Assembly (NCBI GenBank): GCA_017882605.1
Contig: JADGPE010000021.1
Location: 1-34,679 of the forward strand
Direction: 5' to 3'
Source: Thermoleophilia bacterium
GTDB taxonomy: Bacteria > Actinomycetota > Thermoleophilia > Gaiellales > Gaiellaceae
DNA: 34,679 nucleotides
The notes beneath the pieces were generated by a model. The model had not been told where the DNA came from, did no database searches, and saw nothing but the letters and a program-made list of their open reading frames with translations. Each line of letters opens with the position of its first letter. Position 1 is the stretch's first letter. Shown here one piece after another: positions 1 to 34,679 of this stretch. The translations under genes were made by a program, and so were the position numbers.

Positions 1-1538
1 TCGCTCTCGCTGAAGGTCGCCGCCCCCTGCAAGCCGCCGACCTTGACGAGCTGGACGAAGCCGCTCGAGGCGCCGCTGCTCGCGGCCGAGGTGGACGACG
101 AGGACGAGGAGGACGAGGAGGATGAGACGAGCGAGTTGCCCGTCGCGCTGACCGACTGCCCGACCACACCGCCCACCGACGCGACCGTTCCCGACGCCGG
201 AGCGCGCAGAACAGTCTGCGACAGCGTGCGCTGTGCTGTAGTGAGGTTGATCCTCGCCTGCACGACGCTGGCTTCGGCCTGCGCGATCGCGGACGGCGTA
301 ACGGTCGCCTTCGACGCGTTGTTCGCCTTCGTCGCCTTCAGGGCGAGCTTCGCCGACGCGACCTGCTGACGAGCAGACGTGATCGACTGCTGGTCCTTCG
401 CGAGGGTGCTGGAGCGATTCGAGAGCGCTGTCTGAATGGCCGACGCGCGGGACGCCGTCGCGGACGTGACCGCGTTGCGGTCGGAGACGATCTTCGCCTC
501 GTAGCTCTGGATCGAGCTCAGATCCTGCGTGAGCGTCGACTGCAGGGTCTGGAGGGTCTGGAGCGTGCTCTGGTCCTGCGAGAGCCGGTCGCCGACCGTG
601 TTCAGCGTCTTCGCCTGCTCCTGGAGCTTCACGGCGTCGGCATTGACGACGCCCTGGTCGGAGTCGACGGTGCTCTGCCAGGAAATCTTGTCCGAGGCAT
701 TGGTGGCGCGGCTGAGGGACGTCTGGTCGGCACTCAGCTGCTGCTGGTCCCGCGTCTGCTGAAGCTGGAGGTCGTAGTTGGCCTGCTGCGCGCTCTGCTG
801 GGCGGAGGTGTCTTGCGCGACGATCGCCGTGTACGCGTTGACCGCTTCGTCCGCGCTGGCATACGTCGTGCCGGCGACGGTCAGCTTCGCCTTGTCGGAG
901 GCCAGCTTCGCGACAGCCGTCTTCTGGTTGCCCTGGTCGGCCCGAAGCTGAGCTTCGCCCTGCCTTACCGTCGTCAGGCTCTGCGCGCTAGTCAGCGTCG
1001 CCGCCGCTGTCTTCTTGTCGGCGACCAACTGGGCGATTGCGCTCGCCACCTGGGTGTTCGCCTGGCTGAGCGAGGCACGGCTTTGAGCGACCGAGACGGC
1101 GTCGGCCTTCTTCTGCGCCGTCGTCTCGCCTGCCTTCGTCTGTGCGAGGCCGGCCTCGGCGCTCGCCAAACTCGCCTGGGCCTGCGCAACACCGCTCTTC
1201 GCGTTCGTCGCATCCAGGCGCGCGATCACCTGACCGCTCGTCACGAGCTCGCCCTGCTTCACGTCGATCTCGCTGACAGTGCCGGAGGTCTGGAAGCCCA
1301 CCGAGAGATCCGACGGGCTCTGCACCGTTCCCGACGCGGAGACGGACGAAAGCACGACGCCGCGCGTGGCAGCGGCGGTGCGAACGGTTGCCTGGGCGGG
1401 CTTGGCCGTCGTCTGGGTCGCCGTGTAGGCGACGCCGCCGAGCGCGACGAGGGAGACGATCAGCGCGATGTTCACCGCGCGGAGGTGACTGGTGCCGCTG
1501 CGGGGGATCCGCCCAGCGATGCCTGTGAGAATGCTCAT
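1..1538 (-). CDS. HlyD-like efflux adaptor (membrane fusion protein), C-terminus beyond window
   Basis: The minus-strand frame is open from ATG at 1538 to the left edge, giving about 512 visible residues and no stop. A short basic N-terminus is followed by one hydrophobic segment at about residues 24-40. A lipoyl-like half domain follows at about 70-108, with the motif SGTVSEIDVKQGELVTSGQV. Next comes a very long Ala/Gln/Ser-rich coiled coil at about 110-440, and then the second lipoyl half (RAPASGTVASVGGVVGQSV). This split-lipoyl plan is that of periplasmic adaptor proteins, which here would span the cell wall and work with an ABC exporter such as a MacB type; that partner is an inference and lies outside the window. 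A run of ten serines (93-125) sits after the second lipoyl half. The coiled coil is unusually long for the family. Confidence 0.85.
   Translation of the reverse strand, partial: MSILTGIAGRIPRSGTSHLRAVNIALIVSLVALGGVAYTATQTTAKPAQATVRTAAATRGVVLSSVSASGTVQSPSDLSVGFQTSGTVSEIDVKQGELVTSGQVIARLDATNAKSGVAQAQASLASAEAGLAQTKAGETTAQKKADAVSVAQSRASLSQANTQVASAIAQLVADKKTAAATLTSAQSLTTVRQGEAQLRADQGNQKTAVAKLASDKAKLTVAGTTYASADEAVNAYTAIVAQDTSAQQSAQQANYDLQLQQTRDQQQLSADQTSLSRATNASDKISWQSTVDSDQGVVNADAVKLQEQAKTLNTVGDRLSQDQSTLQTLQTLQSTLTQDLSSIQSYEAKIVSDRNAVTSATASRASAIQTALSNRSSTLAKDQQSITSARQQVASAKLALKATKANNASKATVTPSAIAQAEASVVQARINLTTAQRTLSQTVLRAPASGTVASVGGVVGQSVSATGNSLVSSSSSSSSSSSTSAASSGASSGFVQLVKVGGLQGAATFSES
93..125 (-). 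repeat. TCC/TCG trinucleotide tract coding ten serines
   Basis: Ten successive serine codons, TCC or TCG apart from one TCA, form a simple-sequence tract in the adaptor gene, just after its second lipoyl half. It probably codes a flexible linker. Copy number could vary by slippage without a frameshift, because the unit is three bases. Confidence 0.7.
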
Positions 1539-1544
1539 GCCGCC

Positions 1545-1590
1545 AAGGGAACATCCCCGACCTAAGGAACAGATGAAGTCCGCTTAGGAA
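1545..1590 (-). promoter_or_regulatory. Three AAGGAA-like direct repeats upstream of the efflux adaptor gene
   Basis: On the plus strand, AAGGGAACA (1545-1553), CTAAGGAACA (1562-1571) and CTTAGGAA (1583-1590) are spaced about 19-21 bases apart, close to two helical turns. They lie just upstream of the adaptor start at 1538. Such spacing is typical of binding sites for OmpR-family response regulators. That reading is inference, as no regulator gene is visible here. Confidence 0.3.
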
Positions 1591-1625
1591 TTGCCGAAAC
1601 CCATCAGGTCGCCGTGGCATTTCCT

Positions 1626-1667
1626 CCGGTTCGAGCCTCCCCGAACCGGCATCTACGCCGTTCGGGG
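1626..1667 (-). terminator. Two alternative hairpins after the SIMPL gene
   Basis: Immediately after the SIMPL stop, the arms CCCCGAA (1639-1645) and TTCGGGG (1661-1667), extended inward by a CGGC/GCCG pair around a six-base loop, make a strong hairpin. A second hairpin, CCGGTTCG (1626-1633) with CGAACCGG (1642-1649), shares the central CGAAC and excludes the first. There is no U tract. This could be a terminator, or an attenuator for the following efflux adaptor gene. Confidence 0.4.
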
Positions 1668-1672
1668 ACTCG

Positions 1673-2368
1673 CTAGGCCACGGAGAAGACGAGGGTGACC
1701 GACGCGGTGACCTGCTGGGTCGGTGGTAGCACCGGAGTCGACGCCGGCCCCGCTGCTGTCGGTGTCGCGGTGCTGGTCGCGTAGTTGGGGCTCGGGTCGA
1801 TGCTGACGATCCGCACGAGACGCACGCCTGCCGCGTCGGCGAGAACCTGGGCGCGCTCGCGGGCCTGGACCACCGCCTTGCGCAGCGCGGTGCGGTACAG
1901 GCTCTCGACGTCCGCTGTCGTCGAGAAGGTCGGCCCGTTGATGTTCGTCGCTCCCGCACCAACGGCGGCGTCGATCACGCTGCCGACATCTGCTACCGCA
2001 ACGGTTCCCTGCACCGAGTTGCTCGCCTCGAAGCCGACGATCGCGCTCGCGTCCTTGTTGTAGCGAATCGAAAGAGAGACGCCCTGGGTTGCGACATTTC
2101 GCGCGCCCGCCTTCTTGAGCGCGTCGATGATCGCGTTCATTGCCGTTGCGTCCGCCGCGATCGAGCCTGCAGCCGTGGTCTTCTGCGCGCTCGCGCCGAA
2201 GCCGAGGGTCGCGTTGTCGGGCGTATAGGTCACAGCACCACTTCCCGTGGCCGTCAGCGTCGCGCTCGTCGACGGTGTCGCGCCGCTGGAGGAACTGACG
2301 CTTCCGACGGCCGTCGACGCCGCCAGAATCGCGAACACGAACCAAAGCCGTCTCAGCGTGCCGCGCAT
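1673..2368 (-). CDS. SIMPL (DUF541) domain secreted protein
   Basis: The 231-residue protein begins with a clear signal peptide: basic MRGTLRR, a hydrophobic run to about residue 22, then a Ser-rich junction. The rest matches the SIMPL/DUF541 family (the BP26/OMP28-like fold), with the typical opening TATGSGAVTYTPDNATLGFG, the ALKKAGARNVATQGVSL segment and a C-terminal ARERAQVLADAAGVRLVRI block. Family members are periplasmic or cell-surface proteins of unclear biochemical role, often linked to stress. It lies 134 bases upstream of, and co-directional with, the efflux adaptor gene, with a hairpin between them. A weak purine-rich ribosome site (AAGGGCGG) precedes the ATG. Confidence 0.85.
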   Translation of the reverse strand: MRGTLRRLWFVFAILAASTAVGSVSSSSGATPSTSATLTATGSGAVTYTPDNATLGFGASAQKTTAAGSIAADATAMNAIIDALKKAGARNVATQGVSLSIRYNKDASAIVGFEASNSVQGTVAVADVGSVIDAAVGAGATNINGPTFSTTADVESLYRTALRKAVVQARERAQVLADAAGVRLVRIVSIDPSPNYATSTATPTAAGPASTPVLPPTQQVTASVTLVFSVA

Positions 2369-2451
2369 GATCCGCCCTTCATCCTGCTTCGCCCGACAGG
2401 GCGACAGTGACAGCGGGGACGACCGAAGTCAACGGCCGGACGCGGGGCAGC

Positions 2452-3231
2452 TCAGCCGAGCTCGTCGACGAGATCTGCGATCGAGTCGACGATCCGGGAC
2501 GGCCGGTACGGGAACCGCTCGGCCTCCTCGCGCAGCGTCGATCCCGTGAGGACGAGCACGGTGTGCATGCCGGCCTCGAGGCCCGAGACGACGTCGGTGT
2601 CCATGCGGTCACCGACCATCGCCGTCGTCTCCGAGTGCGCGTCGATGGCGTTGAGCGCCGAGCGCATCATCAGGGGGTTCGGCTTGCCGACGAAGTACGG
2701 ATCGACTCCGGTCGCCCGGCTGATCAATGCGGCGACGGAGCCAGTGGCCGGCAGCGGGCCGTCCGGCGTCGGCCCGGTCGCGTCCGGATTCGTCGCGATG
2801 AAGCGGGCGCCGGCGCCGATCAGGCGGATCGCCTGCGAAATGCGCTCGAAGCTGTACGTCCGCGTCTCGCCGAGGACGACGTAGTCCGGGTCACGCTCGT
2901 TCAACGTGTAGCCGGCAGCATGCATCGCGGTCGTGAGGCCGGCCTCGCCGATCACGAACGCCGATCCACCCGGCCGCTGGTTTTCCAGGAACCGGGCGGT
3001 CGCAAGCGCCGACGTCCAGATCGCCTCCTCGGGCACGTCGAGGCCGGTCCGGTTGAGCCGCGCCGAGAGGTCGCGCCGCGTGTACATCGAGTTGTTCGTC
3101 AGGACGAGGAACGGCAGCTCGAGCTCCCGAAGCCGGGCGAGGAATCGCGCAGCACCGGGGATGGCGTGTTCCTCGTGCACCAGCACGCCGTCCATATCCA
3201 TCAACCAGGAGCGAATCTCGCGCTGCCTCAT
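2452..3231 (-). CDS. NagD-like HAD-IIA family phosphatase
   Basis: The protein is about 259 residues long and has the full set of HAD motifs. The nucleophile motif is LMDMDGVL, with Asp12 and Asp14 from the chosen start. Motif II is VLTNNS, the motif III lysine lies in VGKPNPLM, and motif IV is [10 protein letters not shown]. The C2-type cap between motifs II and III (about residues 60-180) is typical of NagD/p-nitrophenylphosphatase-like enzymes, which dephosphorylate small phosphorylated metabolites. The real substrate cannot be told from sequence. I chose ATG 3231 because GGGGG lies just upstream; ATG 3249 would add six residues. It is divergent from the ABM-like gene starting at 3311. Confidence 0.88.
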
Positions 3232-3247
3232 CGGCCCCCATCCTCGC

Positions 3248-3276
3248 ATGACTCGAGTGGCTCTCAGGCGTAGAGT
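3248..3276 (+). promoter_or_regulatory. Sigma-70-type promoter for the ABM-like gene
   Basis: ATGACT (3248-3253) and TAGAGT (3271-3276) are separated by exactly 17 bases and resemble the -35 and -10 boxes of a housekeeping promoter. Transcription would start near 3283, giving a short leader that carries the GAGAGGGG ribosome site before GTG 3311. Confidence 0.45.
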
Positions 3277-3310
3277 CGACCGTCAACAACCCGACGAGAG
3301 GGGCTCGACA

Positions 3311-3589
3311 GTGATTGGCATCCGCATCAAGCTTCCGGGCGTGACGCAGGAGCAGTTCGACGCCGCGCACGACGAGATCAACCCGGAGCGCACACCGCCG
3401 AAGGGCCTCGTGTTCCACGCCTCCGGCCCGATCGACGGGGGCTGGGGGATCATCGACTTCTGGGAGTCGCGGGCGGACTTCGACGCCTTTTCGGACCGCA
3501 TCCCGGTAGGCATGGCCGCAGCCGGCGTCGAGATGCAGGGCGCACCGGACATCAAGGAGTTCCCGGTCCACGAGTCGATCGCGGGCTAG
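3311..3589 (+). CDS. ABM-like dimeric alpha/beta-barrel small protein
   Basis: A 92-residue protein starting at GTG 3311, chosen because GAGAGGGG lies 7-14 bases upstream and the sequence before it looks non-coding. The pattern is a beta strand (VIGIRIKLPGV), a helix (TQEQFDAAHDEI), strands around GLVFHASGPIDGGWGIIDFWES, the helix RADFDAFSDRI and the final strand IKEFPVHES. This is the ferredoxin-like fold of the antibiotic biosynthesis monooxygenase superfamily, common in actinobacteria as small homodimers. No cofactor or catalytic residue can be assigned, so a true monooxygenase activity is uncertain. It is a single-gene unit followed by a strong hairpin. Confidence 0.75.
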   Translation: MIGIRIKLPGVTQEQFDAAHDEINPERTPPKGLVFHASGPIDGGWGIIDFWESRADFDAFSDRIPVGMAAAGVEMQGAPDIKEFPVHESIAG

Positions 3590-3604
3590 GGCCGACGGCT
3601 CCAG

Positions 3605-3631
3605 GGCAGGGCCCCGCCCCGGGGCCCTGCC
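3605..3631 (+). terminator. Strong 11-bp GC hairpin after the ABM-like gene
   Basis: GGCAGGGCCCC (3605-3615) pairs perfectly with GGGGCCCTGCC (3621-3631) around a five-base loop, 15 bases after the ABM-like stop codon. There is no U tract, so it may terminate transcription as a GC-rich hairpin or protect the 3' end. Confidence 0.55.
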
Positions 3632-3654
3632 GGAGAGCCGGGCGCGCGCCGGGC

Positions 3655-3660
3655 TACCAT
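3655..3660 (+). promoter_or_regulatory. TACCAT -10 box, probable leaderless start
   Basis: TACCAT fits the actinobacterial -10 consensus TANNNT and ends seven bases before ATG 3668. No Shine-Dalgarno sequence is present. This arrangement is that of a leaderless transcript starting at or next to the A of ATG. Confidence 0.45.
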
Positions 3661-3667
3661 TCGTGCC

Positions 3668-3859
3668 ATGAGCTCGCTGCCCGAGATCGAACCGCGCTTC
3701 GGCGTCGACGGGCACTCCTTCGAGGAGTGCGAGCACATCGTCCACGATCACGATCCCGACACCGCCCTCTGCGGCGTCGACCAGACGGACGTGCCGTGGA
3801 ACCAGGGCTTCCCACCCTGCCAGGCCTGTCTGGCCGTCGCGCAGGGACGGATGTCCTAG
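3668..3859 (+). CDS. Small Cys-containing hypothetical protein
   Basis: A 63-residue acidic protein with four cysteines. One is near residue 21, one lies in TALCGVDQTDV, and a CQAC pair sits near the C-terminus (PPCQACLAVAQG), with several histidines nearby (HIVHDHD). The pattern of a cysteine in ALCG followed by a Trp and then CxxC resembles short zinc-ribbon-like actinobacterial proteins of the DUF3039 kind, but I cannot assign a family firmly. It probably binds a metal. It stands alone between two hairpins, with a leaderless-type promoter. Confidence 0.65.
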   Translation: MSSLPEIEPRFGVDGHSFEECEHIVHDHDPDTALCGVDQTDVPWNQGFPPCQACLAVAQGRMS

Positions 3860-3888
3860 AACCGCGGCCGCGGAGTAGAAAGAAGGCT

Positions 3889-3935
3889 CGGTGGGGCCCC
3901 TAACCCCCCAGTGGTCGCTTGCCGGGACCCCACCG
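3889..3935. terminator. Bidirectional hairpin between convergent genes
   Basis: CGGTGGGG (3889-3896) pairs with CCCCACCG (3928-3935), and the stem continues inward with three more pairs after one mismatch, around a loop of about 23 bases. It separates the small plus-strand gene ending at 3859 from the minus-strand HTH gene ending at 3972, as a shared terminator would. Confidence 0.45.
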
Positions 3936-3971
3936 GACCCAACCGCTATGACGAGGCCGCAGTTCGGGTGG

Positions 3972-4271
3972 TTAGCCGCTCAGACGTTTGTAGAGCCGGT
4001 CGACCAGGTCGGGCATCGCCTCGAGCTTCTCGGTGATCACCCGCACCCGATACTCCCGGAAGTGCTCCGCCTCGACGTCGAGGGCCTTCGCGAGCACTTC
4101 GACCACGTCGTTCGAAGGCACCGGCCGGTTCCCGTGCACGAGGTGATTCAGGTAGCCGGCTGACAGTCCGGTCTTCGCTGCGAGCGCACGATAGGTGACG
4201 CCGGTCTCGTTCATGAGGCGTTCCACGGCAGGCCCGAATTGCTCCGATGCGTAGCGGCGGCGCTTTGCCAT
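3972..4271 (-). CDS. Small XRE-type helix-turn-helix protein
   Basis: This 99-residue basic protein carries an XRE/Cro-like DNA-binding domain at about residues 20-70. The recognisable helix-turn-helix is YRALAAKTGLSAGYLNHLVHG, followed by RPVPSNDVVEVLAKALDVEAEHF, a conserved third part of the fold. The C-terminal tail (about 70-99) is predicted helical and may form dimers. The start codon follows the proS stop directly with no gap, so it is the last gene of the long minus-strand cluster and probably translated by coupling. Its target is unknown; it could be a regulator of the cluster or a stand-alone repressor. Confidence 0.8.
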   Translation of the reverse strand: MAKRRRYASEQFGPAVERLMNETGVTYRALAAKTGLSAGYLNHLVHGNRPVPSNDVVEVLAKALDVEAEHFREYRVRVITEKLEAMPDLVDRLYKRLSG

Positions 4272-5930
4272 CTAGACCACGTTGCCCAAGTCGGCAAGCT
4301 TCACACGTTGCTCCTCGCCGGTCGCCCGGTCACGGACGTCGACGGCCCCGTCCTCGAGGCTCTTCTTTCCGGCGGTGATCCGCACGGGTATGCCGATCAG
4401 GTCGGCGTCCGCGAACTTCTCGCCCGGACGCTGGTCGCGATCGTCGAGCAGGACGTCCTTGCCGAGGGCCGAGAGCGCTTCGGCTGCCTCGAGGCCGATC
4501 TGCTCCGCTCCCTGAAGGACCACCACGTGAACATCGTACGGCGCGACGCTCGCCGGCCACATGATCCCGTGCTCATCGTGGCGCTGTTCGACGATCGCGG
4601 CCATCGTGCGGGCGAGCCCGATGCCGTAGCAACCCATGATCAGCGCACGCTTCTTGCCGTCCTCGTCGAGGAAGCGCGCCCCGAGCGCCTCGGAATACTT
4701 GGTGCCGAGCTTGAAGATGTGACCGACCTCGATCGCCGTCGTGAAGGTGAGTTTGCCGCCGCAGTTCGGGCAGACATCGCCGTCCGCGGACTCGCGCAGG
4801 TCGGCGAGCTCCGCCTGGAAGTCGCGCCCCGCCTCGACGCCGCGGAGATGCCAGCCGTCGCGGTTCGCGCCGGCGACGAACTGCCCATCGCGGAGCGTCT
4901 CGTCGGCGACGATACGGCCCTTGAACCCGACCGGTCCAAGCGAGCCGCCGCTCGCGCCAAACGCGGCGCGGATCTCCTCGTCGGTCGACGGGCGTGACTG
5001 CATGCCGAGGGCGGCGTCGAGCTTGGCGGGCTCGATGCGGTCGTCGCCGCGGATGAGCGCGAGCACGACGCCGTCGTCGGTGGTCACCGGCATCGCTTTC
5101 GAAGTCGCGGCGACGTCGATCGACAGGAACGCGGCGAGCGCTTCGCACGTCTTCACGCCCGGCGTCTCGACCTCATCGGGCGAGGCCAGGGCCTCCGGAA
5201 GGACAGCAGGTCGCGCGACTGTGCGCGCAACCTCGATGTCGGCGGCAAAATCGCCGTTCTCGCAGGTCACGAGTGTGTTCTCGCCGGCCCCTGCAGGCGC
5301 GAGGAAGTCAAACGACTCCTTGCCGCCCATCATTCCGGGCTCGGCTTCGACCTCGGAGAACTGCAGCCCGGCCCGTTCGAAGATGCGGTGGTACGCCCCG
5401 CGCTGCAACTCGAAACTCTTCCCGAGCGCTTGGTCGTCCCGGTCGAACGAGTAAGCATCCTTCATCCAGAACTCGCGCAACCGGATCAGCCCGGCGCGCG
5501 GGCGCGGCTCATCCCGGTTCTTCGTCGAGATGTGGTAGAGCATCTGCGGCAGTTGCTTGTAGCTCTGCAACTCGCGCGCATGGAAGGTGACCGTCTCCTC
5601 ATGCGTCATCGGCAGCACGTAGTCGGCGCCCTTGCGATCCTTGAGCCGGAAGATCTCCTGAATGAAGTCGCGACCCGTCTGCTGCCACAGCTCGAACGGC
5701 GTGAGCACGGGCATCAGCATCTCCTGAGAGCCGATTCCGTCCATCTCTTCGCGGATGATCTGCTCGATCTTGCGGTGCACCCTCCAGCCGAGCGGCAGGA
5801 ACGTCCAGACCCCGCCCGTCACCTGGCGTACGAACCCGCCGCGCACGAGCAGCTTGTGGTTGACGGCCTCCGCGTCGGCAGGCGCGTCGCGCAGCGTGGG
5901 CAGGAAAAGGTGTGAGGCGCGGGCGATCAT
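4272..5930 (-). CDS. proS: Prolyl-tRNA synthetase (bacterial type with editing domain)
   Basis: The 552-residue class II enzyme charges tRNA-Pro in the cytosol. The N-terminus has the proS signature around TGGVWTFLPLGWRVHRKIEQ (about 38-57). Motif 2 is RAGLIRLREFWMKDAYSFD, and motif 3 is GCYGIGLARTMAAIVEQ near residue 430. Between motifs 2 and 3 lies the insertion (INS) domain of about 180 residues used for post-transfer editing of Ala-tRNA-Pro, so this is the bacterial long form. The CPNCGGKL segment before motif 3 is usual for the family. It lies 49 bases after ispG in the MEP/translation cluster. Confidence 0.97.
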   Translation of the reverse strand: MIARASHLFLPTLRDAPADAEAVNHKLLVRGGFVRQVTGGVWTFLPLGWRVHRKIEQIIREEMDGIGSQEMLMPVLTPFELWQQTGRDFIQEIFRLKDRKGADYVLPMTHEETVTFHARELQSYKQLPQMLYHISTKNRDEPRPRAGLIRLREFWMKDAYSFDRDDQALGKSFELQRGAYHRIFERAGLQFSEVEAEPGMMGGKESFDFLAPAGAGENTLVTCENGDFAADIEVARTVARPAVLPEALASPDEVETPGVKTCEALAAFLSIDVAATSKAMPVTTDDGVVLALIRGDDRIEPAKLDAALGMQSRPSTDEEIRAAFGASGGSLGPVGFKGRIVADETLRDGQFVAGANRDGWHLRGVEAGRDFQAELADLRESADGDVCPNCGGKLTFTTAIEVGHIFKLGTKYSEALGARFLDEDGKKRALIMGCYGIGLARTMAAIVEQRHDEHGIMWPASVAPYDVHVVVLQGAEQIGLEAAEALSALGKDVLLDDRDQRPGEKFADADLIGIPVRITAGKKSLEDGAVDVRDRATGEEQRVKLADLGNVV

Positions 5931-5979
5931 CTGTTGCCGACCCAGGCTACCGAGACGCCAAGCGGGGCGTGGAGAGTGA

Positions 5980-7113
5980 CTATTCGAGCGGAATCGCGGA
6001 GGCTTCGGCCATCGCGAGCGCGGCCGGTTTTGCCATTTTCAAGCGCTTCGGCCGATGCATGCCGTCGCTGATCCACCTGTCGATCTCGTGGAAGAGCTCG
6101 TCGACCAGGATGTCGCTCGACACCTTCTTGAGCACGCGTCCATGGGCGTACACGAAGCCGACGTCACGGCCGCCGGCAATCCCAAAATCGGCGTCGCCGG
6201 CCTCGCCGGGCCCGTTCACGGCGCAGCCGAGCACCGCGACCTCGAACGCCTGTGGATACGTGCGCAGCCGCTCCTCGACGCGTTCCGCGAGCTGCTGCAC
6301 GCCGACGTTGTCCCGGCCGCAGCTCGGGCACGCGATCATCACCGGCCCGCGCTCGCGCAGGTTGAGCGCCTTCAGGATCTCGAACGCGGTCTTCACCTCT
6401 TCGACCGGATCGGCGGTCAGCGAGACACGGATCGTGTCGCCGATCCCGTCTGCGAGCAGTGCGCCCATGCCGACGGCACTCTTGATCGAGCCGGAGAACG
6501 GCGTGCCCGCTTCGGTGACTCCGAGATGCAGCGGGTACGGCACCTTGTCGGCGAGCAGCCGGTAGGCCCGGATCATCGTCGGAACATGGCTCGATTTGAC
6601 GGAGATCTTGAAATCGCGGTAGTCGAGGCTCTCGAGCAGCCGCACTTCCTCAAGCGCCGCCTCGACGAGTGCTTCTGCCTGGTCCTGCTGTGCGAGCCCC
6701 TCCAGGTGCTTCGGGAGCGATCCCGAGTTGGCCCCGATCCGCATCGGGATGCCTGCAGCCTTCGCTGCCCGAACAACCGCTTCGACCTTGTCCGGGCCGC
6801 CGATGTTGCCCGGGTTGATCCTGACCGCCGCGACCCTAGCCTCGATCGCGCGCAGCGCGAGCGAGGCATTGAAATGGATGTCGGCGATCACCGGGATCGG
6901 CGAAAAGCGCACGATCCTCGGCAGTGCGTCTGCGTCCTCGCTCTTCGGCACCGCCACCCGGACGATCTCGCAGCCGGCGCTCGCGAGCGCTGCGATCTGC
7001 GCCGTCGTCGCCTCGACGTCGTGCGTCTTCGTCAACGTCATCGACTGCACGACAGGTGGCGCGCCGCCCCCGATCTTGACGCCGCCGACCGTTACCGAGC
7101 GTTCGCTGGCCAC
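5980..7113 (-). CDS. ispG: 4-Hydroxy-3-methylbut-2-enyl-diphosphate synthase (GcpE)
   Basis: IspG makes HMBPP from methylerythritol cyclodiphosphate, the penultimate step of the MEP isoprenoid pathway. The 377-residue protein has the TIM-barrel N-terminal part (VVQSMTLTKTHDVEATTAQI, RINPGNIGG). The C-terminal iron-sulfur domain supplies Cys262 and Cys265 (CPSC), Cys297 (LGCAVNGPGE) and Glu304 as ligands of the [4Fe-4S] cluster. Length matches the usual 350-380. It starts at GTG 7113, just 18 bases after the rseP stop, yet has its own TACCCT box six bases before the start. It would use electrons from ferredoxin or flavodoxin. It shares the cluster with dxr, another MEP gene. Confidence 0.97.
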   Translation of the reverse strand: MASERSVTVGGVKIGGGAPPVVQSMTLTKTHDVEATTAQIAALASAGCEIVRVAVPKSEDADALPRIVRFSPIPVIADIHFNASLALRAIEARVAAVRINPGNIGGPDKVEAVVRAAKAAGIPMRIGANSGSLPKHLEGLAQQDQAEALVEAALEEVRLLESLDYRDFKISVKSSHVPTMIRAYRLLADKVPYPLHLGVTEAGTPFSGSIKSAVGMGALLADGIGDTIRVSLTADPVEEVKTAFEILKALNLRERGPVMIACPSCGRDNVGVQQLAERVEERLRTYPQAFEVAVLGCAVNGPGEAGDADFGIAGGRDVGFVYAHGRVLKKVSSDILVDELFHEIDRWISDGMHRPKRLKMAKPAALAMAEASAIPLE

Positions 7114-7119
7114 GACCTC

Positions 7120-7125
7120 AGGGTA
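7120..7125 (-). promoter_or_regulatory. TACCCT -10 box upstream of ispG
   Basis: On the minus strand TACCCT ends six bases before GTG 7113, the spacing of leaderless actinobacterial promoters. The intervening GAGGTC could instead act as a ribosome site on the read-through transcript from rseP, so both modes are possible. Confidence 0.35.
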
Positions 7126-7131
7126 CCGGGG

Positions 7132-8313
7132 CTATCCCCCGCCGCCGAACAGGTCATTCCGGAGCCCGAAGTACATCAGCACCGCGAAGAGCGTGAGCCC
7201 GATCACGCTGTAGCGCATGTAGACGGCCTGCGCGAAAGTGCGCCCACGCACCTTTTCGGCCAGCGCCATCACGATGTGGCCGCCGTCGAGGGGCAGCACC
7301 GGTAGCAGGTTCAGGAGGCCGAGCGCGAGGCTGACGAGCCCGAGCACGAACAGGAAGTCGCGGAGGCCTTGCCGCCAAGCCTGGGCGGAGACGCGGACGA
7401 TCCCGACCGAGCTCGAGACCTGGTTGGTGCCGCGCCCGGTTGCGAGATGTCCGATTCCACGCACGGTCTCGGAGGTGATCGACCAGGTCAATCGCACCGC
7501 GTCGCCTGTAGCCGCCGGGACGGACTCACCGGGGCCGGTGCGTGACTCGATCGCGATCCCGATCCGATACGCGCCGCCCGTCAGCTTCGCGCGCACGGGA
7601 CCGATCGTCACACGGTGCCCGTTCCGGAGCACGAGCAAGCGGAACGGGCGTCCGTCCGTCGCCCTGATCCGTACCGGAATCTGCTTCGGCGTGACCTCGA
7701 CGCCGGCGACACGCAGCACCTGGTCGCCTGCGCGCAGGCCGGACGCGGCGGCAGGCGTGCCCGAGACGACGCGGCCGATCACGTTCGTGTCGCGTGTGGA
7801 GGCGACCAAGAAGAGCACCGCAAACAGTACGAGGGCGAAGACGAGGTTCACGGCGGGACCGGCGGCGATCGCGACGAGTCGCCGCCACGTTGCCTGCCGC
7901 CAGTAGGCGTCCGGTGCGAGCGCCCACTCGAGCTCCTGCCACATCCGCGACTTGCCGACATGCGGGCGCAGCTCGTCGAGAGCCGCGCGGGCCGCGTCGT
8001 CGTCGCCCTGCTCGAGGGCGTGGTCGAGCCGTGCCAGCTCGGCCCGCAAGCGCTCGCGTGCCTGTGGCTGCAGGCTCGCCGCGAGGTCGCCCGGAGACGG
8101 GCGATTCATGCCGGGGATCTTCACGTAGCCGCCGAGCGGGATCGAGCCGATGCCGTACTCGACGCCCCCGCGCACCGTTTTCGCGATCGGTGGCCCGAAG
8201 CCGATGTAGAACTTCCGTGGCGTCATGCCGACAGCGCGCGCCGCGAAGAAGTGCCCCGCCTCGTGGATCATCACGAGCACCGCCAGCCCGAAGATCGCGG
8301 CGACTAGGCCCAT
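7132..8313 (-). CDS. rseP: RseP-type site-2 intramembrane metalloprotease (M50)
   Basis: The 393-residue membrane protease has the zinc motif HEAGH at residues 17-21 in the first membrane segment. The third metal ligand lies in LPLDGGH (342-344 is LDG) in the C-terminal membrane segment. A PDZ domain lies at about 178-255, and hydrophobic segments at about 1-16, 147-171, 318-340 and 366-384. Such enzymes cut anti-sigma factors and remnant signal peptides within the membrane. An Arg/Glu/Ala-rich stretch of about 70 residues (71-140) between GGYVKI and the second membrane segment is longer than usual. The gene overlaps the dxr stop by ten bases, and the order dxr-rseP-ispG is a well known bacterial arrangement. 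Confidence 0.93.
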   Translation of the reverse strand: MGLVAAIFGLAVLVMIHEAGHFFAARAVGMTPRKFYIGFGPPIAKTVRGGVEYGIGSIPLGGYVKIPGMNRPSPGDLAASLQPQARERLRAELARLDHALEQGDDDAARAALDELRPHVGKSRMWQELEWALAPDAYWRQATWRRLVAIAAGPAVNLVFALVLFAVLFLVASTRDTNVIGRVVSGTPAAASGLRAGDQVLRVAGVEVTPKQIPVRIRATDGRPFRLLVLRNGHRVTIGPVRAKLTGGAYRIGIAIESRTGPGESVPAATGDAVRLTWSITSETVRGIGHLATGRGTNQVSSSVGIVRVSAQAWRQGLRDFLFVLGLVSLALGLLNLLPVLPLDGGHIVMALAEKVRGRTFAQAVYMRYSVIGLTLFAVLMYFGLRNDLFGGGG

Positions 8314-9416
8314 TCTCGCTCCACCGCCGGCACAGCCGGCGCCTTCGGTCCCCGTGCGGCTCCGTCGAGCCTACGTCGCATTGCGTCCTCGACCAGGTCG
8401 CGCGCCCGCTGATCTGCCTGGCGCAGCTCGTCGAGGTCGTGGGCGGGTGCCCCGTCGACGCGCTCGAGCGCGCTCTCGACCAGCGCCGAGATGTCGAGGA
8501 ACCCGATGCCGCCGTCGAGAAACGCGGCGACCGCGATCTCGTTGGCGGCGTTGTAGGCGCACGGATACGTGCCGCCGCGCTCACCCGCCTCTCGTGCCAA
8601 GGCGAGCATGCGGAACGTCTCGACGTCCGGCTCGAAGAACTCGAGGGGCGCCGCGGTGAGGTCCAGCGACGGGATCGGCGTCGCGGCGCGGTCGGGGTAC
8701 GTGAGTGCGAATGAGATCGGAACGCGCATGTCGGGATAGCCGAGATGTGCGATCGAGGCGCCGTCGCGGAGCCGCACGACACCGTGCACGATCGAGGTCG
8801 GGTGCACCACGACCTCGATCTGCTCGTACGGCACGGCGAAGAGGAAGTGTGCCTCGATCACTTCGAGGCCTTTGTTGGCGAGTGTCGCGGAGTCGATCGT
8901 GATCTTGGCGCCCATCGTCCATGTGGGATGCGCGAGCGCCTGCGCCGCCGTCACCTCCGCGAGCTCGTCGCGCGTGCGGCCACGGAAAGGCCCACCGCTC
9001 GCCGTCAGCACGAGGCTCTCGGGCGCACCGAGCTGGGCGCATTGGAAGAGCGCCGAGTGCTCGCTGTCGACGGGGATCACGAGCCCTCCTCCTCGCTCGC
9101 GCGCAGCGAGTGCGAGCTCACCGGCGGCAACGAGGCTCTCCTTGTTCGCGAGCGCGAGCGTCACGCCGTGCTCGAGCGCCCAGATGGTCGCCGGCAGCCC
9201 TGCGAAGCCGAGCGTCGCATTGAGGACGACGTCGGGCCGCGCCCGCTCGAGCAGCGTCGTTGGATCGCCGCCGACCTGGGTCAGCGGAGCGAGACCGTCG
9301 ATCGGCGTCGAACCGGAGGTTGCGGCCACGAGCTCCAGGCCTGGATTTGCCCCGATCACCTCGAGCGCCTGGCGGCCGATCGAGCCGGTTGCGCCCAGTA
9401 GGGCGACGCGCGTCAT
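8304..9416 (-). CDS. dxr: 1-Deoxy-D-xylulose-5-phosphate reductoisomerase
   Basis: Dxr turns DXP into MEP, the committed step of the MEP pathway. From ATG 9416 the protein is 370 residues. The NADPH-binding GATGSIG lies at 8-14 and NKES at 91-94. The metal site is DSEH (Asp117, Glu119), the flexible SGGPF loop lies at 140-144, His163 is in HPTW, and the motif NKGLEVIEAH covers 181-190. All catalytic residues are present. Upstream in-frame sequence to 9521 covers palindromic repeats and is not family-like, so 9416 is the likely start. The last residues (GPKAPAVPAVEREWA) are encoded by a double-hairpin repeat (8326-8372), a tail of unlikely functional importance. Confidence 0.96.
   Translation of the reverse strand: MTRVALLGATGSIGRQALEVIGANPGLELVAATSGSTPIDGLAPLTQVGGDPTTLLERARPDVVLNATLGFAGLPATIWALEHGVTLALANKESLVAAGELALAARERGGGLVIPVDSEHSALFQCAQLGAPESLVLTASGGPFRGRTRDELAEVTAAQALAHPTWTMGAKITIDSATLANKGLEVIEAHFLFAVPYEQIEVVVHPTSIVHGVVRLRDGASIAHLGYPDMRVPISFALTYPDRAATPIPSLDLTAAPLEFFEPDVETFRMLALAREAGERGGTYPCAYNAANEIAVAAFLDGGIGFLDISALVESALERVDGAPAHDLDELRQADQRARDLVEDAMRRRLDGAARGPKAPAVPAVEREWA
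8326..8372. repeat. Double-hairpin repeat, copy 1 (3' end of dxr)
   Basis: GCCGGC-ACA-GCCGGC (8326-8340) is followed after 17 bases by the hairpin GGCTC-CGTC-GAGCC (8358-8371). The same two hairpins, with a 16-base spacer and a 16-base identical right end, occur at 15638-15683 in lspA. This looks like a dispersed REP-like element that has settled in the end of a coding region. Confidence 0.55.
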
Positions 9417-9472
9417 CCCAACAGTGTGCCCGTAGCCGAATCCGCTCGGGACAGTCCTCCTCGAGCCACGGC

Positions 9473-9487
9473 CGGTGTCAGACACCG
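9473..9487. repeat. Palindrome CGGTGTC-A-GACACCG, copy 1
   Basis: A perfect 7-bp inverted repeat around a single central A, in the 149-base gap between cdsA and dxr. The identical 15-mer recurs 67 bases further on. It resembles small REP-like palindromes rather than a terminator. Confidence 0.65.
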
Positions 9488-9539
9488 CGTACAGACGCGA
9501 ACAACTTGTCCACAGTCCCACCGCCTACCGGCCCGTGGG

Positions 9540-9554
9540 CGGTGTCAGACACCG
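9540..9554. repeat. Palindrome CGGTGTC-A-GACACCG, copy 2
   Basis: Identical to the 15-mer at 9473-9487, placed 12 bases past the cdsA stop codon. The two palindromes bracket a 52-base stretch that also has a lone TTGTCCACA (9506-9514). Confidence 0.65.
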
Positions 9555-9565
9555 ATACCGGAGTG

Positions 9566-10357
9566 TTACGAGAAAGCCAAGATCGTGAAATAGGCGGCCG
9601 GAGCGGCGAAGAGCAGGGCGTCGATCCGGTCCAGCATCCCGCCGTGGCCGCCCAGCAGCGTGCCGGTGTCCTTCACGTCCATGTCGCGCTTCAGGAGCGA
9701 CTCGAACAGGTCCCCGAGCGGTGCGGCGACCGCGAGCACGACCCCGAGGACGATCGACTGCCCGATCGTCAGGAAGTGCTGCTTGTAGAGCGCAACGAAG
9801 GCGACGAAGATGGTTGCGGCGGTCCCGAAGACGAGCCCCTCCCAGGTCTTCCCCGGTGAGGTGTGCGGCGCCAGCTTGTGCCGGCCGAGGAGACGGCCGC
9901 CGAAGTAGGCCAGCGAGTCGCCCGCCCAGACCGCGACGAGCACGGTGACGACGGCGAGCCGCCCGTGGTCGGGAATCTCACGCAACAGGATCAGGAAGCC
10001 GAGGCCGAGTCCGATCCACACGACGCCCATGACAGTGCCGCTGATCGCGATCGTCGCCGCCTGGCGTGCCTCCGAGATCGCCTTCAGGAGAAACGCGAGC
10101 GCGAAGGTCGAGAGCGCACCGCCGACCATCCAGTCCATCCCCGACAGCTCCGCACCGACCAGCGCGAGCGCAGCGCCGATATATCCGGCGAGGGCGAGCG
10201 GGGCGAGCGGGCGCGCAAGCAACCAGAACTCGTGCAGTGCCACGCCTGCGCAGAACATGACGAGCGCGAACACCCACCAGCCGCCGAGGTACACCGCACC
10301 GAGCACGACCGGCAGCAGCGCGAGCGCGACGACGATGCGAGACCAGAAGGAGCTCAT
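9566..10357 (-). CDS. cdsA: Phosphatidate cytidylyltransferase
   Basis: CdsA makes CDP-diacylglycerol from phosphatidate and CTP at the membrane, the branch point of phospholipid synthesis. The 263-residue protein has about seven hydrophobic segments. Near the C-terminus is the CDP-DAG synthase signature, SLLKRDMDVKDTGTLLGGHG with MLDRID following, where the K-R, K-D, HGG and DR residues are all conserved. The segment SPGKTWEGL in the middle is also typical. It overlaps the uppS stop by four bases (ATGA), so the two are translationally coupled. A 149-base gap with two palindromes separates it from dxr downstream. Confidence 0.95.
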   Translation of the reverse strand: MSSFWSRIVVALALLPVVLGAVYLGGWWVFALVMFCAGVALHEFWLLARPLAPLALAGYIGAALALVGAELSGMDWMVGGALSTFALAFLLKAISEARQAATIAISGTVMGVVWIGLGLGFLILLREIPDHGRLAVVTVLVAVWAGDSLAYFGGRLLGRHKLAPHTSPGKTWEGLVFGTAATIFVAFVALYKQHFLTIGQSIVLGVVLAVAAPLGDLFESLLKRDMDVKDTGTLLGGHGGMLDRIDALLFAAPAAYFTILAFS

Positions 10358-11103
10358 CTGCCGCCGAATCTTCGACGGCGCGACGCATAGTCCGCCAGCG
10401 CCGAACGCAGATCGCGCTCGTCGAAGTCCGGCCAGAGCTTGTCGACGAACACGAGCTCCGAGTAGGCGAGCTGCCAGAGCAGGAAGTTCGAGACCCGCAC
10501 CTCGCCGCTCGTGCGGATCAGAAGATCGGGGTCGGGCAGCTCGGGCGCGTAGAGGTTCGCGGCGAACACGTTCTCGTCGATCTCGGCTGCGTCGACACCG
10601 CTCTCGACGATCCGACGCGCCGCTTCGACGAGCTCCGCGCGCCCGCCGTAGTCGAACGCGACCCAGAGATTGATGCGGGTGTTCAGCTCGGTGCGGTCCT
10701 CCATCGCCGCCATCCGCTGCTGCAGCGTCTCGGGAGCACGATCGCGTCGGCCGATGAAGCGCACGCGCACGCCCTGCTCGGCGAGATCAGGCAACTCGCG
10801 CTCGATCGTCTCGGCGAAGATCTCCATCAGCGCGTCGACCTCGTCCTGCGGCCGCGACCAGTTCTCGGTGGAGAACGCGAAGACCGACAGGTCGTGGACG
10901 CCGATGTCGATCGAGGCCTCGACGATCCGCCGCACGGTGCGCGCGCCGGCCCTGTGCCCTGCTGCGGTCGGCAGGCCCCGGCGCTTCGCCCACCGGCCGT
11001 TGCCGTCGAGGATGATCGCGACGGAGCTCGCGACCTCGGGCAGGGCCTGCTCCGGCAGCGACCGGATGCGAGCGAGGGTCCTGATGCGGGCGAGCAGCCT
11101 CAC
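10354..11103 (-). CDS. uppS: Isoprenyl (undecaprenyl/decaprenyl) diphosphate synthase
   Basis: This cis-prenyltransferase makes the long polyprenyl diphosphate used as lipid carrier for peptidoglycan. The 249-residue protein has the catalytic ILDGNGRWAKRRGLP (Asp33), HRAG (about 51-54), FAFSTENWSRP, and the C-terminal LLIRTSGEVRVSNFLLWQLA with ELVF. The first 25 residues are a poorly conserved basic extension, which may be real or due to a start further in. GTG 11103 lies eight bases after the frr stop. The chain length of the product (C50 or C55) cannot be read from sequence. Confidence 0.95.
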   Translation of the reverse strand: MRLLARIRTLARIRSLPEQALPEVASSVAIILDGNGRWAKRRGLPTAAGHRAGARTVRRIVEASIDIGVHDLSVFAFSTENWSRPQDEVDALMEIFAETIERELPDLAEQGVRVRFIGRRDRAPETLQQRMAAMEDRTELNTRINLWVAFDYGGRAELVEAARRIVESGVDAAEIDENVFAANLYAPELPDPDLLIRTSGEVRVSNFLLWQLAYSELVFVDKLWPDFDERDLRSALADYASRRRRFGGR

Positions 11104-11111
11104 GGAGGTCG

Positions 11112-11669
11112 TCAGACCTCCATGATCTCGGCCTCTTTGCGCTTCAACAGCTCGTCGATCCTCGTCGTGTGCTCGTCGGTGAGCTTCTGCACCCGGCTCT
11201 CTGCAGCCCGCTCCTCGTCGTCGCCGACGTCACCGTTCTTGACGAGATCCCCGAGGTGCTTGATCGCGTCCCGGCGCACGTTGCGCACGGCGACGCGTCC
11301 CTCCTCGGCCATCTGCTTCACAAGCTTGACGAGCTCCTTCCGGCGTTCCTCGGTCAGCTGCGGGATCGGCAGGCGAATCAGCTTCCCGTCGTTCGACGGC
11401 GTCAGGCCGAGGTCGGACTCGAGGATCGTCTTCTCGATCTGCTTGATCGACGTCGGGTCGAACGGCTGGATCGTCAACATTCGAGGTTCCGGTGAGTTGA
11501 TCGTCGCCAGATTCTTTAGCGGCGTCGGCGTGCCGTAGTAGTCGATCGTGATCCGGTCGAGCAGGGCGGGGGCCGCGCGGCCCGTGCGCACCGAGTTGAA
11601 ATGATCGTGCGTCGCCTCGACCGACTTGTCCATTCGTTCTTGCGCATCGCCGATGAAGTTCTCGATCAC
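11112..11669 (-). CDS. frr: Ribosome recycling factor
   Basis: The 185-residue protein splits post-termination ribosomes together with EF-G. It has the usual length and a two-domain pattern. A three-helix bundle is formed by the N-terminal [20 protein letters not shown] helix and the C-terminal helices ([20 protein letters not shown] onward). The small beta domain has [20 protein letters not shown] and [20 protein letters not shown]. The GTG start overlaps the pyrH stop by four bases. The order pyrH-frr-uppS-cdsA-dxr-rseP is strongly conserved in bacteria, which supports the call. Confidence 0.97.
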
Positions 11670-12394
11670 CGTGCGTCTCCTTCGGGTGTAGAGATGATGG
11701 TGCCTACACGCTCCCCTTCCACCACTCTGCCAATGGTGCCCGGCGCGAGCTCGAAGACGTGGATCGGGAGGCGATTGTCCATGCAGAGCGAGAGAGCAGT
11801 CGTGTCCATCACTTTCAATCCTCGCTCGATCGCCTGCAAGTGCGTCAGCTCGGGGATCAGCTTGGCGTTCGGGCTCTCACGGGGATCGCCGTCCAGCACA
11901 CCCTCCACTCCGTGCTTCGCCATCAGGATCGCCTCCGCGCCGATCTCGAGCGCCCGCAACGCCGCAGCGGTGTCGGTGGTGAAGTACGGGTTGCCGGTGC
12001 CCGCGGCGAAGATGACGACGCGGCCCTTCTCGAGATGCCGCACGGCGCGGCGGCGGATGTACGGCTCTGCCACTTCCTGCACGTGGATCGCCGAGAGCAC
12101 GCGGGTGTCCGCGCCGTTGCGCTCGAGCGCTTCCTGCACGGCGAGCGAATTCAGCACCGTGGCGAGCATGCCCATGTAGTCGCCGGTCGCCCGGTCGATC
12201 CCCTGCGCCGCCGCCGACATCCCGCGATAGATGTTCCCGCCGCCGATCACGAGCGCGATCTCGAGCCCGCCTGCGCGCACGCGGACGAGCTCGCTCGCGA
12301 GCTCGTCGACCGTGCGTGCGTCGAGGCCGAACTCCCCGGCGCCCATCAGGGCCTCGCCGGAAAGCTTCAGAAGGACGCGCTTAAAGCGTGCCAC
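11666..12394 (-). CDS. pyrH: UMP kinase
   Basis: PyrH phosphorylates UMP to UDP in pyrimidine nucleotide synthesis and is usually a GTP-regulated hexamer. The 242-residue protein belongs to the amino-acid kinase fold. It has the N-terminal [14 protein letters not shown] (nucleotide loop), the glycine-rich IGGGNIYRG, the [19 protein letters not shown] helix, the [20 protein letters not shown] loop and [10 protein letters not shown]-like [10 protein letters not shown] near residue 160. Length is normal. It starts two bases after the tsf stop and overlaps frr by four bases. Confidence 0.97.
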
Positions 12395-12396
12395 TC

Positions 12397-13191
12397 CTAC
12401 GAGACTGCGTACCAGGCGTAGTCGAGGAGCTCGATGCCGCGCTCCTTCAGGTATTGCGCGACAGCGCCGGTCGCCTCGTCCGCGCGGTACCAGGTCTGCT
12501 CGGTCAGGACCGACTCGCCGAAGAACTTCTTGTTCAGCTGGCCCTCGACGATCTTCTCGCGGACGTTCTCCGGCTTCGAGAGCACTTCGTCAGATTTGGA
12601 GAGAATCTCGCGCTCGGCGTCGACGAGCTCCTGCGGGATCTCGGCTCGCGTGCCGTACGTCGGACGGGCGAACGTGAGGTGCAACGCGAGACTGCGCGCG
12701 GCAGCCGGGTCGCCGCCCTTCGTCCGCACGATCGCGCCCACCTTGTTCGCGGGCGAGTGCACGTAGAAGGTCAAGTGCTCGTCGGTCGACGCCTCCATGC
12801 GCTTCGCCCCGACGACCTGGATGTTCTCCCCGAGCTTCGCCGCGAGTGCGACTCGCTCATCCTCGAGTGACGCCGCGTCGCCGCCGTCGAACACCGTCTT
12901 CAGGAGCTTCTCGGCGTAGGCGAGGAAGTCCTCGTTGTTCGAGACGGGCTCGGTCTCGCAGCCGATGGCGGCGATCGCGCCGACGTTGTCGCGCACCATC
13001 ACGCCGACCTTGCCCTCGCTCGTGGCGCGATCCGCGCGCTTGGCGGCCGACGCCATCCCTTTCTCGCGCAGGAGCTTGACGGCCTCGTCGAAATCGCCGT
13101 CGGTCTCCTGCAGCGCGCGCTTGCACTCCATCATCCCGGCGCTCGTCGCGTCGCGAAGCTCCTTGACCATCGCTGCTGTGACCTCGGTCAT
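12397..13191 (-). CDS. tsf: Elongation factor Ts
   Basis: EF-Ts exchanges GDP for GTP on EF-Tu. From ATG 13191 the protein is 264 residues. The UBA-like N-terminus has [20 protein letters not shown], the family signature, and the core has [14 protein letters not shown] in place of the more common NCETDFVA form. The dimerisation and C-terminal parts ([33 protein letters not shown]) are typical. The start overlaps the rpsB stop by four bases, so the pair is translationally coupled. Longer in-frame reading upstream would run through the rpsB tail and is not real. Confidence 0.96.
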
Positions 13192-14048
13192 TCGCCGGTC
13201 TCCCCCGCGCTCGTTTCCGGCGCGGCCACGGTCGGCTCCTCGACCACCGGTGTCTCGGCGGCAGCCGGCGCCTCGACGGCAGCCGGCGCCTCCTCGGCCG
13301 CGGGCACCTCGGCAGCGGGCTCCTCGGGCTTGCCGTTCTTCGCGCCCTGCAGCTCTGCGGCCGTCACCTTGCGCTTGCCGGCCTCGATGCCGTCGGCGAG
13401 CGCCTTGATCACGAGATGGCACGAGCGAATGGCGTCGTCGTTGCCCGGGATCACGTAGTCGGCCTCGTCAGGATCGCAGTTCGTGTCGACGAGGGCGATC
13501 ACCGGCAGGTTGAGGCGCTTGGCCTCACGCACCGCGAGCTGCTCCTTGCGGAGGTCGACGATGAAGATCGCGTCCGGCTGGCGGCGCATGTCGGCAACGC
13601 CACCAAGGTTGGACTCGAGCTTCTCGAGCTCCGCCTCCATCGAGATCCGCTCCTTCGCAGGCAACAGGTCGAGCTGGGCCTCGGTCTTGAGCGCCCGCAG
13701 CTCGTGCAGTCGCTGGATCCGGTCGGAGATCGTGCGCCAGTTGGTCAGCAGCCCGCCGAGCCAGCGATTGTTGACGTACGGCATGCCGACGCGCCGCGCC
13801 TCGTCCCGTACCGAGTCCTGGGCCTGCTTCTTGGTGCCAACGAAGAGCACCGAGCCGTTCCGCTCAGCGATCGCCTTGGCGAAGTTGTATGCCTCGTCCA
13901 GGAGGTCCTGCGTCTGGGTGAGGTCGATGATGTAGATGCCCCCGCGCTCGGTGAAGATGAAGCGCTTCATCTTCGGGTTCCAGCGGCGGGTCTGATGACC
14001 GAAATGGACGCCGGCCTCCAGCAATTCCTTCATGGAAACGACGGGCAT
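13188..14048 (-). CDS. rpsB: 30S ribosomal protein S2
   Basis: From ATG 14048 the protein is 286 residues and starts with [20 protein letters not shown], the S2 signature. It continues with [12 protein letters not shown], the [14 protein letters not shown] coiled-coil hairpin and [26 protein letters not shown] clear ribosome site (GAAAGGGG) lies just before the ATG, which fixes the start. About 50 C-terminal residues form an Ala/Pro/Glu-rich repetitive tail not needed by the S2 fold. It is likely the first gene of the rpsB-tsf-pyrH-frr run. The 150 bases upstream hold its leader, with a possible TACCAT -10 box at 14170-14175 but no convincing -35. Confidence 0.97.
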
Positions 14049-14198
14049 GTGAGCCCCTTTCTGCGGTTTGAGTTGCGAAACTCCGGCGAGGTCGCGGTGG
14101 AAGCCGGATGAGCTCCGGCCACCGTCCACCGAGGGGGTTCCCGCCGGTCGAGGGAACGTTGGACACCGCATGGTACCCGTGGTCACGACCCGCCGGTG

Positions 14199-15071
14199 TC
14201 AGCGCCAGGCCGAGCGGCCGTGCTCCAGGAACACAGCGAGGTCGGCCGGAAGCTCGGACCTCGTCTCGATTCGCTCGCCCGAGACCGGATGCGGGAACGA
14301 AAGCTCGGACGCGTGCAGGAACTGGCGGCCGAGCCCCGGCTCCAGGACGCCGTAGGTCGGGTCGCCCACGACCGGCAGGTCGACTGCTGCGAGGTGGACG
14401 CGGATCTGGTGCATCCGCCCGGTCTCGAGCGTGACGCTCAGGAGCGCATGGTCGGGCAAGAGCTCGAGCACCTCGAAATGCGTGATCGCCTCTCGTGTCG
14501 ACTCGCTGTCGAGCGAGATTCGCGTCGCGTCGCCGCGGTCGCGCCCGATCGGCGCCTCGATCCGGCCGGTGCGCGAACGTGGCCTTCCCTTGACGAGCGC
14601 GGTGTAGGTCCGTTCGAGCGCGTGTTCACGCACGAGCTCGGTCAGAAGCTCGTGGGCCGCCTGTGACCTTGCCACGACCATCAGGCCGGAGGTGTCGCGG
14701 TCGAGCCGGTGCACGATGCCGGGCCGGCGCGGTTCCCCGCCGGCGATCTTCCCGGCGAGGGCATCGACGAGCGTGCCGCTCGCGTGGCCGGCCCCCGGGT
14801 GCACGACGAGCCCGGCCGGCTTGTCGATCACGAGCAGGTGCTCGTCCTCCCACACGATCGCCGGCGCGGCCGGCGGCGCAACGACCGGGACCGGCACGGC
14901 CGCCGGCAGCTCGATCTCCTCCCCACCCTCGAGCCGGAAGCTCTTTGCGCGAGCGACTCCGTCGACGAGCGCACCCGCCTCGACGGCACGCTCGGCGGCA
15001 GCGCGTGACCCGAGCTGTGTCGCGAGGAACCGGTCGAGCCGCTCGCCCGCAGCGCTGTCTGGGACGTTCAC
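14199..15071 (-). CDS. RluA/RluD-family 23S rRNA pseudouridine synthase
   Basis: The 290-residue protein begins with an S4 RNA-binding domain (ERLDRFLATQLGSRAAAERA, residues 10-30, then LVDGVARAKSFRLEGGEEIEL). The catalytic domain has VVHPGAGHASGTLVDAL and the active-site motif HRLDRDTSGLMV, with catalytic Asp124, followed by LETGRMHQIRVHLA and the final HPVSG segment. This is the RluD-type plan, which modifies helix 69 of 23S rRNA in known members, though the exact uridines here are inferred only. Its start overlaps the lspA stop by four bases; the lspA-rluD order is common in bacteria. Confidence 0.93.
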   Translation of the reverse strand: MNVPDSAAGERLDRFLATQLGSRAAAERAVEAGALVDGVARAKSFRLEGGEEIELPAAVPVPVVAPPAAPAIVWEDEHLLVIDKPAGLVVHPGAGHASGTLVDALAGKIAGGEPRRPGIVHRLDRDTSGLMVVARSQAAHELLTELVREHALERTYTALVKGRPRSRTGRIEAPIGRDRGDATRISLDSESTREAITHFEVLELLPDHALLSVTLETGRMHQIRVHLAAVDLPVVGDPTYGVLEPGLGRQFLHASELSFPHPVSGERIETRSELPADLAVFLEHGRSAWR

Positions 15072-15694
15072 CGGGCTGCGACGTCGAGCGTGCGCCTCGG
15101 CGGCTTGGGCGTGCGGTCAGCGGCGATCAGTGCCCCGAGCAGGATCGCGACGCCGACGACGATGAAGCTGTCGGCGAGGTTGAACGCCGGCCACCACTTG
15201 ACGTCGATGAAGTCGGTCACGTGGTGGAGACGGACCCGGTCGACGAGGTTGGACATGCTGCCGCCGATCAACAGGCCGAGCGCCGCCGGGAGCACCGGGT
15301 GACGCGCGCCCGAGCGCGCGAAGAACACAAGCATCCAGATCACGGCGCCCGCGGTCACGACGGTGACGATCGCGGTCGCGCTCGAGAAGAGGCCGAACGC
15401 GATCCCGGAGTTCTGCACGTGATGAATCGAGAGCGGTCCGAGCACGTGCTGCGACTGGTCGAGAGCGAGCGTGCTCGTCACGACGTGCTTCGCGACCTGG
15501 TCGGCCACGACCGCCGCCACCGCAACCGCCGCCAGGCCGCCCCACTGCCACACGCCGGCACCCAGCGGCCGCTCCGCCACCGAGACGGGCTGCAACCCGT
15601 TCGTCGTCGACCCGACCCGAACCTCGGCGCTCCCGGCGCCGGCAAAGCCGGCACCGCCGCTCCTGGCCGGCTCCGTCGAGCCTCCGCCGGTCAC
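15068..15694 (-). CDS. lspA: Lipoprotein signal peptidase (signal peptidase II)
   Basis: LspA cuts signal peptides from prolipoproteins in the membrane. Four hydrophobic segments are present. The catalytic aspartates are Asp152 in MSNLVDRVR and Asp175 in FNLADSFI, and the conserved NSGIAFGL lies near 95-102. From GTG 15694, which overlaps the preceding stop (GTGA), the protein is 208 residues and has about 45 extra N-terminal residues. These include Gly/Ala-rich sequence coded by a double-hairpin repeat (15638-15683). A start at GTG 15580 would give 170 residues, the usual family size, so the first 38 residues may not be made. Confidence 0.93.
   Translation of the reverse strand: MTGGGSTEPARSGGAGFAGAGSAEVRVGSTTNGLQPVSVAERPLGAGVWQWGGLAAVAVAAVVADQVAKHVVTSTLALDQSQHVLGPLSIHHVQNSGIAFGLFSSATAIVTVVTAGAVIWMLVFFARSGARHPVLPAALGLLIGGSMSNLVDRVRLHHVTDFIDVKWWPAFNLADSFIVVGVAILLGALIAADRTPKPPRRTLDVAAR
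15638..15683. repeat. Double-hairpin repeat, copy 2 (5' end of lspA)
   Basis: GCCGGC-AAA-GCCGGC (15638-15652), a 16-base spacer, then GGCTC-CGTC-GAGCC (15669-15682). The right-hand 16 bases are identical to the copy in dxr (8357-8372), and the left hairpin differs by one loop base. Confidence 0.55.
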
Positions 15695-16059
15695 GCCAGG
15701 CGGCGCGCGTCGTCAATGCAAAGGCGCGTCCACGGGATCGCGGACAGGCGCTCCGCACCGATCGGCTCGCCGCAGACCTCACAGACGCCGTAGCTTCCGT
15801 CTTCGATCCGCTGCAGGGCAGCCTCGACCTCGCCGAGCGTGTTCTGCGCACCTTCCTCGAGCCCCTCGTCGAGCTCGCGGTCGTACGTGGCGGTGGCCAT
15901 GTCGGCCAGATGGTTGTCGTCGCCGCGACCGCTGATCTCGCCGAGCTCCTCCTCGACGCTGCCCGCATTCTCCTTCTCGAGGAAGGCCACAGCGTCGTGC
16001 AGGCGCGCGCGTTCGGTCTCCAGCAGCTTCTTGTAGTGGTCGGTCTCGATGCTCGTCAC
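15691..16059 (-). CDS. TraR/DksA-type zinc-finger-like protein with a missing Cys
   Basis: A 122-residue protein with an acidic N-terminal coiled-coil region (residues 7-87; GRGDDNHLADMATATYDRE is typical of the DksA/YteA-like group). A C-terminal zinc-finger-like part follows, GSYGVCEVCGEPIGAERL with PWTRLCIDDARR. Cys93, Cys96 and Cys114 are present, but the fourth position (117) is Asp, so the finger is incomplete. DksA-family proteins bind in the RNA polymerase secondary channel. Whether this one does is uncertain. The GTG start directly follows the DUF167 stop, and its stop overlaps the lspA GTG. Confidence 0.85.
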   Translation of the reverse strand: MTSIETDHYKKLLETERARLHDAVAFLEKENAGSVEEELGEISGRGDDNHLADMATATYDRELDEGLEEGAQNTLGEVEAALQRIEDGSYGVCEVCGEPIGAERLSAIPWTRLCIDDARRLA

Positions 16060-16347
16060 TCAAGAATCCTTTCCCGCGTCGCTCGCTTGCGTGAGGCGCC
16101 GCTCCATCTCATCGTGGTCGATGCCTTCGAGCGCGACGGTCTTGTCCCGTGACGCGTGCCCGGAAACGATCTCGACATCCTGCGAGCGCAGGGCGAGGGT
16201 ATCTGCGAGCAGCCGCACGACGGCGGCGTTGGCCTTGCCGTCCTCCGGCGCCTGGGTGACACGAACCTTCCACGCCCCGCCGTAGCGGCCCACAACTCCG
16301 GGCCTCGCGGCGCCGGGAGAAACGCGCAGTTTGAGACGAGAGCTCAT
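16060..16347 (-). CDS. DUF167 (YggU) family protein
   Basis: The 95-residue protein from ATG 16347 fits the whole DUF167 family: an opening strand SSRLKLRVSPGAA, then GGAWKVRVTQAPEDGKAN, the signature segment, AAVVRLLADTLAL and VEIVSGHASRDKTVALEG. Family members are small cytosolic proteins of unknown function. Association with yggT and yggS, as found here, is very common. The gene lies 28 bases after divIVA, and its stop abuts the next start codon. Confidence 0.9.
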   Translation of the reverse strand: MSSRLKLRVSPGAARPGVVGRYGGAWKVRVTQAPEDGKANAAVVRLLADTLALRSQDVEIVSGHASRDKTVALEGIDHDEMERRLTQASDAGKDS

Positions 16348-16375
16348 CCAGAGAGCGTAGCTCGTGCGCCCTCTC

Positions 16376-17011
16376 CTACCCCCAGGTGAACCCGCGCGGC
16401 TCCGACGGCGAGTCCTCGTCCTCGAGCCCCGCAACCGACTGCACGGAGGGTAGCTTCGGCGCGTCCTGCACTTCCGGTTCGTCCTGCACCTGCGGCTCGT
16501 CCGGCTGGGGCGGGATGTCCTCCGGCCGAATCGCCTGAAATTCACGCGTGTCCTCGCGCTTCGGCCAGTGCTCCCCCGACTCGTCGGCAGGAGGCGGCTC
16601 GTTCTTTGTCTCCTCGACCAGGCCGAGCGCGGCGCGGAGGAGCGTCTCGACGCGGCGCACTTCGCCGAAGAGCCGGTCGCGCTCGCCCTGGGCGCCGCGG
16701 CTGACCGACCGCGCCTCTCGGTGAGCCTCGGCGACGATCAGCTCCGCCTCCTTCCTGGCCTGCTCCCGCGCGTCGGCTGCGGCGCGCTCGGCGGAGACCA
16801 GCGTCGCTGCCAGCAGCGCCTCGCGCTGCTTGACGTCGGCGAGGATCTTCTCGAGCTCCTCGAGCCGGTCCGCGAGCTCGCCCCGTTCGCTCCAGACCTC
16901 CTCGAAGCTGTCGGCAACGTCCTCGAGCAGCTTGTCGATGTCATGGCGCTTATAGCCGAACAGGCTGCGCCCGACTCGCACGTGTCTCAGTTCTACGGGT
17001 GTGTAGCGCAT
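16376..17011 (-). CDS. DivIVA-domain coiled-coil protein
   Basis: A 211-residue protein starting with the DivIVA membrane-binding domain. The start MRYTPVELRHVRVGRSLFGY is followed by KRHDIDKLLEDVADSFEEV, and then a coiled coil (about 40-130) rich in Glu/Ala/Arg. The C-terminal 80 residues are acidic and Pro-rich, likely disordered. In actinobacteria DivIVA (Wag31) marks poles and septa and steers peptidoglycan synthesis; this is a shorter, more divergent relative. A strong ribosome site (GAGAGGAG) precedes the ATG. It lies 13 bases after yggT, within the usual yggS-sepF-yggT-divIVA set. Confidence 0.88.
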   Translation of the reverse strand: MRYTPVELRHVRVGRSLFGYKRHDIDKLLEDVADSFEEVWSERGELADRLEELEKILADVKQREALLAATLVSAERAAADAREQARKEAELIVAEAHREARSVSRGAQGERDRLFGEVRRVETLLRAALGLVEETKNEPPPADESGEHWPKREDTREFQAIRPEDIPPQPDEPQVQDEPEVQDAPKLPSVQSVAGLEDEDSPSEPRGFTWG

Positions 17012-17024
17012 CTCGGAGCTCCTC

Positions 17025-17309
17025 TCAGTGCAGGCGGTCGAGGACGGCGATCAGGATCCGGTTGAGCGCGATCAGGGCGAGCACGGCGATCATCGGGGAG
17101 AGATCGAATGCCCCGACCCGGAACGGCACGATCCGCCGCCACAACCGTATATAGGGCTCGCACGCGTCGAAGAGGAAGCGCTGGACCGGTCGCAGGGAGT
17201 ACGGCAGCTGCACCCAGGACGTGAGGATGTACGCGAGGATCGCGAGGATGTAAACGTAGATGAAGACGTTCACGAACAACTCGACTTCGCTGACTGCGTC
17301 GAGCAGCAT
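17025..17309 (-). CDS. YggT family membrane protein
   Basis: A 94-residue integral membrane protein with two hydrophobic segments, about 6-30 and 65-92. The segment FLFDACEPYIRLWRRIVPF between them is the family signature, followed by DLSPMIAVLALI. YggT proteins have a debated role in osmotic or cation homeostasis, and in Gram-positive bacteria are tied to division through their fixed place beside sepF and divIVA. A good ribosome site (GAAGGGAG) sits before the ATG. The 56 bases upstream hold a small palindrome. Confidence 0.9.
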   Translation of the reverse strand: MLLDAVSEVELFVNVFIYVYILAILAYILTSWVQLPYSLRPVQRFLFDACEPYIRLWRRIVPFRVGAFDLSPMIAVLALIALNRILIAVLDRLH

Positions 17310-17346
17310 GGCGCTCCCTTCGCGCCGGTGCCCGCTTCTCCTACGT

Positions 17347-17361
17347 CACCCGGCCCGGGTG
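17347..17361. repeat. Palindrome CACCCGG-C-CCGGGTG between sepF and yggT
   Basis: A perfect 7-bp inverted repeat with a one-base centre, the same plan as the 15-mers at 9473 and 9540 but of different sequence. It may be an RNA hairpin that tunes yggT relative to sepF, or a REP-like remnant. Confidence 0.45.
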
Positions 17362-17365
17362 TTGC

Positions 17366-17929
17366 CTACGCCTGATTGAAGAAGCCGCCGCGTTCGAGCA
17401 GCGCCGCGCGTTGCTCGGCAGAGACTTCGACGTTTCGTGGCGTGAGCAAGAAGACCTTGTCGGCGACTCGTTGCATGCCGCCGTTCAACGCGTAGGTCAG
17501 TCCGCTCGCGAAATCGATCAGCCGTTTCGAAAGCTCCGTGTCGGCGTTCTGCAGATTGAGGATCACCGGGATCCCCTGCTTGAACTTGTCCGCGATCTGC
17601 TGGGCGTCATTGAAGCTCCGCGGCAGGACGAGGTGCACCTTGACGCTGGAAGGGCTCGGGACGGCTTCGATCTGCGGGCGCATCTCGCGCACGCGGGAGG
17701 AGCGCACGGAAGGCGCACGGTGCGTCGGCTGATCGGCCTCGGACTCCGTCCAGTCGTCGAAATCCTGCGAACGCCGCCGCGGGGTCAGCCGCCGAACGTT
17801 CGGCCGTTGGCGGTAGCTCTGCTCGAGGCTCTCCTCGGCGGCGAAGCCGTCCTCGTCCTCCCAGTCGTCGTCCTCCTCGGCGATGCCGAAGTACACGAGC
17901 GTCCGACTCCACAGATCTCCAAGGGCCAT
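17366..17929 (-). CDS. sepF: Cell division protein SepF
   Basis: SepF anchors FtsZ to the membrane in Gram-positive bacteria. The 187-residue protein has an amphipathic N-terminal helix region (MALGDLWSRTLVYFGI) for membrane binding and a charged linker (about 20-90). The globular C-terminal domain starts near residue 95 with VHLVLPRSFNDAQQIADKFK. It continues with QGIPVILNLQNADTELSKRL and IDFASGLTYALNGGMQRVAD, the family signature with the GG dimer contact, and ends with VFLLTPRNVEVS. It lies 12 bases after yggS. The ftsZ gene is not adjacent in this window. Confidence 0.95.
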   Translation of the reverse strand: MALGDLWSRTLVYFGIAEEDDDWEDEDGFAAEESLEQSYRQRPNVRRLTPRRRSQDFDDWTESEADQPTHRAPSVRSSRVREMRPQIEAVPSPSSVKVHLVLPRSFNDAQQIADKFKQGIPVILNLQNADTELSKRLIDFASGLTYALNGGMQRVADKVFLLTPRNVEVSAEQRAALLERGGFFNQA

Positions 17930-17941
17930 TCCTCGCGAATC

Positions 17942-18532
17942 CTAATCTCGAAAGAGGATCGATCCGACACGAACGTGCGTCGCCCCTTCTTCGGCGGCCA
18001 CCTTGAAGTCCTGCGTGGTTCCCATCGAAAGCTCCTGAAGGCCGTGCTCCTGGGCGAGGCCACGCAAGCGCCTGAACCACGCTCGGGAGTCGTCGGGGCT
18101 CGCCGCGGCCGGCGGCATGGTCGAGAGACCACGCACGTCGTAGGCGAGATAGGCCGGGATCTGGTCAGGCTCGACCCCTGACTTCGACGGCTCGCCGGAG
18201 AGGTTCACCTGGACGAGCGCCGGCACCTCGAGCCGCCGTGCCGCCGAATCCGAATCGAGCGAATGAACGAGCGTGCAGATGTGGTTCACCACCTTGACCT
18301 TGTTCGACTGGAGATGGCCGATGAAATGCCACGTGAAGGCATCGCCGTACTCGGCATGCTTCGCTTCGAGGTCCTGCGCGCGGTTCTCTCCGACAACGGT
18401 GACGCCGGCCTCGAGGAGCCGCGCCATGTCGACGAGCGTCACGTACTTCGTCGCGGCGACCACGGTCACCGTCGGCCCGACCGCGGACTGCACGCGTTCG
18501 AAGCGCGCACGGATCTCGTCAGGCGACAGCAC
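17942..18532 (-). CDS. YggS/PROSC-like PLP homeostasis protein
   Basis: This cytosolic PLP-binding protein helps keep vitamin B6 balanced and lacks known enzyme activity. The protein is 196 residues from GTG 18532, chosen because CAGGGGG lies upstream and the sequence before it belongs to pgeF, which it overlaps by 14 bases. The PLP lysine is Lys29 in VVAATKYV. Other family marks are VGENRAQDLEAK, WHFIGHLQSNKVK, VQVNLSGEPSKSG and LSMGTTQDFKVAAEEGATHV. It is about 25-30 residues shorter than usual, with a compact N-terminus and middle. Its place between pgeF and sepF is standard for actinobacteria. Confidence 0.92.
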   Translation of the reverse strand: MLSPDEIRARFERVQSAVGPTVTVVAATKYVTLVDMARLLEAGVTVVGENRAQDLEAKHAEYGDAFTWHFIGHLQSNKVKVVNHICTLVHSLDSDSAARRLEVPALVQVNLSGEPSKSGVEPDQIPAYLAYDVRGLSTMPPAAASPDDSRAWFRRLRGLAQEHGLQELSMGTTQDFKVAAEEGATHVRVGSILFRD

Positions 18533-19202
18533 CGAGCACCCCCTGGACGCCACGCGCCCGGCCGCTTCGCCGATGCGAGAAGAAGAGCTCGGGATGGCAA
18601 CGAGTGCAGAGATCGACACGCTCGACCGCCTCGACACCTGCCGCACGCAGCGCGCGCTCGGCGGCGCCCCAAAGATCCAGCTTTCGGTCGACGGTCAGAT
18701 CCGGGTCGAAAAGCGCCGCGACCTCATCGCCAACTTCGTAGCAGCACGGGCCGATCGCCGGTCCGACGATCGCGGCTTTCGCACCCGGGCCGAGCGCAGC
18801 AACCCCCGCGGCGACGACACCTTCGGTGAGACCGCGCCAGCCGGCATGCAGCACGGCGAGGGCCCGGCGGCCGTCGCGTCGTACGATCGCGATCGGCAGG
18901 CAGTCCGCGGACATGGCGAGCAACGGCAACCCCGGCTCGTCACTCCAGAGCCCGTCCCCCGGCTCACCCCGCTTTCCAGCGCAAGCCCGGCGGACGATCG
19001 TCGAGTGCACCTGCCGGCCAAACGCGAGGTGCTGCGCGTCGAGTCCCAGGGCGGCGCACGCGATGCGGCGGTTCTCCTCCACGAGCGCGGCCACGTCGCC
19101 GGTGCCGGTCGTGAGGTTGAGCGACTCGTAGTCGCCGCTGCTCACTCCACCAGACCGGGTCGTAAAGGCAACGAGATACCCGGGCTCGTCCCAGCGGATC
19201 AT
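18519..19202 (-). CDS. pgeF: PgeF/YfiH-type multicopper-like (laccase-domain) protein
   Basis: The 227-residue protein belongs to the YfiH/DUF152 family, characterised in other bacteria as a peptidoglycan editing or purine nucleoside-processing enzyme. The catalytic zinc ligands appear as His66 (FGRQVHS), Cys101 (SADCLPI) and His119 (HAGWRGL), and the GPAIGPCCYEVG motif follows. All key residues are present. It overlaps the CCA-adding gene stop by four bases and yggS by 14, so it is tightly coupled. In many actinobacteria this gene follows ftsZ directly; here a tRNA nucleotidyltransferase takes that place. Confidence 0.9.
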   Translation of the reverse strand: MIRWDEPGYLVAFTTRSGGVSSGDYESLNLTTGTGDVAALVEENRRIACAALGLDAQHLAFGRQVHSTIVRRACAGKRGEPGDGLWSDEPGLPLLAMSADCLPIAIVRRDGRRALAVLHAGWRGLTEGVVAAGVAALGPGAKAAIVGPAIGPCCYEVGDEVAALFDPDLTVDRKLDLWGAAERALRAAGVEAVERVDLCTRCHPELFFSHRRSGRARGVQGVLGAVA

Positions 19203-20638
19203 CCCGCGAGCTCCCTGGCACGCTCGAGCAGCGCTTCGCGGGTGTTCGCGGCGGGCTGGTCGACCACCTCACGAAGCAACGTCCGGAGCGTGTTCCCGAT
19301 CGCAGGGCCTGGCACATAGCCGAGGGCGATGAGGTCGTCGCCGCGGACTGCGAGATCTGCGAGACGGTGCGGGCTACGCTCCTCTTGGCGGACGACCGCA
19401 CGGAACCGCTCGAGCTTCGCGAGGTCGTCGTCGGGAGGATTGCCCTTCCCGCGCAGATCTGCTTCCTTGTGGTCGAGCAGGTCGACGAGCAACTCCGCTC
19501 CGTAGCGGGCCAGCAACCTCCGCGCCCGTAGCGGATCCGCCTTGCCGAGATCGATCATGTGGCTGCGGACGATCCGCACGACCCGCTTGCGGAGCTCCGT
19601 CGGGTAGCGAAGGCGGTCGAGCGCCTGCCCTGCGAGGTGTGCGCTGACCTGCTCGTGGCTTTGGTCCGACTTCCCGCGCTTGGCGTAGTAGTGCAGCCGA
19701 CCGTCGGTGCCTCGCCAGGCGACGTGCGGCTTGCCCAGGTCGTGGAAGAGCGCGGCGAGTCGTACCCGCAGCGGGAACCTGGCGTCGGCGGCCGCCTGCA
19801 CGACCTCGAACGTGTGCTCGTCGACGGTCAGGGCGTGCCAGCGGCTCTCCTGCTCGAAGCCGATCGCCTGCTCGAACTCGGGCAGGAGGTGGACGAGCAC
19901 ACCCGTGTCACGCGCGAGCCGGAGCGCCTTTGCGGGCTGCGCTCCGAGCAGCAGCTTCGACAGCTCACCCATTCCGTCTGCCGCCAGGCCGCCGCCGAGG
20001 CGCTCACCCGAGACGAGCTCGACGCTCGCCGCCTCGTCGCGCATCTGGGCGAGCGTCCGTCCATCCGGTTCGAGGCCGAGTTGGGAGACGAATCGAAGCC
20101 CGCGCACGAGGCGCAGCGGATCCTCTGCGAAGCTCGACGGCGAGACCGTGCGCAACGTCCTCGACTTCAAGTCAGCCTGTCCGCCGAAAGGATCGACCAG
20201 CGTCCCGTCAGCGAGTCGCCGCGCCATCGCGTTCACTGTGAAGTCGCGGCGCTCGAGGTCCTGCTCCACGGTCGCAGCCGGATCGACCACGATCTCGAAG
20301 TCGTGACGGCCCGGGCCGGTCGAGATCTCACGGCGCGGCGGGGCGAGCTCGATGCCTGCTCGCACGAGCTTGCGCACCTTCGCGTCCCGCGGATGGAAGC
20401 GAACGCCGACCGGACGTCCGGCGACGACGAGCTCCTCCGCCCGGCCGTGCGGCGCAAGCGCAGCCCGCAGCCCCTCGATGTCCAGGCCCGGGACGAGGAA
20501 GTCCGCGTCCTTTGCGTCGCTTCCGAGCAACTCGTCGCGTACCGCGCCGCCGACGACGTATGCGTCCAGCCCGAGCGACCCAACGTACTCCTCGATCTGC
20601 CTAGACGAGGGCGATCGCCTCGATCTCGACGAGCGCAC
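19199..20638 (-). CDS. CCA tRNA nucleotidyltransferase / poly(A)-polymerase family with HD domain
   Basis: About 460-480 residues. The class II nucleotidyltransferase head has YVVGGAVRDELLG and the metal-binding pair in DADFLV, then RRDFTVNAMA, DPFGGQADLKSRTLRTV and FAEDPLRLVRGLRF. A C-terminal HD domain follows (HTFEVVQAAADARF, ALFHDLGKPH), as in actinobacterial PcnA-type CCA-adding enzymes. It would repair tRNA 3' ends; the HD part may trim 2',3'-cyclic phosphates. The start is uncertain. No ATG lies near the domain start. GTG 20638 overlaps ridA by 38 bases and gives 479 residues, with a basic unconserved leader. A rarer codon nearer 20600 is possible. Confidence 0.9.
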   Translation of the reverse strand: MRSSRSRRSPSSRQIEEYVGSLGLDAYVVGGAVRDELLGSDAKDADFLVPGLDIEGLRAALAPHGRAEELVVAGRPVGVRFHPRDAKVRKLVRAGIELAPPRREISTGPGRHDFEIVVDPAATVEQDLERRDFTVNAMARRLADGTLVDPFGGQADLKSRTLRTVSPSSFAEDPLRLVRGLRFVSQLGLEPDGRTLAQMRDEAASVELVSGERLGGGLAADGMGELSKLLLGAQPAKALRLARDTGVLVHLLPEFEQAIGFEQESRWHALTVDEHTFEVVQAAADARFPLRVRLAALFHDLGKPHVAWRGTDGRLHYYAKRGKSDQSHEQVSAHLAGQALDRLRYPTELRKRVVRIVRSHMIDLGKADPLRARRLLARYGAELLVDLLDHKEADLRGKGNPPDDDLAKLERFRAVVRQEERSPHRLADLAVRGDDLIALGYVPGPAIGNTLRTLLREVVDQPAANTREALLERARELAG

Positions 20639-20987
20639 CCGACGGAAGCTTCGCGACCTCGACGGTCGAGCGTGCCGGGGGCACCGACCCGACGTGGGTC
20701 GCATACACCTCGTTCATGCCGGCGAAGTCGTCGAGATTCTGCAGAAACACCGTCGTCTTGACCAGTTGGTCGAGCGAACTGCCCGCCTCCTCGAGGATCG
20801 CGCGCAGGTTCGCGAGCACCTGCTGCGTTTGCGTCTTGATGTCCCCCGCGAGCAGATCCTTCTCTCCCGGCCGGAGCGCGAGCTGGCCGGACACGAACAC
20901 GAAGCCGTTCGCCTTGATCGCCTGTGAGTACGGCGCGCCCTGGAACGGCGCAGGTGCAGCTTCGGTGCGAACGAATTCCTTCGTCAC
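20601..20987 (-). CDS. RidA family protein (enamine/imine deaminase type)
   Basis: The 128-residue protein has the RidA/YjgF signature. N-terminal GAPYSQAIKANGFVFVSGQL is followed by the middle TQTQQVLANLRAILEEAGSS and the catalytic Arg106 in PPARSTVEV with Glu121 in GALVEIEAIA. These form the trimer-interface pocket that hydrolyses 2-aminoacrylate and similar enamines. Key residues are intact, so it is likely active. Its ATG overlaps the stop of the HisB-like gene by four bases, meaning the two are coupled. Downstream it overlaps the probable start of the CCA enzyme gene. Confidence 0.93.
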   Translation of the reverse strand: MTKEFVRTEAAPAPFQGAPYSQAIKANGFVFVSGQLALRPGEKDLLAGDIKTQTQQVLANLRAILEEAGSSLDQLVKTTVFLQNLDDFAGMNEVYATHVGSVPPARSTVEVAKLPSGALVEIEAIALV

Positions 20988-21511
20988 GAACCCTCCTTGG
21001 TCTCCGGAACGGGACGGCAGGCCTGGCCGAGCGCGGCGCCAACCGCCTTGAAGATCGCCGCGAGCACGTGCTGCGGATCGGTGCCCTCGACGAGACGAAC
21101 ATGCAGATTCAACCCTGCGGCGAGCGCAAGCTCGTTGAGAAAGCGCGAGGCGACATCGGTGCCGAGCCCGCCAACGCGCTGGTCCGAGAAGTCGACGTTC
21201 GTGACCAGCCTGGGCTCGTCGACGCGCTCGAGCGACGCGAGGGCGAGCGCCTCGTCAGCCGGAACGAGCGACCACCCTCGACCCGCGGAGCCCGCGGCGG
21301 AGACTCGGTCGCCGAACGCAGCCCCGAGCGTGCGGCCGGCGGCGACCACCGCCTCGTCCGCCCCGCCCGGCGCGACCTCGAGCGACAGCCTGAAGCGTCC
21401 CGCACGCGCCAGCTCGGTCACGAGGTGGTCGAGCACCGGCAGGCCGGTGGTCACGTTCGCGACGCCTTCCGCCGCCAGCGCGACACGGCCTCCGGTGGGG
21501 CTCTCATCCAT
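20984..21511 (-). CDS. Degenerate imidazoleglycerol-phosphate dehydratase (HisB) homologue
   Basis: A 175-residue protein that follows the HisB fold from end to end: TTGLPVLDHLVTEL (true HisB: TGxxFxDHM), PADEALA (PMDExLA), RFLNELALAAGLNLHVRL, and DPQHVLAAIFKAVGAAL (DPHHxxEAxxKAxxRAL) with a TK-G-like end. The HHxxED metal motif expected after about residue 50 is gone and that loop is shortened. The second HH is QH (147-148), and the Glu after it is Ala. Only His29, His148 and a few others remain, so dehydratase activity is very unlikely. It is coupled to ridA by a four-base overlap. What it binds is unknown. Confidence 0.75.
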   Translation of the reverse strand: MDESPTGGRVALAAEGVANVTTGLPVLDHLVTELARAGRFRLSLEVAPGGADEAVVAAGRTLGAAFGDRVSAAGSAGRGWSLVPADEALALASLERVDEPRLVTNVDFSDQRVGGLGTDVASRFLNELALAAGLNLHVRLVEGTDPQHVLAAIFKAVGAALGQACRPVPETKEGS

Positions 21512-21519
21512 CGCGGCTG

Positions 21520-21525
21520 AGCGTA
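21520..21525 (-). promoter_or_regulatory. TACGCT -10-like box upstream of the HisB-like gene
   Basis: TACGCT on the minus strand ends eight bases before ATG 21511 and no Shine-Dalgarno sequence is visible between. A transcript starting near the ATG would be leaderless or nearly so. This would be the promoter of the long minus-strand cluster. Confidence 0.35.
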
Positions 21526-21594
21526 CCCGGTACGAGGACCTAAGCCAGGGCCGTGAGCCGGCGGAGTTGCAGGGCGGGAGCTCGCGGCGGGCGC

Positions 21595-23262
21595 CTAGGC
21601 ACGACCTGCTTGGCATTTGCGAAAGACGGTGTACGTCCCACTCTTGGCGATCTGGCAGAACCGATGGGCGACCACGGCAGACGGGGCTCGAGATCCCAGC
21701 CTGCGAGATTGATTCGGCTCATTCCAGTCGTCGTATCGAGTGGTGAGGAGCAGCACATCCGTCCTTTCCAGATCGCTCGCAAGGCTCGAGCCGGATCGAT
21801 TCGCGGTGCCCGGGTTGAGCTCCAGGTAGTACGACGACGGCTTCAGCTTCGGTAGGAGGTAGTAGACAAATGCGTCGTCGTAGTTCGTGCGGCGCAAGTC
21901 ACGAGGGCCGACGAAGAGCGAATCGCCTGGTGACGTAACCCGATCGATGACCCGCAGGGCTCGATCGAGATCGCGCGCAGTCGAGTGTGAGTCCACGCGG
22001 AAACTGCGACTCGCATCGAGTTGAACCTCCACTCCACGACTGCTGCCATCGACGAGCCGCACATCTTCTCGGAGTCCGAGCAGCGCGACATGGAGCACCG
22101 CGAGCACCGTGAACGTCGCGAGAACACCCGTCGCGAGGAGTGTGATCGACCTCGCCCTGCCGCCGGCTCGGCTCTGGAGCACGATGGCGAGGACCGGGAA
22201 CAGAGGGATCGCGACGGCGGCGACGGGCACGATGTGCGCGGAATCCGCTCGATTCACGATCACCGGAAAGAGCGTGAGGAGCAAGAGCCCGACCGAGAGC
22301 AGGATGCGCTCACGCCGGTCAGCGCTTCGCTTCCAGGCCGAGATGCCCCCGACGACGATGAAGAGAAGCAGCAGCGCCGCGGTGGCCGCAAGGAGTTGCC
22401 CCCGGGTCGTGTGTAACGACGGCACAGGCAGTCTGCGGCCCGGCCTCGAAGCCCACAGGTCACGCACGATCAGGTGAAGGCGATCCGGCCCCACGTATCC
22501 CAGATAGACGACGAGGGGCACCAGGGAGAGCGCAAGGCCCGCTCCATACTGTTTCGCCCTGCGTGTCTCTCCCAGCAGAGGCACGACAGGAAGGACCGCC
22601 GCCGGCAGAAGATCCGGCCTGAAGAGCAGCGCCGTCCCGGAAACGAAGCCGCCGATTGCGAACGCAGCCGCGCGGTTGGCCGGCCTCAACTCGAACATCG
22701 ACCCCGCGACCGTCAACGCCAATCCGGCCAGCACACCGGCCAGAGCCAGGAGCAAGGCATACGCGGCGAGGCCGAGTGGGAACAGGATCACTCCGGCTGA
22801 GATCGCCGCGCCGGTGGCGATCCTTCGACCCCACGGCAGCGAGATGGCGAAGATTGCCAGAACGATCACCAGGCGGCCGAGCAGCCCGACCAGCCGCTCG
22901 ACCCAGAGATGAGGCCCGAGCACGGCGAAACCACCAGCGGTGAGATATGGGCCACCCGGTCCATAGAACGTCTCGAAGTCCCGCCCCGGGACTGCTCCGT
23001 GCAGGATCAGTGCCGGATACGTGACGAGAATCCCCTCGTCCATCGGAGGCCCAGAGGAGACGAACATCGGGGCGAGCAGCGCGACGACGACGGCCGTGGA
23101 GATCGCTGCGAGAATCGCGGCATTCCGCGCGACGTGAATGCGCCTCGTCGACCCGGCGGTATCCACGGTCACGCCTTCGGGGACGTGCGGCGTTCTCGGT
23201 TTCACACCTTTCCCCGTCGCATGAGCGTCGCCTGGGCCGGCAGGTCGGCCGGAGGCTTGCAC
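21595..23262 (-). CDS. Polytopic membrane protein, GT-C glycosyltransferase-like
   Basis: A 555-residue protein with a basic cytoplasmic N-terminus and about ten hydrophobic segments between residues 45 and 400. The first loop reads PPMDEGILVTYPALILHGAV with PGRDFETFYGPGGPYL after it. An acidic DE pair in the first external loop after TM1 is the hallmark of GT-C/ArnT-PMT-like glycosyltransferases that use polyprenyl-phosphate sugars. The last 130 residues form a soluble domain (DSLFVGPRDLRRTNYDDAFVYY). No exact family can be given. It starts at GTG 23262 with GGGAG four bases upstream, 78 bases after murA. G+C and codon choice look less biased than in its neighbours. Confidence 0.7.
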   Translation of the reverse strand: MQASGRPAGPGDAHATGKGVKPRTPHVPEGVTVDTAGSTRRIHVARNAAILAAISTAVVVALLAPMFVSSGPPMDEGILVTYPALILHGAVPGRDFETFYGPGGPYLTAGGFAVLGPHLWVERLVGLLGRLVIVLAIFAISLPWGRRIATGAAISAGVILFPLGLAAYALLLALAGVLAGLALTVAGSMFELRPANRAAAFAIGGFVSGTALLFRPDLLPAAVLPVVPLLGETRRAKQYGAGLALSLVPLVVYLGYVGPDRLHLIVRDLWASRPGRRLPVPSLHTTRGQLLAATAALLLLFIVVGGISAWKRSADRRERILLSVGLLLLTLFPVIVNRADSAHIVPVAAVAIPLFPVLAIVLQSRAGGRARSITLLATGVLATFTVLAVLHVALLGLREDVRLVDGSSRGVEVQLDASRSFRVDSHSTARDLDRALRVIDRVTSPGDSLFVGPRDLRRTNYDDAFVYYLLPKLKPSSYYLELNPGTANRSGSSLASDLERTDVLLLTTRYDDWNEPNQSRRLGSRAPSAVVAHRFCQIAKSGTYTVFRKCQAGRA

Positions 23263-23288
23263 ACATCTCCCAAGGAATCAAGCGGTGG

Positions 23289-23320
23289 AAAAGCGCCGCC
23301 GCGGAGCGCAACTGCGGCGC
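23289..23320 (-). terminator. Intrinsic terminator after murA
   Basis: On the minus strand GCGCCGC (23320-23314) pairs with GCGGCGC (23299-23293) and is followed at once by TTTT (23292-23289). This is the only classic stem plus U-run seen in the window. It lies 20 bases past the murA stop. Confidence 0.6.
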
Positions 23321-23340
23321 CGTGGCCGGGCCTTCGAGGG

Positions 23341-24651
23341 CTATCCCTCGACGCGTTCGATGTGTGCACCGAGCGCGCGCAGGCGCTCGTCGATGCGCTC
23401 GTAGCCCTTGTCGATCTGGTAGGCGTCCCCGATCGTCGAAGTTCCTTCCGCGCACAGCGCGGCGATCACCATTGCCATCCCGGCGCGGATGTCCGGGCTC
23501 GACATGCGCTGGCCGTAGAGCGGTGCTGCGCCCGTGACGACCACCCGGTGCGGGTCGCAGAGGATGATCCGCGCGCCCATCGACACGAGCTTGTCGACGA
23601 AGAACAGGCGGCTCTCGAACATCTTCTCGAACACGAGCACGGTGCCCTTGGACTGCGTCGCGACGACGACGGCGATCGACGTCAGGTCAGCAGGGAACGC
23701 AGGCCACGGCCCGTCCTCGACCTTCGGGATGGCGCCTCCGAGGTCGTCCGTGATCTCGAGCTGCTGGTTCGGCGGCACGCGAACCCAGTCGTCGCCGAGC
23801 TCGACCTCGACGCCGAGCCGCTTCAGCACCGGCAGGACCGGCCAGAGATCGTCGGGAACGATGCCTTCGATCGTGAGCTCGCCACCGGTGACGGCGGCCA
23901 TGCCGATGAAGCTCCCCACCTCGATGTGCTCGGGCCCCACAGCATGCGAGCCGCCGGCCAGGCGCTCGACGCCGCTGATCTGCAGGACGTTCGAGCCGAT
24001 TCCCTCGATCTTCGCGCCCAACGAGACCAGAAACCGGCAGAGATCCTGCACGTGCGGTTCGCTGGCGGCGTTCGAGATCATCGTCTCGCCCGGCGCGAGC
24101 GACGCGGCCATGACCGCGTTCTCGGTCGCCATCACCGACGCCTCGTCCATGTGGATGTGCGCGCCGCGCAGGCGACCGCTCAGCTCATAGCGCCCGGGGT
24201 ATTCGAAGCTCGCCCCGAGCTCGGCGAACGCGTGGATATGGGGATCGAGGCGGCGGCGGCCGATCACGTCGCCGCCGGGAGGCGGCAAGGTCGCGCGCCC
24301 GAGCCGCGCCAGCAATGGCCCGGCGAGCAGGAACGACGCGCGGATCTGGCTCGCGAGCTTCGGATCCACCTCGTCCGTGACGTGCTCCGCGTGGACGCGG
24401 ACCTCGTTCTGGCCGGTCCATTCGGCGTCGGCGCCGAGACCCGAGAGCAAGTCGAGCATCGTGTCGACGTCGCGGATGCGCGGCACGTTCGACAGCAAGA
24501 CCGGCTCGTCGGTCAGAAGGCACGAGGCGAGAAGCGGCAGCGCAGCGTTCTTGTTGCCGGAGGCGCGCACCCGCCCGGAGATCGGGTGGCCGCCTTCGAT
24601 GACGAACGATTCGGCCAACGGCCTGACGACGGTCGAGGACAAAGCGCGCAC
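23341..24651 (-). CDS. murA: UDP-N-acetylglucosamine 1-carboxyvinyltransferase, Asp-type active site
   Basis: MurA adds enolpyruvate to UDP-GlcNAc, the first committed step of peptidoglycan synthesis. The 436-residue protein from GTG 24651 has the two-domain EPT fold. Lys34 lies in [25 protein letters not shown] precedes the loop, [12 protein letters not shown] begins the second half, and [14 protein letters not shown] with [16 protein letters not shown] ends it. In the catalytic loop [11 protein letters not shown], Asp128 replaces the usual Cys (Cys115 in E. coli), the fosfomycin target. The same swap is known in Mycobacterium MurA and gives natural fosfomycin resistance. The start codon lies 15 bases from the divergent HD gene. 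Confidence 0.95.
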
Positions 24652-24657
24652 TATGCT
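24652..24657 (+). promoter_or_regulatory. TATGCT -10 box in the murA/HD divergent gap
   Basis: TATGCT ends nine bases before GTG 24667 of the HD gene, within a gap of only 15 bases between the two divergent start codons. The leader could be at most about three bases. The -35 region would have to lie inside murA. Confidence 0.35.
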
Positions 24658-24666
24658 AGCCCCACC

Positions 24667-25227
24667 GTGAATCCGACCCGCCAACAAGCCTGGGAGACCC
24701 TGACCCGGTACACGAAGAGCGAGGCGCTCCTGCGCCACGCCCTGGCCGTCGAGGCCTCGACCGCCTCGTACGCCGTGCGGTTCGGGGAGGACGAGGAGCT
24801 CTGGCGCGTCGCGGCGCTCCTGCACGACTTCGACTACGAGATCCACCCCACCCTCGACAAGCATCCCCAGGATGGAGCGCCGATCCTGCGCGACGAGGGC
24901 TATCCCGAGGTCGTGATCGAAACGGTGCTGTCGCACGCCAACCACCTCGGCCTCCCGCGCGACACGCTGCTCAAGAAGACGCTCTTCGCGTGTGACGAGC
25001 TCTCCGGGTTCATCCACGCATGCGGCCTGGTGAGGCCCACCGGTCTCGAAGGGCTCGAACCGAAGTCCGTCAAGAAGAAGCTGAAGCAGCCGTCGTTCGC
25101 GGCCGGGGTCTCGCGCGAGGACGTCTACGAGGGCGCCGAGCTGCTCGGGCTCGACCTCGACGAGCACATCACGAACGTCGTCACCGCGCTGCAGCCGATC
25201 GCCGGCGAGCTCGGCCTGGCCGCCTAG
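24667..25227 (+). CDS. HD-domain hydrolase
   Basis: The 186-residue protein from GTG 24667 has an HD phosphohydrolase domain. The first His is His24 in [10 protein letters not shown], the HD doublet is 53-54 in ALLHDFDYE, and further His residues fall at [16 protein letters not shown] and [10 protein letters not shown]; Asp lies in [12 protein letters not shown]. This pattern is that of small metal-dependent phosphohydrolases annotated as HDIG-domain proteins in many bacteria. The substrate is unknown. The C-terminal [20 protein letters not shown] region is conserved in this subgroup. The stop codon shares the four bases CTAG with the convergent aminotransferase gene. Confidence 0.85.
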
Positions 25228-26324
25228 CGCTTCGTCAGCGCCGTGAGCCCTTCGGCCAGCCGGTCGAGGTCGGCGTCGTCGTTCCACCAGCCGACAGAGG
25301 CGCGCAGGAGGCCCGTCCCCGCCAGCTCGCGCAGGATCACTCCGCGTTCGTAGAGCGCAAGCGCGGCTTCGGCCGTGTCGCCGGGGAAGCGGATCGAGAC
25401 GAGGTTGCCCTGGCCCGGCTCGGTGACCACATCGTGACCGCGTTCGAGCAAGAGCCGGCGACACCGCTCGGAGAGCTCCCTCGCGTGTTCGAAGCGTCCG
25501 TCGGGGAGGCCGGTGAGCGCCGTCTCGAGGCCAGCGAGTGACGACGCCGGAGCGAACATGGTGTCGAAGCGCCGTGCTCCCGCCTTCGGCTCCCAGGTGC
25601 CCTCGGCGATGTCGTACGTCTCCGCGCCCGGGTAGGCGACGAGCCGCGGCCGCAACGAATCAGGATCGCGCACGTAGAGCGCGCCGGTCGCGTCCGGCCC
25701 GCAGAGCCACTTCTGAGCGCTGACCGTGTAGAAGTCCGCGGCGGTCGCATCGACGTCGCACGAGCCCACGGACTGGGCGCCGTCGACCAGCACGGGTACC
25801 TGCGTGGCTTCGCGCAGTTCGCGCCACGGGAAGACTTTGCCGTCGAGCCACGAGATCGCGGAGATCGCGATCAGCCGCGTGCGCGGTGTCACCTGCGCGC
25901 GGATCAACTCGAACACGTCGGCCGTCTTGGCCTGGCGAACCTTCGCAATGCGGAGCCGTGCTCCTGCTGCGAGCAGCGGCCCGGTCAGCCCGAAGTGCTC
26001 GGCGTCGGTCGTCGCGACCTCGTCGCCCTCACCGAGGGCAAGACCGCTGACGACGACGTGCACGCCCTGCGTCGTCGAGTCGGTCAGCGCGACGTTCTCG
26101 GCGGGCGCACGGATCTGGGTCGCGAGCAGCTCACGCACACGCTCGCGGCGTTCGAGCATCTCGTCGAAATACGCCCTGCCGCCGCGGCCGTGCTCCCCTT
26201 CCCAGGCGCGCAGCTCGGCCATCGCGGCCAGTGTCGTCCGTGCAAGTGGTCCGAACGTCCCCGCGTTCAGATAGGCGTGGCGGTCGAGCACGGGGAACCG
26301 CGCCCGCTCCTGGGGCCAGGTCAT
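25224..26324 (-). CDS. Class V aminotransferase-like PLP enzyme
   Basis: The 366-residue protein has the fold-type I pattern of class V aminotransferases (cysteine desulfurase / isopenicillin-N-epimerase group). It opens with [14 protein letters not shown] and continues with [19 protein letters not shown] and [28 protein letters not shown] has the PLP-ring Asp181, and [20 protein letters not shown] has the PLP lysine Lys205. No active-site Cys loop typical of NifS or SufS is evident, so it is more likely an epimerase/lyase or aminotransferase of unknown substrate. ATG 26324 overlaps the stop of the preceding nuclease gene (ATGA), so the two form an operon. Confidence 0.87.
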
Positions 26325-27109
26325 GTGATTTCGAGCTCCACCGGTGCGTGATCCGACAGCAGGCGGCCGCCGTGCGCGCGTTGCTCGTCGGACCAGCGGC
26401 GAAGTGGTGTGGCGGGAGCGCCGCGGACGAGAATGTGGTCGATGCCGGGCCCCGGCTCGGAGAACCCCCACTCAGCGCCCGCCAGGCTGCGCAGCGTGCT
26501 CGACCGGGCCGCCGTCACGTTGAAGTCTCCGGCCAGCACGACGACGTCCTCCGGTTGGGCCTCTGAGACCGCGAACCACGCTGCGCGCAGCAACTCGGCT
26601 TCGGCGAGCCGTTCGTCGGCGGCGTAGCTCGTGCAGTGCAGGTTGGCGACGAAGAACGTGCGGTCGTCGCGGTCCGCGACGCGCACCGCCTGCACGATCC
26701 GCCGCTCCTTCGCCCAGGCAAGGCGGGCGCGGAGCCCAAGGCCGAGCACCCTGGCCCGACCATCGCGAAAGCGGCGGGGATTCAGGGTCAAGACGGAGCG
26801 GGAGAGCACGCGCAGTGCGGGGCCGACGAGGATCGCGTTCCCCTGGCCCGAGAACGCCGAGCGGAACAGTCCCTGGTTCGGCCGCGTCAAGCGATGCCCG
26901 AGCCGCGCGCTGATCGGAACCGGGCCGACCCGGGGCCGGGCGGCGACGTCGCCGGCGGTGAAGAGCCCGAGTGCCCACGCCGGCACCTCTTGCACACAGA
27001 GCACGTCCGGATCGTCTGCAGTCGCGACGCGGATCATCTCGCCGAGGAAACCCGTCCGCTGCGGCGGCAGCGTGTTTCCGTGAAAGAGGTTCCAGCTCCG
27101 AATGAGCAC
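26321..27109 (-). CDS. Endonuclease/exonuclease/phosphatase (EEP) family protein
   Basis: The 262-residue protein has every catalytic mark of the EEP superfamily. Asn7 lies in SWNLFHGN, Glu41 in CVQEVPAW, Asp195 and Asn197 in LAGDFNVT, Asp224 and His225 in GIDHILV, and Asp253-His254 in LLSDHAPVEL. These metal-dependent phosphodiesterases act on DNA, RNA or phospholipid-type substrates. No signal peptide is seen, so it is probably cytosolic. The substrate is unknown. It starts at GTG 27109, directly after a shared -10 region with the divergent glycosyltransferase gene, and is coupled to the aminotransferase by a four-base overlap. Confidence 0.88.
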   Translation of the reverse strand: MLIRSWNLFHGNTLPPQRTGFLGEMIRVATADDPDVLCVQEVPAWALGLFTAGDVAARPRVGPVPISARLGHRLTRPNQGLFRSAFSGQGNAILVGPALRVLSRSVLTLNPRRFRDGRARVLGLGLRARLAWAKERRIVQAVRVADRDDRTFFVANLHCTSYAADERLAEAELLRAAWFAVSEAQPEDVVVLAGDFNVTAARSSTLRSLAGAEWGFSEPGPGIDHILVRGAPATPLRRWSDEQRAHGGRLLSDHAPVELEIT

Positions 27110-27114
27110 GCGCC

Positions 27115-27121
27115 TAAGCTA
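27115..27121. promoter_or_regulatory. Overlapping divergent -10 boxes (bidirectional leaderless promoter)
   Basis: On the plus strand TAAGCT (27115-27120) ends seven bases before GTG 27128. On the minus strand TAGCTT (27121-27116) ends six bases before GTG 27109. The two TANNNT boxes share five base pairs. Neither gene has a Shine-Dalgarno sequence in the 18-base gap, so both are likely leaderless. Confidence 0.5.
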
Positions 27122-27127
27122 CTTCAG

Positions 27128-28165
27128 GTGCGCGTCCTCCTTGCCGACCCTCCCGCGTTCACACCGTGGTACGACCACGAGCTGGCCTCGGCGCTCGGAC
27201 GCGCCGGCGTCGAGGTCGAGCTCCAGACATCGAGGTTCCGCTTCGGCGAAGTGCCGGACGTCGACGGCTACCGGCGCAGCGAGCGGTGGTATCCCCTCTC
27301 CTCACGGCTCTTCGGCCGATCCCGCCTGCGGCTGCCGCTGAAAGCCGTCGAGCATCTCGAGGTGATGCGCTCGCTCTCGCGTGCCCGCGCAGACGTGCTC
27401 CACCTACAGTGGCTTGCGCTGCCGCAGGCGGACGTCCACCTCCGCTTTCGCTCACCGTCGGTCTTCACCGCACACGATCTGCTGCCGCGGCGCACCGCTT
27501 CACGCACCGAGCTCTGGCGGCGGCTGCTCCGCCGGTTCGACCGCGTCGTCGTGCACACCGAAAGCGGCCGAGAGACGCTCGGCGCGCTCGGCGTCGACGC
27601 GCACGTCATTCCGCATCCCGTCTACCCGAGTGCGGCCACGCGCGCGGACGACGGCGCCACGCTGCTCGCACTCGGGGTCATCCGCCCGTACAAGGGCCTG
27701 GCCGACGCAATCGAAGTGACTCGGCGGCTCCCCGAGGCGCGGCTGCTCGTCGCCGGCGACCCCGCGATGCCGCTGGACGGCCTGCGCGACGCGCAGCGAG
27801 TCGAGTGGCGCCTCGGTTTCCTCTCGACCCCCGAGCTGGATCGCGCCCTCTCGGAAGCGACCGTCGCGGTCTTCCCGTACCGCCCCGAGCTCGACCAATC
27901 AGGCGCGCTCCTGCAAGCGCTCGGCGCCGGCGTGCCGGCCGTCGTCTACGACGTGGGTGGTCTCGGCGACCCGGTGCGCGCCTACGGTGCCGGTCAGGTC
28001 GTGCCTGCCGGCGACGTGGACGCGCTCACGGCGGCCGTCGGCGAGCTTCTCTCCGACTCCGCCACGCTCGCGGCCGCCCGCGCCGGTGCCGAGCGCGCCC
28101 GCGCAGAGTTGACGTGGGACGCGGCGGCCGCGCAGCATCTCGCTCTCTATCGTGAGCTCGCGTGA
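27128..28165 (+). CDS. GT4-like glycosyltransferase
   Basis: The 345-residue protein from GTG 27128 has a two-domain GT-B fold. The N-terminal part starts VRVLLADPPAFTPWYDHELA and includes DVLHLQWLALP and SVFTAHDLLPRRT. The C-terminal Rossmann domain begins near LLALGVIRPYKGLADAIEV. It carries RLLVAGDPAMP and then YRPELDQSGALLQALGAGVP, in which the E-x7-E-like region of GT4 is degenerate (Asp-Gln in place of the second Glu). The nucleotide-sugar donor and acceptor are unknown. It heads a three-gene plus-strand unit with a small helical protein and a GH15 enzyme, so a role in alpha-glucan or trehalose-type metabolism or cell-surface sugars is possible. Confidence 0.83.
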   Translation: MRVLLADPPAFTPWYDHELASALGRAGVEVELQTSRFRFGEVPDVDGYRRSERWYPLSSRLFGRSRLRLPLKAVEHLEVMRSLSRARADVLHLQWLALPQADVHLRFRSPSVFTAHDLLPRRTASRTELWRRLLRRFDRVVVHTESGRETLGALGVDAHVIPHPVYPSAATRADDGATLLALGVIRPYKGLADAIEVTRRLPEARLLVAGDPAMPLDGLRDAQRVEWRLGFLSTPELDRALSEATVAVFPYRPELDQSGALLQALGAGVPAVVYDVGGLGDPVRAYGAGQVVPAGDVDALTAAVGELLSDSATLAAARAGAERARAELTWDAAAAQHLALYRELA

Positions 28166-28470
28166 TGTTCCGTCGTGCCCGCTTCACTGAGGTGATCGAC
28201 TCGCAGCTCGACCTGTTCGAAGGCGACCACGGAGACGTGCTCACCGAAGCCGCCGCGCGCCTCGAGAGCTACCACCGCGCCGGCCGCGACGAAGCAGAGG
28301 AGCTGTACGGTGACTACCTCGACTCCGTCGAGACCGGCACGGAGCTCCTGGCCGACATGCGCGACCACTACGCGCGGTCACTGGATCACCCCGACGCGTA
28401 TCTCCGCGAGTTCAACAAGGCGGTCGCGCGGCGTCTGCCTCCGTTCGCTCTGGAGATCGAGAACCGGTAA
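28165..28470 (+). CDS. Small helical hypothetical protein
   Basis: A 101-residue, strongly charged, mostly helical protein (MFRRARFTEVIDSQLDLFEG at the start, then Glu/Ala/Arg-rich helices, RLPPFALEIENR at the end). No cysteines, membrane segments or known motif are visible, and I do not recognise the family. ATG 28165 shares one base with the preceding TGA; GTG 28162 just before is also possible. Its last base overlaps the start of the GH15 gene (TAATG), so it is translated as part of that operon and may be a partner of the glycosidase or glycosyltransferase. Confidence 0.7.
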   Translation: MFRRARFTEVIDSQLDLFEGDHGDVLTEAAARLESYHRAGRDEAEELYGDYLDSVETGTELLADMRDHYARSLDHPDAYLREFNKAVARRLPPFALEIENR

Positions 28471-30278
28471 TGGCGGGGCGCATCGAGGACTACGCGCTCG
28501 TCGGCGACCTACAGACCGCGGCACTGATCGGCCGGGATGGCTCGGTCGATTGGCTCTGCTTGCCGCGCTTCGACTCCGGTGCCTGCTTCGCCGCCCTGCT
28601 CGGCACTCATGACCACGGCCACTGGTCGATCTCGCCCGTCAACGGAGGGCCTGCGACCACCCGCCGTTACCGCGACAACACGCTCATCCTCGAGAGCGAA
28701 TGGCAGACCCCGACCGGCCGCGTGCGGGTAATCGACTTCATGCCACCGCGCGGCCATTCGCCCGACATCGTGCGCATCGTCGAAGGCCTCGAAGGGACCG
28801 TCGAGATGACGACCGAGCTCGTGATCCGCTTCGACTACGGCTCGGTCATCCCCTGGCTGCTCCGGCTCGACGACGACACGCTCGTCGCGATCGGCGGCCC
28901 CGACGGCCTGGCACTTCGCACTCCGGTCGACCTCGAGCCGGACGGGATGAAGCACGTCGCAACCTTCTCGGTGCGCGCCGGCGATCGCGTCCCGTTCGTC
29001 CTCACCTGGTTCCCGTCGCACCATCACCGGCCACCCCAGCCCGTCGACGCCGAGCGGGCGCTCAAGGACACGGAGGCGTATTGGCTGAAGTGGTTCGAGA
29101 GCTGCGCGTACGAGGGCGGGTACCGCGACGCGGTGCACGTTTCGCTCGCCGTCCTGAAGGCGCTCACCTTCCAGCCGACGGGCGGGATCGTCGCCGCGCC
29201 GACGACGTCGCTCCCGGAGCTGATCGGTGGCGAGCGCAACTGGGACTACCGCTTCACCTGGCTGCGCGATGCGACGTTCACATTGTTCGCGATGATGAAC
29301 GCCGGCTTCACCGCCGAGGCTCGCGCCTGGCGGAACTGGTTGCTCCGCGCTGTCGCCGGCGATCCGGCGAACGCCCAGATCCTCTACGGCGTGGGCGGTG
29401 AACGCCGGGTCGACGAGCGCGTCCTCGACTGGCTGCCCGGATATGCGGGCTCGGCTCCGGTCCGCGTCGGAAACGCCGCCCACGAGCAGTTCCAGCTCGA
29501 CGTCTACGGCGAGGTGATGGACGCACTGCACCAGGCGCGCGTCGAGGGACTGCCTGCGGACGACCACGGCTGGTCGCTGCAGCAGGCCCTCATGGAGTTC
29601 CTCGAAGGCGCCTGGGAACTGCCCGACGAGGGGATCTGGGAGGTGCGTGGCCCGCGGCGGCATTTCACGCACTCGAAGGTGCTCGCGTGGGTCGCGTTCG
29701 ACCGAGCCGTCGACACTGTCGAGCGTTTCGACCTGCCAGGCCCGATCGACCGCTGGCGCAGACTGCGCGACGACGTGCATCGCGAGGTTTGCCGCGAGGC
29801 GTTCAACGTCGAGCTCAATTCGTTCACACAGGCGTACGGCTCGGATGAGCTCGACGCATCGACGCTGCTGATCCCGCTCGTCGGCTTCCTGCCGGGCAAC
29901 GATCCGCGAGTGCTCGGTACGATCGACGCGATCCAGCGGGACCTGACGCGCGACGGCTTCGTCGAGCGGTACAGGCAGAAGGCCGACCACAACCCGGTCG
30001 ACGGGCTGAGCGGCGGCGAAGGGGTGTTCCTGCCGTGCTCGTTCTGGCTCGTGGACGCGCTCTTGATGGCAGAGCGGGACGACGAGGCACGTGCGCTGTT
30101 CGAGCAGCTGCTTGCGGTGCGCAACGACCTCGGGCTCCTCTCCGAGGAGTACGACCCGGCCGCGAAACGGTTGCTCGGAAACTTCCCGCAGGCGTTCACG
30201 CACGTCGGCCTCGTCAACTCGGCCTACAACCTCTCGCACCACGTAGGCCCGATGCACCAGCGCACCGGCAGGCGCTAG
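28470..30278 (+). CDS. GH15 glycosidase (glucoamylase/trehalase-like)
   Basis: The 602-residue protein matches the bacterial GH15 group that includes actinobacterial trehalases. The N-terminal super-sandwich domain starts RIEDYALVGDLQTAALIGRD, then GSVDWLCLPRFDS. The (alpha/alpha)6 barrel includes IVAAPTTSLPELIGGERNWD, YRFTWLRDATF, and GIWEVRGPRRHFTHSKVLAW with Glu391 as the likely general acid. The likely general base is Glu559 or Glu560 in LSEEYDP. No signal peptide is present, so it is cytosolic and would cut trehalose or short alpha-glucans. It is the last gene of the GT4 operon and ends in a double hairpin region. Confidence 0.93.
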   Translation: MAGRIEDYALVGDLQTAALIGRDGSVDWLCLPRFDSGACFAALLGTHDHGHWSISPVNGGPATTRRYRDNTLILESEWQTPTGRVRVIDFMPPRGHSPDIVRIVEGLEGTVEMTTELVIRFDYGSVIPWLLRLDDDTLVAIGGPDGLALRTPVDLEPDGMKHVATFSVRAGDRVPFVLTWFPSHHHRPPQPVDAERALKDTEAYWLKWFESCAYEGGYRDAVHVSLAVLKALTFQPTGGIVAAPTTSLPELIGGERNWDYRFTWLRDATFTLFAMMNAGFTAEARAWRNWLLRAVAGDPANAQILYGVGGERRVDERVLDWLPGYAGSAPVRVGNAAHEQFQLDVYGEVMDALHQARVEGLPADDHGWSLQQALMEFLEGAWELPDEGIWEVRGPRRHFTHSKVLAWVAFDRAVDTVERFDLPGPIDRWRRLRDDVHREVCREAFNVELNSFTQAYGSDELDASTLLIPLVGFLPGNDPRVLGTIDAIQRDLTRDGFVERYRQKADHNPVDGLSGGEGVFLPCSFWLVDALLMAERDDEARALFEQLLAVRNDLGLLSEEYDPAAKRLLGNFPQAFTHVGLVNSAYNLSHHVGPMHQRTGRR

Positions 30279-30280
30279 TA

Positions 30281-30309
30281 GAACCTGGTTGCCGCGCAGA
30301 ACCAGGTTC
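30281..30309. terminator. Hairpin GAACCTGGTT / AACCAGGTTC, first of a pair
   Basis: A perfect 10-bp stem (30281-30290 with 30300-30309) around a nine-base loop, three bases after the GH15 stop. It carries the same core sequence as the hairpin at 30345-30370. Confidence 0.6.
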
Positions 30310-30344
30310 ATGTCTTCAGCGGTCGCGGGAGGTCACAGACACGA

Positions 30345-30370
30345 ACCTGGTTCCCTTCGGGGAACCAGGT
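30345..30370. terminator. Hairpin with UUCG tetraloop, second of a pair
   Basis: ACCTGGTTCCC (30345-30355) pairs perfectly with GGGAACCAGGT (30360-30370) around TTCG, giving a C(UUCG)G tetraloop, among the most stable RNA loops. It lies six bases before the dnaE2 stop and could terminate transcription from both convergent genes. Confidence 0.65.
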
Positions 30371-30375
30371 CCGGT

Positions 30376-33300
30376 TCACCTACGGCCGAAGTGGTGTGCG
30401 CGCGGCAGGGCGCGCGTCACTTCGGCCTCGCTCGCCGCTCTGCGCGCCAGCGGGCCGAGCGACGACACCTCGGAGACCAGCAAGTTGACATTGCGGTCGT
30501 GACGCTCGAGCCTGCCGCTCGCGAGAACCAGCGGCTCGCCGCGGATGATCGCCCTGTGCTCCTCGTAGACCTTCGACGGGATGATCAGGTTCGTCTGGCC
30601 GTGCTCGTCCTCGAGCAGCATGAAGACGATCCCGTTTGCGGTTGCAGGACGCTGGCGGGCGATCGCCATGCCGGCGACCTGGATCCGGGTGCCACTCGGC
30701 GTGTCTGCCAGGTCGGCGCTCGTCGCGACTCCTGCCGGCAGATGCGGACGCAGGAGCTGCAGCGGATGGATGCCGACCGAGAGCGACGTATGCTTGTAGT
30801 CGGCGAGCATCCGCTCCCACGGCGTCTGCTCCGGTAGCTGCGGGATCACGGCGGTCGGCTCGAGCGGCAACGCAAGCTGACGGTTGCCGCCGGCAACCGT
30901 CGCGCCACGCGGGGCGACGCCGAGCCGCCAGAGGAGCTCGCGCCGGGGCCCCCACTCGTCGCACGCCCCTGCCGAGACGAGTGCTTCGAGCACGTCCTGT
31001 TTCACCGACGCGAGACGGGCAAGGTCGCCGAGGTCGCGGTAGGGCTGCTGTGCGACCACCGACTGCGCTTCTGCCTCGCCGACCGACTGCACGTAGGCAA
31101 GCCCGACCCGAACTGCTCCGTCCTCGACGTCGCACTGCGCCCCTGAACAGTTGATATGAGGCGACAACACAGTCACCCCGCGCCGCTGGGCATCCCTCAC
31201 AAGGGATGACGGCGGGTAGAAGCCCATCGGCTGTGCGTTCATCAGCGCACACAGGAACTCCGACGGGTAGTACCGTCGCAGCCAAGCCGACTGATACGCG
31301 AGCAGGCCGAACGCGGCTGCGTGCGACTTCGGAAAACCGAAGCCCGCGAAGCCGACGAGCTTGTCGTAAATCGCGTGTGCGGTCTCCTCGTCGATGCCGT
31401 TGGCGAGGCAGCCGGTGACGAACCGCGGCCGGAACGCCTCGATCGCCTCCTCACTTCGCTTGCGGCTCATCGCGCGGCGCAGCCCTTCGGCCTCTCCGAT
31501 CGAGAAGCCCGCTGCCGCCATCGCAACGTCGAGCACCTGGTCCTGGAAGACGACGACGCCGAGCGTGTCGCGCAGGGCCTCGCGCAGCGACTCGTGCAGG
31601 ACCGGCGGCTCGAAGCTCGGGTCGGCGCGCTTCGCGTGCCGGTGCTGCACGTAAGGATGAACCGCCTTTCCCTGGATCGGCCCCGGACGCACGAGCGCGA
31701 CCTGCACGGTCAGGTCCTCGAGATTCTCGGGCCGCGTCTGCAAGAGGCTCTGCATCTGGGCGCGGCTCTCGATCTGGAAGACCCCGACGGTGTCTGCCCG
31801 CTGGATCTCCTCGTAGACGCCGGGGTCGTCGAGCGGCACGCGTGAGAGGTCGATCGTCTCCCCCCGCAGCCGCGCAATGCGGTCGATCGTCTCCTCGACG
31901 GCCGAGAGCATGCCGAGGCCGAGCAGGTCGATCTTCAGGAAGCCCGCGTCACCGCAGCTGTCCTTGTCCCACTGGCAGATCTGCCTGCCTGCCATCGCCG
32001 CGGGCTGCACCGGCACGAGGTCGATCAGCGGCCGGGTCGAGATGACCATTCCACCCGGGTGCTGGCTGATGTGGCGCGGCAGCCCTGCGATCTCCTTCGT
32101 CAGCTCGCGGAACGCCGCCCAGCGCGGGCCGGCATGCGTGCCGGGCACTCCGTCGAGCTCGTCGCCGACGCGGGTCGCATCCCAGCCGTCGGTGACGCGT
32201 GCGAGCCGCTCCAGCTCGGCGAACGGCAGCCCGAGCGCCTTGCCGACGTCGCGGATCGCACCACGGCTGCGATAGCTCGCGAACGTCGCGACGAGCGCCG
32301 CATGCTGACGGCCGTAGCGCTCGGTGACGCGCACGATCAGCTTCTCGCGGATGTCGCGCGGAAAATCGAGGTCGATGTCGGGCACGGCGACCATCTCATC
32401 GTTGATGAAGCGGCCGAGCGACAGGCCCGCTGAGACGGGATCGACGTGCGAGAGGCCGGTCAGGTAGCAGACGATCGAGCCGACGCTGGAGCCGCGGCCG
32501 CGCCCCGGCGGCAGCGCGTGACGGGGACTGCCCGGGCCACGCACCTCGAGCGCGCACTCGCGGGCGAGCTCGAGCACCTCCCAGTGGAGCAGGAAGAACC
32601 CCGAGAGGCCGATCCGCATGATCAGCGCAAGCTCCTCGCACAACCGTTCGCGCGCACGCGCGCGAACGGCTCCGCTAGCGGATCGGTAGCGCTCGGCAAA
32701 CGTCGACTGACAGATCCTCTCGAGTTGCCGATCTGCGGGGTCCGCTCCGTCGGAGAAGTCGGGATAGCGATACCCGAGCTCCTGCGTCAGGTCGAACCGG
32801 CAGCGATCGGCGAGCTCGCGCGTGCGTGCAGCCGCGTCCACGGGCAGGCGCTCGAGCATCGCCTGCGGCCCGAGCAGCACCGCTTCGTGGTTCCCGCGCC
32901 GCTCGCGCTCGCAGCCATCGAGCGACGTGCGGTGCTTGATCGCGACGAGCGCGTCCTGCAGCCGTGCCCTCGCCGGGCTGTGTGCGTGCACGTTGCCGGT
33001 CGCGACGGTGGGCACGCCGAGGTGCTCGGCGAGTTCGACGAGCCGCGTGTTCCGTTTTGCATCGCCACGCTCGTACGGGCGTTGCAGCTCGATCGAGAAC
33101 GCACCGGGGAACGCCAGCGCCATTCGCTCGGCCGCTTTCGCGTCGACGACAGCGAGGCCGTTCCGGGCGCAGCCCGAGAGCGCGACGAGCCCTACCGCGT
33201 GGCGTTCGACCACGTCGAGCGACGTCTCGGCCGGCAGCAGGTCGCGCTCCTTCCCCGGCTCCCGTGTGCCCGCATGCGCCTCAGTGAGGATGCGGCAGAG

Positions 33301-33666
33301 GTTCGCGTAGCCCTGCCGCGTCTCGCAGAGCAGCGTCACGTGAGCACCGCCGCCGAGACTGACTTCGGCGCCGGTGATCGGACGGACGCCGAGGTGCTTC
33401 GCGGCGTGGGCGAACTCGAGCGAGCCGTAGACGCCGTCGTGGTCGGTGAGCGCCAGCGCGTCGTAGCCGAGCTCGGCTGCGCGAGCGGCCAGCTCTTCCG
33501 GCAGTGACGCGCCGTCCAGGAACGAGTAGGCGGAATGCGCGTGCAGTTCGACGTAGGGCGAGCGACCAGTACCGGTGCCTGGCGCCCGTCGGGCAGCGGA
33601 GACCGGGTCGCGCTCGTCCCCGACGCCGCCACGCGCGGGGAATGCATCCCGCGAGGCGAAGGTCAT
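30376..33666 (-). CDS. dnaE2: Error-prone DNA polymerase III alpha subunit (DnaE2)
   Basis: The 1096-residue protein lacks the long DnaE1 C-terminus and fits DnaE2. The N-terminal PHP domain has HAHSAYSFLDG (His42, His44) and LTDHDGVYG (75-79). The polymerase part has RGRGSSVGSIVCYLTGLSHV and the palm aspartates in PDIDLDFPRDI (about 428-433). It continues with QHPGGMVIST, HVDP-type contacts and FPKSHAAAFGLLAYQSAWLR; an OB fold lies near GTRIQVAGMAIARQRPAT. It carries out translesion synthesis with ImuB in the SOS response. It belongs with DUF6504 and imuB to the right. Two perfect palindromes (32644-32682) lie in its coding sequence. Confidence 0.95.
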   Translation of the reverse strand: MTFASRDAFPARGGVGDERDPVSAARRAPGTGTGRSPYVELHAHSAYSFLDGASLPEELAARAAELGYDALALTDHDGVYGSLEFAHAAKHLGVRPITGAEVSLGGGAHVTLLCETRQGYANLCRILTEAHAGTREPGKERDLLPAETSLDVVERHAVGLVALSGCARNGLAVVDAKAAERMALAFPGAFSIELQRPYERGDAKRNTRLVELAEHLGVPTVATGNVHAHSPARARLQDALVAIKHRTSLDGCERERRGNHEAVLLGPQAMLERLPVDAAARTRELADRCRFDLTQELGYRYPDFSDGADPADRQLERICQSTFAERYRSASGAVRARARERLCEELALIMRIGLSGFFLLHWEVLELARECALEVRGPGSPRHALPPGRGRGSSVGSIVCYLTGLSHVDPVSAGLSLGRFINDEMVAVPDIDLDFPRDIREKLIVRVTERYGRQHAALVATFASYRSRGAIRDVGKALGLPFAELERLARVTDGWDATRVGDELDGVPGTHAGPRWAAFRELTKEIAGLPRHISQHPGGMVISTRPLIDLVPVQPAAMAGRQICQWDKDSCGDAGFLKIDLLGLGMLSAVEETIDRIARLRGETIDLSRVPLDDPGVYEEIQRADTVGVFQIESRAQMQSLLQTRPENLEDLTVQVALVRPGPIQGKAVHPYVQHRHAKRADPSFEPPVLHESLREALRDTLGVVVFQDQVLDVAMAAAGFSIGEAEGLRRAMSRKRSEEAIEAFRPRFVTGCLANGIDEETAHAIYDKLVGFAGFGFPKSHAAAFGLLAYQSAWLRRYYPSEFLCALMNAQPMGFYPPSSLVRDAQRRGVTVLSPHINCSGAQCDVEDGAVRVGLAYVQSVGEAEAQSVVAQQPYRDLGDLARLASVKQDVLEALVSAGACDEWGPRRELLWRLGVAPRGATVAGGNRQLALPLEPTAVIPQLPEQTPWERMLADYKHTSLSVGIHPLQLLRPHLPAGVATSADLADTPSGTRIQVAGMAIARQRPATANGIVFMLLEDEHGQTNLIIPSKVYEEHRAIIRGEPLVLASGRLERHDRNVNLLVSEVSSLGPLARRAASEAEVTRALPRAHHFGRR
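32644..32682. repeat. Paired palindromes inside dnaE2
   Basis: CCGTTCGCGCG (32644-32654) and CGCGCGAACGG (32659-32669) form an 11-bp perfect stem with a CACG loop. One base on lies the 12-base palindrome TCCGCTAGCGGA (32671-32682). They code SASGAVRARARE-like sequence at about residues 328-341, between the PHP and palm regions. Confidence 0.5.
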
Positions 33667-33671
33667 AGAAT
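33666..33671 (+). promoter_or_regulatory. TAGAAT -10 box, probable leaderless start of the cupin-like gene
   Basis: TAGAAT ends six bases before GTG 33678 and no ribosome site lies between. The box overlaps the first base of the divergent dnaE2 start codon. Confidence 0.45.
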
Positions 33672-33677
33672 TGCTGC

Positions 33678-33947
33678 GTGCCGGAGGGGATCCTCAGCGG
33701 CCCGGGCGAAGGGGAACTGCTTCGCAACGAGCAGGGGAACCGGGTGGTGGTCGAAGGGGAGCTCGACGTGTACGTCAACGGCGAATGGACGCGCGCGGCT
33801 CCGGGGGCATTCCTCTCGGCGGCTCCCGGTGTCGAGCACGGCTTCACCAAGCGCGACAGCGGAACCGTGCGGTTCTTGAACATCCACGCGCCGGGTGGCT
33901 TCGAGCACAGCCTGCGCGCGATGAGCGTCCGGGACGCGCAGCCCTAG
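33678..33947 (+). CDS. Small cupin-like protein without the metal-binding histidines
   Basis: An 89-residue protein with a single cupin-type beta barrel: GPGEGELLRNEQGNRVVVEG, then ELDVYVNGEWTRAAPGAFLS, PGVEHGFTK and VRFLNIHAPGGFE. The second motif has its His (VEHGF), but the first motif, normally HxH-x(3,4)-E, has no histidines (ELLRNEQGN). Metal binding is therefore doubtful. An in-frame TAG at 33666 rules out a longer start. It lies on the plus strand between dnaE2 and DUF6504, both on the minus strand, and its stop shares CTAG with the DUF6504 stop. Function unknown. Confidence 0.75.
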   Translation: MPEGILSGPGEGELLRNEQGNRVVVEGELDVYVNGEWTRAAPGAFLSAAPGVEHGFTKRDSGTVRFLNIHAPGGFEHSLRAMSVRDAQP

Positions 33948-34219
33948 GCGCGCTGGGTGAACCATGTTCCGGCGTCGTCGTCGTAGTAGACGACGGCGTT
34001 CTCCCCTGTTTCGAGCACGAGGTCGAAGTAGCGGCGATGCACGGGGTCTTCCGTCCACCAGCGGTCGACGACGCGCCACTCCTCGCGCACGACCGCGACG
34101 TCCTGGCGGTTGACGCGGCGCGGCGTCCCGTCGGCGTGGTTCTCGACGAGCGCCGGGCGAGGCGCGTTCAGTCGTCGCGCGGAACGAGCAGTGCGCGCGC
34201 TTCGGGTATGCGTGACCAC
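33944..34219 (-). CDS. DUF6504 family protein of the mutasome locus
   Basis: Up to 91 residues. The C-terminal 55 residues (RQDVAVVREEWRVVDRWWTE, then PVHRRYFDLVLETGENAVVY and WFTQ) fit DUF6504, a small family found beside imuB/dnaE2 genes in actinobacteria. Its role is unknown; it may be an accessory of the translesion polymerase. The start is unclear. GTG 34219 has a full GGAGGT ribosome site six bases upstream but overlaps imuB by 52 bases. A start near the imuB stop would need a CTG. It lies between imuB and the cupin-like gene. Confidence 0.75.
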   Translation of the reverse strand: MVTHTRSARTARSARRLNAPRPALVENHADGTPRRVNRQDVAVVREEWRVVDRWWTEDPVHRRYFDLVLETGENAVVYYDDDAGTWFTQRA

Positions 34220-34679
34220 GGAGCGACCTCCACAACGGTTGAGACTCCGCCCGCCCCGACAGCCGCGCGCACTTGGCGCAGGCCTTCGCGGAGCCGGCCT
34301 TGCATCACTTCACCCTCTGCAGCCACGAGCTCGAGCTGCTCGCCGGTGTGCTCGGCGAGCTCCATCACCTCGAGCCGAAGCTTGAGCGCCGGTGCCGGCA
34401 GTTCCGCGAGCTTCGGTGAGAGCGCAGCCCGCAACCGGGCCGGGTCGGCCGTCGGCTCGCGCAGCGTCACCGTCCGGCGCCACGAGGCACCGCCGACCAG
34501 TCGCGCCCACACCGCGACCTTCCTCGGCGGCCGCCCCGCGCGTTCCGGGCGTGCGAGCAGGCGATCGAGCAGCACCCCGAGCCCTCGCCGGAGCGTCAGC
34601 TCGTTGCCGACCGCTTCCGGGAACTCGAGCGTCTCGTGGATGGCCGTCGCCGGCCGTCTCGGCTTGACCCTCCCGTCCT
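34168..34679 (-). CDS. imuB: ImuB-like Y-family polymerase protein, N-terminus beyond window
   Basis: About 170 C-terminal residues are visible; the gene enters from the right edge. The sequence ETLEFPEAVGNELTLRRGLG, then VLLDRLLARPERAGRPPRKV and RRTVTLREPTADPARL, is the little-finger region of the actinobacterial ImuB/Y-family group. The conserved end VVEVAPWSRIPEARALLVPR follows. ImuB lacks polymerase activity in studied members and links DnaE2 to the sliding clamp; the clamp motif and active-site region are not in view. It is followed by DUF6504, then dnaE2. An ImuA/RecA-like partner gene would be expected further right. Confidence 0.85.
   Translation of the reverse strand, partial: DGRVKPRRPATAIHETLEFPEAVGNELTLRRGLGVLLDRLLARPERAGRPPRKVAVWARLVGGASWRRTVTLREPTADPARLRAALSPKLAELPAPALKLRLEVMELAEHTGEQLELVAAEGEVMQGRLREGLRQVRAAVGAGGVSTVVEVAPWSRIPEARALLVPRDD

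Follow-up and report, generated by a model that had tools for sequence, protein, structure and literature searches.

A symmetric -10 element probably shared by two divergent, predicted leaderless operons in Gaiellaceae (Thermoleophilia)

The sequence TAAGCTA, located between the divergent genes for an EEP-family protein and a GT4 glycosyltransferase, is very probably (about 0.85) a shared -10 element of the sigma-A type that serves as a bidirectional promoter for two leaderless mRNAs, giving two operons a common entry point. The element was identified in a 34,679-nucleotide stretch of DNA (the window; contig JADGPE010000021.1 of assembly GCA_017882605.1) from a Thermoleophilia bacterium in the family Gaiellaceae. 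Either orientation of TAAGCTA could be bound by RNA polymerase, since A2 on each strand is paired with T6 on the opposite one, a reciprocity present in the sequence and conserved in relatives. Transcription in each direction would begin approximately 7 bases past the box, on the initial G of the respective GTG. Both mRNAs would thus be leaderless, and they would be translated without a Shine-Dalgarno site. The two presumed operons would share one entry point because a single polymerase would occupy the box at a time. Coordinates are given in Table 1.

Table 1. Features of the element and of the genes that surround it in the window
Feature	Position	Strand	Basis
Class-V aminotransferase (PF00266), presumed second gene of minus operon	25224..26324	-	Pfam, gene caller
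EEP-family protein (Exo_endo_phos, PF03372, E 5.8e-12), 262 aa	26321..27109	-	Pfam
EEP GTG, predicted transcript start 27109	27107..27109	-	Sequence and gene caller
Minus -10 box TAGCTT (27121-27116), 6 bases before EEP GTG	27116..27121	-	Sequence
TAAGCTA, symmetric TANNNTA, putative -10 box shared by both directions	27115..27121	both	TANNNTA in 46/47 close-partner junctions
Plus -10 box TAAGCT, 7 bases before GT4 GTG	27115..27120	+	Sequence; genome-wide 6-9 peak
GT4 GTG, predicted transcript start 27128	27128..27130	+	Sequence and gene caller
GT4 glycosyltransferase (PF13439, PF13692), 345 aa, presumed first gene of plus operon	27128..28165	+	Pfam
Trehalase-like (TreH1/TreH2) protein, downstream in presumed plus operon	28470..30278	+	Matches below curated cut-offs
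TATGCTA, second TANNNTA, between murA and HD-domain gene	24652..24658	both	Only other TANNNTA in window

Both genes start with GTG, and 18 bases (GCGCCTAAGCTACTTCAG) separate the two codons. An earlier sequence-only reading had placed the starts at 27109 and 27128, with overlapping hexamers TAAGCT (plus) and TAGCTT (minus) ending 7 and 6 bases before their own GTG. These positions are exact, the two hexamers form the single 7-mer TAAGCTA, and a codon-usage gene caller that is blind to promoter motifs picks exactly the same starts. An EEP start further upstream is impossible because an in-frame TAG, itself part of the minus box, is the fourth codon upstream of the GTG. The EEP open frame is 265 aa, compared with 262 aa for the protein, and the next in-frame start downstream is 24 codons inside the protein and 90 nt from the GT4 start. 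Among 45 GT4 orthologues with a close EEP gene, an in-frame stop is found at most five codons upstream of the aligned start in 10, which favors the 27128 start; some other in-frame start occurs further upstream in 31. The claim that no ribosome site fits also stands: inspection of the sequence before the GT4 GTG revealed no Shine-Dalgarno site, and the EEP GTG has no good one, only an AGG at -6 to -4. Both starts resemble actinobacterial leaderless genes in this respect. A scan for -35/-10 consensus promoters found none, but it does not discriminate, since shuffled sequences also had a mean of 0.0.

The aminotransferase gene overlaps the EEP stop by 4 bases, and these two genes presumably form the minus operon. 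The plus operon presumably consists of the GT4 gene, a small gene, and the trehalase-like gene. In two relatives (loci L019 and L021, genomes G042 and G031) no match to the EEP-family protein was found; the aminotransferase gene is 19-21 bases away, and the element is retained.

The genome of the window (2,095,972 bases in 109 contigs, 82.55% complete) shows a widespread leaderless signature. Genes were called in 533,506 bases of this genome (the window and 40 further stretches) and in 800,000 bases of G030, a relative with a single contig. For 118 divergent genes of the window's genome, the numbers with TANNNT at distances of 0 to 11 bases before the start are 0, 0, 0, 1, 0, 0, 16, 8, 8, 8, 3, and 3, with 4 in total at distances of 12-24. 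Thus 40 of the 118 genes have the box 6-9 bases upstream of the start, and it occurs almost nowhere else, with a tail to 11. The same peak is present in G030 and before tandem genes, and both genome samples carry the leaderless signature. As far as sequence can tell, this bears out the proposal that the boxes at the junction have leaderless spacing. A TA-like signal is read as leaderless in Actinobacteria in PMC3160421, and PMC3898074 reports a TANNNT box in Mycobacterium tuberculosis with no conserved -35 element identified there. No TTG peak indicative of a -35 element was detected upstream of the boxes of 102 leaderless genes from the window's genome and 142 from G030, and the TTGACA-like hexamer of a two-hexamer sigma-70 promoter was not found. 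Shine-Dalgarno-like four-base cores precede 79 of 234 short-gap tandem genes, 32 of 150 longer-gap tandem genes, and 24 of 118 divergent genes in the window's genome. The dinucleotide TA is scarce in this sample (4,882 compared with 12,845 expected from base composition), and the rarity of TA and TANNNTA possibly reflects selection against stray -10 boxes.

The symmetric element is conserved where the two genes start close together. The GT4 protein was found in 62 of 101 genomes (E 1e-40) and the EEP-family protein in 49 (E 1e-20). Junctions were collected for GT4 matches with E values of at most 1e-20 that started within the first 10 residues and had enough upstream sequence, and removal of identical 120-base junctions reduced 122 loci to 66 distinct junctions. 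A divergent EEP or aminotransferase gene starts within 31 bases in 47 of these. In 46 of the 47 close junctions TANNNT is 6-9 bases before the GT4 start (11 in the remaining one), and a terminal A completes TANNNTA in 46 of 47, compared with 5 of the 19 other junctions. An alternative tally gives 48 of 49 and 3 of 17 when two loci are moved by hand to the close class, L012 for its broken EEP pieces and L094, which has no qualifying EEP match, for the look of its junction alone. Nine symmetric 7-mers occur: TACTGTA, TAGCCTA, TAGCGTA, TACGCTA, TAGTCTA, TACTCTA, TAAGCTA, TAGGCTA, and TAGTGTA.

A quick tree of GT4 proteins, built from 49 close rows that include the two moved by hand, shows a single change at A7. 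Each of the middle bases (N3-N5) changes six times. The counts are 6, 9, and 6 for the nearest flanks and 12-23 for positions beyond these. These last counts are inflated by ungapped alignment on the box, with coding sequence at variable spacing, so the nearest flanks are the fair comparison with A7. T1, A2, and T6 have no changes on the tree; these bases were the search criterion, and A7 alone is therefore independent evidence. In the two genome samples, other leaderless boxes are rarely followed by A (11 of 220). For boxes in close divergent pairs (gap of at most 35, the window's own pair included) the corresponding values are 4 of 14 and 2 of 7.

The distance between the EEP and GT4 starts is 17-20 bases in 21 of 45 junctions when the EEP start is set by the aligned first residue. 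It is 17-20 bases in 34 of 44 junctions, with a mode of 18, if the EEP start is instead taken as the in-frame start codon whose distance from the box is nearest to 7 bases, a choice that itself favors gaps of 17-20. EEP spacing was scored in 44 of the 45 junctions, with the asymmetric L013 omitted. Relatives have 5-13 bases between the EEP start and the box, with 8-13 in 10 of 44, so that the transcript may have a very short leader in those ten instead of none at all. The EEP start codon is TTG in four orthologues and CTG in six. In C. diphtheriae, UUG starts are reported only together with a ribosome site, and by analogy this would count against a leaderless reading of the four TTG starts. 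For six loci (L015, L018, L093, L105, L112, and L117) CTG, 7 bases off, is the only in-frame EEP start near the box, making leaderless CUG initiation possible in these orthologues.

Symmetry is absent from EEP/GT4 junctions with gaps of 248 (L024), 97 (L031), and 52 (L068) bases, from L067, where the aminotransferase gene is at 41 bases, and from L027 and more distant GT4 relatives. Locus L013, with a gap of 24, has two boxes with a common TA (AGTCTAGGCT), a layout that in our reading resembles the published 23-bp class of divergent starts. Boxes that share only a TA dinucleotide (e.g. AGTGTAGGTT) were also seen at L151 near 3118, L127 near 19704, and L239. Symmetry is kept at L030, where the divergent neighbor, at a distance of 40 bases, has its own box, and at L029 and L064, beside other or no identified partners; these three loci contradict a strict rule linking spacing to symmetry. 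On the quick GT4 tree, only two supported independent pairs bear on spacing versus symmetry at this junction.

The second TANNNTA of the window has a similar setting. For murA on the minus strand (TIGR01072, above cut-off) an in-frame TTG at 24642 is 10 bases from the box, and the HD-domain gene on the plus strand has a GTG at 24667, 9 bases away. The gene caller placed the murA start at a TTG at 24618, which is 34 bases away from the minus box, and this shorter form agrees with the MurA model. The element is symmetric in 26 of 29 relatives. Seventeen of the 29 have an in-frame MurA ATG, GTG, or TTG at a distance of 5-11 bases, mostly 10, and symmetry persists in seven loci without a MurA start near the box. 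In several relatives (e.g. L206, L208, L209, and L212) murA must start elsewhere because the aligned codon is not a start codon. We considered whether spacing at this pair equals the 6-7 bases of the EEP/GT4 junction and rejected this, as distances are mostly 8-10 on both sides.

These longer distances, together with the 6-9 range and the tail to 11 across the genome, are the grounds for a bidirectional promoter that is near-leaderless, with leaders of one to five bases. Distances of 6 and 7 at 27109 and 27128 are, on the other hand, those expected for transcription that begins at the GTG, and we regard short leaders at this junction as unlikely.

A third divergent pair, a calcium/proton exchanger (cax) and a HAD hydrolase (NCBIfam; L156 near 16530), is symmetric in all 10 loci with gaps of at most 20 bases and in 1 of 10 others (Fisher p 1.2e-4, uncorrected for relatedness, with the near/far split of the 20 rows judged by eye). 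G030 has a TANNNTA beside uvrC. Symmetry is not the rule among close divergent pairs. For gaps of 15-26 bases, the element is present in 2 of 7 pairs in the window's genome and 1 of 6 in G030, and several pairs are boxed on one side only.

Such one-sided pairs are what would be expected if the plus box alone were the GT4 promoter, with EEP depending on a promoter elsewhere and the additional A present by chance or retained for some unrelated reason, and the tighter spacing on the GT4 side (6-9 in 46 of 47 close junctions and 11 in one, against 5-13 for EEP) points the same way. This alternative must contend with the single change at A7 in a setting where A so rarely follows other boxes. It would also leave EEP without any other box in the 18 bases, and with an in-frame stop just upstream. 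Where divergent genes are spaced more widely, several pairs have two distinct boxes, one next to each start (also seen at L245 and L248), and we consider a one-way GT4 promoter very unlikely.

Less probable still, and hardly to be expected, is that TANNNTA is the operator of a dimeric regulator, with each gene transcribed from a leadered promoter located in the opposite gene. The element is short and symmetric, and the space between divergent genes is a usual site of operators. The three middle bases, however, are variable, the 7-base frame recurs at -10 distance at the unrelated murA/HD, cax/HAD, and uvrC (G030) sites, and single TANNNT boxes occur at equal distance before tandem genes.

TANNNTA occurs at 17 sites in the 533,506 bases of the window's genome. 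Two are in the window, both between the starts of divergent called genes, compared with a shuffle mean of 2.43. Because the window count matches the shuffles, it is placement and conservation, not number, that exceed chance. A called start is 5-11 bases from TANNNTA on at least one side at 8 of 17 sites in this genome and 9 of 29 in G030, and on both sides at 3 of the 46. For the spacing decoys TANNTA and TANNNNTA, a start is found at 5-11 bases in 1 of 77 and 1 of 225.

A wider search used the pattern CAYN6TANNNTAN6RTG, which yielded 61 sites in 61 genomes of the window's family, a few of which are EEP/GT4 junctions. With spacings of 5 and 6, the site of the window itself is outside this count. 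Decoys in the same genomes gave 7 (N3), 13 (N10), and 21 (reversed pattern) sites. These sums were added by hand, and the counts are not independent because related genomes share orthologous sites. We compared gene calls, made with the codon model of the window's genome, at 20 N6 sites hand-picked from the 61 (not random, EEP/GT4 excluded) and at all 20 family decoys; called starts no more than 30 codons away were accepted when scoring both sides. Divergent called genes in the right frames flank both sides of 14 of the 20 N6 sites, with exactly the two starts of the pattern called in 8 of the 14, and one side of the other 6. Genes flank both sides of 0 of 7 N3 decoys and 2 of 13 N10 decoys. 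At least 60 open codons extend from both sides of all 20 N6 sites, compared with 4 of 20 decoys.

Across 149 genomes drawn from the phylum, the decoy spacing is about as frequent as the pattern in a number of families, and we therefore make no phylum-wide claim. Hand counts in families f24 (5 genomes; 20 pattern sites versus 3 decoys) and f21 (13 genomes; 25 versus 12) are a lead only. A near-identical N6 site with a TAGCCTACGGG core occurs in about a dozen genomes of family f3 of the same order (e.g. G079:C124:7401-7425 and G085:C1:1999-2023) and represents a further conserved pair. In one genome, G076, the reversed N10 control pattern matches 31 times, perhaps because of a repeat family.

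A chance arrangement in a compact genome would fit the unremarkable TANNNTA count of the window, and conservation over the family and the decoy-spacing controls reduce its probability to almost nothing. The proposal that one 7-base segment serves two leaderless directions is supported by the comparative evidence. A shared bidirectional box is favored because A7 has been retained whereas the middle bases and flanks vary, because A is rare after other leaderless boxes, because the geometry exceeds decoy spacings and is found mostly between divergent genes, and because cax/HAD symmetry tracks close spacing.

Symmetric bidirectional promoters, in which one -10 element is read on both strands, are described in PMC10268837. 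Divergent starts are most often 18 bp apart there because -7T and -11A pair reciprocally, and distances of 10 and 23 bp are also reported as common (PMC12825309); the class spans 7-25 bp. Opposing polymerases cannot bind such a promoter together, and bidirectional -10 elements have been dissected in Escherichia coli. According to PMC12825309, such promoters are found throughout the prokaryotes and are mostly linked to mRNA synthesis. Judged by its sequence, TAAGCTA very probably acts in the manner of the 18-bp symmetric promoters known from E. coli and Salmonella, here combined with leaderless initiation. The reciprocal A2/T6 box is common to both, with the difference that the 18 bases measured here are between start codons and the transcript starts are predicted. 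Also unlike the published promoters, the predicted transcript starts coincide with two protein start codons, and conservation of the element extends across a family. The word leaderless has no occurrence in the main text of PMC10268837 or in the text available of PMC12825309.

The box, its distance, and the lack of a Shine-Dalgarno site agree with actinobacterial leaderless genes, which have TANNNT approximately 10-12 bp upstream (PMC3160421, PMC3898074). Those articles treat leaderless genes singly as far as their text was available, whereas TAAGCTA would be one box for two. Closely juxtaposed divergent promoters are described in PMC3898074, where a figure legend identifies Rv1130/Rv1129c as a divergent pair with both genes leaderless, so that divergent leaderless pairs are already known; as far as the text of that article was available, a box common to both genes is not described. 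The LysG/lysE genes of M. tuberculosis (PMC5648196) are likewise divergent actinobacterial genes with overlapping promoters and one leaderless lysE transcript. That system differs in its 108-bp intergenic region, in an inverted repeat that is a proposed regulator site, and in that its overlapping promoters are not the leaderless one. A shared -10 box for two leaderless genes was not recognized in the open-licence literature, as available to us, on divergent and bidirectional promoters, leaderless genes, and Thermoleophilia. The part added here is that the box is both shared and conserved.

The symmetry of the -10 box at this junction looks selected for. Because the genes would be leaderless, the 18-bp rule for transcript starts would become a rule for start-codon spacing, and this spacing would be a readout of promoter geometry, since the predicted transcript starts are also the starts of two coding genes. 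We suggest, at slightly less than even odds given the low share of close pairs that carry the element, that TANNNTA is a dedicated class of gene-pair promoter in Gaiellales and perhaps in other high-GC actinobacteria. Such a promoter would lock leaderless genes 17-20 bases apart, survive replacement of a partner by the next gene of its operon, and split into two one-way boxes as the gap grows, with one polymerase setting a fixed trade-off between the operons. If true, bidirectional promoters could be proposed in uncultured actinobacteria from sequence alone, and competition between polymerases would be testable at native, conserved gene pairs.
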